In this document: positions 1 to 64,000 of the stretch, piece after piece
Position numbering within the stretch: position 1 is the stretch's first letter
Layout: each line of letters opens with the position of its first letter
Assembly (NCBI GenBank): GCA_014871385.1
Contig: CM026428.1
Coordinates: forward strand, 666,653 to 730,652
Direction: 5' to 3'
DNA from: Ceratodon purpureus
Lineage: Eukaryota; Streptophyta; Bryopsida; Pseudoditrichales; Ditrichaceae
Length of the DNA stretch: 64,000 bases
Program-made: the position numbers and the translations under genes
Notes under the pieces: generated by a model
Databases searched by the model: none
Told to the model about the DNA's origin: nothing
What the model saw: the letters and a program-made list of their open reading frames with translations, nothing else

Positions 1-315
1 GGATCAAGCCCTTAGCTTTAAGTAGTTTTTGGAGATGGTTCGTAATTTCACTCGTCGTAATCGGCTACTTGTTGCCTTCCCACACAATGATGTTAAGTAA
101 TGCAAACTCTGAAGGTATTGAAATTTGTAGATGCCATTTCTACAGGGTGGTTGCATGAGTTGCTTATTATTGTTATGAATGGTTTTTATAGAATCGGAAT
201 ATTTATCTAAGGAGTGTTTATATGGCCAAAAATTCTATATATAATACTGCCATATGATAAATTAGTCAGAATTTGCTACCAAACTTCAAGCTTGATCCTG
301 AAAATTGGGAGTAAG
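1..315. other. Upstream or intronic sequence of the PGM-like gene
   Basis: Mostly AT-rich non-coding sequence. It probably contains the last intron of the phosphoglycerate-mutase-like gene that follows, because the reading frame of that gene meets a stop at 312-314 and an AG at 314-315. I could not identify any upstream exon of the gene here, so its 5' part lies outside the window or is lost. Confidence 0.4.
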
Positions 316-665
316 AAATTTGGAATAAATGTTTCTCAGAGATCGTCTCCGACCAGGACGTACACTGGAAGCGTGAGCAACGAGAGACGGAGCAGGAGGT
401 CCAGTACCGAGCTCAGGTGTTTGCAAACTGGTTATTGAATTTAACCGAGATTAGGATTGCTGTTGTGGCACACAGTGGATTCATTTGGGAGTTCACGAGG
501 CTGTTTGGGGACGATCTGTCTGGGAATGTGAAGTCTGAGCTGCAAGATGGGTATGCGAATTGCGAGATGAGGTCGATGGTATTGGTGGATAAGGTCGGCG
601 TTGGGCAAGATTTTGGTAGTACTGACTTTCCCGGGTGTTCGGAGCGTTATTTTCCTGGGCAGTGA
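316..665 (+). CDS. Phosphoglycerate mutase-like (histidine phosphatase family) protein, 3'-terminal exon
   Basis: This exon encodes about 115 C-terminal residues of a plant phosphoglycerate-mutase-like protein of the histidine phosphatase superfamily. Visible landmarks are FSEIVSDQDVHWK, then IAVVAHSGF carrying the second conserved catalytic-region histidine, then LFGDDLSGNVKSEL, and YANCEMRSMVLVD, a hallmark of the plant proteins. The frame ends with TGA at 663-665 after a tail that includes DFPG. The N-terminal half with the first RHG histidine motif is not in the window. The start is placed at an AG that would serve as splice acceptor. I cannot tell whether the complete gene is functional or is a 5'-truncated copy. 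The substrate of these plant proteins is not firmly known, so the name reflects family only. Confidence 0.7.
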
Positions 666-3277
666 GCTGGTTCGACCCCGACTAAGGATGATCACTCCTC
701 GAGAAGTTCTTGAATTCATTTCGGGTTGGTGTTGACAGTAATTAAGTTGGGTTAATGAGTGGAAATTTTGCGGTTTCAGTATTTAGAACGGATTGAGGAG
801 AGGTAACTTATCTTTTTTATGGTAAGCAGGTTGGATGTTGCTGTGCACTTCCAGCGTCTGTAAGCTGAATTATAGTTGAGAAATTATCAGATAAAGGTGA
901 GTTTTTGGTTGGAGTTACCATTTTTCAGGGTAAAGAAACCGTAGTGGTGATGGTGATGGATTAACTGGATCAACTGGATTAATTGGTTGTGAAACTTGTG
1001 GTTTTGATAGGATTAAGTTAAAGTACAGGGTGACCAGCACATGACGTTACGTATGATTAATTTTGGCGGGTGTAGCGCAGGTACAGAACTGCCGAGACAA
1101 TTTTGAATGATTCGAGCGATAGCCACGGGTTTAATTAAACTTGGTTCAGGTCGATTGACTAGTATATTAGGTGTTTAGCTGGTCAGCCGACGATGAGTTG
1201 AACAAAATTGTAAGTTTTGACTGATTGATATGATTTTCACTATGCTGAATCTTGTGGTTTCTTATGAGCGCTTACACGGAGAAACTTATTTTTGGCTGAC
1301 TCTGTCCTTGAGTTTGGTCCTTTTGAGTTATGAAAATTCTCAATATGGAAGTAAATGAAGTAACTGCATCGGAAACAAAGCCTTACAGGCCTGTTGAAGT
1401 CTGGATCATCTGGTCTTTCACTCCATATGCAAGATGATATATTATGCTCTATCAACGTGCAGAGCTTCAATTTACAACAGTGATTGTTTTTTTTGTTTCT
1501 CGTTTTTAGAACCTCTTACTACTGTTTTTTCCATTTATCTCCTTTCAAAAACATAGGAGTCTGTTCTGGGCTAGGCGGCGTTGGTCATATGTTAGAATGA
1601 GGCAGATATGAAGGGGATATCGTGAGTGTCCTTGTGCATGTGGACACAGTGGGAGGTTGAAGGATGTTGATGGCAAAGGACTGTTTACAACATCCATATG
1701 AGCTGTTAGCAGCCTCCTTTGCCCTTACGCTTCCATTTAGACTCACCTCTAGTATATTCTGTAGCTTATCCTAAACCTGGCTTCAAGTAATCTTATTGGT
1801 GAAACCCAGATGGGGTGTTTTCCAAATTTAAAACAAAGACAAATCCTTAGCGATTCAGGGTGGGCTATACCCCTTAGCCACACTAATGCTATCTACTGTA
1901 TAATTTTCAGAACACACACAAACATACTGTGTAACTAATATCATGAAGAAATTCCTGGATTTGAAATGTAGCAGAATGAAAAAATTCAAAGATTTTTTAA
2001 ATTTTGTGGCTAGGTGGTCAATGGGTGAGTTTGGGTGTGAATAAAACTGATCAAACTGAGCAAAGTACATACTGAAATCTTCAGTTGGATTTTTTTTTCA
2101 AGCCTGCATGAGCTCTGGAAGTTTGGAGTAATTGTTATCACATGAGAAAACCACTGTACTGTACTGTGCTGTGCTGTAGATACTTGTAAACAGATTCAAA
2201 CCACACAGGGCTCCCATTGGAAGGTGAGGCTTATCGTGGGGGGGACAACTTTAGTAACTCAATAATTGATGTTTGAGTGCTGAATTCGCAACATTCAACA
2301 AAATTACCAACTGTGTCAAATAAGTGATTCATTCTCAAATATATTAAAAGTTTGATGTTTGAGGGAGAAAGGTGAATTGCTTCTGGGACTGGGACGAACA
2401 TGAACATGCTGGGTGCAATGCGAAGGAGGCAAAGAAGCAGAGTACTGTACTCTATTGACACTGGTTCAAAGCCTGAGGCTGGAACACGCATGAATCACAT
2501 GCACATTACATTACATTACATGGCCATGGAATCATGGATGGCCAAGTCCAACGTTGGCAGTGCCCAAAAAGCTGGAACAAAAACAACACAGCAGAGAAGC
2601 CTGTCAAATTCATAAAACCAAACATGGGTTCCTTTGATAAGATTCTTTCTCTGGTAACTTAAGTGTACTTGTCATGGCTATTAAATTAAAATTAATTAAC
2701 CCAGTCTGATTTCTCCTTTTTCTCCTCAACCATTGCAACATCCATTGTATAATAACTACTAATTTGTCAGTTTCTCTAATTTTCATTCTAATTGACTATA
2801 TCTTTTAAATGAATTGGTAAGAAATATGTAATTTTTAATTCAGTTTCTATGGTCTAGGTCTGATTCATAAAATTGTACCTCAATTTTCTAGAATTTCTCC
2901 CACTATTCAGTTTTAGTCAAAGCACAAATCAATATATCAATACCGATGAAGACTCCAAAAATAAAGAAAAAAAAAAAAAAAAATTGTGTTATTTTTACCA
3001 AAGTAAGTGGAGATATATTTTTAGTGTTAAATGAACATGACAAGTTTTACATGAAATAATTTGCGATACTATTGTGTTACAGTTAACATCATTTTATGTT
3101 AAAAAAATTAGATAAAATCTCAAACAAACATAGTATTAATTCAAAGACTAGGATTTTAAGCGGTACTATTAACTTGGAAACCATCTTTCTGTTGTTAAAA
3201 TGTTTTAGCTAAATCAACAATATATGTTATACCAATTCCTAAAAGTTGTGATATCCATCTTTTGGATATCTCACTTT
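666..3277. other. Intergenic, no gene recognised
   Basis: This is the 3' flank of the PGM-like gene followed by mixed-composition sequence. Several short open frames occur, but none resembles a known protein or shows splice-consistent extension. A pure A run of about 20 bases sits near 2965. I see no RNA gene. Confidence 0.5.
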
Positions 3278-4700
3278 TTAATCCTCTTCTTTTTCATTTG
3301 GGTCCATAATTTCAATAAAACTTCTTGGTGTAGCTTCTGTTTTATGTCTAGTACTTGTGGTGTAAATCTCAAGTAATTCTAAAAAGCTTCCTTGATCATT
3401 TGACAAGCATTTAAAAACAAAAGAAGGTTTGGTTTTTTTTCTCTATAAAGTTTGGACCAATTTTTGATATAGCAAGCTCCTTTTGTACTATTAGAAAGGT
3501 TTGGAAATAAAATTATAGTCAAAATATCAACAACAAAATTTTAGAACCAAATTTTGATATTAAAACATTAATATCCTACGGTCTACAAAGCTTTAAAATT
3601 CCAAAATTAATTCACATCATGTACAAAAAACATATTACAAGATCATTTGGTTAAGATTTCTATATGTCACTTACATTTACACCTATGGCACTTTAAATTA
3701 AATAAAATATTTTAATACAAAATAGACCAATCCCTTAAGATGTTAATATATAAAACAAGGTTTTCTCATAATTATTGTTGGTTTTTAATTTCTATGGGCA
3801 ATCAGCAACTTCTAATAGGATTCTACAAACATTGTTGTCTTAATAGAGTAGTCTTTTTTTTATCAAAAACATTTATTGAACTACAAATCAATACATTATC
3901 AATGCATGTTTAAAAAATTTAGAAATTGTCATCACAGTAGCAAGGTTCTCTTGTCAAGTACTTTAGACACTCTTGTATCCTACATATTGTTATTGACAAC
4001 ATCAATTGGAAATACATTTATGAGTATGGTAGATATTCTTAAAGATAATTGTTCTTAAATTCTATAGTCATTAATTTTATTAAATCTGAACATGAATTCT
4101 CTATTTTTTTCTTATTAAATTATGATATTCCATTCTAATTTATTTGTTTTTTAACTACTAGAGTTCATTCATATCTATTCATGCATCACTAAAACATTTG
4201 GCCAATTCTTTGTTCTTAGAAAATTGGCTCCTTTGATACACTTTGGCCATTGTGGAGATTTATTAAACTAAACATTTAGAGTCTTCTTCTTCTTAATTCA
4301 ATTTCATTTTGTATTGCAATTAATTAGAAGTTTATTATTTTATAAGACTTACTAAAATAAGATGGATCTTCCTTACTACAATGTTAGTATGTCATTATAC
4401 TAAAATCATTGGCATCAAAGATTTAAAATAATAATTATAAGTAATTGTTACTTTCTATTTTTAAATGATAGAAATAAAGTAACACCTTTTGCTTGGATTG
4501 GTGTTATTTGAGTTACTTGAAGTTTCATTATCAATAAATAACTTAATAAACATTTCTAAAAACCTAATACAAAACAAGTATTCATAAGTTTGTCATTAAT
4601 TTTTAATGTTTCAAAAGAATTATATAAATACAAAAAAACTCAAGTACTTGATTTGAAGAAGTTCACATACTAAAGCCATATAGCAAGGTTGCCACTCTAA
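3278..4700 (-). pseudogene. Decayed coding relic, unknown family
   Basis: Read on the minus strand, this AT-rich stretch gives a series of protein-like segments separated by stops and frame shifts. Segments (5' to 3' on the minus strand) include WQPCYMALVCELLQIKY near 4680, FLEMFIKLFIDNETSS near 4580, KSPQWPKCIKGANFLRTKNW near 4260, DILTIILFPNLSNSTKGACY near 3500 and, after a shift at a run of eight A, PSFVFKCLSNDQGSFLELLE, ending with EIMDPNEKEED and a stop at 3278-3280. Some gaps could be introns, but several stops lie inside otherwise coherent segments, so I read it as a pseudogene. An open frame at 4921-5106 on the same strand may be part of it. I do not recognise the family. Confidence 0.4.
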
Positions 4701-7700
4701 AAAAAACTTATTTTATTTTAAAAACAAGTGCTATCCTGGAACTATTAAATATTTTTTCAGCTGAAAGTGAACAAAATGTCTCCAAATTGCTCAAATTAAC
4801 ATACATAGCTGAAGTTAATTTTCTGAATTTTCAAATTTTTTTTTGTTTTGTTTATTTTTGGTAACTATAGAGAGGATACAGTATGTCATGTTGGTTGTAT
4901 TCACATTTTCACGCAAAGCATCAACTTTGATAGCAGACAAGTGACTTTTGTATGAACTCTTGTAAACAGTTCTCCCTCTGTAGGGTCTTTTTGGATTTTG
5001 AGTACGTTCCTATAATGTCAATTTTCATTATCACTCTTCGAAACTTAACTTTGGAAATAAAAAACTGGAAGAATTTTGCCAGAATACGATTTATTTTTTT
5101 TCCCACAAGACATTAGGAAAATTTTATATTGCCCAAAGTAGTTTTTTCTACTCACCATGCAGATCTAAAGTTTAGTTTCATTTCTCTACTATTATCTTGA
5201 AAATTTAGTACTCAAGAAATCAACATGATCTTTTTGGAAATTATATAAAGAAATTAAAAAATATAAGGCAGGGCCCAACTTTCAACTTTAATCAGTGATG
5301 TCAAAAAATTTAGAATAAATTATATTTGTTTTTCTCATAGTCCAATTTGAGATCATATGGTCAAAAACAAGAGAAATCAAGCATTGTTTCAATTTGGCTA
5401 GTTTTGTAAGAAATGGCCATTTTTGGAATATTTTATTGTGAATTTTAGTGGGTAAGGGGATTGAATTTCTTATAAAATTATCTTTACCATTAGCACCGTA
5501 AGTGCACGGCCTGTTGCTGTGTACAGAACACTCATCCAGAAACCTTCAAGAATGTACCCGCAAGTAACTCTACCGGGCCTGATGAGCATGCAACTTCTTT
5601 TCATGATTGACTCAATGAGTGACGAGCCTCATTATTCATTCATGAATATTAGCATTGTCATTATCTTTTCTGCAACGCTTGCAAGCAATGCGGGGAGGAG
5701 GCCACCAGCATGATACGACGAGCATGTAAGCCCATGCTCGTAATAAATTTAGAGAAACATTTGCGCGAGGAGGCATTTATACATGGACACTAATTCCAGT
5801 GATGTTCCCTACCATAATGATTTGACTGCTGTGATATAAGAGTCAGGTGCATCAACTGATTTCATGAGCTGTGCAAATTGCTTTGATACACACTGCAAGC
5901 CTAGATTATTTTTACACACAAATTACTTCATGATTCCATGAGATTGTACAACATGGCACGAATGGGGTGGCCAGTGAAATTGTATAATGTAAACATGGCT
6001 CTATGTCATGAAATGTATCATATTATATTATATTAGTTCCACAACACCTGCAAAAATTTAATCATACTTTGTAATTCGATATTGGAGGTGAGGAATCAGA
6101 ACACATTCCCCTGATTTAAGCCGATTCTCATGCTTCTGAATGAGTAATTTGAAAAGTCATTATACCACGGGAAAGGCAATTAGATATTAATCTAGAATGT
6201 GTCAATAAAGTCATGTAAAATTGTGTACGTTCTTGATAATTGAAGCCAAAATTTGATTTGCACATTTGAGTGTGTCTAAATGGCCTTGATTCCGTGACTT
6301 AGAGTATTACCTTAATTTAGTAATATATGTTTTCATACGCCACTGTACCTTCAATTGCCTATGATCAGAGTCACTCGGATTCAGGTGTCTTGTATGTAGA
6401 CGGGAATGGATGCAATCATGGGAATGGGTGTTTTTAACTTAGATCTTACTTGGAGATTTTTTCTCGCAAAGCCAACATAGTCATGTTGGTCATTGTGCAA
6501 AATAGCCCTATTTATGTTCCCTATCCATTCTTAGTGACCTATTTAGTAGCATAAATTACCTACAATTGAATCTTGATTCAGGCTAACCTACTCCAGATAC
6601 TCTTCTTCTTGTTACAAGCCAAGTGCTAAAGACCATCTCCACTGTTCACGCCATTGATGGCGCCAATGCTAAATTTGGAATGGGATGGCCCGGCACATCA
6701 GCCATCGAGGTCTTCTAAATGCTAAAATTGATACCAACACTCCAAATTTGTTCCTTATAGTGTACATTGGGATGAACCATTTTGGACGGTTAATATTGAA
6801 TTTTTACCACACTAACACCATTTAGAGGTTTATTGAAGATGAATGGTGTTACGGTATAGTTTCTGATTGAGGTTGTGGAAAATGGATGTTACAAAATCCT
6901 ATTTTTTTTCTTTTTTTTTGAGGCAAATGAACGAACTTCATTGCAGAAAGTAAAGTACAACCCAAAAATATCCTACTCTCTAGTTGTAGAAGAAAACGCA
7001 TAAGATATATAAAAATCATTCTTTTACATATTGTTATTCTTGAAATGTACTATGCAAATGAATTTCCATTCACTCTCTCAACTCAACTTGAGTCTTGTCA
7101 TAATTATTTCTGTCCCGCCTGCTGCCCCAGCCTGCTGTCATGGTACCGCATGCATTGTTATTGAGCTTGATCTTGAGTTGATGTTTGCCCCCTCAAGATG
7201 TAGCAAGGTCTCCTACGAGCCTATGTGTCATAAACTTGCTTTCACACATGATCCCAAGGTATTGGGTCACCCGAGCAAAAACATGTCCAAGTCCTGCGCA
7301 TTGTGTTGGATACAAATGGTCATGGGTGGGTGAGGATTGCTACCACGGTACCATTTTACATCAGGTCCTTCTCTTACACCAACAGGTGTCCTATGTGAAT
7401 GTGAATTTTGTCTCGCCAGCTCTGATTAACCCAATCATCCACACAATGAAACTTGTTTCATCTTTGGCATGTATGCATAAAATCCTAAAACGCGGTATCT
7501 TTTAATTTTCATGGCAATTTTTTATACTATCATTTTTCAATGTCTAAATCTTCATGAATAGATGAATGGGTCCCTTGTTTGAATGTGCAGCAGCTGTCCT
7601 AACACATTATTTGAATTCATGTCCCGGGGAACTAATTTGTATCTGCATTTGTCCCACCCAAGACGGGTGTTCAGGAGAAAGGACAGAGTACGAAAACTGT

Positions 7701-8135
7701 CCGGGTGGGAAACTCATGGTTCAAGTGGAATGCCAGCTACACACCAGGCAGGCAGACAGGGAGCTCATAGGAAAGGTTTTTTCTTGAAATCATCCCATCC
7801 CGGCGCGGGGTTGTTGTTCAGGTTTGAAATAAGACTGCTCAACAAAACAGGATCCCAGGCCACAACTTAAGTTATCATGGCCAGTCCAGACTTTTGCCAA
7901 ATCCAGCTGGTTTCTTTGATGCAAGAGCCCCATAATCCTCTGATGCCTCTGCCTCGCTCCCTCGCGCAAAAGGCCTACTGCTTGCAACGCAGACCCAAAA
8001 CACTTTTAAACTTATTACCCTGCCTGTAACTACTGATTCAACCCATTTGTGGGTCGATTTGCCAGTGCCTACAGCAACTTGACTACGTTCCGGATTCAAG
8101 ATTAAGACGTTTGAATGGTAGGTTGACTTGACTAA
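4701..8135. other. Intergenic, AT-rich then mixed, no gene recognised
   Basis: AT-rich to about 5480, then a patch of higher GC at 5490-5750 with no recognisable protein, then mixed sequence. A perfect 9-bp inverted repeat with a 6-nt loop (arms ACGAGCATG and CATGCTCGT) lies at 5718-5741 and is followed by AATAAA, so it could be the 3' end of an unrecognised transcript. Open frames between 7031 and 8099 on both strands look like chance. Confidence 0.45.
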
Positions 8136-8563
8136 TACCTTAACACCATAGTAGGTTCGTTTTAAATAATTCTAAATATAAAAAACAAAAAAACTAGAAA
8201 ATTATGAAGGTATAAAAATGATAATAGTATAAATTAGTTTTTGCAATATTTTGTTATTTCTAAGCCACTTAAGGTCATTTTATCTGATTTTTTTCTGTTG
8301 AAAAACGGAAATTGAGAAATTTTGTTTTAAGAGACACACTTTAACCCCTGACTATCCTTAAAACCCAAAATGGGTTTTTGCGACTTCGGGTAGCCTAGAT
8401 ATAGAGGTTAAAAGTAATATATTTTTTTTCAAGATTTTTACTCGATGCTCCCTTTACAGTAAGGTCTATGTAGTAAAAAAATTGAAGCCAAATCCTAATT
8501 TTAGAATCTTCACCTAGAAGTTATAGGTTTCAAGTCTAAAATGGGCAATCTAAAATTAGGTCT

Positions 8564-9430
8564 TTAACCCCTAATTGACCAAAGTCCTAGAATGGGCGTT
8601 TTTGAAATTTGGACAGGTTCCTAAAAATTCAAATTTACTTCAAATTTTTTGAATTTTTTTGTGAAAAATGGTTTTTTCAAAAGGTTTATGGGAATATTTT
8701 TTTTATTTTTTTGGATGAAGTGAGCAAAAGTTATGCTCCTCTGAGCATAAAACGCTATTCCACGGGCAGGCTCTCAGCCACTGTGAATGCAGCAATTTCT
8801 GCCCGAAACTGCCCAAAACTGCCCAAAACTGCCAAAATCTGCCCAAATCTGCCTAAAGACAAAACTTTGAAATTCCACCAAAAATCGAAATTTTATTTTT
8901 TTCCAAAAATAAGAATTCCTATATGTAGAAGAGCCACTAGAGCATGTTTCCACCGTTTGGATTTTTAATCCAAGAATTTTTCATATGCTATTTTTATTGT
9001 AAAAAAACGGCCTTTGTATGTGAATTTCAGCATACCCCTTTGTGGAAATTGATGATTTTCTCAAGGTTCTACACCTTGTATGGGTATGAGATTTTGTGGA
9101 CATGTACCTAACTCACCTAGGAACGAGAATCTAAAGAGACGCCATCCAAAATTACTCAAAAAAATGGTTTTTTTGGACCCCAAAATACTGCTGTCCTCTT
9201 TTTGCAGGGTAAAAAAAACTTTTTTTTCAACTTTGAATGTTATAATCTCTCAAATGGTAAGGAATCAGATTGTGAGATTTGACATGCACATAGACATAGA
9301 AGTTAGATACAAGATCTTACGGTTGGAAATACCAAAATTGGTTTCAATTTTTCACTATCCAGCTTGCTTTCAAAAGGGAGTATTTGGTGGCAGTTTTGAG
9401 CAAAAACATCCTTGGTCAATTAGGGGTTAA
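8564..9430. mobile_element. TTAA-flanked non-autonomous element (family A), complete
   Basis: The element is 867 bp including both TTAA copies. Nineteen-base perfect terminal inverted repeats, TTAACCCCTAATTGACCAA, lie at 8564-8582 and, inverted, at 9412-9430. Copy 2 of the surrounding repeat (near 19340) has the same flanking sequence with a single TTAA and no insert, so this is a true insertion with a TTAA target duplication. CCCC/GGGG termini next to TTAA recall piggyBac-type elements. It holds no transposase; its open frames are low-complexity. Confidence 0.8.
8808..8860 (+). repeat. Short tandem repeat, CTGCCCAAAA-like units
   Basis: Five to six imperfect 10-11 bp units built on CTGCCCAAAA lie inside the family A element. 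Related gcccgg-rich motifs occur in the 36.4-37.5 kb element and near 60550. Confidence 0.6.
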
Positions 9431-10206
9431 AAAAAATAAAAATTGAAATATGTTCATAACCAAATCACTACTCAATTTTCATAGTGACCCAAGTCAAAAA
9501 GTTTACTAGTTTTACAAGGGCAGCCTCCAAAATTTACAAAGACAAGCTTCAAAGTTTTTAGTAAATCTTCAGTTTTCCCTTTAAAACTTTGTCGAAATTT
9601 GAGATCTTGAATTTTTTAAATCTTGTTTTTTTTCCTGAAAATCACAAATTTATAAAGGTACCTATTCACCGTTCACTTTTTCCTTAGCTTACAAATTGTT
9701 TTTGAAATGCATGTTTTACTATTTTGTAAATTTTATACCTTCTTATAGAAAATAATTTGCATGAAGGTCTAAAAAGCGTTTTGAGTCCCTAAAATTTTGC
9801 ATGAGCATACCTAACCGAGTTAGCTACATGGAAAAAAAAAATGACCAAAATGTTTGAGGTAACAATCTTCAAGTCTCCCTTTGCACCGTGGAAGGAATGC
9901 CTCTCGAGCAATGTCCAAAAAAACTTTTACACAAACTTTGAATGTTACGATGTTGAAAAGGATAATCATCCAACGATCAATTTTTTGAACTAGTACTACA
10001 AATAGGCTTAGATTCAAAATCTTAGGGTTGAAAGTCTTGAAAAGGATTTAAAGAGTTGTTTACACCCTTGGAAGTGCATAGAGGTAAAAAATTGCAGTTT
10101 TAAGGTTTCAAGCTTCCAAAAACACAAGGAAAGTTAGGGGTTTAGATGTCAAAAAATAAATAAATATTTCTTTGCAGAGGACTGAACCTGGTATGGTGTT
10201 ATGGTA

Positions 10207-10943
10207 CATAAATAGTCGAGATGGTTAGTGTAGTAAATTCAAAATTTATGTAATACCACTGCTCTATATTTGGATTATTAAAATTTGGGTACACAAATAG
10301 ATAGTAATCTATTCTATTGCAGGAGAGTACCACTGCTCTATGTATCTCAGCTTAGGGCACTGATAGACTTAGAGAGAAGCCAGCCCAGAAAATACAGTGT
10401 TTTCTACTTAAAATACATAGTTATGTTGACAAAATGAGCAATATATTAGTGTTTAGAGTCTTTGAAACGATGTACTATACTCTGTACAGTACCTGCAAAT
10501 AACTTAGATGCTTTTTGGCTTATAAGTAGGTAATATAGTGTGATGTTGCATGTACATTAGCTGCATTCAAAGAAGGGAGCATAGTCCCCCGTTGCCCTCG
10601 TAGAGGTAATGCTTTTGTTCTGGTACACAGTGCACGCACTGGATGGAGACTTGGCATTTGTAATTATTAGTTGTTGAGGGTGCATAGTTTCTCTGACTTT
10701 GCAATTCTCAAATGTTCAGATCTGGATTACTCTATGAACTTGATCCTTTGATTTTTACTTCATTTTGAAGTGCTTTAGGAGTCACAAATTTAAGAAGTAC
10801 GTGCATCTAAAGAGAATAATAGTAAGAGAAATATTAACAAAGAAAACTAGAGAACATAAATTAGAATGAGGGAAAATTTTAATAATAGGAAAGAAGAAGA
10901 GCACAATATAGTTCACCCTATTCTTCTGGTATGATCAATCAAC
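10207..10943. other. Intergenic spacer between repeat elements
   Basis: AT-rich unique-looking sequence with no coherent reading frame. I see nothing in it that I can name. Confidence 0.4.
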
Positions 10944-12093
10944 TTAACTCCTAAAGTTCCTTGACCATGTTTCACCAAAAAACGCTCCAAAACTGTTATT
11001 TCTAATGTAAAAAGTATGAATGACTAAAACATCATTATTTTTTAATTCAAATTGTGAGATCTTCAACTAGGTTATTGTCATAGATAGCTCAAAAAAATTC
11101 ATCATAATTGACATATTCATATTTCTTTCTTAGAAATTCCATTGTTTTATAAAGTCCCAATCCAAACAATCAAAGTAAAGATTGATGTCCATCCTTCAAG
11201 TGAAAAAAGTTAAAAGTTAAAAGTAAAGAGTGATGTCCATCATTTGCTAAAATCCTTAATTAGCCGTGACCATTTCTCACTAAAAACACTCAAAAAATTT
11301 CTATTTCAGAAGCAAGAGTAAACAAAGCAAAACTAAAGCTTTCTTTGCATCTCTGATTATAGGATCTTACTTAAGACTTCTAAAAGATCTTACACAAAAA
11401 AATTCAAAATATTTGACTGCGGGGATTAGAAGATGATAGAGTTTGAAGTAAGAAATGTTGTTTTTTTGGTATCCTTTGCAAACAATATTAGCAGACTTTG
11501 ATTTCTCTTTGTACAAATTTTTTCACTATACAAGTTGAGGGTTTTGTACTAATATGATGTACATGATGTTAGTTATTTGTGCACCAGATTTTTGGATTTA
11601 ACAAAAAGGTGTAGCATTGTGAAAAAAGTTGTTCAAAAAACATGGGTTCATGTTATTGCTAATACCCATTCTATTTTTTAAATTAAAAATAAATAAAATT
11701 TATCTTTTATGCAATAAAGAAATAATTCTTTTCAAGCTTGACCCAAAAAAATGAGAAAACTTTGGCTCCTTATAAAATGAAAATCTTCCACAATATAAGA
11801 ATTGTATTTTGTTATCTCAAAACCAATCATGTTATTTACTTGCATAAAAAATCCGAAAGGTAGTTAAAGGATGTATCAAAATTTTAGAGTTACCCGAGGA
11901 GTAAGAAAAAATGCTTTGGGAACCATATACAATTTTTCCAATATCTAGTGCAAAAGAATTGTATTCCTACGAAGCTCTTGCGATTCTTATATCTACATAA
12001 AAATTCAAAAATTCATATCCAAAATTGACATTGTAGGAACCTGCCCAGAATTTCAAAAAGCCCTCTCAACCACTACAGCCAATTAGAGGTTAA
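10944..12093. mobile_element. Degenerate TTAA element related to family A
   Basis: The right end, AATTAGAGGTTAA at 12081-12093, and the 90 bp before it align in opposite orientation with the left 100 bp of the 8564-9430 element, sharing the GGAACCTG and AATTTCAAAAA stretches. The left end, TTAACTCCTAAAG at 10944, followed by GACCATGTTTC and CTCCAAAACTG, resembles the inverted right end of family A. A second, partly duplicated version of that left end occurs near 11258. The element is old and the left boundary is tentative. Confidence 0.4.
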
Positions 12094-12103
12094 GTGATTG
12101 GTT

Positions 12104-12127
12104 TTAGTAAGTAATTCATTTCATTTC

Positions 12128-12178
<51 letters not shown>

Positions 12179-12245
12179 CATTTCATTGGTTAAATGAATT
12201 ATATATATATCAAATGAAATGAAATGGAATGAATTACTTACTTAA
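12104..12245. repeat. Palindromic MITE-like repeat with TA core
   Basis: Arms of about 27 nt (AGTAAGTAATTCATTTCATT... at 12104-12130 and its imperfect inverse at 12213-12245) flank a TA dinucleotide run of about 45 bp and a second short TA run. The whole could fold into one long hairpin. It starts 10 bp after the TTAA that ends the preceding element. Confidence 0.6.
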
Positions 12246-12429
12246 AGGCTGATCAACTAATGAATATTTGATTTAAGAGAAAATTCAATGGGGTTGAAAA
12301 AGTTGTGGAGTAATATTTAAAGTAATGCCAGGTTTTCCAAAGAGCAGGAACATTTATCAGCTGGGCTAATTAGTTAAATGTTTGTTTACATGCAAGTATG
12401 CTATGTGGAATTAACCTTAACATATGTCT

Positions 12430-14225
12430 GGTCTGAAGTGAGCAACCAAGCAAGCCAGGAGCTGCCTTCAGACTTTGAAGGAAGAGTATGGGATCATCAT
12501 CATTCCACCACTTCCAAACTACCGAACAAATTCCACCCACAATTAAGCTATTACACTGATGGCTCCTTTATACCCCCAAAAGGAATTGGCCCAGGCGAAT
12601 GGATACGGGAGAAAGCTGTTTATGGTATTTATAACCCTAAAGGCCTCAATATCTACAAACGACTACACAGACACCAAAATATATTGAGCGCCAAAATGAT
12701 GGCAATATACAAAACCCTGAGAATTATCAATACACAATTCCTGAACGAACCCGCTTACATATTTACAGATTGTCTAAATGTATTATACTTACTTAATACA
12801 CAAATAAAACATTCCACCTTACACAATAGCCATCCGGATCAAGTCACACTTGCCTCCATGGTAGAACTCTTACATTAAAGAACACAACCAATTACAGTCT
12901 ATAAAGTCCGTGCACACATTGACATTGATGGCAATGAAGAAGCCGACAGACTGACAAAACAAGGGACACTCAAAGTTCATAGAAAGACTAAACACGCCTA
13001 CAAACACGCCCATGCCACCCCATACTACATCCAAAAAGACGATTGGTCATCCATGCTATCCGTTCCGGACAAAGGCCTCGTTCGAATCCTAGAAAAACAA
13101 ATCAAAAAATATGATTGAGAAACTAACTTAGAAATAAAAGCAATACAAACCCCCAACATTTGCAAATGGACTGGAAACGCAGATATAGATAATCTGTTTT
13201 CCAATGACTTTTGGCATAACCAGCTATAACCGACAAACAAAAATCATGTCTTATCAAATTCCGCACCGGTACTTACATGGGCCAAGCCATAAAACAACTA
13301 TTCTTTGATAGAGACAAATTTCCATCTATTACTTGCCCCATCTGTAGCTCCCTTGAACCGGATACATGGTTACATGTCCTAATCACATGCCAACAACAAC
13401 ACATCCATTCCCTTTGAGTAAGAAGACACAACAAAGCAGTTTGGGAAATCAGAAAACTCCTAGTCTCGTTCGAAAAATCCCGTTGTTTTATTCTAATGAA
13501 TGCTGGCACCTTCAGTATTAAACATCCTGAAAACACCGTTCCTAATTGGCTACTCCCTTGCATCTGTGGCACACAACGCTGCCATTGCAACTCTAGATTT
13601 AGACTAGACATTCTTTGCATCAAAGGCCCACCCTACCAAAGCGACCCCCCTACACAAGTTGACCCCAATCTTACAATCCAATTCATTGAATTCACCTATT
13701 CTAATGACCAATTCTCCCCTGAAACACTTACTACAAAAATAAACAAATACAATCCACTAATTGCTAGTCTTATCGCTAGCGGCTCGAAAGTTGACCCCCT
13801 TCTTATCATCACTACAGGCGCTCGCGTCACCACACACATTCCTTCAATGAAACTCCTTGAAGACAACTTCAAACTCTCCATGCCTACCATCAGAAATACC
13901 TTTAAAAATATAAACACCATTGCGCCATGTCTATCCTCCTTCACAAACAAAGAATTGAAAACCACCAACCCTTACCAGAAACCTTCGACCCCCTATAATC
14001 ACAGGTTATGCCAATTCACACACCAACACCCACACACCAACATCCCCAGTACCTCACGTTACCCTTTCTAAGCGCCTCACTCCCTCCCTACTCCAACCTA
14101 CAGAACTTCCGCTATTGTTTTTTGTTACCGGTTACTGGTGACTAAAGTGTCTACTCTTGAAAGGGGGGAGTAGATCTTTACTCTCATACCTTTGTCTTGT
14201 GGACATCGGATTGGGGGTGGATCGA
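12430..14225 (+). mobile_element. 5'-truncated LINE relic with RNase H and restriction-like endonuclease domains
   Basis: This is the 3' half of a non-LTR retrotransposon. An RNase H domain comes first: YTDGSF (first catalytic Asp) at about 12550, IFTDCLNV (third acidic residue) near 12765 and GNEEADRLTKQG near 12935. The position expected to hold the catalytic Glu reads SAKMMA, so Lys replaces it. Next comes a CCHC finger, CPICSSLEPDTWLHVLITC (13340-13396), then a Cys-rich patch and an R2-like restriction-type endonuclease: RLDILCIKG, IQFIEFTY, and KINKYNPL followed by ITTGAR (13590-13825). The frame ends at 14071. Stops at 12876, 13115, 13228 and 13417, plus a frame change near 13240, show it is dead. 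No reverse transcriptase remains. The 3' UTR carries a hairpin (14130-14190) that recurs at 35460. Confidence 0.75.
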
Positions 14226-14264
14226 ACATATATATATTTAATTCACGTTGGTCTCCTACAGACA

Positions 14265-14604
14265 CCTCCCTCCTCCCTCCCTCCCTCCCCCCTCCCTCCC
14301 CTCCCCTCCCTCCCTCCCCTCCCTCCCTCCCTCCCTCCCTCCCTCCCTCCCTCCCTCCCTCCCTCCCTCCCTCCCTCCCTCCCTCCCTCCCTCCCTCCCT
14401 CCCTCCCTCCCTCCCTCCCTCCCTCCCTCCCTCCCTCCCTCCCTCCCTCCCTCCCTCCCTCCCTCCCTCCCTCCCTCCCTCCCTCCCTCCCTCCCTCCCT
14501 CCCTCCCTCCCTCCCTCCCTCCCTCCCTCCCTCCCTCCCTCCCTCCCTCCCTCCCTCCCTCCCTCCCTCCCTCGCTCCCTCGCTCCCTCGCTCCCTCCCT
14601 CCCG
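14265..14604 (+). repeat. CCCT tetranucleotide microsatellite (GGGA on minus strand)
   Basis: About 340 bp of nearly pure CCCT repeat, with CTCG variants near both ends of the pure block. It follows directly on the LINE 3' region. The proline/serine/leucine open frames on plus and glycine/arginine frames on minus are artefacts of the repeat. Confidence 0.95.
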
Positions 14605-16169
14605 GATCAACATCAATCTGAAGTTTGGCTATAGTAACACTTTGCTATGGTGTCTTTTCCTTACCTTCTCCAAGTTTCCGTGGTAAAAGAAATTAAAATC
14701 AAAAATCAAAAAATGTTGAATGAATTGCAAATACAAATGTTTATGATTCTATGTACAAAGTATTTGTAAGTTATGGGTCATTGCCACTACGAACAGACAC
14801 TTTATTCACGCCAGCCGTGAACAAGGACCGGTGTTTCTACCTATCTATTTGGAAGTTATTGGCTAGGTTTGGGGTTGGGAATAAGGGCTTCAACTAGCTA
14901 AATTAGGACACATGCTACAACCGGCAAGATTGCCACCATGGCATGGCTGGTCCCATGCCTCAAAAACCAGCCCTAACCTTGACTGTTTTGTCGAAAATAT
15001 CCCTAACCCTGGAAAGAGTTCTCGTTCAGTGCCTGGAGTCTGGGTATCTTTGATTATGGTCGGGTCAACTAACTACCCGGTTGCTTTGATAACCAGCAAC
15101 AAGCTGGTGTGCAGGACAAAATAGATGATTTGTTGAGTGAACAAGAAGTTTGAACTTCCCCATACACTCAGGTGCAAAGTCCATGGACATCAGATAACTT
15201 ATATTCTCAAAGAATGATGGGCTCAATACAAACTCCGGTTTTGCCCATATGGAGCACATTAGAAATGTTATGTCCCCAAAATATGTGTACTGATGTTGCC
15301 GGGGAAAGGTACTTTTTACTATGGCAGTTTTCAATTTGCAATGTACTTAAACATCTTCCCGGAATTACTTGTTATTACTACGGATAGTAAGTCCAAGTGT
15401 ACACAATTCCAATTAACACATGACGATAATCTGGTGGATGTGACAAAATATATTTACACATGATTGTCAAGTGGGTTAGGTTGAGCTGATCGTCCTCCTG
15501 ATTTTCTTTGAATCTTTTGTGCTGATTTTGGGTCCCTCTTTTGGTACATTTTCCTCTCATCCACACAACTTAACTTACTCTCAAACAGCTATGACTCATT
15601 GATTAGCTGGCCACTGATCGTTATACCATATGGTGGCATAATACTGTGTCCGTTTCAACACAAATTCTACACTGACCTCTAGGCACTAGCAGAATAGATG
15701 TACGTACATAAAACATATGTCACCATTCCTTCATTGACGTGCAAGAAAACCTCCCATATATGTGCATGTAGTGTGCTCACTAACATAAATGGTGTGTAAA
15801 TGAGGTTTTGAGTTCATTATTCTCCACTGTATATGTATCCTAGGTCCACATTTTTTCTTAATAAAAAATGTGAGTCCGAGTATATGTTGTTTTATATAAA
15901 TCAATATTGTGAGATTGCACTAATTGATGTTGTACCCTTCGTAAAGCTTCTATAATATAGTCTATGAGTTATCTTGTTTGTATATTATGAGTATTAAAAT
16001 TTACAACTTTTAATTACAATTCAAATGGTTTCTTGAAATTTAAACTTTATTGCTTTACACGTATTCTGGATGTAAATAGAAGTGTATTATAAATATCTTA
16101 AGCAAATAATCTTACTATAGGTTAATTATTCAGCTAATGTGGATCATGTTGATGAATAAAATATAAAAA

Positions 16170-16171
<2 letters not shown>
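14605..16171. other. Intergenic, no gene recognised
   Basis: Mixed then AT-rich sequence. Short open frames on both strands between 14912 and 15566 have no recognisable similarity or splice context. Confidence 0.45.

Positions 16172-16222
<51 letters not shown>
16172..16222. repeat. TA dinucleotide microsatellite
   Basis: About 25 uninterrupted TA units in AT-rich surroundings. Confidence 0.9.
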
Positions 16223-16225
<3 letters not shown>

Positions 16226-17269
16226 TATTTTTAATTTTTTTCACAAAAATATTTTATAATAACATCAGCTCATAGTTATCATAAAGAAGGGTATAAGAGT
16301 TCATGATCAACATACTTATGTTAATAAATCCAAAATTTTATATTTTCAAATGGACTATATACATACGCATGTGTGCAACAATACCACCACCTAAATTATT
16401 CATAAAAAATAGAGTGCATTGTCTAAATTCTTACAAAAATACCATTGAATTGATTATATTTTTTTCTACATTATAGTAACATAAATCATTTTTTTAATGA
16501 GGATTTTTTATTTATTTATTTAGTTTAATGACTGAAAATAATAAACCAACATTACATGGTTAAAAAATCTTTAAAATATCAGTATTGGATTTTTTTTATA
16601 AACTATTTGTATTGTATGTATCCAAAATTCATTTTAAATGTCAAAATGTAGTGATTTTTTTTAAGATATAAGACATTTATGACTAAAATCCCCTTCACTA
16701 AATTTATTGCATAATAACAACATTATTTTAGATTGATTTCTGAATTCTTATCACCAGGTTTTTTAAATAATAAAACTAGGAAAGAAAAAATGACTCTTTA
16801 CAAATTTAGTTAGCTTAAATATGAAAGAAACAGTAGAGATTCTTTTTTCTTTATGATAATATTTATGTACAAATTTGATATTTGAAATTTTATTTTAAAA
16901 AAATAACAAAGCTTCAATCTATCATTCTATTCATAATATAATCTTATTATGAATTTTGACTCATTCCATTATCCAAAAATGAAAAGAACTAAATAGTACA
17001 CAGAAGAATATTTTTATGAATAGATTTAGATAATATACGATAACAAAATTATCAATGGAGATAAAAAATTTCATCTTTGGCTTGCGTTTTAGTATTTTTT
17101 ACAATGAATAAGAAAAATAAAAAGAAACCTCTAATTTTTTTTAAATGAAGGTGCAAATGAACCTCTCAAATGAAAAAAAACTTAAAATTTCATTTGAAGT
17201 TTAAGGCTCATTTAGTATTTTTTTTTGGTAGTGTGACGATATTGTCTCCTATTTATGACAACATTTGTC
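16223..17269. other. AT-rich intergenic, part of a diverged large duplication
   Basis: Very AT-rich. Patches near 16960-17250 resemble patches near 18410-18600 and 19590-19640 (for example a shared TTTTTTGGTAGT stretch), suggesting an old duplication of roughly 1.4 kb. No gene seen. Confidence 0.4.
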
Positions 17270-18110
17270 TTTGATTTGTAAAATAGTTAGTATTTTTATT
17301 TAATTCAAAGTAGTAATCAACATCAACTTTTGTTAATATAGTTACCTATATCACCTTAGGTTTGTATTAGACTTTAGGCCCTTTTAAATTCAATGTAGTG
17401 GTGAGTATAGTCAACTACTAATGTGGTAATGAATATTATCTTTTATTTATCATTGTAATAGTCTGTATATGTTGTATAGTAGTGTGAAGTATACACCTTG
17501 AGCATTAGTTAATTAATGACCCTTATGAAGGTTGCCACATGGACCCTCCTATGGAGATGCCATGTGGCACTTATAAAACTAAGGCAAAATGAATCAGTGA
17601 ATTAGTATGAGTTGGTGAATTAATGTGGGTTGATGATTTAGCATGCCAACCCAACACCTTTCAAGTTTCTCCACCCACAACTCCCACTCTATATACTTTC
17701 TCACCTCTTCTGCATTCTCAAACACTATGGGACAAATCCCCAACTCCATACCATGCATACCATACCATCACCATACCATATCCCCTCACAATACCCCCTC
17801 ACCTCATTAATTTATTAATTCTCACATCATCATTGCAATTTAGGGGACATAGTCGATAACTATTTTAATTCAATATGACAAAAAATAATATACATGACTA
17901 CTGTAGCAGACAATATTAACTCTAATCAATGTGGCAAAACAATATAACCTTATATCAATGTTACTATAAAAATTAGTATCATCTTCAGTCAATTCATTGT
18001 TAAAAGAATAATTCAAGGTGGTAGAAATACAATCTTTGATTAATACGTCAGTCTCTATTATATTTCTTTAATGTGATAGTCAAGATTGTTTTTGGTCATG
18101 ATGTTAATCT
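17270..18110. repeat. Degenerate minisatellite, left block
   Basis: Loose tandem copies of a motif built on GTGGTCAATAT and GTCAGTATTAT, often preceded by TCAATG. It continues after the inserted inverted-repeat element as the better-preserved right block near 19700-20450. A separate CCATAC-rich patch lies at 17740-17790. Confidence 0.45.
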
Positions 18111-18628
18111 TCAAATCCCTAAAATAATCAATTTGATCACAAACATTCCCAAATCTAATAAGATGCCTTCACATGCCATTTTTAATAAATGTTTTGAACT
18201 TCAATCGTTAGTCAAATTGCATAATTCACATAATGGAGTTGGTTTTTGTGAAGAAAAAAAATAACAAGTGAAAAATAATCATCTCAAATTAAATTTGTAT
18301 AGAAAGTCAATAAACCTTTGACCATTCATAAGTCCATAAATTTTTAATCAATCATATTCTTGATTTACTCAATGTATGTCATATTAAATCTTTGGTTCAT
18401 ATCATTTCCAAAAATTCTACTTTAGATTCACTGTTCCACCATCCAAAAGTGATAAAAATTAAATTATTAATTTTAAAAAGAAAAAAAAAATACTTTGGAT
18501 AGTAAAAAAATTGGTCAAAATTATTGACATCAATCAAATTTAGTATCATTGGCTTTCCTTAAGTATTGTTTACAAAGACAAATAGAAGACTATATGAAGT
18601 AAGAATATATGGCTAAAAATCTGACATC

Positions 18629-19560
18629 TAAACCCCTAACTTTCCTTGTGTTTTTGGAAGCTTGAAACCTTAAAACTGCAATTTTTTACCTCTATGCACT
18701 TCCAAGGGTGTAAACAACTCTTTAAATCCTTTTCAAGACTTTCAACCCTAAGATTTTGAATCTAAGCCTATTTGTAGTACTAGTTCAAAAAATTGATCGT
18801 TGGATGATTATCCTTTTCAACATCGTAACATTCAAAGTTTGTGTAAAAGTTTTTTTGGACATTGCTCGAGAGGCATTCCTTCCACGGTGCAAAGGGAGAC
18901 TTGAAGATTGTTACCTCAAACATTTTGGTCATTTTTTTTTTCCATGTAGCTAACTCGGTTAGGTATGCTCATGCAAAATTTTAGGGACTCAAAACGCTTT
19001 TTAGACCTTCATGCAAATTATTTTCTATAAGAAGGTATAAAATTTACAAAATAGTAAAACATGCATTTCAAAAACAATTTGTAAGCTAAGGAAAAAGTGA
19101 ACGGTGAATAGGTACCTTTATAAATTTGTGATTTTCAGGAAAAAAAACAAGATTTAAAAAATTCAAGATCTCAAATTTTGACAAAGTTTTAAAGGGAAAA
19201 CTGAAGATTTACTAAAAACTTTGAAGCTTGTCTTTGTAAATTTTGGAGGCTGCCCTTGTAAAACTGGTAAACTTTTTGACTTGGGTCACTATGAAAATTG
19301 AGTAGTGATTTGGTTATGAACATATTTCAATTTTTGTTTTTTTTAAAGACCTAATTTTAGATTGTCCATTTTGGACTTGAAACCTGTAACTTCTAGGTGA
19401 AGGTTCTAAATTAGGATTTGGCTTCAATTTTTTTACTACATAGACCTTACTGTAAAGGGAGCATCCAGTAAAAATCTTGAAAAAAAATATTACTCTCCTC
19501 ATTTAAGCTGCCTGAAATTGCAAAAACCCTGTTTGGGCTTTAAAGATAGTTAGGGGTTAA
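18629..19560. mobile_element. TTAA-type inverted-repeat element, copy 2 (family B), uninterrupted
   Basis: Inverted copy of 8341-10144 without the family A insertion. The ends are TAAACCCCTAACTTTCC at 18629 and GATAGTTAGGGGTTAA at 19545-19560. The site that is occupied in copy 1 reads as an empty TTAA in this copy near 19340. It splits the minisatellite tract. No protein is encoded; the open frames at 18756-18953 and 19314-19502 are repeat sequence. Confidence 0.75.
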
Positions 19561-19699
19561 ATGAGAAAAAAAATGAGAATGCACTTTAATGTTTAGGTGT
19601 TGATTAGTATTTTTTTGGTAGTATGATAATAATCATTTATTGTCAATTTAGCAATCATCAATTTCTTTTATTATTACAAGAATGAATGTTGTTCTTATA

Positions 19700-20450
19700 T
19701 AACGAAATATCCAAAATTTTATACTAGTTCAATGTGGTAATAAGTAATGAATTTTATTAATGTCGTGGTCAAGGTCACCATTGATTTGTGTGCTAATTAA
19801 GATATTTTAGAATTCAATCTAGTTGAAAGTATTATCTTTGGTCAGTGTAATAATAAGGATCATTTTAAATTTATGCGGTAATAGATACCATCTTTGGTTG
19901 TGGTGGTAAATATCATCTTTGGTCAATGTGGTATTGACTAACCATTTTAATTCAATGTGGTAGTTACTATTATTTCTCGTCAGTAAGTGTGATAATCAAT
20001 ATCATATTTGATCAGTGCACTAGTCAATATCCATTTCAGTGCAATATAGTAGTCAATATTATTTAAGTCAGAGTGCTGGTCAATATCATCTTTGGTCAGT
20101 GCATTAGTCAATATCCATTCCAATTCAATATAACTGTAGTGGTCAGTATTACCTGAGTCAAAGTGGTGGTCAACACCCATTTTAGTTCAAGAAAGTAGTC
20201 ATTATTATCTGAGTCAATGTAGTGGTCAATATCCATTTCAATTCCGTATAGTAGTCAGTATTATTTGAGTCAAAGCGATGGTCAATATAGTAGTCAGTAT
20301 TATCTGAGTCAGTGTGGTGGTCAATATCCATTTCAATTCAGTATAGTAGTCAGTAACATTTGAGTCAAAGTGGTGGTCAATGTCATTTTCGGTTAGTGCA
20401 GTAGTCAATATCCATTTAAATTCAGTGTAATAATAGTTTTTTTTCAATTT
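19700..20450. repeat. Minisatellite, units of about 56 bp made of two half-units
   Basis: Tandem, imperfect copies of a unit that reads roughly as a GTGGTCAATATCCATTTCA half followed by a GTAGTCAGTATTATCTGAGT half. Repetition is clearest at 19980-20440. The DHHFDS/YYTELKWILT-like minus-strand frames are products of the repeat. Confidence 0.75.
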
Positions 20451-21940
20451 CAATCTTTAGTATTATCATATTTTTAAAGATAATAAATATGTCATTGGTA
20501 TAATTGATTGTGGAGTCCTTTGTGATAATTATATCTTTCGTATAATTTTAAACCGTCATGATTTCCATTTCTTTTGTTTAAATGAATTTCATGGAAGTTG
20601 TAGAAATCACATATTATAATGTCTTTAATTTTTTTTCAAATACACTCAATTCTTTAGAAGTTGATTTGAACATCACCCTTCACTACACATATAAACCACA
20701 CGTATTTTAAACCATACAAATGTAGTTATGTTATAATTTTTTTCAAAGCATTTATTAAAAGCATCCGTATTTGCATAATAATATCATGTGAATTTCATGT
20801 ATATGTTTTTGAATTGGATGAAAATATAAATAAAAATAGATTTATAGGATGCAAACAAAGTTTGTTAGTTGTCAAGTTCAGTACAAGAACCCAATCGTTT
20901 CAATGAAGTCTCATTGAAAGATGAAGATTAACTTCTTTTGATATTAAAAGGTATAAATTTCAAGTGGCCATATTATCTTAATGAACATTGAATCGCAACA
21001 ATAATAGTATAAGTTTTTATGACAAACATTGCACATCTATGGGTTGCATCTTGAAGATAAAGAGACTTTGATGAATTTGTTTTTAAAAATTGAAAATTTT
21101 GTATTGTATATAAGGTAGAGGTTTTTTATTCCTTCAAAATTACTATGTTTGATGACTCTGTGTGTGTATATATGTATCCCTAAATCTTAATTTTTTAAAA
21201 TTACATGTATATTAATTAATAAAACTCCAATCAAATTATACATAGAAAATTTTGAAGGAATGCTAAAAATGCATATGATGTTATATTTTTGCAAATGGTA
21301 AATTTCCCAAATCCAAGGGAGAAACTGAAACAACGTAGAGACTACCATACTTGGATAGCACATTTGTCCACCTCAAAACAATTTATTTTTTTTTAATTCA
21401 AAAAAAAATTATCTCTCAATTTTTATGTTTTAAAAATGTTTTTCTTCAAAAAGCTACTTAAAATAGTCTCAAATCAGTTAAAAATAAGCAAATATCTCTA
21501 AAAATAATTTGTCATGATTTTGTTTTTCCGTCCTTAAATTTTAAATTTTCTTATTTTAGAATTATTTATGAGCAAAACCTGCTATCAAAGTACCATATCC
21601 CAGTACATCAAACATTGGAAACCATAGGCATTGCAAAGGAACTCATCATCACTAGCGATAATATCTATAATAAGAGTATTCCAAAATATTTTATCATGTG
21701 TGAAAGTAATGGGGAAGACAATAAATTTACAAAGCCATCTAAACCAACAAAATTACGAAGGCAAACCAGAGAGAGAGAGAGAGAGCTCTGAGAGACTCCT
21801 CCAAAATATCCTCGCAAGGCTGCTGCCTCCTCAGACATGTGAACAGAAGATCAGAAGAGAGGAGAGGAGAGGGCAATGGGCATATATGCAATGGGCAGAG
21901 CTAGCTGTCTGTCCGTCCATCTGTGTTTGTGTACTGTACA
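20451..21940. other. AT-rich intergenic, possible coding decay
   Basis: No intact gene. Plus-strand fragments near 20900-20990 read almost like protein (for example LLLILKGINFKWPYYLNEH) but are broken by stops, too little to name. A short GA run lies at 21768-21785. Confidence 0.35.
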
Positions 21941-21946
21941 ATCACC

Positions 21947-21985
21947 ATGCCAAATGCCAAATGCCAAATGCCAAATGCCATGCCA
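21947..21985 (+). repeat. Heptanucleotide repeat CCAAATG
   Basis: Four to five tandem copies of CCAAATG in the upstream region of the EXORDIUM-like gene. Confidence 0.8.
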
Positions 21986-22345
21986 AGCCATGGCTGAGCA
22001 AGGGAAGGGCCATTGATATATATGAATGTAACCTCAATCGCAGAGGGTGCACGCAGGCCTTGCAGAGCCCTCCTCTAGGCTCTAGCTGCACCAGATCATG
22101 GGATCATCCATTTACATCAGCCCAATTCTGTTACAGAAATATATCATGTCTGCATGCCTGGCCCCATCACCACCATCTCCCAAAACCATGGATCCAAACA
22201 TGAACTCAACATCATTTCAAACACTACACACTACCAGAGCAGAGTCCCACAAATTAATTATTAAAATCCACCACTGTTAATTCTCATTAACCCGAGCTTG
22301 CTGGATCCACATCTGTACTATATTGTGGATCCAATTGCTAGCTTT

Positions 22346-22371
22346 TATATATATATATATATATATATATA
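22346..22371. repeat. TA microsatellite
   Basis: About 12 TA units just upstream of a small inverted-repeat element. Confidence 0.85.
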
Positions 22372-22395
22372 ACCTTACAGCACATAAAGGGGTTA

Positions 22396-22676
22396 TTACC
22401 GTTACACCATAGCAGTTCGTTCACTGCAAAACATTTTAATTTTTAATTTTTTTAATTTTGGAAAAACAAGGTTCCTCCCTCAAAGAATTGATTTTTTTTA
22501 TTTTTGTTTTGAAGCAAAAGAGTCATTAAAAATAACTTCAAATGGTTTAGATATGACAAAATATTATTAAGAAAATAATTTATTCTATTTTCGTTCTCTT
22601 GTTTTCAGAATTTTCAATTTATTTTTGTTTTTTTGGGGGAATTATTTAAGAATAAACGTGCTATGGTGTTACGGTA
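22396..22676. mobile_element. Small MITE-like element sharing termini with the 8136-10206 element
   Basis: 281 bp with imperfect terminal inverted repeats: TTACCGTTACACCATAGCAG at 22396 and, inverted, TTACCGTAACACCATAGCAC at 22676. The internal sequence is AT-rich and non-coding. A solitary related end (GGTGTTACGGTATAG) lies near 6848. Confidence 0.6.
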
Positions 22677-22724
22677 ACTTGGCACGACTTAGCATGGATG
22701 GGCACTTGGGGGAGGGCAGGAGCT

Positions 22725-22822
22725 AATGAAGAGAAGTTAGAAGAGAAGAGAAGTTAGAAGAGAAGAGAAGAGAAGAGAGGTGTATTGATGTATTGTATGG
22801 TATGGTATGGTATGGTATGGAT
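22725..22822 (+). repeat. GAAGA purine tract and TATGG pentanucleotide repeat
   Basis: A GA-rich tract of GAAGA-type units (22725-22778) is followed by about five TATGG units (22796-22820), in the probable promoter region of the EXORDIUM-like gene. Confidence 0.8.
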
Positions 22823-24678
22823 GTGTTGGTGGGAGGTGCCAAAGTGTGTCCTTGGGCCAATTCCATCGTCACCATTCCAGCTCTGCCTCAGCAGCAGCGT
22901 CGTCCTCGCATGCTAAGTTATGCTGCATTGCCTCTCTCTCATCATCACCCGTTGCTGTAGTTCCTGCTACCAGGCTCAGCTCCTGCACCTCTACTCTACT
23001 CTACTGCCAGGCTCTCTGTCTCTCTGTCTGTAGCTGCCGTAGTTGCTGCACAGCCTGACCTGGGCCACTCAAGCCTCGATCGGGGACGGACCTGGCCAAG
23101 GGCAAGCCCAAAGGGCAAAGGCCAAGGCCAAAGGGCAGAGCAACGCAGGGCAGGGCAGGGCAGGCTCATCTCCGAGGAGCTCATCAGCTGATGAGCTGCA
23201 TGCTGCTGCTGCTCCTCAGCTGGTGCCAATAAGTATCGGGGCACTTGCAAGCCCAGGTTGTGGGAGCGGCAATTAAGAGGCAGGCAGGAGGCAGGGGGTC
23301 TTATGAGCCGGGTGCTGGAGCTCTGCCGCGGGCATTGATGGTGAGTGACCTTCTTGCGGAGAGTATTCATCACTAACTTTAACTTACTGCATATATCACT
23401 GGATGATCATGTCTTCGTAAGTTAGTGGCTTTTCGAAGTTTGGGTTGGGTTAGGCTGGGTTTGGGACAGGGGGTGCTGCTGCGCTGTTCTCTGCATGCTT
23501 GAGTGGACTGTAGTCTGTGCTGGGCCTGATATTGACGTTGCGGGTCTGTGGGAGGAGCCGTCGAGGCTGCAGCTTGAGCTTATCTTCTCTTCTGATCCAT
23601 AAGTAGAATGTGAGGGCGGAGGAGGGATGAGCTTGAGGGAGCTAGCTGCTGGCTCAGGTCTCTTGACGAAGGGCACTGGTCGCAGCTGAGCTCGCCGACT
23701 TTTGAGTTCGTCTGGCAATGTTGTTTGTGTTGGAGAGGACATACCAAGTTTTAGCTCGGCGATATTGATAAGAGCACTAGCTAGAGGTTGTTTGATTGTC
23801 ACTCGATCGGTGAAGTGTAGCAGTCTTCGTGCAGGTCTTTCCGCCCACTTGAGAACTGTAGGCAATAAAATACGTGTCTTTCGTTGCAGAGGTTTGGAGG
23901 TTTCTGCACCTTGACGCAGCTGGAGTGCAAGTGATTAAGTGGGTTTCAGTGGGTGCGAGCATTGTGGTGATTCTTGTTAAGTTGCCTGGGCTTTCAATCT
24001 TTCGTGGAGTTGCTGGTTTACTTGGCAATCGCCGAAGGACGATGAGAAGAGCAATTGTCGTTATTCTTTCGAGGTAAGGTCGCTTGAATTCTTTGGCAGC
24101 TTTTTCTTGGGTAGGACTTTCGAAGTTTCTTGTAGATGTTAATCTCGATCTTGATTGTTTTCTTTCCTCAGGGTTTGATTGAAGCTGGCTACGAGATCGT
24201 TTAGTGTCGAATTGTTTACCCTTCCGGTAACATTGGTGCTTCCATGGACAAGAATTATGAACAGCCTTGTTTGCCGTAGAAGTAGTTTTGAGATTTAGTT
24301 CGATACCCCGAACTTGGGATGAGTCTGTTTGATCTATCGGAGTCCAGCTGGGACCAAGGCATTCCCTTCTCATTCAGAAATGATGTGATTCAGCTGTTGA
24401 GACAGATTTCCAGTTTGTATTGCTGGCCTGTACTCGCTACTGAAAGCTTGACTGTAGGTCCCAGAATGCCCGAAGTTCCTTCAACACAGTAGCAGACATG
24501 GACTAAAGCTTCTTTTGTTTGATCCCCGCAGGCAATAGACACTCCATTGTGTCGCTGAAGAAGGACTTATTAGTCACGACACTCTGACAGTCCTGTGAAT
24601 TGTGATTCAGGCTCTGAAATACAGATTCAGAACCAAATCGCATTGAATCCACTCCTCCAAGTCCGCTCTCACAACGCA
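22823..24678 (+). other. Promoter and 5' leader region of the EXORDIUM-like gene
   Basis: GC content is clearly higher than in the preceding DNA. Open frames on both strands are low-complexity and I regard them as shadows. A good donor (GAG|GTAAGG at 24074) and acceptor (CCCGCAG at 24525-24531) suggest an intron of about 458 bp in the 5' UTR; another donor-like GATG|GTGAGT lies at 23339. These are inferred from splice consensus only. Confidence 0.4.
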
Positions 24679-25746
24679 ATGGTGAGCCATGGCATCCACC
24701 GCTTCTGGATCTCCGCAGTCATCGTCGCAGCCATGTCGGTCTGCGCACATGCAAGAGGAACAGTAATTGACGATAGCAACGATTCCACAGCGGTTGTTAA
24801 CCATCCCTCCGCCATTTATCGCCCATTCCGGCCATGGCCAGACAACTCCCACACGCGAGACTCCAAGGTGCTGGTACAAGAGCCGATTGTCAACATGCAG
24901 TACCACATGGGGCCAGTGCTCACGTCCGCGATCCATGTCTACATAATCTGGTACGGCACATGGAAAAACTCGCAGAAGAGCATAATCCGCGACTTCCTGA
25001 GCTCGATCTCGGCCCCATCACCCGTCCCCGGCCCATCAGTGCAGCAATGGTGGTCCACAGTGCAAACCTACACCGACCAAACGGGCGCCAACATCAGCGC
25101 ATCAATCACGGTGGCTGGCGAGCACGAAGACAGCCACTACTCCCACGGCAAGGTCCTGTCCCGCCTCACCGTGCAAGAGGTCATCCGCAGCGCATTGGCG
25201 GAGAACAAAGGCACCCTTCCTGTCAACACGAAAGGCGGCCTCTACATGGTGCTCACAGGCGAAGATGTCATGATGCAGGACTACTGCCGAGCGGTCTGCG
25301 GATTCCACTACTTCACCTTCCCTGCCAAAGTGGGCTACACGCTCCCATACGCCTGGATCGGAAATTCAGGCAAATCATGCCCGGAGACTTGCGCGTACCC
25401 GTTCGCCATCCCCCAGTTCATGGCCGCGGCCATGTCACCCCTCAAGAGCCCTAACAACGATGTGGGGGTGGACGGCATGGTGAGCGTCATCGGCCACGAG
25501 CTTGCTGAAATCTCCAGCAACCCGCTCATCAATGCCTGGTACGCTGGTGAGAATCCCTCCGCACCTAACGAGATTGCAGATCTCTGCGAGGGCATGTATG
25601 GACCAGGCGCAGGGGGTGGCTATCCCGGCACCGTGGCGGTGTCCAAGTTCGGCGCCAGCTACAACATGCACGGCGTGCGAGGACGCAAGTTCCTGGTTCA
25701 GTGGATCTGGAACTCGGACCTAAACTCTTGCCAAGGCCCTCACTGA
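24679..25746 (+). CDS. EXORDIUM / PHI-1-like secreted protein
   Basis: Intronless frame of 355 codons, the usual EXORDIUM/phosphate-induced-1 length (about 300-350). The ATG at 24679 gives a short polar start, then a hydrophobic stretch (FWISAVIVAAMSVCAHA), a likely signal peptide, so the protein should be secreted to the apoplast. Family landmarks follow in order: MQYHMGPVLT, IWYGTW, SVQQWWSTVQTYTDQTG, the HYSHGKVLSRLT region, VLTGEDVMMQDYCRAVCGFH, YAWIGNSGKSCPETCAYPFA, then VIGHELAEISSNPLINAWYA and a Cys near the end. EXORDIUM proteins promote cell expansion and respond to brassinosteroid and carbon status in flowering plants; the molecular activity is unknown. Longer in-frame non-ATG starts upstream are unlikely. 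GC-rich coding sequence contrasts with the AT-rich surroundings. Confidence 0.92.
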   Translation: MVSHGIHRFWISAVIVAAMSVCAHARGTVIDDSNDSTAVVNHPSAIYRPFRPWPDNSHTRDSKVLVQEPIVNMQYHMGPVLTSAIHVYIIWYGTWKNSQKSIIRDFLSSISAPSPVPGPSVQQWWSTVQTYTDQTGANISASITVAGEHEDSHYSHGKVLSRLTVQEVIRSALAENKGTLPVNTKGGLYMVLTGEDVMMQDYCRAVCGFHYFTFPAKVGYTLPYAWIGNSGKSCPETCAYPFAIPQFMAAAMSPLKSPNNDVGVDGMVSVIGHELAEISSNPLINAWYAGENPSAPNEIADLCEGMYGPGAGGGYPGTVAVSKFGASYNMHGVRGRKFLVQWIWNSDLNSCQGPH

Positions 25747-28700
25747 TGAGCTCCCACAATCCACCATCTCATCACCACCAAAGTCGATCGATCTTTCTTC
25801 GCAAGCATCATGTCCATGAGAGAGATGTATGCAAGCCCCCAACTGATCTCCAACGGCCAGATCAGCTAGCTGCTCCTGAAACTCCACTCATCTTTCGGAG
25901 TGCCCACAGACGAGCAGCAATAGCAATATGGTGATGAATCTGGCTCCATATTCCAGGCAAGAGGTTTCCAGCTTTAGAACAACAGGTCGTTGCTTGCCAG
26001 TGTTGTTAGAAGCGCGCAATCAATGCAGACTCAGACAGACGTCGAGGTCATCATCTGCGACGACGTTCTTCTGCTTTTTTTTGACACGAATTATCCATGA
26101 ATTAGGTACTGATGGTCAGGTACTATTCCTAATTCTCATGAAGCTTGAATAAATTTCTGCTATTAATTGTTCAAGCCTAGACTAGTGCATGCCAGCTCAG
26201 CTCGCTAGGATCTGTGGCATGCATGTTAACTTGGTCGAATGTTGTTCTCCTACTTCCTCCGACGTAGAACTCCGCCTCCGAGAATCTAACACTACTAGTA
26301 AGTGCCAGTGCTTGCTTATAGCAGCTGCTGATCCATGACCTATCCAGCTTGTTGGATGTTGTGATGAACTTGACAATCGGTATGATCCCTCCACTACTTG
26401 TGGATCATCTCTTCACTACTGCAGTGAATGTGAATTACCTCCATGCCGGTGTTCTCATGCTGTTGCAGATCGATCTCTCTCAGAGTTAGCTTGAGATTGC
26501 TGATCATGTGCTAGAATTGGAGGATTTTGTAGCCCATCCATCCCATCCATCCCTCCATCCATGTCGCCATGTGGTGTAGAGTTTGTTTGTAGTTTTAGTG
26601 GCTTCTCATATATGGGAATTATGAGAAGCTCTGTGTTTTGTTGTACCAGCCTGGTTTGAAATGGGTATCGAATTATCTGTGGCATTATTGATATGATATT
26701 CTAAGGACTCCAAGCCTTATCTGTGTGATTTATCTCTGTGTATTTGTATTTGTATTTGTAGTTGATTATATGTCATGGAATCAGTCTCTCTTACTTTTGA
26801 AACGTCATGGCTCTGTCTTCGAAACGCAGTTGAACGGGGAAAAAAATTTATTTCTTTTTTTTCATTCGTGAACGTGAGGTGTAGGTGGGATATTAGCCCG
26901 GGCGCATTAGGCAAGACTCGAAGTGCTTGCCAACAGTTTGATTATATATTATTGTTTGTGATGTTGTTGTGTGCTTTCTTAATTCATTTTCTGATGCTCT
27001 GGAGTCATAGCCAATTGCACTCTCCTTGCAATCGGTGCAAAATTCGCAGCCTGGGTTTGGGTTTAAGGTCGGATGTCCTACAACCACCAACTTAAGGATT
27101 ATGAACTTTTTCAGAAATTTCTTCCCAATATTGAAATCTATCTTACAATTAAGGAAGGTTTGTCTCACACGACGGTTCCGCGGTGGAATCCGTGGAGGAA
27201 ACAAACCAAGCTATGGTCAATGTGCTCAATGGCATGGGTCCCACTAGTAGATCTACAAATTTCTAAAGTCAAAAGGACTTTGTGACCCAAACTTGATATG
27301 TGCAGGTTTTCCCATGTCCACGCCATGTGGTGCAAACTTTCACTCATAATGATACCAAAACCACCAACTATTTCTTTGCAATGTTTGGCGTCTACTTGGT
27401 CTACTTGAATAGTGAAATTGGTGGTTTTGGGTCTCAACCGTGGTGCCCTCAAGAAAGGTCTAAATGTGAGAAATGGGGAAGGTGGTGGTTTTAGGACAAT
27501 CGACCTTACATCTCTCTTTTGAAGACCGTGCACTTGGAAATTTAATTGTACTCAATAAAGGACAACCAAAGCTAAGAGTTTTAGCTATTTTTAAAATGCA
27601 TATGGAATAGAAAGAGATTGAACCAATTTCAAAGTTTAAAATTTATGGACTACATATGAATTTGTTGTGACCCTCTTAGCAGTCATTTATCTCAAGTTCT
27701 TAGTCCATTGTCGAGTCTCGTTACAATTAGATATTATTGATTGCCATTCTGTTATATTTCAATTTCATAATAAAATGATTTAGAAATTATCAAACATTGG
27801 AGAATATCTTTATTTTATGCTAGTGTGAATACAATGACATCTTCAAAAAAAATTAAATGGGAGTCTTTTGTGGCATGTAATAAATATGTGCACAACAAGT
27901 GTCAGAAGTTTTAATTTATAATTTAATCATCTCTCAAATTGTAGCCTCAAAAGTTTGTAAACTTCTTCCACATTTTAATTTGCGTAGATGATTGTGAAAT
28001 TTTAGAGATTCAGAATCATTGTATCTTTTAGATTTTAAATAAAAATAGAAAATAGCTCATCTTGACTACATAAAATACAACATATATAAATCATAAGCTT
28101 CTTTCATTTTAATTTTATTATCTATGATCCACTCTCAAAATGATACATGTTGTGCATGCCCTATGTAAAAAAAAATCCAAATAGATGTATAATGCAAGTA
28201 GTGAAATAGTTATATGTATCACTAAATCTATGATTGTTTTTTCATAATCTTTCAAGCTCTTCTCCATCTAAATCCTGTGAATTATATTCTTTAATGATAT
28301 TTGGATTTGAAATAATAAAACTTACATACGAGGTTTTAATTATAGAAAGATTTTAATTCAAGTATGAAATTATTTGCATTTAATTGTTGAAGTTGAATGC
28401 AATTGGATTCCAAAACCATGACTTGGCACAATTTTGACTAAAATCAGTAACAAGAAATGATCTGTTTTGGTCTTAAATCTTCTATTTTAATTAAGTCTAA
28501 AAATTTCTATATAATAAATTTTTTCATAATTATGAAAAATTTTAAATTAATGGTGTAAAGAATGTTTCCAATTACAACCACTAAAAGTCCATAAAGTTTA
28601 TAATGTCTATGGGACCTAAAGGAGTAGAACTTTTAAACAATTAACCTTCAATGTCCTTCAAGATTGGTAATCCTGCACAACTTATCATATCTCTCTTTTC

Positions 28701-29275
28701 TCATGATTATTGACAAAGCAATGGACAATTGAATCTTAGTTATGTCTTTTGTAGACAAGATTTAATTTTTAGTATATCTAATTGTCTTTCTAATTTACCT
28801 TTTATGACTTTTTTATTTTTTAAAGAAAAATATGATATTAAAAGCTAAAATGAATGGTTCCATTTGTGGTACACATAAAACAAATGACTGTTGTAGTGAT
28901 TGACGAGATACACCAATTTTGTTTTGTGAAATTCATAATTTTTGAAAGATAAAGACATTAAATGTACATTAAATATTTGTTATTGTAACACATATATTTT
29001 TAATGAGTTTATGTCTTGAACAATAAATTCTTATTCAAACATATTTTGAATTTTTTGGTTGTTGTAAATCTTCAAAATACCTATTGACAAAACCATAATC
29101 AATTTCCTTAAAACGATTCTCAAAATATGTAACCAAATTTTATTTAGTCTTTACATTAAAACACGTATATTAAACTAAAAATTAATAGATAATTAAAAAT
29201 CAATGAGCATCATTTTACTTGTATTTGAATACAAAATATTTACTTTCCAATTTTGAAAAAACCATTTAGTATCTC
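25747..29275. other. Intergenic; 3' flank of EXORDIUM-like gene, then AT-rich DNA
   Basis: The first 800 bp is probably 3' UTR and flank. A CCATC-rich patch lies at 26535-26563. A short hairpin repeat is listed separately at 27146-27248. From about 27540 the DNA is very AT-rich with no coherent frames that I could follow. Confidence 0.4.
27146..27248 (+). repeat. Hairpin-plus-tail repeat, compact copy
   Basis: TTACAATT is followed by a near-perfect hairpin at about 27161-27206 (left arm TTTGTCTCACACGACGGTTC, right arm GGAATCCGTGGAGGAAACAA), then GGCATGGGTCCCACTAGTA at 27231-27249. Both the hairpin and the tail occur at 57013-58457, but there they are 1.36 kb apart. Confidence 0.5.
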
Positions 29276-30014
29276 TTACATCTCTTCTTGAGCAAGTTTG
29301 CTGGCAGCCCACTTGATTTTATCAATTTCATTTTGAGTCTTCTCTCTGTAATGCAAAACTTCAACCTAATATGATATAGTGATTCAAATAACAAAGTCAA
29401 TAAACTATATGAAGAGGATTTGAATTTTTTGGAATATTTAAGTATTTTAAGATGAAGTTGAATATGGTCATACCTCTAAACCAAAATTGATCAAAAGATG
29501 CATAATAATATTTGTTCTTTGATATTTCTTTTATGTTATCAAATGATGAAATGTTATATTATCATGATTATTTTGGGTCTTGTTGATTGATTTGATAATT
29601 TTACTTCAACAAAGATTTGTTTTTATAATTTATAAAACATATAGTATTTTAATAACAACATTTATTTAATGTAAATTAAAATATCTAAAAGGTTGTTAAG
29701 TCACCTCATATTGTTGTTGTGGTCTTTCTCCAAATGCCTTTGTCAACCTCATGTCATAAAGAGTATGAGATAGATTTTGTTCAAACCTCTTTTCTTTCAA
29801 GTCAAGTTTTTTCGGTATTTTAATCTATAAAATCACCCATTGCAAATAAATCTTACAAAATATTTATCTTTTTAGATTTATATACTTGAAAAGAAACACA
29901 AAAATTTATATTAAAATATATGATTGTATAAATATTCTCTACATATAATAGCAATTAGAATACTCAAACACAAATCAATAAGTTTTGTAAAGTATTACAT
30001 TCATATCATAAATG

Positions 30015-30112
<98 letters not shown>

Positions 30113-33100
30113 CTTATATTCATGGTACATACATATTCTTCATCAAATACGTGATTGCTTCTAGGTGCAGGCTCTACTTTAGAAAGTAGCCTCCACAACT
30201 TTTGGATGATGGATTTGTAGATTGATTACATGCCATTTGTAAATTTTAAGTCATTTTTAGCATGAAATATATACTTACATTTCAATTTTAGTATTAAATA
30301 AGAATCAAAAGCTTAAACAATACAACATGAAAGGTTTAATTGTGTTTATTCTTGATGTTATTTATCTGAATTTAATTCTAAAATTTTAAAAATAGTTGTA
30401 ATTACTTGTTCTTCTTTCATTTTCAATCTTCTATTTTCATTTGAAACTCTTTCAAGATGTTCTTTTAGATCATATCTATTTCCAAGTGCACTAGAATTGA
30501 ACTGATTGATGTCTTCACCAATTATTTCTTGACTTGCACATTCTAACATAGATGTTGAATCTTTTAGCGGATCCGATTCATTAGCAACACTATTTTTAAT
30601 TTCACATTTTGCAGGCATTTTCAATGATTGCCATCCTTCTTTTGTGTTCTCAAACAAATCAATTGGAACTTTTTCCTTGGATATGGAAATTTTATTTTTT
30701 TCATTATAATCTTTAGAAGACAATGTTGCATCTTTTTGTAATTTGTTGTTTCCACACTCCATAATCAACTTGAGCTTATCAAAGTCATGTTGTAATATAT
30801 TCTTTTCCAAAGAAATTGTTGCAACATCTTCTAGTAATCTTTCGATCCGGCTTTCATATTTCTTTTTTTGAACAACCCATGTACTTATCACATCTTGTAA
30901 TTCTTCTTGGAATGCTTGTTTTTTATCATCGGCACTTTGTTTTTCATTGTACAAGTCCTCCTTTAGTTTTTCAACTTCATGTTGCAATATGTTTTTTTCT
31001 AGCAAGAAATTCCTAGACAAATCATCTGTCACCTTTTCAACTTTAAATTGCAAAGAATCTTTTTCCGAAGAAACATTGGTTAATTCATTTTTTAAGCTTT
31101 CAACCTCACCTTGCAATAAATCTTTATCTGCGTAGACCCTCCGCAATTCAATTGTTAGTCTTTGAACTTCAGATTCTAATGAATGTTTCTCGGAATGAAT
31201 TCTAGTTAGTTCATTTGTCATTCTTTCAACTTCTTGTTGCAATAGAATCTTTTCAGAAGATGTTTTTGTCAGTTCATTTGTTTTTGATTCACATTCTTTT
31301 TGCTTTAAATTATTCTCAGAATAACTTTTGATCAATTCATTTGTTTTTGTTTCGATGTCGCGTTCCAAAGTATTTTTTTCACAAGACACTTTCTGAAAAT
31401 CTTTTGTTATTTTTTCTAACTGAATTTCTAATTCCTGTCTTTGGGCCACTAACGTACTTGATGTAGTTTGTAACTCACGTTGAAATTCATTTTTTATTTT
31501 TTGTACATTGTGCTTTTCAAGTTGAATGTTCTCTTGAAGCTTGTTTATATTACTTTGCAACGCATCGTTTTCATAAAAAATTGCGAAAAACAACTTTTGA
31601 AGTTCTTGGGAAAGCTGTTGCAAATAGAATTTAACATGTTGCTCCGAGCATGACGTTAATATTTTGGTTTGCGGATTTTGGTGTAAACTATGGCATCTTG
31701 TATTGAATGTTTCATAAGAGTCATGAACTATATTATCAATGTGTACAAATGGAGTGGTGGTAATTTTTTGAATCTCTTCAGATAAAATGTGACAATCATC
31801 AGTGTCAATTGATGGTAGTTTTTGTAGACTGCATATAATATCATTTAATCTATTTTTTAATACGCACTTTGTGTTTTGATTTGATGAAGAGCTTACACTT
31901 ACATCACATTGGACATTATATTGCTCTATATTATGTCCTGCATTTGAATTGCATTCACATATTTCATTTGTCCATTTTTCTACTTCAGCTCGCAACTCTT
32001 GAGTATCAATAAAATCTGATGATGTGGTATGTAGTTGAAGCTTTTGAAAATGATGAGACACTTGTTGTTTTCCTTGAATCAATCCTTGAGATAAACTTTG
32101 AATTTCATTGTAAAATTCGTCTTTCTTGGATATTGTTTGTTGTAATTGAATTGTTAAACTTAAGACTTTTTCTTCAAGTTCTTTTTTAGTACATTCATGA
32201 GAAGAAGTCACAAGATTCAATTCATTTGTAAGCCTTTGTATTTCTTCATTTGATGTTGATAAAGTTGCATTCCATATCCTGTATACACATGATATCTAGA
32301 AGCTGAAGTGCATTTAGACCGGTGGTCAAATCTTTCATCGTAAATCATAAATTTTGAATCTGAGCATGATAAGACCAACCAACGTCGTTAGTGGCTTATG
32401 TTAATAAAAATATTGAAAATATTGATTAAAATGTGTATAATTCTTCAACATTATAATTAATATGGTAGAAATCATAATATTTGACAAAGCATATTTAATT
32501 CCTTTTCTAAAGATCTACCTATTGTTTTCTTCTTGTTGTTTTGAGACCGTATTCAATTGTTCATTGAACTCCAATATCTTTTGTAATAATAATATTAGAA
32601 TTAAATCTTTAGACTTTCTTTGATTTTCTGGAATTTGAAGTAATTCATCATATCTAAGGAAGCAAAGAAAGGGGGAAAAATCAGCATAAATGATTTAAGT
32701 TAGTATTACAATAATATAAAATATCATCATATTTAAAGTTCAAAATAAATCAAATTTTGAATAAGATTAAAAACTATTATATTGACTTACAATGGTTTCA
32801 TAACATCAAAATCATGTAAAGATAAATCTTGCAATGCTTCAATAAGCATTTTCCACTCATGATCTTCTTCCTAATAAGACAATAAATTTTGAAATGGTAA
32901 ATATTTGAAACTATCAAAAGTTTTACAGATTTTTTTGTGTACTCAAACCAATTTTCATCTTTAAACTTACATTTCAAACTAAAATTGAGATATTTATTTT
33001 GAATTTAAAAAAAATTGTACCTTAAAATCAGGAGTATTGATATTGTAATTGTTACAGCATTCTTCCATCCTGTTTTTAAAATTATGATCTTATTTATCAT

Positions 33101-34324
33101 TTAATTTAAATGAAAAATAAGTTCAGATTACATTAAAGACTTCTAGTAATCCATTAAATATATTGGTGAAAAAAACAAAAAAAAACACTCTTGTGCATAT
33201 TTTCACTTATATTCAAACCACATAAAAATAGTTTTTTTGCAAATACAGGTTTGAAAAACATATTCTTGTTTAGTATAAAATAGAAAGAGAGCTGAAAAGA
33301 AACGCTTCAAAAACTGCTAGGCAGAAATTGTAAACCTTTTATTGGCATGGTTGCATGGTAAACCTTGTGCTTCATTTTCTCTTTTGATTTGAAGTGAATT
33401 AATGCACCTTTTGGTTGGATTTGGTATTTGAATATGCATTCTACGTTTGTTTGGAAATTGTCCCGCTATTTTGTAATTCGTACCACACCACAAAACATTC
33501 AATTTTATGTAAAATTCAAATAATTTTGAAGATTTAGATATAAAATACAAATTATACATGTTGTTTTGTAACATGTTTTGTTGTTTAAATATCATGGTTT
33601 CCTATTTTAGAATATGACTTTTTAACTTAGTGCATTTTAAATACACAAATGGAATATACATTTTGATTGATATGAATTGATGATAAACATATATGTACAA
33701 TACAATATTTATTAATCAAAATTTGATTAAGTTTAATCTTCTATGGAATATAAATCATATTATTGTATATTATAAAATCAAGTTAAATTACCTGTCGTAT
33801 TACAATCAGAACAACATGTGGGACTAGCTTGTAGATCACATGGAAATATTTGAGACTCCTATGTTGCATGATTGAAGTTTATATATAATTGTTAAAAAAT
33901 ATAAATAATCAAGCAATCATATATATATTCCAAAATTTTATTCAGTCATCTTCATTATTTCAGCATAATTATTCTATCAATACTTTAAATGAAGCTAAAT
34001 TATTTGAACAAGTTTTTTTTTATTACATATAACCTGAAAGTCCTGAAGGAGTTTTTCAATTCTCTTAGTTGTTTTCATTTCAACAAATGAATCAACAACT
34101 TTTAAGGTAAATCTGTAGATATGTATGGATTTTGTTTTTTCATTATTCATCAAAAGAAATATATTTTTTAATTATGAACAAATTATATTGATAAAAATTA
34201 CTACTAATGATTTATTGAACATGTGCAACCAATCTATACACTATTTTATTAGATATCATATATTGTACACTCACCTATAAAAGTACACAAATGATTGATT
34301 CCGATTTGAGTAAACAAAAGAATC
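29276..34324 (-). CDS. Long coiled-coil protein, multi-exon, 5' end unresolved
   Basis: Eleven exons assemble with GT-AG introns and matching phase at every junction (minus strand): 34324-34275, 34112-34034, 33858-33792, 33465-33336, 33069-33021, 32870-32791, 32653-32519, 32278-30406, 30198-30133, 29824-29705 and 29365-29276 (TAA at 29276-29278). The product exceeds 900 residues. The N-terminal part reads DSFVYSNRNQSFVYFYR, then DSFVEMKTTKRIEKLLQDFQ. The large exon encodes about 620 residues of heptad-like coiled coil with repeated EVE.LTNEL..xxSEK and KNILQHEVEKLK blocks. The C-terminus is EVLHYREKTQNEIDKIKWAA plus SKLAQEEM. The big frame alone would run on to a stop at 30358, but donor CAA|GTAATT at 30406 joins better. 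I do not recognise the family; a structural or cytoskeletal role is only a guess from the coiled coil. The first exon was not found; an ATG at 34452 is possible but its sequence looks poor. An intron holds a long TA run. Confidence 0.72.
30019..30110. repeat. TA microsatellite inside an intron
   Basis: About 46 TA units in the intron between exons 30198-30133 and 29824-29705 of the coiled-coil gene. Confidence 0.9.
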
Positions 34325-35439
34325 CTTGTAAAGAAAACAAATAAAAATGTATAAGTAGGCTTATAGTCAACAAAAATGCTGTGAGTACTTGAACCCTTAA
34401 AAAACCCTAAAATTTTCACTAATAAATAAAAATAAAAAAACAAAGAAGACATAGATGGTTTTTGAATAGTTTTGTATTGAGTGATAATATTAGTGTTTTT
34501 GAAACTAATTTAAATTGTTCTCGAAGATAAATAGACATGAGAAATATTTTGCAAAGAACTTTTTCCTGGCTTACAAATTTTTATTTTTATTTGTGTGACA
34601 TACGATGTGGTGGAAATAAAGTTTAAATTTCCATAGACTTGCTCATATATTTTGGCAAGTATACTTGTTGTTACATCTTGGTTTAAAAAATATTTAAATC
34701 ATCATTTTTCATGATAAGAATAATTTTAAAAAATACAAATAGTATAGAAAAATTGATTCCATTCACGACAAGTAACAACACTTTACAAACATGTGGGATT
34801 TCAATAGCATTAATCAATGTAATACAAAAAATTAGTGCTACTTAAAAGTCTGTAAGAATTGTTTTTGGATTTAAAAATAGGATTTTAAAAAAATTATTTA
34901 AAAAAAATTCTTATATATTTTACAACCAAACGTAACCTTTTACATCAAATTTAAGTAAATTAAGGGCATTTCCCTTGACTTCAAGGTTCTAATAGTTAAA
35001 TTTAATTTTTGATCGGTCACAAATATGTTTGCAACCTCCTTTGTTCAATGACCAATTTATCTTATTGCAACAATTGCACCGTGACCCCAAGTTCCCACAT
35101 CATTTTTATTTAATGTTAAAAACAACAACACTTGTCTTTTGGTTGACATAAATTTTTTCCTACTTTGCAAAAGCTTTTAAATTGTTCATTTAGCAATGCT
35201 AAATTACCACACATCACACACTTGCTCAAATGGGTCTAATGCTAAGTCATTACATGTCATACACCCATTCAAGCGGGTTGCATATGTTTTTGAATTTGAA
35301 CAAAATATATGAGATAATCACCTTCTCCAACCCTCAACTAAGCTCATGACTTGGTGAATACCAAACTCAATTACCAACTACTATAATATCGCAAAACTTA
35401 AACACAAAACTATTCATTTAGACTCCAACCATTCATGGT
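34325..35439. other. AT-rich region upstream of the coiled-coil gene
   Basis: It may hold the promoter and first exon(s) of the minus-strand coiled-coil gene. I found no exon whose phase and sequence I could trust. The part near 35200-35440 may be LINE 3' UTR (see next feature). Confidence 0.35.
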
Positions 35440-35553
35440 GATTGATTATTGGTAATTAGCGAGGTCTACTTTCGAAAAGAGGAAGTAGATCTAGACCTCG
35501 AATCCTTTGTCGAGTAAATTGAATTTTTGTGGTAAAACAAACAAACAAACACT
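35440..35553 (+). mobile_element. LINE 3'-end fragment with hairpin and CAAA tail
   Basis: A hairpin-forming stretch (GAGGTCTACTT ... AAGTAGATCTAGACCTC at 35460-35503) followed by CCTTTGTC matches the sequence at 14130-14190 in the 3' UTR of the LINE relic. Here it ends in three to four AAAC units (35535-35551), as expected for a LINE 3' tail. No coding part is present, so it is a strongly 5'-truncated copy. Confidence 0.55.
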
Positions 35554-35585
35554 TAAGGTCAAGGCACTCATAACTTGATCATTAG

Positions 35586-35718
35586 ACTTCTCCAATTTCG
35601 ACAAGTTTTAAAATTTAAAATCTTGAAAGATCTATAAAAAAATATCAAGCAAACTTCTCCAATTCTGACAAGTTTTTAGATTAAAATCTTGGAAGCTCTA
35701 GAAAAAAATATCAAGCAT
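35586..35718. repeat. Tandem duplication of about 67 bp
   Basis: Two consecutive, about 85% similar copies beginning ACTTCTCCAATT and ending AAATATCAAGCA. Confidence 0.7.
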
Positions 35719-36324
35719 GATTGGTAGAAAGAGAATCATATGGGAATATTATGGTAGTAATATAATGATCAAGTTTTGGTGTCGTGGTGGTCGGTTTTAG
35801 GTGGGCCTGCATATGGGTTATATGTATTACATAAAAATGGCTTTAAAAATTCATAGTAAATTAAATATTGAAGTAAACATGAAATTTAAAGTTGCATTCC
35901 TCCATCAAGGAAAGATCTTCCTCGACTCATATAGCTCCAATATCAATGGGAAATCTCTTAACTGGTCGGTTTTAGGTGCCTCAACCTCAACCCTTAAACG
36001 TCATTTTAGGGCCTGGGGGGGCAGCCCGCAGAGAATCTTTAGCACTGTAGCACTGCGGTCTGCGGTACTGTAGCGCTGTTTAGCACTGTAGCACCTGCGG
36101 CACTACTGAACTTTAGCTGCCCCAACCTCAAAACTTGTTCAACTTAATAACTTTGATTGCTTACCAACGATTCCACAATCTCTCAAATGAAGCGAAAATT
36201 TGGAATTTAGATCGCTTTTTCAGTAGCTTTCAAACGCAACAAGTCTCGCTTGATTTGGTTGAGAAATGAATCTTCTGTCTCCAATGATTCCTTTAAACCC
36301 AGCCCGAGGGGCTGGGTCTGACGT
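35719..36324. other. Intergenic with short repeats and a hairpin
   Basis: Two copies of GGTCGGTTTTAGGTG lie at about 35790 and 35964, with a variant near 51980. A cluster of AGCACTGTAGCAC-type repeats occupies 36040-36095. A perfect hairpin, ACCCAGCCC-GAG-GGGCTGGGT, lies at 36297-36317, just before the TTAA element. No gene seen. Confidence 0.5.
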
Positions 36325-37803
36325 TTAACCCTTTAATGCCTAAGGCGGTCTCAGCACAATAGTTCAGCAAAAAACACATCAGTTGAGCTATATCCCTCTT
36401 AGTGGTCCACGTCATTTAACCCCTAAAGCATTTGGCCATAAAATCCCAAATTCTGCCTCAAATCTGCCCTGTTTTAGTTCAAGGTAGAATTATGAAAATT
36501 TAAACGTAATTAGAAGAATCGAACCGTAGGAACTAGTACCTAACTTGTACACGTATATGTACACAAAATTTTAGAATGTAACTCCTCACCGATTAGAAGA
36601 TCATAAGGTTTGAACTTGAGTGAAAAGTTTTTTTTGGTCCTGCCCGGCAGGGACAGCCACACTTTGGAGAGTAAAACAGCCAATTTTTTGAGATCTAGTG
36701 GTTGGAGGCTCTTCAGTTTTGGATTCTAAAGTGAGTTGGGAGTATGCTCAAAAAAATTGAAGAGAATACAACACAGAGAAGCATTGGAAAACCACATTTC
36801 TAGTGATGGGAGTCAAATGAAATGCATATACACTGGCTCTTTTTCCACACTACAAATGCCTAAGAAGATCATCTATTTTTTGAAATCCGAACGGTGTATA
36901 CGTGCATTTCTATGGAAAAGAAATTTTGGAGGAAAAAAATCTAAAAAATAAACAAATCCGAAATAGATATGAATTTTATAGTGGTTTAGGAGGAGATAAT
37001 GGTGAAGGAAAAATGGGTGATGAAGGTGACCCAATCACTGTAGATCTGTTTGACAGTTTTATAAAACTTGGAACTTTGACTGAATGTATCTCAAGATCCG
37101 TACGGTCAAAATTAACAAAATTTGGAAAGTAGACTAATTTGATGGCTCTGAACAAGATCCTACGGCTGGATTTTTCAAAATCAAGTTTTAAAAAAAATTG
37201 TAAAACGATTTCAGAAAGGATCATTTGGAAGTCACTGTAGATTGTCATAGATTTGGTACACCACTTGCATCGGCCACAAACCTGCCCGAGCTGCCCTGAA
37301 TTGAATTTTGATCTTTAAACACGATTTATTTCTTAACTATGGGCCCGATGAAAGTGAAATTTGGTCTTGTTAGAAAGATATGACAATTTCCCATGTTGTG
37401 CCAAAGTTATAGCCACATCCGGTAAAATTTGACTCATAGGGAGCCTGACCGGACCCTAAATCATACCAAAACTGTTGAGTTGATGCTTTAGGGGTTAAAA
37501 AAGAGAATCTGCCTTCTCCAACCGTACGGATGTGAAGGGGATGATGTCACGATGTCGTCATCCCTAGATGAAATTCATACAACCATGGATGAAGGGTCAT
37601 TATAATAGAAATATGCCACCTTTCAGGTCATATCTGACACATAAAGTATGCAAATTCCCTAAATTTTAGTGCATTGGACAGATTAACTACCTGCCCCTAT
37701 TCGATGTAAAGAACTCATATCCAAATTCCACGTCATTCAGACACAGGCATCAATAAACATACTTTTGCAACCAAAATTGGTGCCGTAGGCATTAAAGGGT
37801 TAA
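36325..37803. mobile_element. TTAA-flanked inverted-repeat element (family C, outer), interrupted
   Basis: Terminal inverted repeats match at 21 of 22 positions: TTAACCCTTTAATGCCTA(A)GGC at 36325-36346 and its inverse at 37782-37803. TTAA stands at both outer ends, so the same TTAA/CCC terminal pattern is seen as in families A and B. It is interrupted by another TTAA element at 36416-37498, leaving about 90 bp on the left and 305 bp on the right. No transposase is encoded. Confidence 0.75.
36416..37498. mobile_element. TTAA-flanked inverted-repeat element (inner) nested in family C
   Basis: Sixteen-base perfect terminal inverted repeats TTAACCCCTAAAGCAT lie at 36416-36431 and, inverted, at 37483-37498. 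Total length is 1083 bp. The internal sequence shares loose motifs with family A and B interiors (GCCCGG-rich patches; phrases around TTACGGTT...AAAATT and AATGTTA). Short open frames at 36736-37248 are not recognisable proteins. Confidence 0.72.
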
Positions 37804-39229
37804 GGGTTAACTCACAAAGGCTTCTTTCAGAGACAGGAATTTCTTCTTCCCACATCATCTTAACATTCATTCCAGAGACGAATGACGCGGGACCCACCCC
37901 AGTGAAACCCGGGGCCCACATGGACGCCTACAGAATTTGCACTCGGATGGATGAGGTCGACGGACGAAGGGACAGACATACATCCATCCCAACGAACATC
38001 AAGAATAAAGACATCATCATCATCATCGGACCAAGCACAGGAGATGTGTGCTCCCACACCCAATACATCACTCCACCTAAAACCGTCATTATCCACCATA
38101 CCCGTATATCGAATAATCCCAAATCTACGTGACATGTCGGATTTGGGTATGGTAACGGCTCTCCGCTGCTCGGACTTCCACACACCCCTTGTCCCGTCAT
38201 AGAGCCCAGTTTCTAAACTTTCTTCGAAAATTGTACAAGTTTACATCCGAATGTACACGTCATCTACAGGATGGTGGTTTTGGGGTGCTGTGACGGGTTT
38301 AGGTCATCGTCTTGGAGAGGAGAGCAAGAGGCAGACTGTCTGAGTTCGCTTGAGTTGGGAGCTATGGCGATGGCGTCCTGCGCCGGCGAAGCTGTAGCAT
38401 TCGGGCCTCGTTCCCGACCAGATCCTCTACAGTGGCAGTAGAGCGCCTGCTCACGACTTGTTCAGTTCATTTTCCTCTTCGCAGCGCTCTGCTTTTATTT
38501 ATTTATTTTTGGTCATTTTTGCTACTTCTCGACTCAGGTGGATGTCATTGGAAGCGACTGGGGAGCGGAGTCGTTGCGGAAGGAGCAAAGGAGGAAACAA
38601 CCCGTGGCGGCATTTCTTCGCTGCGGATTGTAAGTATTTCTGAGGTTATGGTCTTTGGTTAAGGAGTTTGGAGGAGGTGGAGCTTGAAGAACAATTCCGT
38701 GTTGTTTCTGGAGGTTTCTGGAGGTTTCATGTGGTTGCGTTGGAGGAATTGTTGGCGGGATTTGGAGTGAGGTGGTGGAGGATCGAGGCAGGGATTCGTT
38801 GCAGGAGTATCACGTTGAAGTGTTTGTTGACGTAGCGCGAGTAGCTAGCATTGGAGCTGTTTGCTGTATTGGTGTACTTCGCCGGGCATTCATTGTGTGG
38901 GAGGATGCAAGTTTTAGGCGCATCCATAGCTGATGGACTGGGTAATGCTGTGCAGGATTTTGACCTAGCAATAGAGGTTTTTTTCCATTGCGGATGACTC
39001 GAGGATGTCTAGGTTATTGTTTTGATTGCGGCAGTTCGTGGAGGAGAGGAGGTGGTGTTTAGGTGATCGCGGCAATTGGAGTTTTGGAGCTATTGCAGGT
39101 CGAATTTGCGGCATTTAGGTTAGCAGTGTCGTAGATCTCGGCTCCTTACTTATGCAGCTCATGGTTGAGGTTGCGTTTACGCTGGTTTGGTAGAACAGGG
39201 GTTGCATAGTGTGATCTTCGGCTGCAGCC
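37804..39229 (+). other. Intergenic and 5' leader/promoter region of EXO84
   Basis: GC rises from about 37850. An ATCATC run lies at 38013-38026. A short ATG-initiated frame at 38364-38441 could be an upstream ORF in the leader. GT-rich sequence from 38690 to 39229 looks like 5' UTR. Short frames on the minus strand look like shadows. Confidence 0.4.
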
Positions 39230-42200
39230 ATGGGCTCTGTGAAGCCTTCCGTTCGGCATCGGGGCGCCGGAGGGCCGTCAAGTGTACCGCAGTCGGCTGG
39301 AAGCAATGGCGTTGTCAACGGAGCTCCTGTTAGTAATGGCCATGTCAATCAGTTGCGCAATGAATTGTCCGAGTTCGAGAGGGAGGAGTTCGATGCTCAA
39401 GCGTATGTGCAATCTAAATGCCAGTCTATGAGTGAGAAGGTGTGCTCCCGATCCTACGACCGTGCTGCTAGTTACTGTTAGACAGCTCGAACCCTAGTAT
39501 AATTCTGTGACACTGCTTGCTTCGCGTCGACCTTAATTTTACGGTGCTGGAATCAGAGCCCTGTTATATTATATGTAACGCCATAGTACAATAGCTTCGT
39601 TGTTTTTATTTCGCATGATTTTGCAACTGATTTTGTTTTCCATATTCTGATGGATAGGGCATACGCAAATTGTGCGATGACCTACTGGATTTGAAGAAGT
39701 CATCTGCGGAAGAAATGCGCAAGAGCGTGTATGCTAATTATGCAGCTTTCATAAGGTGCATTATCTTTCCTTATCGTCCTCCATCATGTACGAGTATTCA
39801 GCAGATTCAGCAAGAAGTTAGACAGCATCTGTCGAGTTTAAGTGCAGTTTCCCTTGTTTTTTTGCAAGGTCCTTTGATTGAAGCCTTGTCCTCCGAATGA
39901 ATTAAATATTGGAAATTCCAACGTCCCAACTGTATTCGTAAACAAGGCAATATTTGTGCCTATCGAATCATTTCTCTATGGTTGCCAGTGTAGGATTGTA
40001 ATCGATAGTTACTACAATGCATCTAGTATCCTCCAATTCCAGTTTTGGCAAGTTGGACGTAGCAGGGCATGTGAGATCCTAATAATGGCGGAACAGCTCC
40101 AACTCAGTACTTCGAAGATGATTTGAGTTCGCAGCTAAATGCACGATGTGTTTTAGTGGTAGTACCTTCAGCAGTATCACTGTAGCTGTTGTGACTTATG
40201 ACTCCTGCGGAAGTTTATTCATTTGACATTAATAATTTTCTCTAGATTACGTATCTCTGCTCTTATTTCTGCTTTGGATTCGCAGTATTCATAATGCTGG
40301 TCGGTGTAGCGTTCAATTGATAAATCTTATGTTTAGTACAGTCTCAAGTTACCGGTCTTATTTCCTGCGTTTCCCTCACTGTGTATTTTGTACGCGGCAG
40401 GACCTCCCGTGAGATATCCGATCTGGAGGGCGAGCTGGTTGCCATGAGAAATCTTCTAACGTCTCAGGCAACACTCGTTCGTAGCTTAGCAGAAAGTGGC
40501 GCTTCTAAAACTGCAACGGGTACAGCTGAAGATGATACAAAAGAAAAGGACCTTCCTCAGCATGACACAGAACCTTCACAGTTGGAAAGACGTGCCCAAG
40601 CTATTCCAGACATTTTGGATGTGCTGCTAGCAGAGAAGAAGGTGGATCAAGCTCTGCAAGTCTTAGAAGAAGGTGATAGACTAGTTGCTGAAGGTTTCCA
40701 GCCAACTGGTTACGAGGGAGGAATGAGGTCCACTGTAGCTGTAGAGTTGCAGGTAGCGTTGTCTGAGAGAAGAGCTAGATTAGCTGAGCAACTTGCAGAA
40801 GCCATACAACAACCTTTTTTTAGAGGTTCAGAGCTACGATCTGCAATCGCTGCTTTAGATAAACTGGGGGACGGAACACGAGCGCACACTCTTTTGTTGA
40901 ATTCCCATCACGAGAGGCTTCAGCACAATATAAGAGGACTTCGACCTAGTGGGACATCTTATGGCGGGGCTTATACTGCTGCTCTCTCCCAGCTAGTCTT
41001 CTCTGGAATCGCCCAGGTATATTTTCCTTGTCAGATGAGACATTGCCGATTGAAGTGAGAAGTGTACGTTCGCAATCGTAGCTTGCTTGCAAACTAGAGG
41101 TTGCAATACACGCTACTTCTGCAGTATGTCTGTTAAGCTGATAACGATTTGCATGATATTGATATATTTGTTGATATTGTGGCAATGCTCAAGGATTATT
41201 GAATAATCTCTGAAGTGATTTTTCAAATTGCTGATATCTTGCTTTCTGCAGGCTTCAAGAGACTCAGTGGCAGTATTTGGAGAAGAACCCGCATATGCAT
41301 CAGAACTAGTGTTGTGGGCCCGTTCAGAAACTGAGCTCTTTGCTTCTCTAGTAAAACGGCATGTTCTGTCCTCCTCGGCTGCCGCTGGAGGTCTACGAGC
41401 TGCTGCTGAATGTGTGCAAATCGCTCTTGGTCACTGCCAGTTACTGGAGGATCAGGGGTTGGCTCTTTGTCCAGTTCTCTCCAAGCTTGTGAGACCAAGT
41501 GTGGAGCAAGCTTTGGAAGCAAACTTGACCAGGATTGAAGAGAGTGTGGCTGCATTGGCAGCAGCTGACGATTGGGTGCTTACTCATCCTGGTGCAATGT
41601 TGCGCGGTTCCTATGGGATGAGGTCCTCTTATGGTACTGGACACGGTGGCTATGTGAAGTTGTCCAGCAGTGCGCATCGGTTCAATTTTATGGTGCAGGT
41701 CAGTCTTGACCAACGTAACTGATTTCAATTTTGATCAAAGCCTGTCTGGTTGCTGCGAAAGTGTTCTTTATAAATGCTGGCGATTGTTTTTTTATTCAAT
41801 CGTCTGTACTTTTCAATAGATTTATTACAAGAGCGATGATTCGTCCCTCTGAAACGCATGTCCATATCTAAGCCTATGTTTAAATGGATAGCATTTAGCT
41901 GCTTCAGACTGAGTATGTACATTCTAATCGGTGCAGGACTTTTTGGAGGATGTCGCCCCCTTGATTAGCATGCAGCTGGGTGGTCCTACACTGGATGGTC
42001 TCTCCATGCTTTTTGACCAGTACATTGACATGCTAATTAAGGCTGTGCCCAGTCCTGGCGAGGATGAGGAGGGTGGAGCAGAGAATGGAGATGATCGGAA
42101 GGTGAGAACAGCGGAAGCTTACATTCGAAAGAATGGCCATGTGATCAATATTGACAGAATTCTATGTTAGTCTCTGTTTTTCAATTTGGTGCATGCCATT

Positions 42201-44064
42201 ATATTCTGTTGCAAATTTCATGTGTAATTGTTAGAGGTGGCAGTGGTTCGAAAGGAATGTGATTGACTCAGAGACTCTTTAGAGAATTTGAGAACGTCGT
42301 ATCATATCTGAGTTCTTTGGGGTGGATATGCCAAGATTGTCTCACTTTCTGAATTCCGGTTGGTTGATGCAGGTTAGAGCTGCCGCAACAGAGAGCCAAC
42401 AATTGGCACTTCTTGCGAATGCCTCGGCGCTTGCTGATGAGCTTCTGCCTCGAGCTGCCTCAAAGTTGGTTCCAGGTGGTATGCAGACGGTGATGAGCAG
42501 AGACGATTTGCGGTCAGCAACGCGTCGAGTTGGGCGTGATCGAGATCAAGGTAATAACTAGCAGGCTTCTACGTAAATGCAGCTAATTGAACATTGCTTG
42601 GATTGGTCTTTATTGTGAATATCTACATGTATTCCTGGCTCACCAATTAACTAGTAATGATGATTGTTTTTCTGATTGTGCTCGTACAAATCGAAATGCA
42701 GAAAGAAATCAGTTTGGAACCATAGCAAATCGCTTACCAGAGCTCAAGGATTGGCGGCGAAGACTGCAGCGAGGAGTTGACAGACTTAGAGACCATCTTT
42801 GTAGACAGCATGTCCTTGAATTGATATACTTTTCTGATGAACCAGAGTCCCAGCTCAGCCCAGAAACCTACCTGAATCTTGACAACGATGGTGGAGACCC
42901 TGAAGTTTGGCTCCAAGATCCAATGCCGTCTCCTATCTTTCAGGCAGGTTCCGCTGCTTTTGTACTGCTCGCAGTGCGGCGTGCTTGTTTCTTCGCGTCT
43001 TCTTCATACTTCTTGAGGGCTGTCTGTTCTACTTTTTCTCTGTTATTGACAATTCTTTTAGGTAGAGTTGCTCATAACCTGAAAGCATGAGTTCTGCTGG
43101 CTTATTGTTGAATATGCTGTTGGGTCCTAATTGCTGTTATCGGTTGCCCTTTCATTGCAGTTTTGTACGTAGTCCGGCTTCTAATTTTCATAATCGAATG
43201 TGTGGACTTGACAGGCTTTGTTCCATCAACTGACCTCGATCCAGCAAACAGCTGCAGATTTGCTTACAGGGAGAGAAAGAGTGGTTGTTGTATTGCTCAT
43301 GCGATTTACCGAAACCTTAGTAATCTGGCTATCAGAAGATCAGGACTTCTGGGATGCTATTGAAGATGGAGAGAATAGACTGGGTCCTATTGGACTGCAA
43401 CAAGTAAGATCTCTTACAACCCGTCTTTGCATTGATTTCATGATGTACATGATGTCTTTCAAGTGAATTGCTTCTTGACTCCTATTTTCTGTTGCTTCTT
43501 GCTTTTTCTGGTTATCACAGACAGTGGGATTATTCTGTAACTAATTACAATAAGATTGTTCGTATCGGCTGTGTGCATACTTTGTAGCTTATTTCTAATA
43601 CTTGGATTTTTTGGTGGGTCCAGTTTGTTCTGGATATGCAGTTTGTCATTCAGGTTGCAATCAACGGCCGATTTTCATCAAGGCACATGCGCCAAGTGGT
43701 AAATGACGTCACAGCGCGAGCTGTTACTGCTTTTGCAGCGACAGGAGGCGATCCCCACAGGTCAGTTTTTATCGTAGGGTTTTTCCTTTTTTGTGGCTGA
43801 ATCTATTTGTGTTTAAGAAATTAATGATTACTGGTTATTGATGATGAACGTGCTCCAAAGGAGGTATCTACTTGTTCTAAATTTTTATACTGAAGCAATA
43901 CTTGTTGGCATTCCAGTGTTTTGCAAGAAGACGAGTGGTTTTTAGGAGCAGCTCAGGAAGCAGTTCGGAGGCTTTTGGAAGGTTGGAATCAACAAGGTGG
44001 CAGTCCAACTGCATCGATTTCTGCACAATCGGTTTCATCATTCCGTTCACACGGAAGTGAATGA
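39230..44064 (+). CDS. EXO84B: Exocyst complex component EXO84 (EXO84B-like)
   Basis: Ten exons: 39230-39439, 39658-39755, 40401-41016, 41252-41698, 41937-42101, 42373-42550, 42702-42943, 43215-43403, 43624-43760 and 43917-44064, giving 809 residues; flowering-plant EXO84B is slightly shorter. Exocyst tethers secretory vesicles at the plasma membrane and is needed for polarised growth and cytokinesis. Hallmarks are FDAQAYVQSKCQSMSEK, LCDDLLDLKKSSAEEMRKSV, YANYAAFIR, ISDLEGELVAMRNLL (coiled N-terminal region), a long alpha-helical middle with PLISMQLGGPTLDGLSMLFD, RQHVLELIYF, MRFTETLVIWLSEDQDFWD, GPIGLQQ, and the C-terminal SAQSVSSFRSHGS typical of the plant proteins. Intron 7 must begin with GC (CAG|GCAGGT at 42944) because only that keeps FQ|ALFHQL in frame; the other junctions are GT-AG. 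The ATG at 39230 is the first in frame before the conserved region. Confidence 0.93.
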
Positions 44065-45698
44065 GTTGCATTTCAGCTCAGTCGATTGCTTGGGGGGTTT
44101 ATGGATCTTTCGCTGAAAAGAAGTCGAATTCAACTGAAAGCAAGTCTTATCTTCCTTCCAAGCAGCGGAGGATAAGTTCAAGCTAGCAAGGCATATGGTG
44201 ATCTGACGTTCAACAAGGACACGTCATCGGTTGACAGGGTTGTTGGCACTATCATCAATTGACATGGATGTTTAACCACCAAGTAAACCAAGTGGTTATT
44301 GTAACAAAAACTGATGAGTTTTGTGGATATTCAGTCGAGTTGAGGCAGCTTGTGCTTATTGGGATCAGCTGCTTTGGTGAGACATTTTCACATCTGGATT
44401 TTTATTGTTCAGATAGTTACTAGAATAATGTAATAGTAGTAGAAATATGTCAAGCCCTTGGCATGCAGCCGTGTGTGCTCAGGTTAGTTCTGATGCACAT
44501 TGGGTGTCATCAAGAAAAGTTGGGTATTGTTATACGTCAACCCAAAGTGACTCGACTTTCGCGCAGGAGACACACAGCCGGTAAAACATTCAAATCACCT
44601 CAATTTTCTTGGAAGCGAACATGAAGACGGCTTATTGATAGTTTTTTGAAATGGAGTTCAAATGATCCTTAAAAATATTGCTCTTGAAGTGAAAGGTTTT
44701 GAAGGTGACTAACATGTTTTTGGTTGTACACATGTTCAGGTACTGGATGCATTAGCAGCGGCCTTTTGACCTGCGATAATTGTCAGGATGTGGCAGTGGT
44801 TCCCATAAACCTGTTTTGCCCTCTCAACTATAGGCACCAGTAGTTAAACGATGCATTGCTTCAACGACTCCCTTACACGGATTGTTTGTGCCAGTGTATT
44901 TTGTGAGATTTTCTACTTCTAACTTCTCGCTGCATCATTCATTATCGTCTCCAACTTCAATGGGGTACGAAGTGTTCATTTTTTGAAATAAATGATGGGT
45001 TGTTCTTGCTAGATCATTTCAAGTAAGCAGGTTTCCTCGCAACACAGATGCTTGCTTCAAAATCTAATTGCACGGATTTTTAGAACGAGGGCAAATCTGA
45101 TCGATGTAGCCATCATGAGCCACTCTTTGCTAATGAATGCAAGTTTACAACCACGGCTCAACTTATGAAAGAATAATTTACAAATTGAGAAAATACCTAA
45201 CATGCCACTAACAAAATATTCTGAAAAATCATTATCGTGGATTTGTAGATTTGTGCCCTAACCAGTGATCCAGCATGGTTGGGCAAAAATGGCTGAGAAC
45301 TCTTTAGCGTCGAGAGTTCAATACAACTGCGAATCCTCTGGTCTCAAATATTCCTACTCACTACACTAAAAACCCAAGCACTAAATATTTCCCCCGTGTT
45401 TTCTATTTTGACAGAATACTCCAAGTCATCTGCACTTCCAAATGTCTTGGAAAGAAAGACAAAAGTAAGGAGCAGTAGGCTGAAAAAAAAAACTGGAAGC
45501 AATCCTCGATTCTTGCCACGTCACTCTAATGTGGGAGAACGGATCCGACGTGGAGTCCGACGTGGCCGGCAGGGGTAGTGAAAAACCCAAAACCCTACAC
45601 CTCGTCCAAAGGGTATGCAAAGTTTGTAGCAGAGTCAGTCTTGTATTCGTTTTGCTTCATTCTTTTTTGCTTCAGTTGTGAGCTGCTGCGGATCCCCG
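44065..45698 (+). other. Intergenic, EXO84 3' UTR to ArgJ promoter
   Basis: No gene recognised. The EXO84 3' UTR probably runs several hundred bases. The last 300 bp before the ArgJ start should contain its promoter and leader. Confidence 0.5.
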
Positions 45699-48600
45699 AT
45701 GGCGATGGCATGCTCGTCCCGGCTCTGCGTCTACTCCAGTCCTCTGCCTCTGGGTATGTGCACTCTCTCTCTCGGGTCTCTTTTGAGGTAACACTGAATT
45801 GCACTTGTTGCACCTCTAGCAAACTTCTCCACAGGGGTGAGTTTTGAGCTGCTCTTTGGGTGGTGTTGCTGGTATTTTGTTGAGTTTACTTGACACAGTA
45901 GCATGAGAGTTTTTGGAGTCAGTGAGGTTGCATTGGTTTTTCTTGATTTCTGGGATGAGAATTGGGTGTTTATGAGTGGGTGTTTGGGTTGTATGTGAGG
46001 ATGTGATCAATGTTGATTTGGGTTTTACAATGTGATGGGATGTGATGGAAATTCTTATGGATTCTCTAGCAGTTGAGCAATCTGGAGCTCAAGCGAATTC
46101 GCAGCCTAGAAGTAGTTGCGGTGTTGTTCCTTCGAGGGGGCGGAAAGCGTTTACGCAACTGCAAGCGTTTCCGAGCGCCTTGAAGAGTTTTCAACTGAAG
46201 TATGGACAGAAGACTTTGAAGGTACTTGTATTGGGAGTGATCAATTTTTCCGTTTCAGTTGATAAAGATTGTAGCTTCGCCCAAATGGGCACGGTAGAGA
46301 ATATGCTGATGGTTTGAGACAAAATATCATAGTTTTTGTGTACTTCCGTGAAGTCCCTAGTTCTACTTCCTTTTCGTGAAGGCTCTTGACATTGGGGTGA
46401 CAAAAAAATTCTTGATTTAGGGCGACAGTAATGTTGCGGTCCGATCAGCTGCTACAACCGGCACAGACGTAGACGCAGATGCGGTGGCACCGGGGAAATT
46501 CATACCTGCATCACCTATACTTTTACCCGAGGGTCCATGGGAACAAGTATGATTCCTTCCCATGCCAGGGTGCTTGCTTTTCGCGGTTTACTAGTAACTG
46601 AATGAAGACAGTATCCTTGTTCTAATTGACAGGCAATTTGGTTAATCTGTGTGGACTTGTTGAAGTGATCAGATTCCCGGTGGAGTAACAGCTGCAAAGG
46701 GCTTTCGAGCAGCCGGTATGTATGCAGGGTTACGAGCTGCTGGGAAAAAACCTGACCTAGCTCTTGTTGTCTGCGATACAGATGCTGTCTCTGCTGGTAA
46801 GTTGCAGATCCATGTTTTTTTTTTTTTTTTTTTTTTTCAATCAGATGCATCACTTTTATGTGAGTTCAAGAAACCAGTCTTGTGAAATACAAGTTTGAGT
46901 ATCTATTTGTTCACCTCTCCAGGGACTTTTACCAAGAACGTGGTCGCGGCGGCGCCTGTAGTCTTTTGCAAGCAATCATTGGCAGCGTCAACCACGGTAA
47001 GTTCAACATCCACCTCGAAGTTTGAAACTATTGTTGTCGTTATTTCTCTTTCACATGGACGTTAACTTGTTAACCTAAATATGTGCGCTCGTCGCCCGTG
47101 GATTACAGGCTCGAGCGATTTTGATCAATGCAGGTCAAGCCAATGCTGCCACGGTAAGGAGTGTGAATATAGTTCTATGCTATTGTGGTTGTTTTATCTC
47201 CTTCGTGTCGTTATTTGTGCCATTTTATGCAGTACGAATGTGACAAGGCTATTGCTTTGTCTGCTAAACCTGGCTGATGTAGCTTAATTACTTAGGTGGT
47301 TTACGCTCTCTTTCAATGGCTCTTCTTGAAAAGAGTGATGTTTATTTATGGAGAAGAATTGCAGGGAGATGCTGGTTATCAGGATACATTGGAATGTGCT
47401 GCTGCCGTGGCAAAGGTGGGATTTCGCTTACAACTTGTTCCAATGACTAGCCCAATCGTTGAATACTGACCTAACTTGTTGCTCATTTTCACTTGTCTTA
47501 CGGACAGAATTCTCATCGGATTTAAATTGTTTGTACTTGTGAATAATAAGAAACTTGCTTACCAACATGAACGACAAGGAAGTTGAGCCAGACCAAGAAT
47601 ATTCTTTTGTGTGGTCGACTCACTCTCATGACTGCAACCTTTTTTGTCGACCTATGTAAAGATATGTCGAAAAGAAAGCTAACATGAAAATCTTATTCTA
47701 CTTGCAGCATTATGGAGTGCCTCAAGAAGCTGTTCTTATCGAATCAACTGGAGTTATAGGCCACCGCATTAAGAAGGTGTGCACACGCATTAAGTGGGGC
47801 ATGTTCTTCTGGAACGTCTCCGGAGCAAATCTTTGCCTTTTGGGAACTTGAGACCAAAAGCACTTGAGTACACTAGTTATAGATTTGGTAGCGTTCTGCA
47901 TCAGACATGTATATTCTGAATCCTGATACTTCTGTTGTTCAATCTTCTACAGGGCGCTTTGCTTGAGGCATTGCCGAAGTTGGTGGATTCTTTATCTTCG
48001 AGCGTTGAAGCGTGAGTTAGGAGAAGCCAGATAATTACTTTTGGTTAAACAAGTTGGCGTTTCGTTTATATTTTCTGAAGAATGACCTGTTCTTGTTGTT
48101 CTTCCGTAAATCATGTGTAGAGTTTGTGCTGCAGTACTCCCGTTCTTTTAGAATGGAAATTGCAATAAGTTCACTGGTTAATTCGTAGCTGAAAACGATG
48201 TTGCCATTTACACAGTTGTCACATGGATACTCGTGGGTTATTTTACAGAGCTGATGCTGCAGCTGTAGCCATCACAACTACTGATCTAGTCAGCAAGAGT
48301 GTTGCAATTGAAACAAAAGTATGCTCTTACTGTTGAATGCTAATATCTTGCTGTGATTTCAATCTCAGCTTTCTGCTTGTAGGCTCTCAGCGAGGCATAA
48401 TTTGCTTCACTCATAGAAACAGTTCTAAATAAGTTGCATGTTTTCAGAAGTTCCACTGCCATAAAGTTTCATGGTTCATGAACTTGAATGTTCTCAGGTG
48501 AACTGAATCGCAACTGATTGAACCTTCGTTGTTTGAAGATAGGGGGTGCAACAGTGAGGCTAGGCGGCATAGCGAAAGGCTCTGGCATGATCCACCCAAA

Positions 48601-50818
48601 TATGGCCACCATGCTCGGAGTACAGCCACAAACTCTCGACTCTCTTTGTGTTTGCAATAATTTCAGCCCATTTTAGCTCTTTAAAACAGAACCAACTCTT
48701 ATTTATTACTCGTATATTTTAATACTTTCCAAGCTCTTATACATCATGTTGTGAGCAGGTTGTGACTTGTGATGCAGACGTGACTGTAGACGTGTGGAGG
48801 TCTATGGTCCTTACAGCAGTGAATAGAAGTTTCAACCAGATCACGGTACTAAACGTCTTAATTATGCTCTTCGTAAACACTGAAGGGTCGAATTATCCGT
48901 AAAATTTCTATCAGTTTGTGCTTCATTGCGCTGACCACCATCGTTATGTGCCCGATCTGATTTGACGTTCATTAATTTTAGGATTGTAAATGATTGAAGT
49001 ATCACGTGTTTAAGACTTCAGAGATGTTTCTTGGGTCTGTACAAAGGTGGCTTACGAATTGCTGAGGTGGTAGCTTTCATAGGGTACCGTGTTTTGTGCA
49101 TTATGTCTGCAAAGAACACCCACCAGAAATCATGTGAAGTTGACAGAAACAGTGTCTGCTGAGGTGACCTGACACTATGATTTTTGTACAGGTTGATGGT
49201 GATAGTAGCACAAATGACACCTTATTAGCTCTGGCAAGTGGGGCAGCAGGAGGTCCCAGTATATCAAATATCGACAGTGAAGAAGCTCGTCAGCTGCAGG
49301 CAGCTCTTGATGCTGTGGGTCTGCCAACTATTCTGGGAGCACAGTTGTCATTGCCATGTTATGTTTTAGAGAGATATTGTGGGTTAAAATTGCTTATTGA
49401 ACATTTGGCATGTCTACGAATTTTATACCTTCATTCTGTAGCGGCAACTATTCTTTAGAAGTTTGCTTTGTTGGATATAATATCTTGATTGCTTCTTCTT
49501 TCATGCAGGTCTTGCAAGGCCTAGCAAAATCAATTGCATCTGACGGTGAAGGGGCGACGTGCTTGGTTGAAGTGAGACTCCCCTAGTATTCAAAAAACCT
49601 CGTTTTGTTGTTTCACGATGGTAGCAATTATTCTCATATTTGGCCTCCACAAATAACATTTTTAATAGTTTAGAAGAGATCGTGTGTTGGAAAATGCAGG
49701 TGACTGTATCAGGTGCATTAGATGAAGCAGCTGCTGCCACCGTGGCTCGCTCTGTTGCTTCTTCCTCCTTAACTAAGGTGGGTATCTTGTATTTTTGGGT
49801 ATTCTTCTTCATGTGAAGTGTCGTGACTCATGTATCGAGAACAAAAGTCACAAATATGATTACGTTGAAACCTGAAACTACCGCAACAATACTAAATTTG
49901 AACCTGTATAGTCAATATGGGCATATCGCAAGCACCTTGCGTTCTTGCACTGGCAAAATTAAGTTTACATTTATCAGATTGTGAGTTGTATCTGATCTAG
50001 GGAGAGCAACTGGTCCTAAACACTAATCGCCAGAAAGGCTTCAAGAAGATTAATCTATTGGATTTGGACGCAGGCTGCAATATATGGGCGAGACCCGAAC
50101 TGGGGCCGCATTGCGTGCGCAGCAGGGTATGCTGGGATTCCGTTTGATCCTCTTGAGCTACAAATCTATCTTGGAGACTTCCATTTGATGGAGAAAGGCC
50201 AGCCACTAGAGTTTGACAGGTTCATTACTTCACTAACCTTGTGCCTTGGAGCAATGTCCTCTACATATATTACGAGATTTTTAAACTTGCGAAATACTCA
50301 CATTGGTAGTACGAATGGCATGAAAAAAACGTGCAGTATCTGAGAGATCATAATACTTGGCATTTTCCCTCTTTCGAACTTGTTTATGCGCCGTGTATGT
50401 CTAGTGGAGCAGGTCTGGCTTGTGGGTTGTTCTTTGTAGGACGTGGTACATATGACCATGTTGCGAGCGTGTCTCTTGGAGTTAGGCGTGAAATGGAGTT
50501 ATGGATAGTCATGGCCCAGCTACTTCAATATTAAATTACGCTGTCCTAAGTATTATATGGTTACGTTTGCAGGGCTGGAGCAAGCACATATCTTAAACAA
50601 GCTGGAGAAGTACATGGAACTGTGTCTATCAAAATCTGCATTGGTGAGTCTGCCTACCTTGCAGGCTATTTCGTTTGTATAAGCTTCTCGGTTGTTTATT
50701 ATCCACTGACACGTCTGCAAAACTGGATGTTGTAGGGAACGGCCCTGGACACAGCCAAGCATGGGGTTGCGATTTGAGCTATGACTACGTCAAAATTAAT
50801 GCTGAATACACAACGTGA
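45699..50818 (+). CDS. argJ: Arginine biosynthesis bifunctional protein ArgJ (glutamate N-acetyltransferase), plastid-type
   Basis: Eighteen exons with consistent phase: 45699-45753, 46073-46221, 46421-46546, 46673-46796, 46923-46996, 47109-47153, 47365-47415, 47708-47776, 47953-48011, 48249-48318, 48539-48619, 48759-48845, 49192-49314, 49509-49571, 49700-49777, 50074-50219, 50573-50643 and 50736-50818; 517 residues. ArgJ transfers acetyl from N-acetylornithine to glutamate in the cyclic arginine pathway. Hallmarks are [77 protein letters not shown] with the self-cleavage nucleophile Thr at about residue 298, [37 protein letters not shown] and [14 protein letters not shown] at the end. The extra N-terminal stretch of about 90 residues, rich in Ser, Arg and Ala and poor in acids, fits a chloroplast transit peptide. 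An alternative start is the in-frame ATG at 46045. For exon 11 the acceptor at 48537-48538 is required for [10 protein letters not shown]. Confidence 0.93.
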
Positions 50819-52779
50819 TAGCGTTTTTTTTGAAATCAGCCGTTTCTACACATCTCTAAATTCTTGTGACTCTTTTCGTGACAGTTTCAGTATTAGGAGT
50901 GGTCGAAGTTTACCACCTTGAGGTAATATTATATTATCCTCTCTGTCGCCCTTTCTAGTCGGCTTTGTATTTACTTCACAGAACTGGTTCCTATATATAT
51001 ATGTAACTTATATACTCAGGGCTCTCAATTGTGTTGCAAATGTGTAAACCTGACGGGGTCGACTCTGTGAGGGGTGTTGTATATCACGTGTGACCAAGGG
51101 GTATTTTTCTGGGGGTATTTTGATAGCCTCGACTAATTAAATGGACCGTTCAATAACCTAATTTTCTAATTCTTCATGTTTATAGGGTCCATATAATTAC
51201 TTATAATTACAATCTGGAAGTAATATTTCAATCCCTTAATTTATTGTAAGAAATTAAAGTAAATCAAAAAAATGAAGTTGAAAGATTAAAGGATTTTTTT
51301 CACATATCATACGAATAGAATACAAATGCCCCATCATACAAACCATAGTCGCATACAACACATTGCCCTATGAAGATAAGAAAATACAAAGGACCAATCA
51401 TACAAAAAATATAGATGGAAACACCAACCCTTTGGCGGGGCTGGCGTAATGTCAATTATAAAAAATACACTAGTAATACTAACAACAAAACATCTATATT
51501 GAGCCATAAGCAGTCTAGCGATATGCAAAAATAATAGAAAGCAAAATAAAAAGCGAGCTCTACATTGATCGATAATACTTGAAGGAGCCAACTGCACTTT
51601 ACATTCAACACGACCTAGAAACATTAACATGCATGCACAACATACCTAATCATCTCAGAGAAAAGTACTTGCATTACAAAATGTGTAATTACACTGTTTG
51701 TCTAAGGGAGCTTACATCGTGAACTAAGGTAGTGTCACCCAATTTTGAGTTAGATCCAAAATGGTTTTCTGCCCATGTCTAGATTGTACGTTTTGATCAT
51801 CTATTGATGAACTAAATGGCGATTTTAGATCATTTACCAATAAAACTTTGACCCTTTCTAACTTTTACATACCATATTCAAATCATGCATTCTTTGGTGT
51901 GTTGGAATCCTCTTGAACCTGTTCATAATAAAATTCAGAAATTTGCAATTTCTAACTTTTGCCAATTGGCACAGCAGTTAAAGTGGCGGTTTTAGGTGTT
52001 ACTACCTTATGTGCTTGATACATGTATGAAACTTGGGTGACATTGGTATCGCACCCGCTTGATATTCTGGCCCTCAATGGGCAAAGATACGTCTCTGTAA
52101 ACATGTCCGGGCTTCTTGTGTTTTTTGGCAAAGGCTGCCCTTGTTCGTGAGTTTTGAGTGTAGAAAGATTCTAGGAGGGTGCGACCTCGGAAGCACCGAC
52201 ATGCAACTCCCGGGTGTCACAATTAAGTCACAATTAATCTCTCTATATTATCACCGAGAGGGCCTTGAAGTTACCGCCCATGAAGCAATAAGGAAGGCTA
52301 CACACTATCATTTTCATTTTCATTTATGCCTTGGGTCTGAGCTCTGCAGCACTATCAGCACGAGTTGCTCTTGATTTGTTCTTGATTTGCTCACTTATTT
52401 GCTCGTAGGAGTGGGCTCGCAGGTTTTCTCGTACGCAGGCGAATCCGAATCCGCTGCGCGTAGTCTCCGTTTTGCTTCGTTTTGGATGTGCGCCTCTGAG
52501 CTGAGCGTAGGCTCGTTTTTGTGCGTGTTTATTATCAACTGTGTGGATACCATAATTTGTTGTGTTTCTGCTATTTCTCTTTGATCATGTGCCTGGTAGC
52601 TGGTTTGTTGTGTGCCTGTGCACTTTTTTCCATTTGTTCACATTCCATTTCGTTGTCAAAACCCTGTAGGAGCTGTGTGAGCCTTTGCTAGGAAGTTCTT
52701 GCCAAGCTCATAAAACATTTTGGTGTCGTCCCTGCAGGCTCTCGGCAGACTCGATGAGTAGGGCTGGACTCTGGATTCA
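50819..52779. other. Intergenic between ArgJ and the RING gene
   Basis: AT-rich downstream of ArgJ, then mixed. A minus-strand frame at 51334-51630 has no recognisable features. A GGCGGTTTTAGGTG motif near 51983 resembles the one near 35790. The last 400 bp, with higher GC, is the likely promoter and leader of the RING gene. Confidence 0.45.
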
Positions 52780-54025
52780 TTGACGATGGAGCACATCCAA
52801 GTAAATGCTCCCGATGGCTCCGTGAGGAAGTTTAGGCATGGTGTTAAGAGCGAAGACATTCTTACGACTTTGAGGGCGACATATGGGGTTGGCGATCTCA
52901 CAGATTCTGAAGGTTATGACATTCTATATTCAGACGATGTTTTGGATGCTGGATTGTACACCTATATTCCAATCCCTTCATCTGCTGCAGGTAATTTACA
53001 GCTCGATCGCAACTGAGTATGCATGGCATGTTTGCTTTGTTACTGCTAATATGCATAGCATCGTTTGCCTTCTGTTAGGATTTCGAACAATTAGGTTTTT
53101 GCGTGATGGCTTGTTCGATTCTTCATCGCATGCACGACTGATAGAGGAGCGGGCCTTGTTCTTGTTCTCGTGGAGGGTTTTGGATTTTTGGACCCTTTCC
53201 TGCAGGCTTTCTTTAGTGTTGACGCTCATGTTCGTGGCTGTAGTTATGGGTGGGTGATCGTTAGAATTTGGGTAAACACGTTTGCCGATTATAAGGGGTA
53301 ATTTGGTCATAGCCGATGATGCTTAACATGGGTCAATTTAGGCTAGTGTACTCGTTTGTCATAACATATCGATTTTAATGTAATGACTCCACGTCAAGAA
53401 CGGGCTCCTCCTATTTGCCCTGCGAGTGCTGAGAATTTTGACAGCAGTTCTAATTATCCTATTCTGACGCTTGTTTTCTTGTTCTTGACGTTGTTTGCTA
53501 CAGCACGGTCTTTTTTTATTGCGGAGCAGAACGCTATTGCACACGATGCACAGATTGGAACATCTCACCTATCAGTCACCGCTAATATGACCTATGAGGT
53601 TTGTGCCTAATTTGAAGTCACTATGTCCCATGGTCTGGTTCATTTGCTGTTTTGAGGCTGCTTTTTAAATTTGATGATATTCATTATAAAAAGATTTTCG
53701 GCTAATAGAGAATTAGGTTGGTAATCATTTGCAGAGTCTAGTGCAGCTTGAGAATGTGCGCTGTGTAGCATCAGCTACAGTTGTAGCCGCCTTGCCCGTG
53801 TGCTCCTTCGAAAAAGAACAAGCAGCAAGTTTTGATCAGGCGTCCGAAGTGTGCATAATTTGTCAGGATCACTACGAACCTGGCGATTCGCAGGTCAAGT
53901 TGCCATGTCAGCATGCCTTTCATGAGGCCTGTGGAGCGGAGTGGTTACTTAACTACTCCAAGCTCTGCCCTCTTTGTAAACAGGATATCACAGATGCGGC
54001 AACTATAGCATCCTCACCTGTGTAG
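52780..54025 (+). CDS. RING-H2 finger protein, probable E3 ubiquitin ligase
   Basis: Three exons, 52780-52990, 53504-53598 and 53735-54025, give 198 residues with matching phase. The C-terminal part has a full RING-H2 finger: Cys142, Cys145, Cys160, His162, His165, Cys168, Cys180 and Cys183 (CIIC...CQHAFHEAC...CPLC), which binds two zincs and usually recruits an E2 enzyme. The N-terminal 70 residues (MEHIQVNAPDGSVRKF..., then GYDILYSDDVLDAGLYTYI) look like a small compact domain with beta-grasp-like spacing, but I do not recognise it. No membrane segment is visible. The substrate is unknown. A possible polyadenylation signal AATAAA lies at 54265. Confidence 0.85.
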
Positions 54026-54867
54026 TTAGTCTTTGGTGCAGCGCTACTCATGTTCATACATTCTTTCGTCACTCTTTGTAGATTTTTCATGAAGCCAGGC
54101 AAGGTTTGCTGCCTTAGCATGGCTCATCATCTAGGGCAACCACCTTCAGCTCTGTAGCTTGAATTTAAGTTGACCTTGAGGTGAGTAGAGGCATGGATGT
54201 TGTGTGCATTGTGTGCCCAGACAAGCTACATTTGTAAATAACTGTGTCGTCAATTTTGTAGAGAAATAAATTCTCTTTCATATCTGCCTCGGAATGCATT
54301 TCAGAGAACCATACCGGTACTCAGCGAACTATGTTAAATTCATTTTCCTCACAAACGCGGGCCTACTGTAAAATTTCAGCAAATTGTTGAGATCCTACTG
54401 TAAACCCCTCGTTATCTTTACTTGGCATGGACAGACACAATCGATACAACTATCTCGGATCGGCAGGAGTTAACAAACAAACATACGTGCACCTTGCCTG
54501 AGGGTTAATACGCAATGAGTGGCAAGTCAAATCGATATGAAGCAAATGAAATGTCAACGCTTTCAATTGCACAACGCGTAAACCCACACAACATTTTGGG
54601 GATTAATATAAACCATTACCTAAATGGCTTGTCTAAATTTGCGAAACTTTCTACATAATCTATAATAATTACACAATGATTTCATATAAGACCCAGCTTC
54701 AACACTAAGAAACAAATAATGTCGCACATGAATGTTAGTTTTGGCAACATAATTCAAGGCAGGACAAGTGGCAGATGTACCTTACTGTAGCTACAATTTG
54801 TGAGCTTCTGAGGTAAGTGGACAGCAATATCAATCCTAAATACAGAAGGCAACACCGCCACATCGTA
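54026..54867. other. Convergent 3' region of the RING gene and VPS25
   Basis: Non-coding; it holds the 3' UTRs of two genes that point at each other. Confidence 0.55.
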
Positions 54868-56576
54868 CTAGTTCGGTGAAAATTTAACACCATCATCATC
54901 TGTTGAGGACCCCTTGAACATTGCTGCTCTGCCACGCTGCTCCAAGATCTTGACTGCTCGGATCAATACGCCTCGATCAATTCCCGCTAGCTCTGCAATT
55001 ACGAGGAGAAAGAGCCAGAAAGAGTCAGCTTTGGATCAACCAAAACCACATGGAAACAGTAATGATACAAATAAATGTATGAGCCTAAAGCTTAAGGATT
55101 ACAATCGTAGAACATTTCTCGACGACATGAAGCACCTCAAATGCTTTCATACGTATTTACTGGCTGAACACATATGTGTTTTCTAGCAAGGAACGTAATG
55201 CATTGAATTCAACTACTCTTTTGAGATGAGGGCTAAATACCTGTGCCATGTGTCTCATCGCCTGATATAATCTCCTCTAACGTCATCAACTCGATTCCAT
55301 TTTCTCGTACCTAAACATGAGCAAAAACAACCGCTTGGTGACCACAGCTTCCACATTCTGCTTACGGACGCAGGCTATCAAGGTCGACCATCCTCAATAG
55401 GGTCTTCATATTAAATGGCTGGATAAAACCCTTCAGTTCTGATGGTGGCGAATCCAGGGTGCAATGAGTTGTTCCAATCATTGTAGGTCATCTTTAGCTA
55501 ATGTTGACAAAAGTTGACCAAGAAAAAGAGGGATTGAAGTGGCAGACGCAATAAACTACGAGGCAAGAAGGAAGGTCAATGAGCTGTCTTTCTTTTCCTT
55601 CTCCAGGTGCTCTCCCAGCATTCCTATCACTATTTTGTTTGGATGTAGGTACACGTTCTGGTCAATCTTATGGTCTGAGTTAACCAACAGTAAAAAAATT
55701 GAAATCTGAATGTTGTGAAAGATGGCTTACAAAATCGAGGAGCAAGTCGGCCCAATCCTGTATTCTACGCCACAAGATGAGACACTTCCTGTGATTCTTA
55801 TCCAACCATTCCGCCCTCCCTGTATTCACATGATCATTACCATAATTATAAACAAGGAGGAATCTCCTATCCCAAAGTATTCATCGAGAAAGATCAACCA
55901 TCTCATAAAAAATGGATTTCGTATCAGCAATGTAACAATACGAAAGAAATGTACCGTCTGCTATTAGAGCTCCCAAAAACTGTTCTCTAGCCTCAAACGA
56001 AAGCTTTCCTGCGCAACACAGAGACAGTTCAGGTCATAGCACAGAAATCCTAACCATAAATTGCATAAAGCGCACAAACTGCTAACCAACCCTAAGACCT
56101 AATGCTGTTCCAAAATTTGATATCAATACAAAACCCACTGCAAGGAGACCAAAGCAGGCTCTCACTTTGAATACTCGTGTTCTCAAAAAGTGCAAACTCC
56201 CCCTCCAAATCGATCACAAAACACTTGTGATGCTTGCAGAATCTCAGAATGAGCTCCTTCCAGAGCTGGATCTGCTTCTCCCGCGTGTCTTTCACTGGCT
56301 GCAGCCTGCAACCACGAATCAAAGCTCGCAATTCATCAATGCACATACCACCCAGTAGCAACACCCCCCATAAACCCTAAAACCCAAAAAACTCCAACCC
56401 CTCCACAACACTCCCAAAAACCATAAACGCCCATCCACACCCCACCCCACCAGAGATTATCCCAAGTCCCACACAGCTTCGAAGCAGAACCAGGCAGGGT
56501 GGGTGCTTTGGCAGCGGAAAACTCACGTGAAGTAAGGTGGGTAGTTGTAGAAATAGGGAAACGTGAATTCCCCCAT
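54868..56576 (-). CDS. VPS25: ESCRT-II subunit VPS25
   Basis: Six exons on the minus strand: 56576-56527, 56305-56166, 56008-55955, 55819-55731, 55310-55241 and 54992-54868, totalling 175 residues, the normal VPS25 size. VPS25 binds VPS22/VPS36 and recruits ESCRT-III to sort ubiquitinated membrane proteins into multivesicular bodies. Landmarks: the N-terminal YNYPPYFTLQPVKDTREKQI (PPYF motif expected to contact the VPS22/VPS36 core), QLWKELILRFCKHHK, KLSFEAREQFLGALI, GRAEWLDKNHRKCLILW, DWADLLLDFVRENG, IDRGVLIRAVKILEQRGRAA and FKGSSTDDDGVKFSPN at the end, which form the two winged-helix domains. The short first exon (16 codons) is missed by simple frame searching. Its ATG lies directly downstream (minus sense) of a 15-bp tandem repeat. 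Confidence 0.93.
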
Positions 56577-56579
56577 CTC

Positions 56580-56715
56580 TCTCCAATCCTGATGCTGATG
56601 CTGCTGCTCCTAATGATGCTGCTCCTGCTGATGCTCCAACTGATGATGCTGCAACTGATGATGCTGCAACTGATGATGCTACAACTGATGCTGCAACTGA
56701 TGATGCTGATGGTGA
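56580..56715 (-). repeat. 15-bp tandem repeat in the VPS25 leader/promoter
   Basis: Imperfect tandem copies of GATGATGCTGCAACT (plus strand), clearest at 56636-56705, lie immediately 5' of the VPS25 start. The Ser/Ala/Val-rich and Met/Leu-rich frames across it are repeat artefacts. Confidence 0.75.
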
Positions 56716-56946
56716 GGTTGGTGATGCTAGCTCTCTCCCTCTGATCGTGATGTTGTGTTGTGTTGCAAGTTGACAACCCAAGTGAGTGCCGAGTTGAGAA
56801 GAGCAAAACAGTGACTCGGAAGAGATGAGAGAGAGAGAGAGAGAGGGTGTTGTGAAAGGAGAGCAACCAACTTACTTCCTTGCTGGGTATGGCACAAACA
56901 TTGCAGAATGAATTCCGGCAGCAAATTGTAAGTCTATTTTTTTTAA

Positions 56947-56949
<3 letters not shown>

Positions 56950-57016
<67 letters not shown>
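56950..57016. repeat. TA microsatellite
   Basis: About 33 TA units; borders the left end of the hairpin element at 57013. Confidence 0.9.
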
Positions 57017-57018
<2 letters not shown>

Positions 57019-58457
57019 CAATTGAGCATGTTTGTCTCACTCGACGGTTCCACGCCGGAATCCGTCGAGGAGACAACTCACACCTTTAGCATGTGCAGTG
57101 GTGGCACGCACGGTGCAGTTGCGAACGGTTTGAACGGTTTCTTGGAGTGCTACCTGATCCGCCTACACGCTTTGACTTTCCATGCACATGCAGCCTGCTT
57201 TGGGGCAATTTTGATGAGCTCTAAGGAACTCTGCGCGCTTCAATGGTACCGCGAGGTGAATTCATCGCATCCTTGCTTGCCAGCTTCTTCTCAATTGCTG
57301 GCTTGTTTCCGGAATTGGGTTTGTGTCTGGACATAGAGTGGTTTTGTCGGTGTGGGGGTGAGGAGTCGGGGTTGGAATTCGATTGCTGGGGGGGTTGATT
57401 CATGGAGGAGTAGATTCGTTGCTGTTGTTGTTGGAGGAGGAGGGGAGTGGAGGAGGGGAGTGGCGATGACTGTTTGATGGTGGTGTTAGGGTTTTGTCTT
57501 TGATCGTGGTTTTTCGTTTTGTGTGGATTGGTTCGTCGAATGGCATTGAAGTGTCTGGGAGAGGTCGTTTAGTTTGTGTATCGTCTCTGAAGTAATTCCA
57601 CTTTCGTTTGAGTTGTGTTTTGATGAAGGTTTGGTGAAGTTTTGGTGAAGTGATGGTTTGGTGTCGGTTGCTTACGAGGAATGGCTGTGTTGGGGTTGGG
57701 TTAGTGAGTAGGAATCGCGGTGTGAGGCGTGTGTGATTGGGGCGGTTCGATGGGGAGAGGTTTCTGTACAATCTGGAATTGAGCTTCTTGCTGGGATAGG
57801 GAGGTCTTGGGGTGGAGGTGTTGGTTTGATAGTGGCTTGTGTGATGTGTTCTGTGCTTTAGGTCCTTGAGGAGGGTGTCGGAGTGAATGAGTTTGGTTGG
57901 AAGGGAGGTTCTCTGTGTTGGGTGTTTGTATTGTGGAGAGAGCTCCTGGTTGTTAGGAATTGAGGATTAGACGTGCGTGGAGAGTTGGCTGACGGGTTTT
58001 CTGTTGTTTAACTCAATTTTCTACATTTACATCAAAGTATTATTAGCTGGTGGGAGGGTAATTCAGAAACTGCAGGTCTTGGTGGTTTGTGTTTGTTGTT
58101 TGAAAAAAATGAATCCACCTTTCCTCTCCCACCAATATCCGAGAATTTGAATTTTGGATTGTACACTACATGCTTACAACAATTATATAGTGTAGCTGGA
58201 GACAACCGCTATGATACACATCTAAAAAGAATAGAGACATTTCAACGGTCAATATCCATGTTGATAATTGATCAAATAAAATGTTATCGGAAAATGAAAT
58301 AAAATAAAGACAATGTTTGAGGCTTTTAATGTATATTTTATTTTATTAAATAAATACGTTTGATATTTAAAAAAAAAATAATCAAGTTATTTGAAGTTTA
58401 TAAAAGTCCTTAACATTTAACTAATGTCGACGTGTTCAACGGCACGGGTCCCACTAG
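57013..58457 (+). mobile_element. Possible cargo-carrying repeat with terminal hairpin
   Basis: The left end has TTACAATT then a hairpin (TTTGTCTCACTCGACGGTTC / GGAATCCGTCGAGGAGACAA) at 57028-57074. The right end has TCAACGGCACGGGTCCCACT at 58436-58455, before a short TA run. Both ends match the compact copy at 27146-27248. Between them lies about 1.36 kb, of which 57080-58050 is GC- and GT-rich, gene-like in composition, but without a recognisable protein. It may be captured gene sequence, or an unrecognised 5' UTR. Confidence 0.4.
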
Positions 58458-59128
58458 TATATATATATATATATATTACTTCTTTAAAATACAATTTTTT
58501 ATAATCACAATTCAAAGTGTATTATCTTCATCAATTATAAGCATCACACTTGAAAATAATTTTGATGTCATCTATAGAATGACTACTACTAAAATTATTT
58601 TTATGTCAAATTATAATCTATGAAATAACATGTCTTCTTTGATCATAATGACTTAATTTGCCCAAAAGAGAATATTCTTGTTACAGCATGAGAAAGACAT
58701 GTTATCATCAATTCATTTCTAGGTTTTATTAGTTTGTATTTTTTACTCTAGAATTAATATATATGAATAATTAACCATTAAACAAAATTTTAGCATTAAT
58801 ATTGTACAATAGAAATATATATAAGGTTCAAAATTAGTTTCATTTCATCAAACCACTTTTACGTGCTCCAAAAAGTTACTAATAAATGCGAATCAATGCA
58901 ATAATCATATCATCACTTTCTTAAATGGAATTGCAATTTCAACTTACATTGACAACTACTATTGTTATTGTTATATAGGTACACATTTTTTTGTACAATG
59001 CTGAAATTCTTTATGATCACTTTATACATTTATTAATGTAAATTTGGAAAATTGAACACTTGCAGCATAAATAAAAAAAATCTTCACATAAATATTGCAA
59101 ATTATATTCATTTGAAGAAACTAAAATT
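58458..59128. other. AT-rich intergenic
   Basis: Starts with a short TA run (58459-58478). No gene seen; short open frames are AT-rich chance products. Confidence 0.45.
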
Positions 59129-59418
59129 ATGGCTAATGAATGTTGGAATGATCAATGGCTTTTATTCATACTTGGTATATGGTTGTATATTCCATTTATT
59201 GTTGCAATATTTTTACCATTCTGTGCAACTGACAAACAATCGGATCATTGTTATAAATTGGATGGATAGCTAATATTATTGCATTTCTTGCAACAACAAC
59301 CATCAGCATTCTTATAATAGTTTTTATGATCGATGTTGTTAAAGAAGTTCGTGCCGCGGCACCTAACATTGCACCAATGTCTGGAAATAGTACAAATGTC
59401 ACGCATTTTTCATGGTAA
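59129..59418 (+). pseudogene. L18ae-like membrane protein fragment, frameshifted
   Basis: From ATG 59129 the sequence reads WNDQWLLFILGIWLYIPFIV, then AIFLPFCATDKQSDHCYKL. After a one-base frame change near 59255-59262 it reads GWIANIIAFLATTTISILII, then VFMIDVVKEVRAAAP, and stops at 59416-59418. Two hydrophobic segments joined by an acidic/basic loop, with the spacing LF-G...P....F..C...D...GWIA..IA...AT..I, resemble the C-terminal membrane domain of plant 60S ribosomal protein L18a-like proteins (which are not ribosomal subunits). The N-terminal Pro/Gly-rich part is missing. I take it as a pseudogene fragment; a missed intron is less likely because the gap is only a few bases. Confidence 0.45.
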
Positions 59419-61024
59419 TGTATGGTGACGCATTTGTTTTTTAATGACTACTTGATATGGAAAAATATGTGGTGCTTTTTGCATGGCTTTAACGAGGAAA
59501 ACCATGAATGTTTCATTTGTAGATTCATACAATAATAAGATTTTTTGAAGGAGGTATATGATTAACTATTTGGAATTGATTTTTTCATGATATTTTTCTT
59601 TATAGTTTCTGAATTTCATATACTCTAATCACTAGACATATTCTCCAATTATAAATGTGAATGAAGTAAAGAATAAGGTGAGATTAGTTTTGTACTTGGA
59701 ATTGGCATAATATGTAAAAATCAGATGAAATGTTAAATTTAAAATTAGGATTCGATTTTTAATAAATAAATAGAAAAAATACATAATAATAATATGATTA
59801 AAAGAGGATTTGGAAAATCAATAGGATGAATTTATGAAAGATTCATAGTGATAATCATCAATCTTTTAGGCTTTACATCTTGTAGTGCATGTTCAAAGAT
59901 GATAAGTGGCTCCAATTTGTGATTTCTTGTCTTTTTTTTTTTTTTTTTCCAATAATAATGCCAAACCACATAGTCATTAAACAAGTTTAGAGGTTTTGAA
60001 TTGAGACATGTACTATGCAAGTTTAAGAATTTTGTTTCTCTTGTTGTTTAGAGTTAGACCACAATGTAAAATTAGTGATTGTTATCTTGATACAGATTGA
60101 TGATGAATTTAAATTTAAGAAAACCATCTCTTTAAAATCTTTATTGATAAAGGATTTAAAAGAAATTGGTGTCAAAAGAATAATATTTAGGCCATTCCAT
60201 CATGGATAAGGCAAATTAACCCTTAAAGTACAATAGTCATGGAATGAGTTTTTTGAGATTTTGGACAAATTCTTGTAAAGTCAAATTTGAATCTATTTTT
60301 TAGGAATTTTTTTATAGATGTAAAGAATTGCAAGAACTTTTTTAGAATATAATCTTTTTTACACTAAACATTGGAAAAAATATTTATGGTGCCTACTTAG
60401 ATTTTCATTTGGCAACACCAAATTTTTGCAACTACCCTCTACTACCTCTAGTATTTTATCTACAAGCAAGTAATATAATTTTCTTTGAGATTATCAAAAA
60501 ATTCATTTCTATGATGGATAATTTTCACTAAAATAACTGTCAAAGTATTGTCACCCTGCCGGGCAAAAAAAGGAGTATAAAAAAATTCTTCACAATTTGT
60601 TTCAGTTATCACTGGAGTGGCTCCCTTTTAGATTAATTTTCTTCAAACCACAACCAACCCCACTTCAAGCTTTCCTAATACCATAGAGTACTTTGGACTT
60701 GATACCACAGCTTCATGCTTAATATGCAATTTACACACAACAGGACTGTAACAAAAATTGATGCTTGAATACAAAAACAATCACTTAAATAAGCATAATA
60801 TGTATGGTATAATAGCCGTGGTGGATGTTCAAAGATGCCATAAGATTCTAGGCAAAGATGTGCGTGTAAACATATTAATATTCCACTGCTGGGCTTCAAC
60901 AAATGTGAAGACTATTAATCGCAAAATGCTCTCTACTGGTCAACATGATTATCATCCATCTTAATTAGCTCATGTTGGCATAATTGGCTTATTTGTTGAA
61001 AGGTCCCAGCCTGAAAGAATTGAA
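59419..61024. other. AT-rich intergenic with a partial TTAA element
   Basis: No gene seen. The left part of a family A-like element lies at 60208-60340 (next entry). A run of about 20 T lies near 59930-59949. The last 300 bp should contain the 3' UTR of the minus-strand ALDH gene. Confidence 0.4.
60208..60340 (+). mobile_element. Partial TTAA element, family A-like left end
   Basis: TTAACCCTTAAAGTAC and the following 110 bp align with the left end of the 8564-9430 element (shared order: TAGTC..GGAATG.G, TTTTTGA.ATTTGGACA, TTC, AAATTTGAAT). No matching right end was found, so it is truncated or decayed. A GCCCGGCAGG motif in inverse orientation near 60560 also occurs near 36645. Confidence 0.45.
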
Positions 61025-63924
<2,900 letters not shown>

Positions 63925-64000
63925 CCAATTACACTTTTATTGATCGAATTCTGAAGTTTGCAGCAAGATTCTGAAAAACCGAAAACCATAGCTGCACAAC
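63925..64000 (-). promoter_or_regulatory. 5' leader of the ALDH gene
   Basis: Short stretch upstream of the ALDH start at the window edge, presumably 5' UTR; the promoter lies outside the window. Confidence 0.4.

Follow-up and report, generated by a model that had tools for sequence, protein, structure and literature searches.

We report that an 859-bp element at positions 8568-9426 on the forward strand of the window (here defined as the whole 64,000-base stretch of Ceratodon purpureus DNA that was analysed) is, as judged from its sequence, a non-autonomous piggyBac element residing in a moss, which presumably is or was mobile. The best explanation taken as a whole, to which we give a probability of about 95%, is that this element (henceforth referred to as E1) is a non-autonomous DNA transposon of the piggyBac superfamily, upon which a transposase of the type encoded by an element on contig C12 would act. 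The reading draws on the dispersal of E1 in many copies, on a target duplication of 4 bp that is mostly TTAA, on CCCC termini, on empty sites without gaps and on ends that match those of a transposase-bearing element. The piggyBac superfamily is known, and is listed for land plants, and E1 adds a member that is notable for its plant host. The window corresponds to C8:666653-730652 of a 362,488,568-base assembly with 151 contigs, one of which (C6, by inference the sex chromosome) measures 110.5 Mb.

Results

E1 is bounded by TTAA and by perfect inverted ends

The inverted ends of E1 begin with CCC and are perfect over 15 bp, with CCCCTAATTGACCAA at 8568-8582 on the forward strand and its reverse complement at 9412-9426, and they are enclosed by the two TTAA copies of the target duplication at 8564-8567 and 9427-9430. 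An earlier note on this DNA had placed an 867-bp element with 19-bp inverted ends at 8564-9430; the element is indeed there, and those figures count the TTAAs in, the element proper being 859 bp long and its repeats 15 bp. None of 15 order-2 Markov shuffles of the window yielded a perfect inverted pair (14 or 16 bases) bounded by TTAA, TA-rich pairs being excluded from these shuffle counts, compared to three in the real window (8564/9430, 36325/37803 and 36416/37498). A looser scan (18 bases, at least 13 matches) returned a mean of 0.33 pairs per shuffle (30 shuffles) compared to four real pairs, the fourth of which (59441/59980) is not of the E1 type and is perhaps due to chance. A poxvirus domain indicated by Pfam in one E1 frame (E 0.046) fell far under its cut-off and was disregarded.

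E1 copies duplicate four bases, mostly TTAA

Near full-length copies of E1 are present at least 40 times in its own genome, at identities of 93-100% (the best 40 of 3625 candidates were scored), and all 867 query bases were aligned in 35 of these 40. When all 40 copies were fetched with their flanks, the same 4 bp were found at both ends of 38, and TTAA on both sides of 35. Since four copies (L021, L024, L025 and L026) share their flanks, they were counted as one insertion, which reduces the 40 copies to 37 independent insertions, 35 of them with identical 4 bp and 32 with TTAA/TTAA. The two copies without identical flanks are L044 (CTAA versus TTAA) and L049, in which the left end has decayed, and the matched duplications other than TTAA are CTAA, TTAT and ATAA, seen once each. 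CTAA and other non-TTAA sites are known for a few animal piggyBac elements, according to the accessible part of PMC10813416. The genome-wide comparison of flanks and empty sites of the E1 end, which the earlier note had proposed, therefore returned a 4-bp, mostly TTAA, duplication, and the other target duplications which that note had kept in mind (such as TA or TTA) did not appear.

The exact sequence TTAACCCCTAATTGRCCAA occurs 110 times in forward and 93 times in reverse orientation in the genome, and the same pattern read backwards occurs 0 and 0 times. The first 100 of these 203 exact E1 ends comprised 35 pairs, all spanning 806-897 bp, and 30 unpaired ends; none of the 100 lies within 15 kb of a listed match to the transposase domain PF13843 and no transposase-bearing element was found among them, the C12 element described below lying outside that range and having been reached from the transposase side. 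The median pairwise identity of the 37 independent copies is 95.5% and the closest pair is 99.4% identical, noting that the copy lists of E1 and of the elements E3 and E4 described below hold best matches only and older copies are therefore under-represented in them. At position 11 of the inverted repeat, 30 of the 37 copies have A in both arms, six have G in both arms and one is mixed, indicating that both arms changed together between subfamilies. We infer that the movement of E1 is recent or continuing.

An element with the ends of E1 encodes a candidate transposase

An element that ends exactly like E1 is located at C12:6836143-6841677 (locus L075; 5535 bp, TTAA on both sides). On the left, its first 49 bases are identical to those of E1, as are 59 of the first 60 and 166 of 208 overall; on the right, the last 20 bases are identical and 143 of 229 aligned columns agree (only 62%). 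Of the C12 autonomous element, E1 retains only these terminal stretches (some 208 bp on the left and some 229 aligned columns on the right), and its middle has no detectable similarity to that element and codes for nothing recognised. The C12 element contains an uninterrupted frame of 1019 codons, without an ATG before codon 171, in which PF13843 is matched at residues 468-847 (E 1.4e-79). The only matches of the C12 protein in the PDB at E <=0.001 were T. ni piggyBac (6x67, E 6.5e-27) and piggyBat (9c0f, E 5.7e-25). Its residues D610, D697 and D814, which are invariant in all five aligned moss domains, align with D268, D346 and D447 of T. ni piggyBac (residue numbers obtained by counting along the alignment), which we take to be the catalytic triad of that enzyme. 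A match to a C-terminal zinc finger (PF13842) in the C12 protein scored E 3.8e-4 and 21.4 bits, short of the 24 bits that Pfam requires, and no such match was listed for the other two moss transposases scanned. A second such element, at C10:10425938-10431384 (5447 bp, 1003 codons), has outermost ends that are nearly identical to those of E1, with TCGGCC where the C12 element and E1 have TTGACC. Comparison of the C12 and C10 frames gave a dN of 0.055 and a dS of 0.377 for the catalytic (DDE) part and a dN of 0.53 and a dS of 0.98 for the N-terminal part, which is therefore under weaker constraint.

A comparison of E1-E4 with the first 12 transposase loci (low-complexity filter on) gave no similarity. 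These loci extend only 1500 bases beyond the domain; with the filter off, one of them (L057) matches the first 172 bases of E1 at 63%, and the C12 partner came to light in wider stretches. Within the window, Pfam detected no transposase in the 40 open frames searched (some of them inside E1, E2 and E3) of the 177 frames of at least 70 aa, and none of the 116 listed PF13843 matches of the genome (116 of 998 candidates scored) falls in it. The earlier note was thus right that no transposase is seen in the window, but the mobilising source, which it had called unknown, now has a strong candidate elsewhere in the genome: a search for a DDD transposase gene bounded by similar TTAA-CCC ends, as that note had advised, led to the C12 element, which has PF13843 and the three aspartates and would be expected to act on E1.

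Non-autonomous piggyBac MITEs are mobilised in trans by a related transposase, and the shared ends make E1 best read as a passenger whose ends would be bound by a C12-type transposase. We propose that such a transposase, acting in trans, binds the ends of E1, that E1 would then be excised at the TTAA-CCCC border via TTAA-hairpin ends and joined to a new TTAA, and that the donor site would close to a single TTAA. TTAA specificity and footprint-free excision are features of the piggyBac mechanism in the accessible part of PMC7351741.

E1 is assigned to piggyBac in preference to other superfamilies

The window copy alone is ambiguous, since its TTAA flanks and TTAA empty site also fit a duplication of TA (with ACCCC ends) or of TAA (with one unpaired end base), and a Tc1/mariner (TA) or PIF/Harbinger (TWA) element that landed in TTAA by chance would account for this single copy and its empty site equally well. 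Because a 3-bp duplication, or one of TA combined with ACCCC/GGGGT ends, would look identical at TTAA, the matched non-TTAA pairs weigh more than the TTAA cases. The CTAA, TTAT and ATAA pairs display a 4-bp duplication that is impossible from either, which excludes a TA or TWA duplication, and in 35 of the 37 independent copies an identical set of four bases stands at both ends (TTAA in 32). The TA duplication of Tc1/mariner and the TWA duplication of PIF/Harbinger are thus not what the E1 copies display, and we regard this alternative as refuted. Kolobok and Sola3 also duplicate TTAA, as does E1, and since TTAA alone does not separate these superfamilies, E1 could in principle belong to either, with a convergent likeness to piggyBac ends. 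However, the element that shares the ends of E1 encodes a PF13843 transposase with the piggyBac catalytic triad, whereby the partner transposase of E1 differs from what a Kolobok or Sola3 element would lead one to expect, and the ends of E1 (TTAACCCCTAATTGACCAA) start with CCC, as in animal piggyBac elements (PMC10813416, accessible part); we therefore consider membership of Kolobok or Sola3 highly improbable. The piggyBac assignment, which the earlier note had based on the TTAA duplication and CCC termini, is borne out by the 4-bp duplication and by a DDD transposase with the same TTAA-CCCC ends.

E1 resides in an older element, a second copy of which has an empty site

E1 is held by an older TTAA-CCCC element, E2A (8341-10151, forward strand; CCCC at 8345 and GGGG at 10137-10140), and a second copy without E1, E2B, is present in inverted orientation at 18622-19560 on the reverse strand (CCCC at 18633, GGGG ending at 19556 and TTAA at 19557-19560). 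The earlier note had described a longer repeat around E1 and an inverted sister copy with a single TTAA in place of the insert; we find this empty site at 19343-19346 in E2B. That the repeat is itself a TTAA-CCCC element had been missed, as had further elements in the window. When the flanks of E1 are joined with one TTAA removed, their alignment to E2B is gap-free at the junction and has one substitution a few bases off.

Besides the two E2 copies of the window, 38 others were scored, at 85-89% identity (the best 40 of 2287 candidates), of which 22 begin exactly at AACCCC of one end and 19 end exactly at GGGGTTAA of the other. The AACCCC-side end was read in 16 of these 38: TTAA precedes the CCCC position in 14, TTAG in one and ATAA in one, and three of the 14 share one flank and hence probably represent one insertion copied with its surroundings. 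The E2 copies L087, L088 and L089 (on C3, C12 and C6) have a common flank on three contigs, suggesting that this E2 insertion is carried along as part of a larger repeat. E2A and E2B are 99.6% identical over the 725 bases to the right of E1 and 88% identical to its left, a contrast suggestive of local inverted copying or of gene conversion. They also have in common an 11-bp flank (TTTAGATGTCA at 10141-10151, that is TGACATCTAAA before CCCC), which was absent from all 16 further E2 ends that were read, the best of them agreeing at 7 of 11 bases. E2 copies that start at query base 23 were considered as a challenge to this flank being special, and the point was dropped, as none of the 16 ends carries the flank and three share another. 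Since the right part is 99.6% identical, the 11-bp flank is absent from the 16 other ends and the other scored copies reach only 85-89%, the sequences indicate that, most likely, the right part of one E2 copy was copied locally onto the other.

A clean empty site in E2B cannot alone tell whether E1 was ever present, because piggyBac excision can leave one TTAA, and the same holds for any empty site beside a piggyBac element, which by itself cannot separate insertion from precise excision. E2B could thus have lost E1 by precise excision, rather than never having been filled, given that footprint-free repair of piggyBac excision is possible (PMC7351741, accessible part) and that the copying between E2A and E2B, as suggested by their right parts and common flank, possibly occurred with E1 present. 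On the other hand, all 38 other scored E2 copies cover the E1 site in 813-952 bases and hence have no insert of the size of E1. When E2 copies were aligned across the junction, that in L005 lacked continuity only by a gap of 2 bases in a run of T immediately to the left of the TTAA, and that in L007 was diverged at the site. In addition, among the best-match copies, those of E1 differ from each other by at most 7%, whereas those of E2 differ from E2B by 11-15%, so that E1 looks like the younger arrival. We therefore consider precise excision from E2B unlikely and prefer a site that was never filled. Elsewhere in the genome, the E1 copy L043 sits in a diverged E1 relative, for which three of the four paralogous sites displayed are gap-free at the junction and the fourth (L010) shows small gaps close by; none of these sites has TTAA as its four bases. 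Likewise, the E1 copy L016 is embedded in a sequence related to the transposase element end L067, and the diverged site has bases other than TTAA.

PF13843 transposase domains are numerous in the moss genome

At least 116 PF13843 domains are present genome-wide (the best 116 of 998 candidates, E 4.2e-73 or better), some with stop codons, and domains without stops are found on all 13 large contigs; none was detected in 14 control genomes. We sampled 20 of the 116 loci (19 from the first 25 and one further down) over the stretch 1.0-2.6 kb beyond the domain. The end TTAACCCC, detected by its octamer GGGGTTAA, was present downstream in 19 of the 20, L075 among them, the exception being L083, and in the opposite orientation in one of the 20; as background, the octamer occurs five times, both orientations counted, in 28,308 bases of E1 flanks. 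Loci L051-L053 end with TTAACCCCCTAACGTCC and L056 with TTAACCCTTAAACG, and no such end was seen within the 1500-base flanks of L058. A separate lineage is represented on C1 and C5 by two transposase elements of 6408 and 6122 bp, which are 99.1-99.5% identical over their shared parts, one having some 260 bp more; TTAA-CCCC is present at all four ends of this pair and BLAST gave no match between their flanks.

The stop-free domains on 13 large contigs, the 99% pair and the non-coding families with related ends (E1, E3 and E4) are consistent with a large native piggyBac population in this moss, with several CCCCTAA-ended lineages, that was moving until recently or still is, a reading that we put forward tentatively and at slightly less than even odds. 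If true, it would mean a plant-adapted piggyBac system, with transposase frames of about 1000 codons, working in a land plant without an animal vector, and piggyBac would possibly still be reshaping the 110-Mb contig C6. A collection of viral sequences gave 191 pattern matches for relatives of the transposase domain, none of which was confirmed by tblastn, and this search thus gave no hint of a viral source. Two viral matches to the exact 19-base E1 end, each being a single end that lacked a partner in the parts that were read, were taken as chance.

Comparison with known piggyBac elements

The moss elements have a TTAA target, CCC termini and a DDD transposase in common with T. ni piggyBac (6x67) and piggyBat (9c0f). 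They differ in their plant host and in their size, the transposase-bearing elements being 5.4-6.4 kb long with stop-to-stop frames of 923-1019 codons (four were read end to end) compared to 2472 bp and 594 aa for piggyBac, and, unlike T. ni piggyBac and piggyBat, they have transposases with a long low-complexity N-terminal part and CCCCTAA ends. Non-coding and non-autonomous relatives of piggyBac reportedly include MITEs in coral genomes and mPok of Daphnia. MITEs are usually shorter than 0.86-1.08 kb, and E1 and E3, although non-coding like the coral and Daphnia elements, are longer, at 0.86-1.08 kb, and have a moss host.

The earlier note had considered piggyBac-type elements to be rarely reported from land plants, a claim that is only partly checkable and has to be qualified, in that the accessible part of a 2015 survey lists PiggyBac among the superfamilies in all taxonomic groups studied (PMC4438587) and that of a fern repeat annotation counts 1230 PiggyBac copies (PMC6890710). 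These plant annotations use the same superfamily label and, in their accessible parts, give counts or a table entry only, with no autonomous element, end or duplication. In the literature searched (most subscription papers, Repbase and Dfam being outside its scope) none of the listed papers announces a complete piggyBac element from a moss, which is not to claim a first report, and the single paper that turned up for piggyBac in Ceratodon purpureus contains only the word piggybacking. The piggyBac element is a footprint-free gene vector, and its natural history comes mostly from animals. Matched non-autonomous and transposase-bearing moss elements, with identical ends and young-looking insertions, would provide a native plant system in which to study how piggyBac behaves in the genomes of plants, and the moss elements would supply candidate transposases already suited to plant cells.

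Other elements and features of the window

Further elements of this type are present in the window. E3 (36420-37494 on the forward strand, 36416-37498 with its TTAAs) is 1075 bp long, has the ends CCCCTAAAGCAT and TTAA on both sides, and resembles E1, one of the two being inverted, with 64.6% identity across an alignment of 461 bases. It lies inside E4, a 392-bp element with the ends CCCTTTAATGCC and TTAA on both sides, which it splits (36329-37799 on the forward strand, 36325-37803 with TTAAs). At least 40 copies of E3 are present at 95-100% identity (the best 40 of 1288 candidates), 35 of the 40 being aligned end to end including both TTAAs, and the right 305 bases of E4 have at least 40 copies at 97-100% (the best 40 of 53 candidates). 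A second empty site is provided by an E4 copy without E3 (L084), which aligns over 400 columns, 392 of them identical, with no gap and with one TTAA at the junction. At L084 and C6:44870255, on the 110-Mb contig, an E4 copy is separated by no more than about 1 kb from where a transposase-bearing element ends. Two E3 copies overlap by exactly four bases with a neighbouring E3-like partial match (89% identical at C11:1069097 and 68% at C5:8325745), an arrangement that would fit insertion of one into the TTAA of its neighbour.

E5 (10944-12093) is a decayed relative of about 1150 bp with TTAA at both ends; by eye, its left end resembles the ends of the transposase-bearing elements L069, L071 and L077, and its right end is 69% identical to the first 129 bases of E1. 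The pairing of these two ends is tentative, as they match each other poorly. E6 (60216-60360, forward strand) is a single end of a decayed relative, TTAACCCTTAAAGT, which is 67% identical to the first 140 bases of E1 and for which a second end was not found.

Among the remaining features of the window, RNase H-like frames at 12378-13115 have a weak Pfam match and are probably the remains of a LINE-type retroelement, a long GGGA/TCCC microsatellite at 14140-14680 is open in several frames, and loose repeats of a GGTCAATATCATCTTTGGTCAGTG-like motif at 19760-20450 adjoin E2B. A gene for a phosphate-induced protein 1 (EXORDIUM-like) is located at 24574-25746 (PF04674, E 2e-102), and other gene pieces match Exo84, ArgJ, a RING finger and, weakly, aldehyde dehydrogenase. 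A coiled-coil-like frame of 645 codons without a clear family occupies 30358-32295 on the reverse strand.
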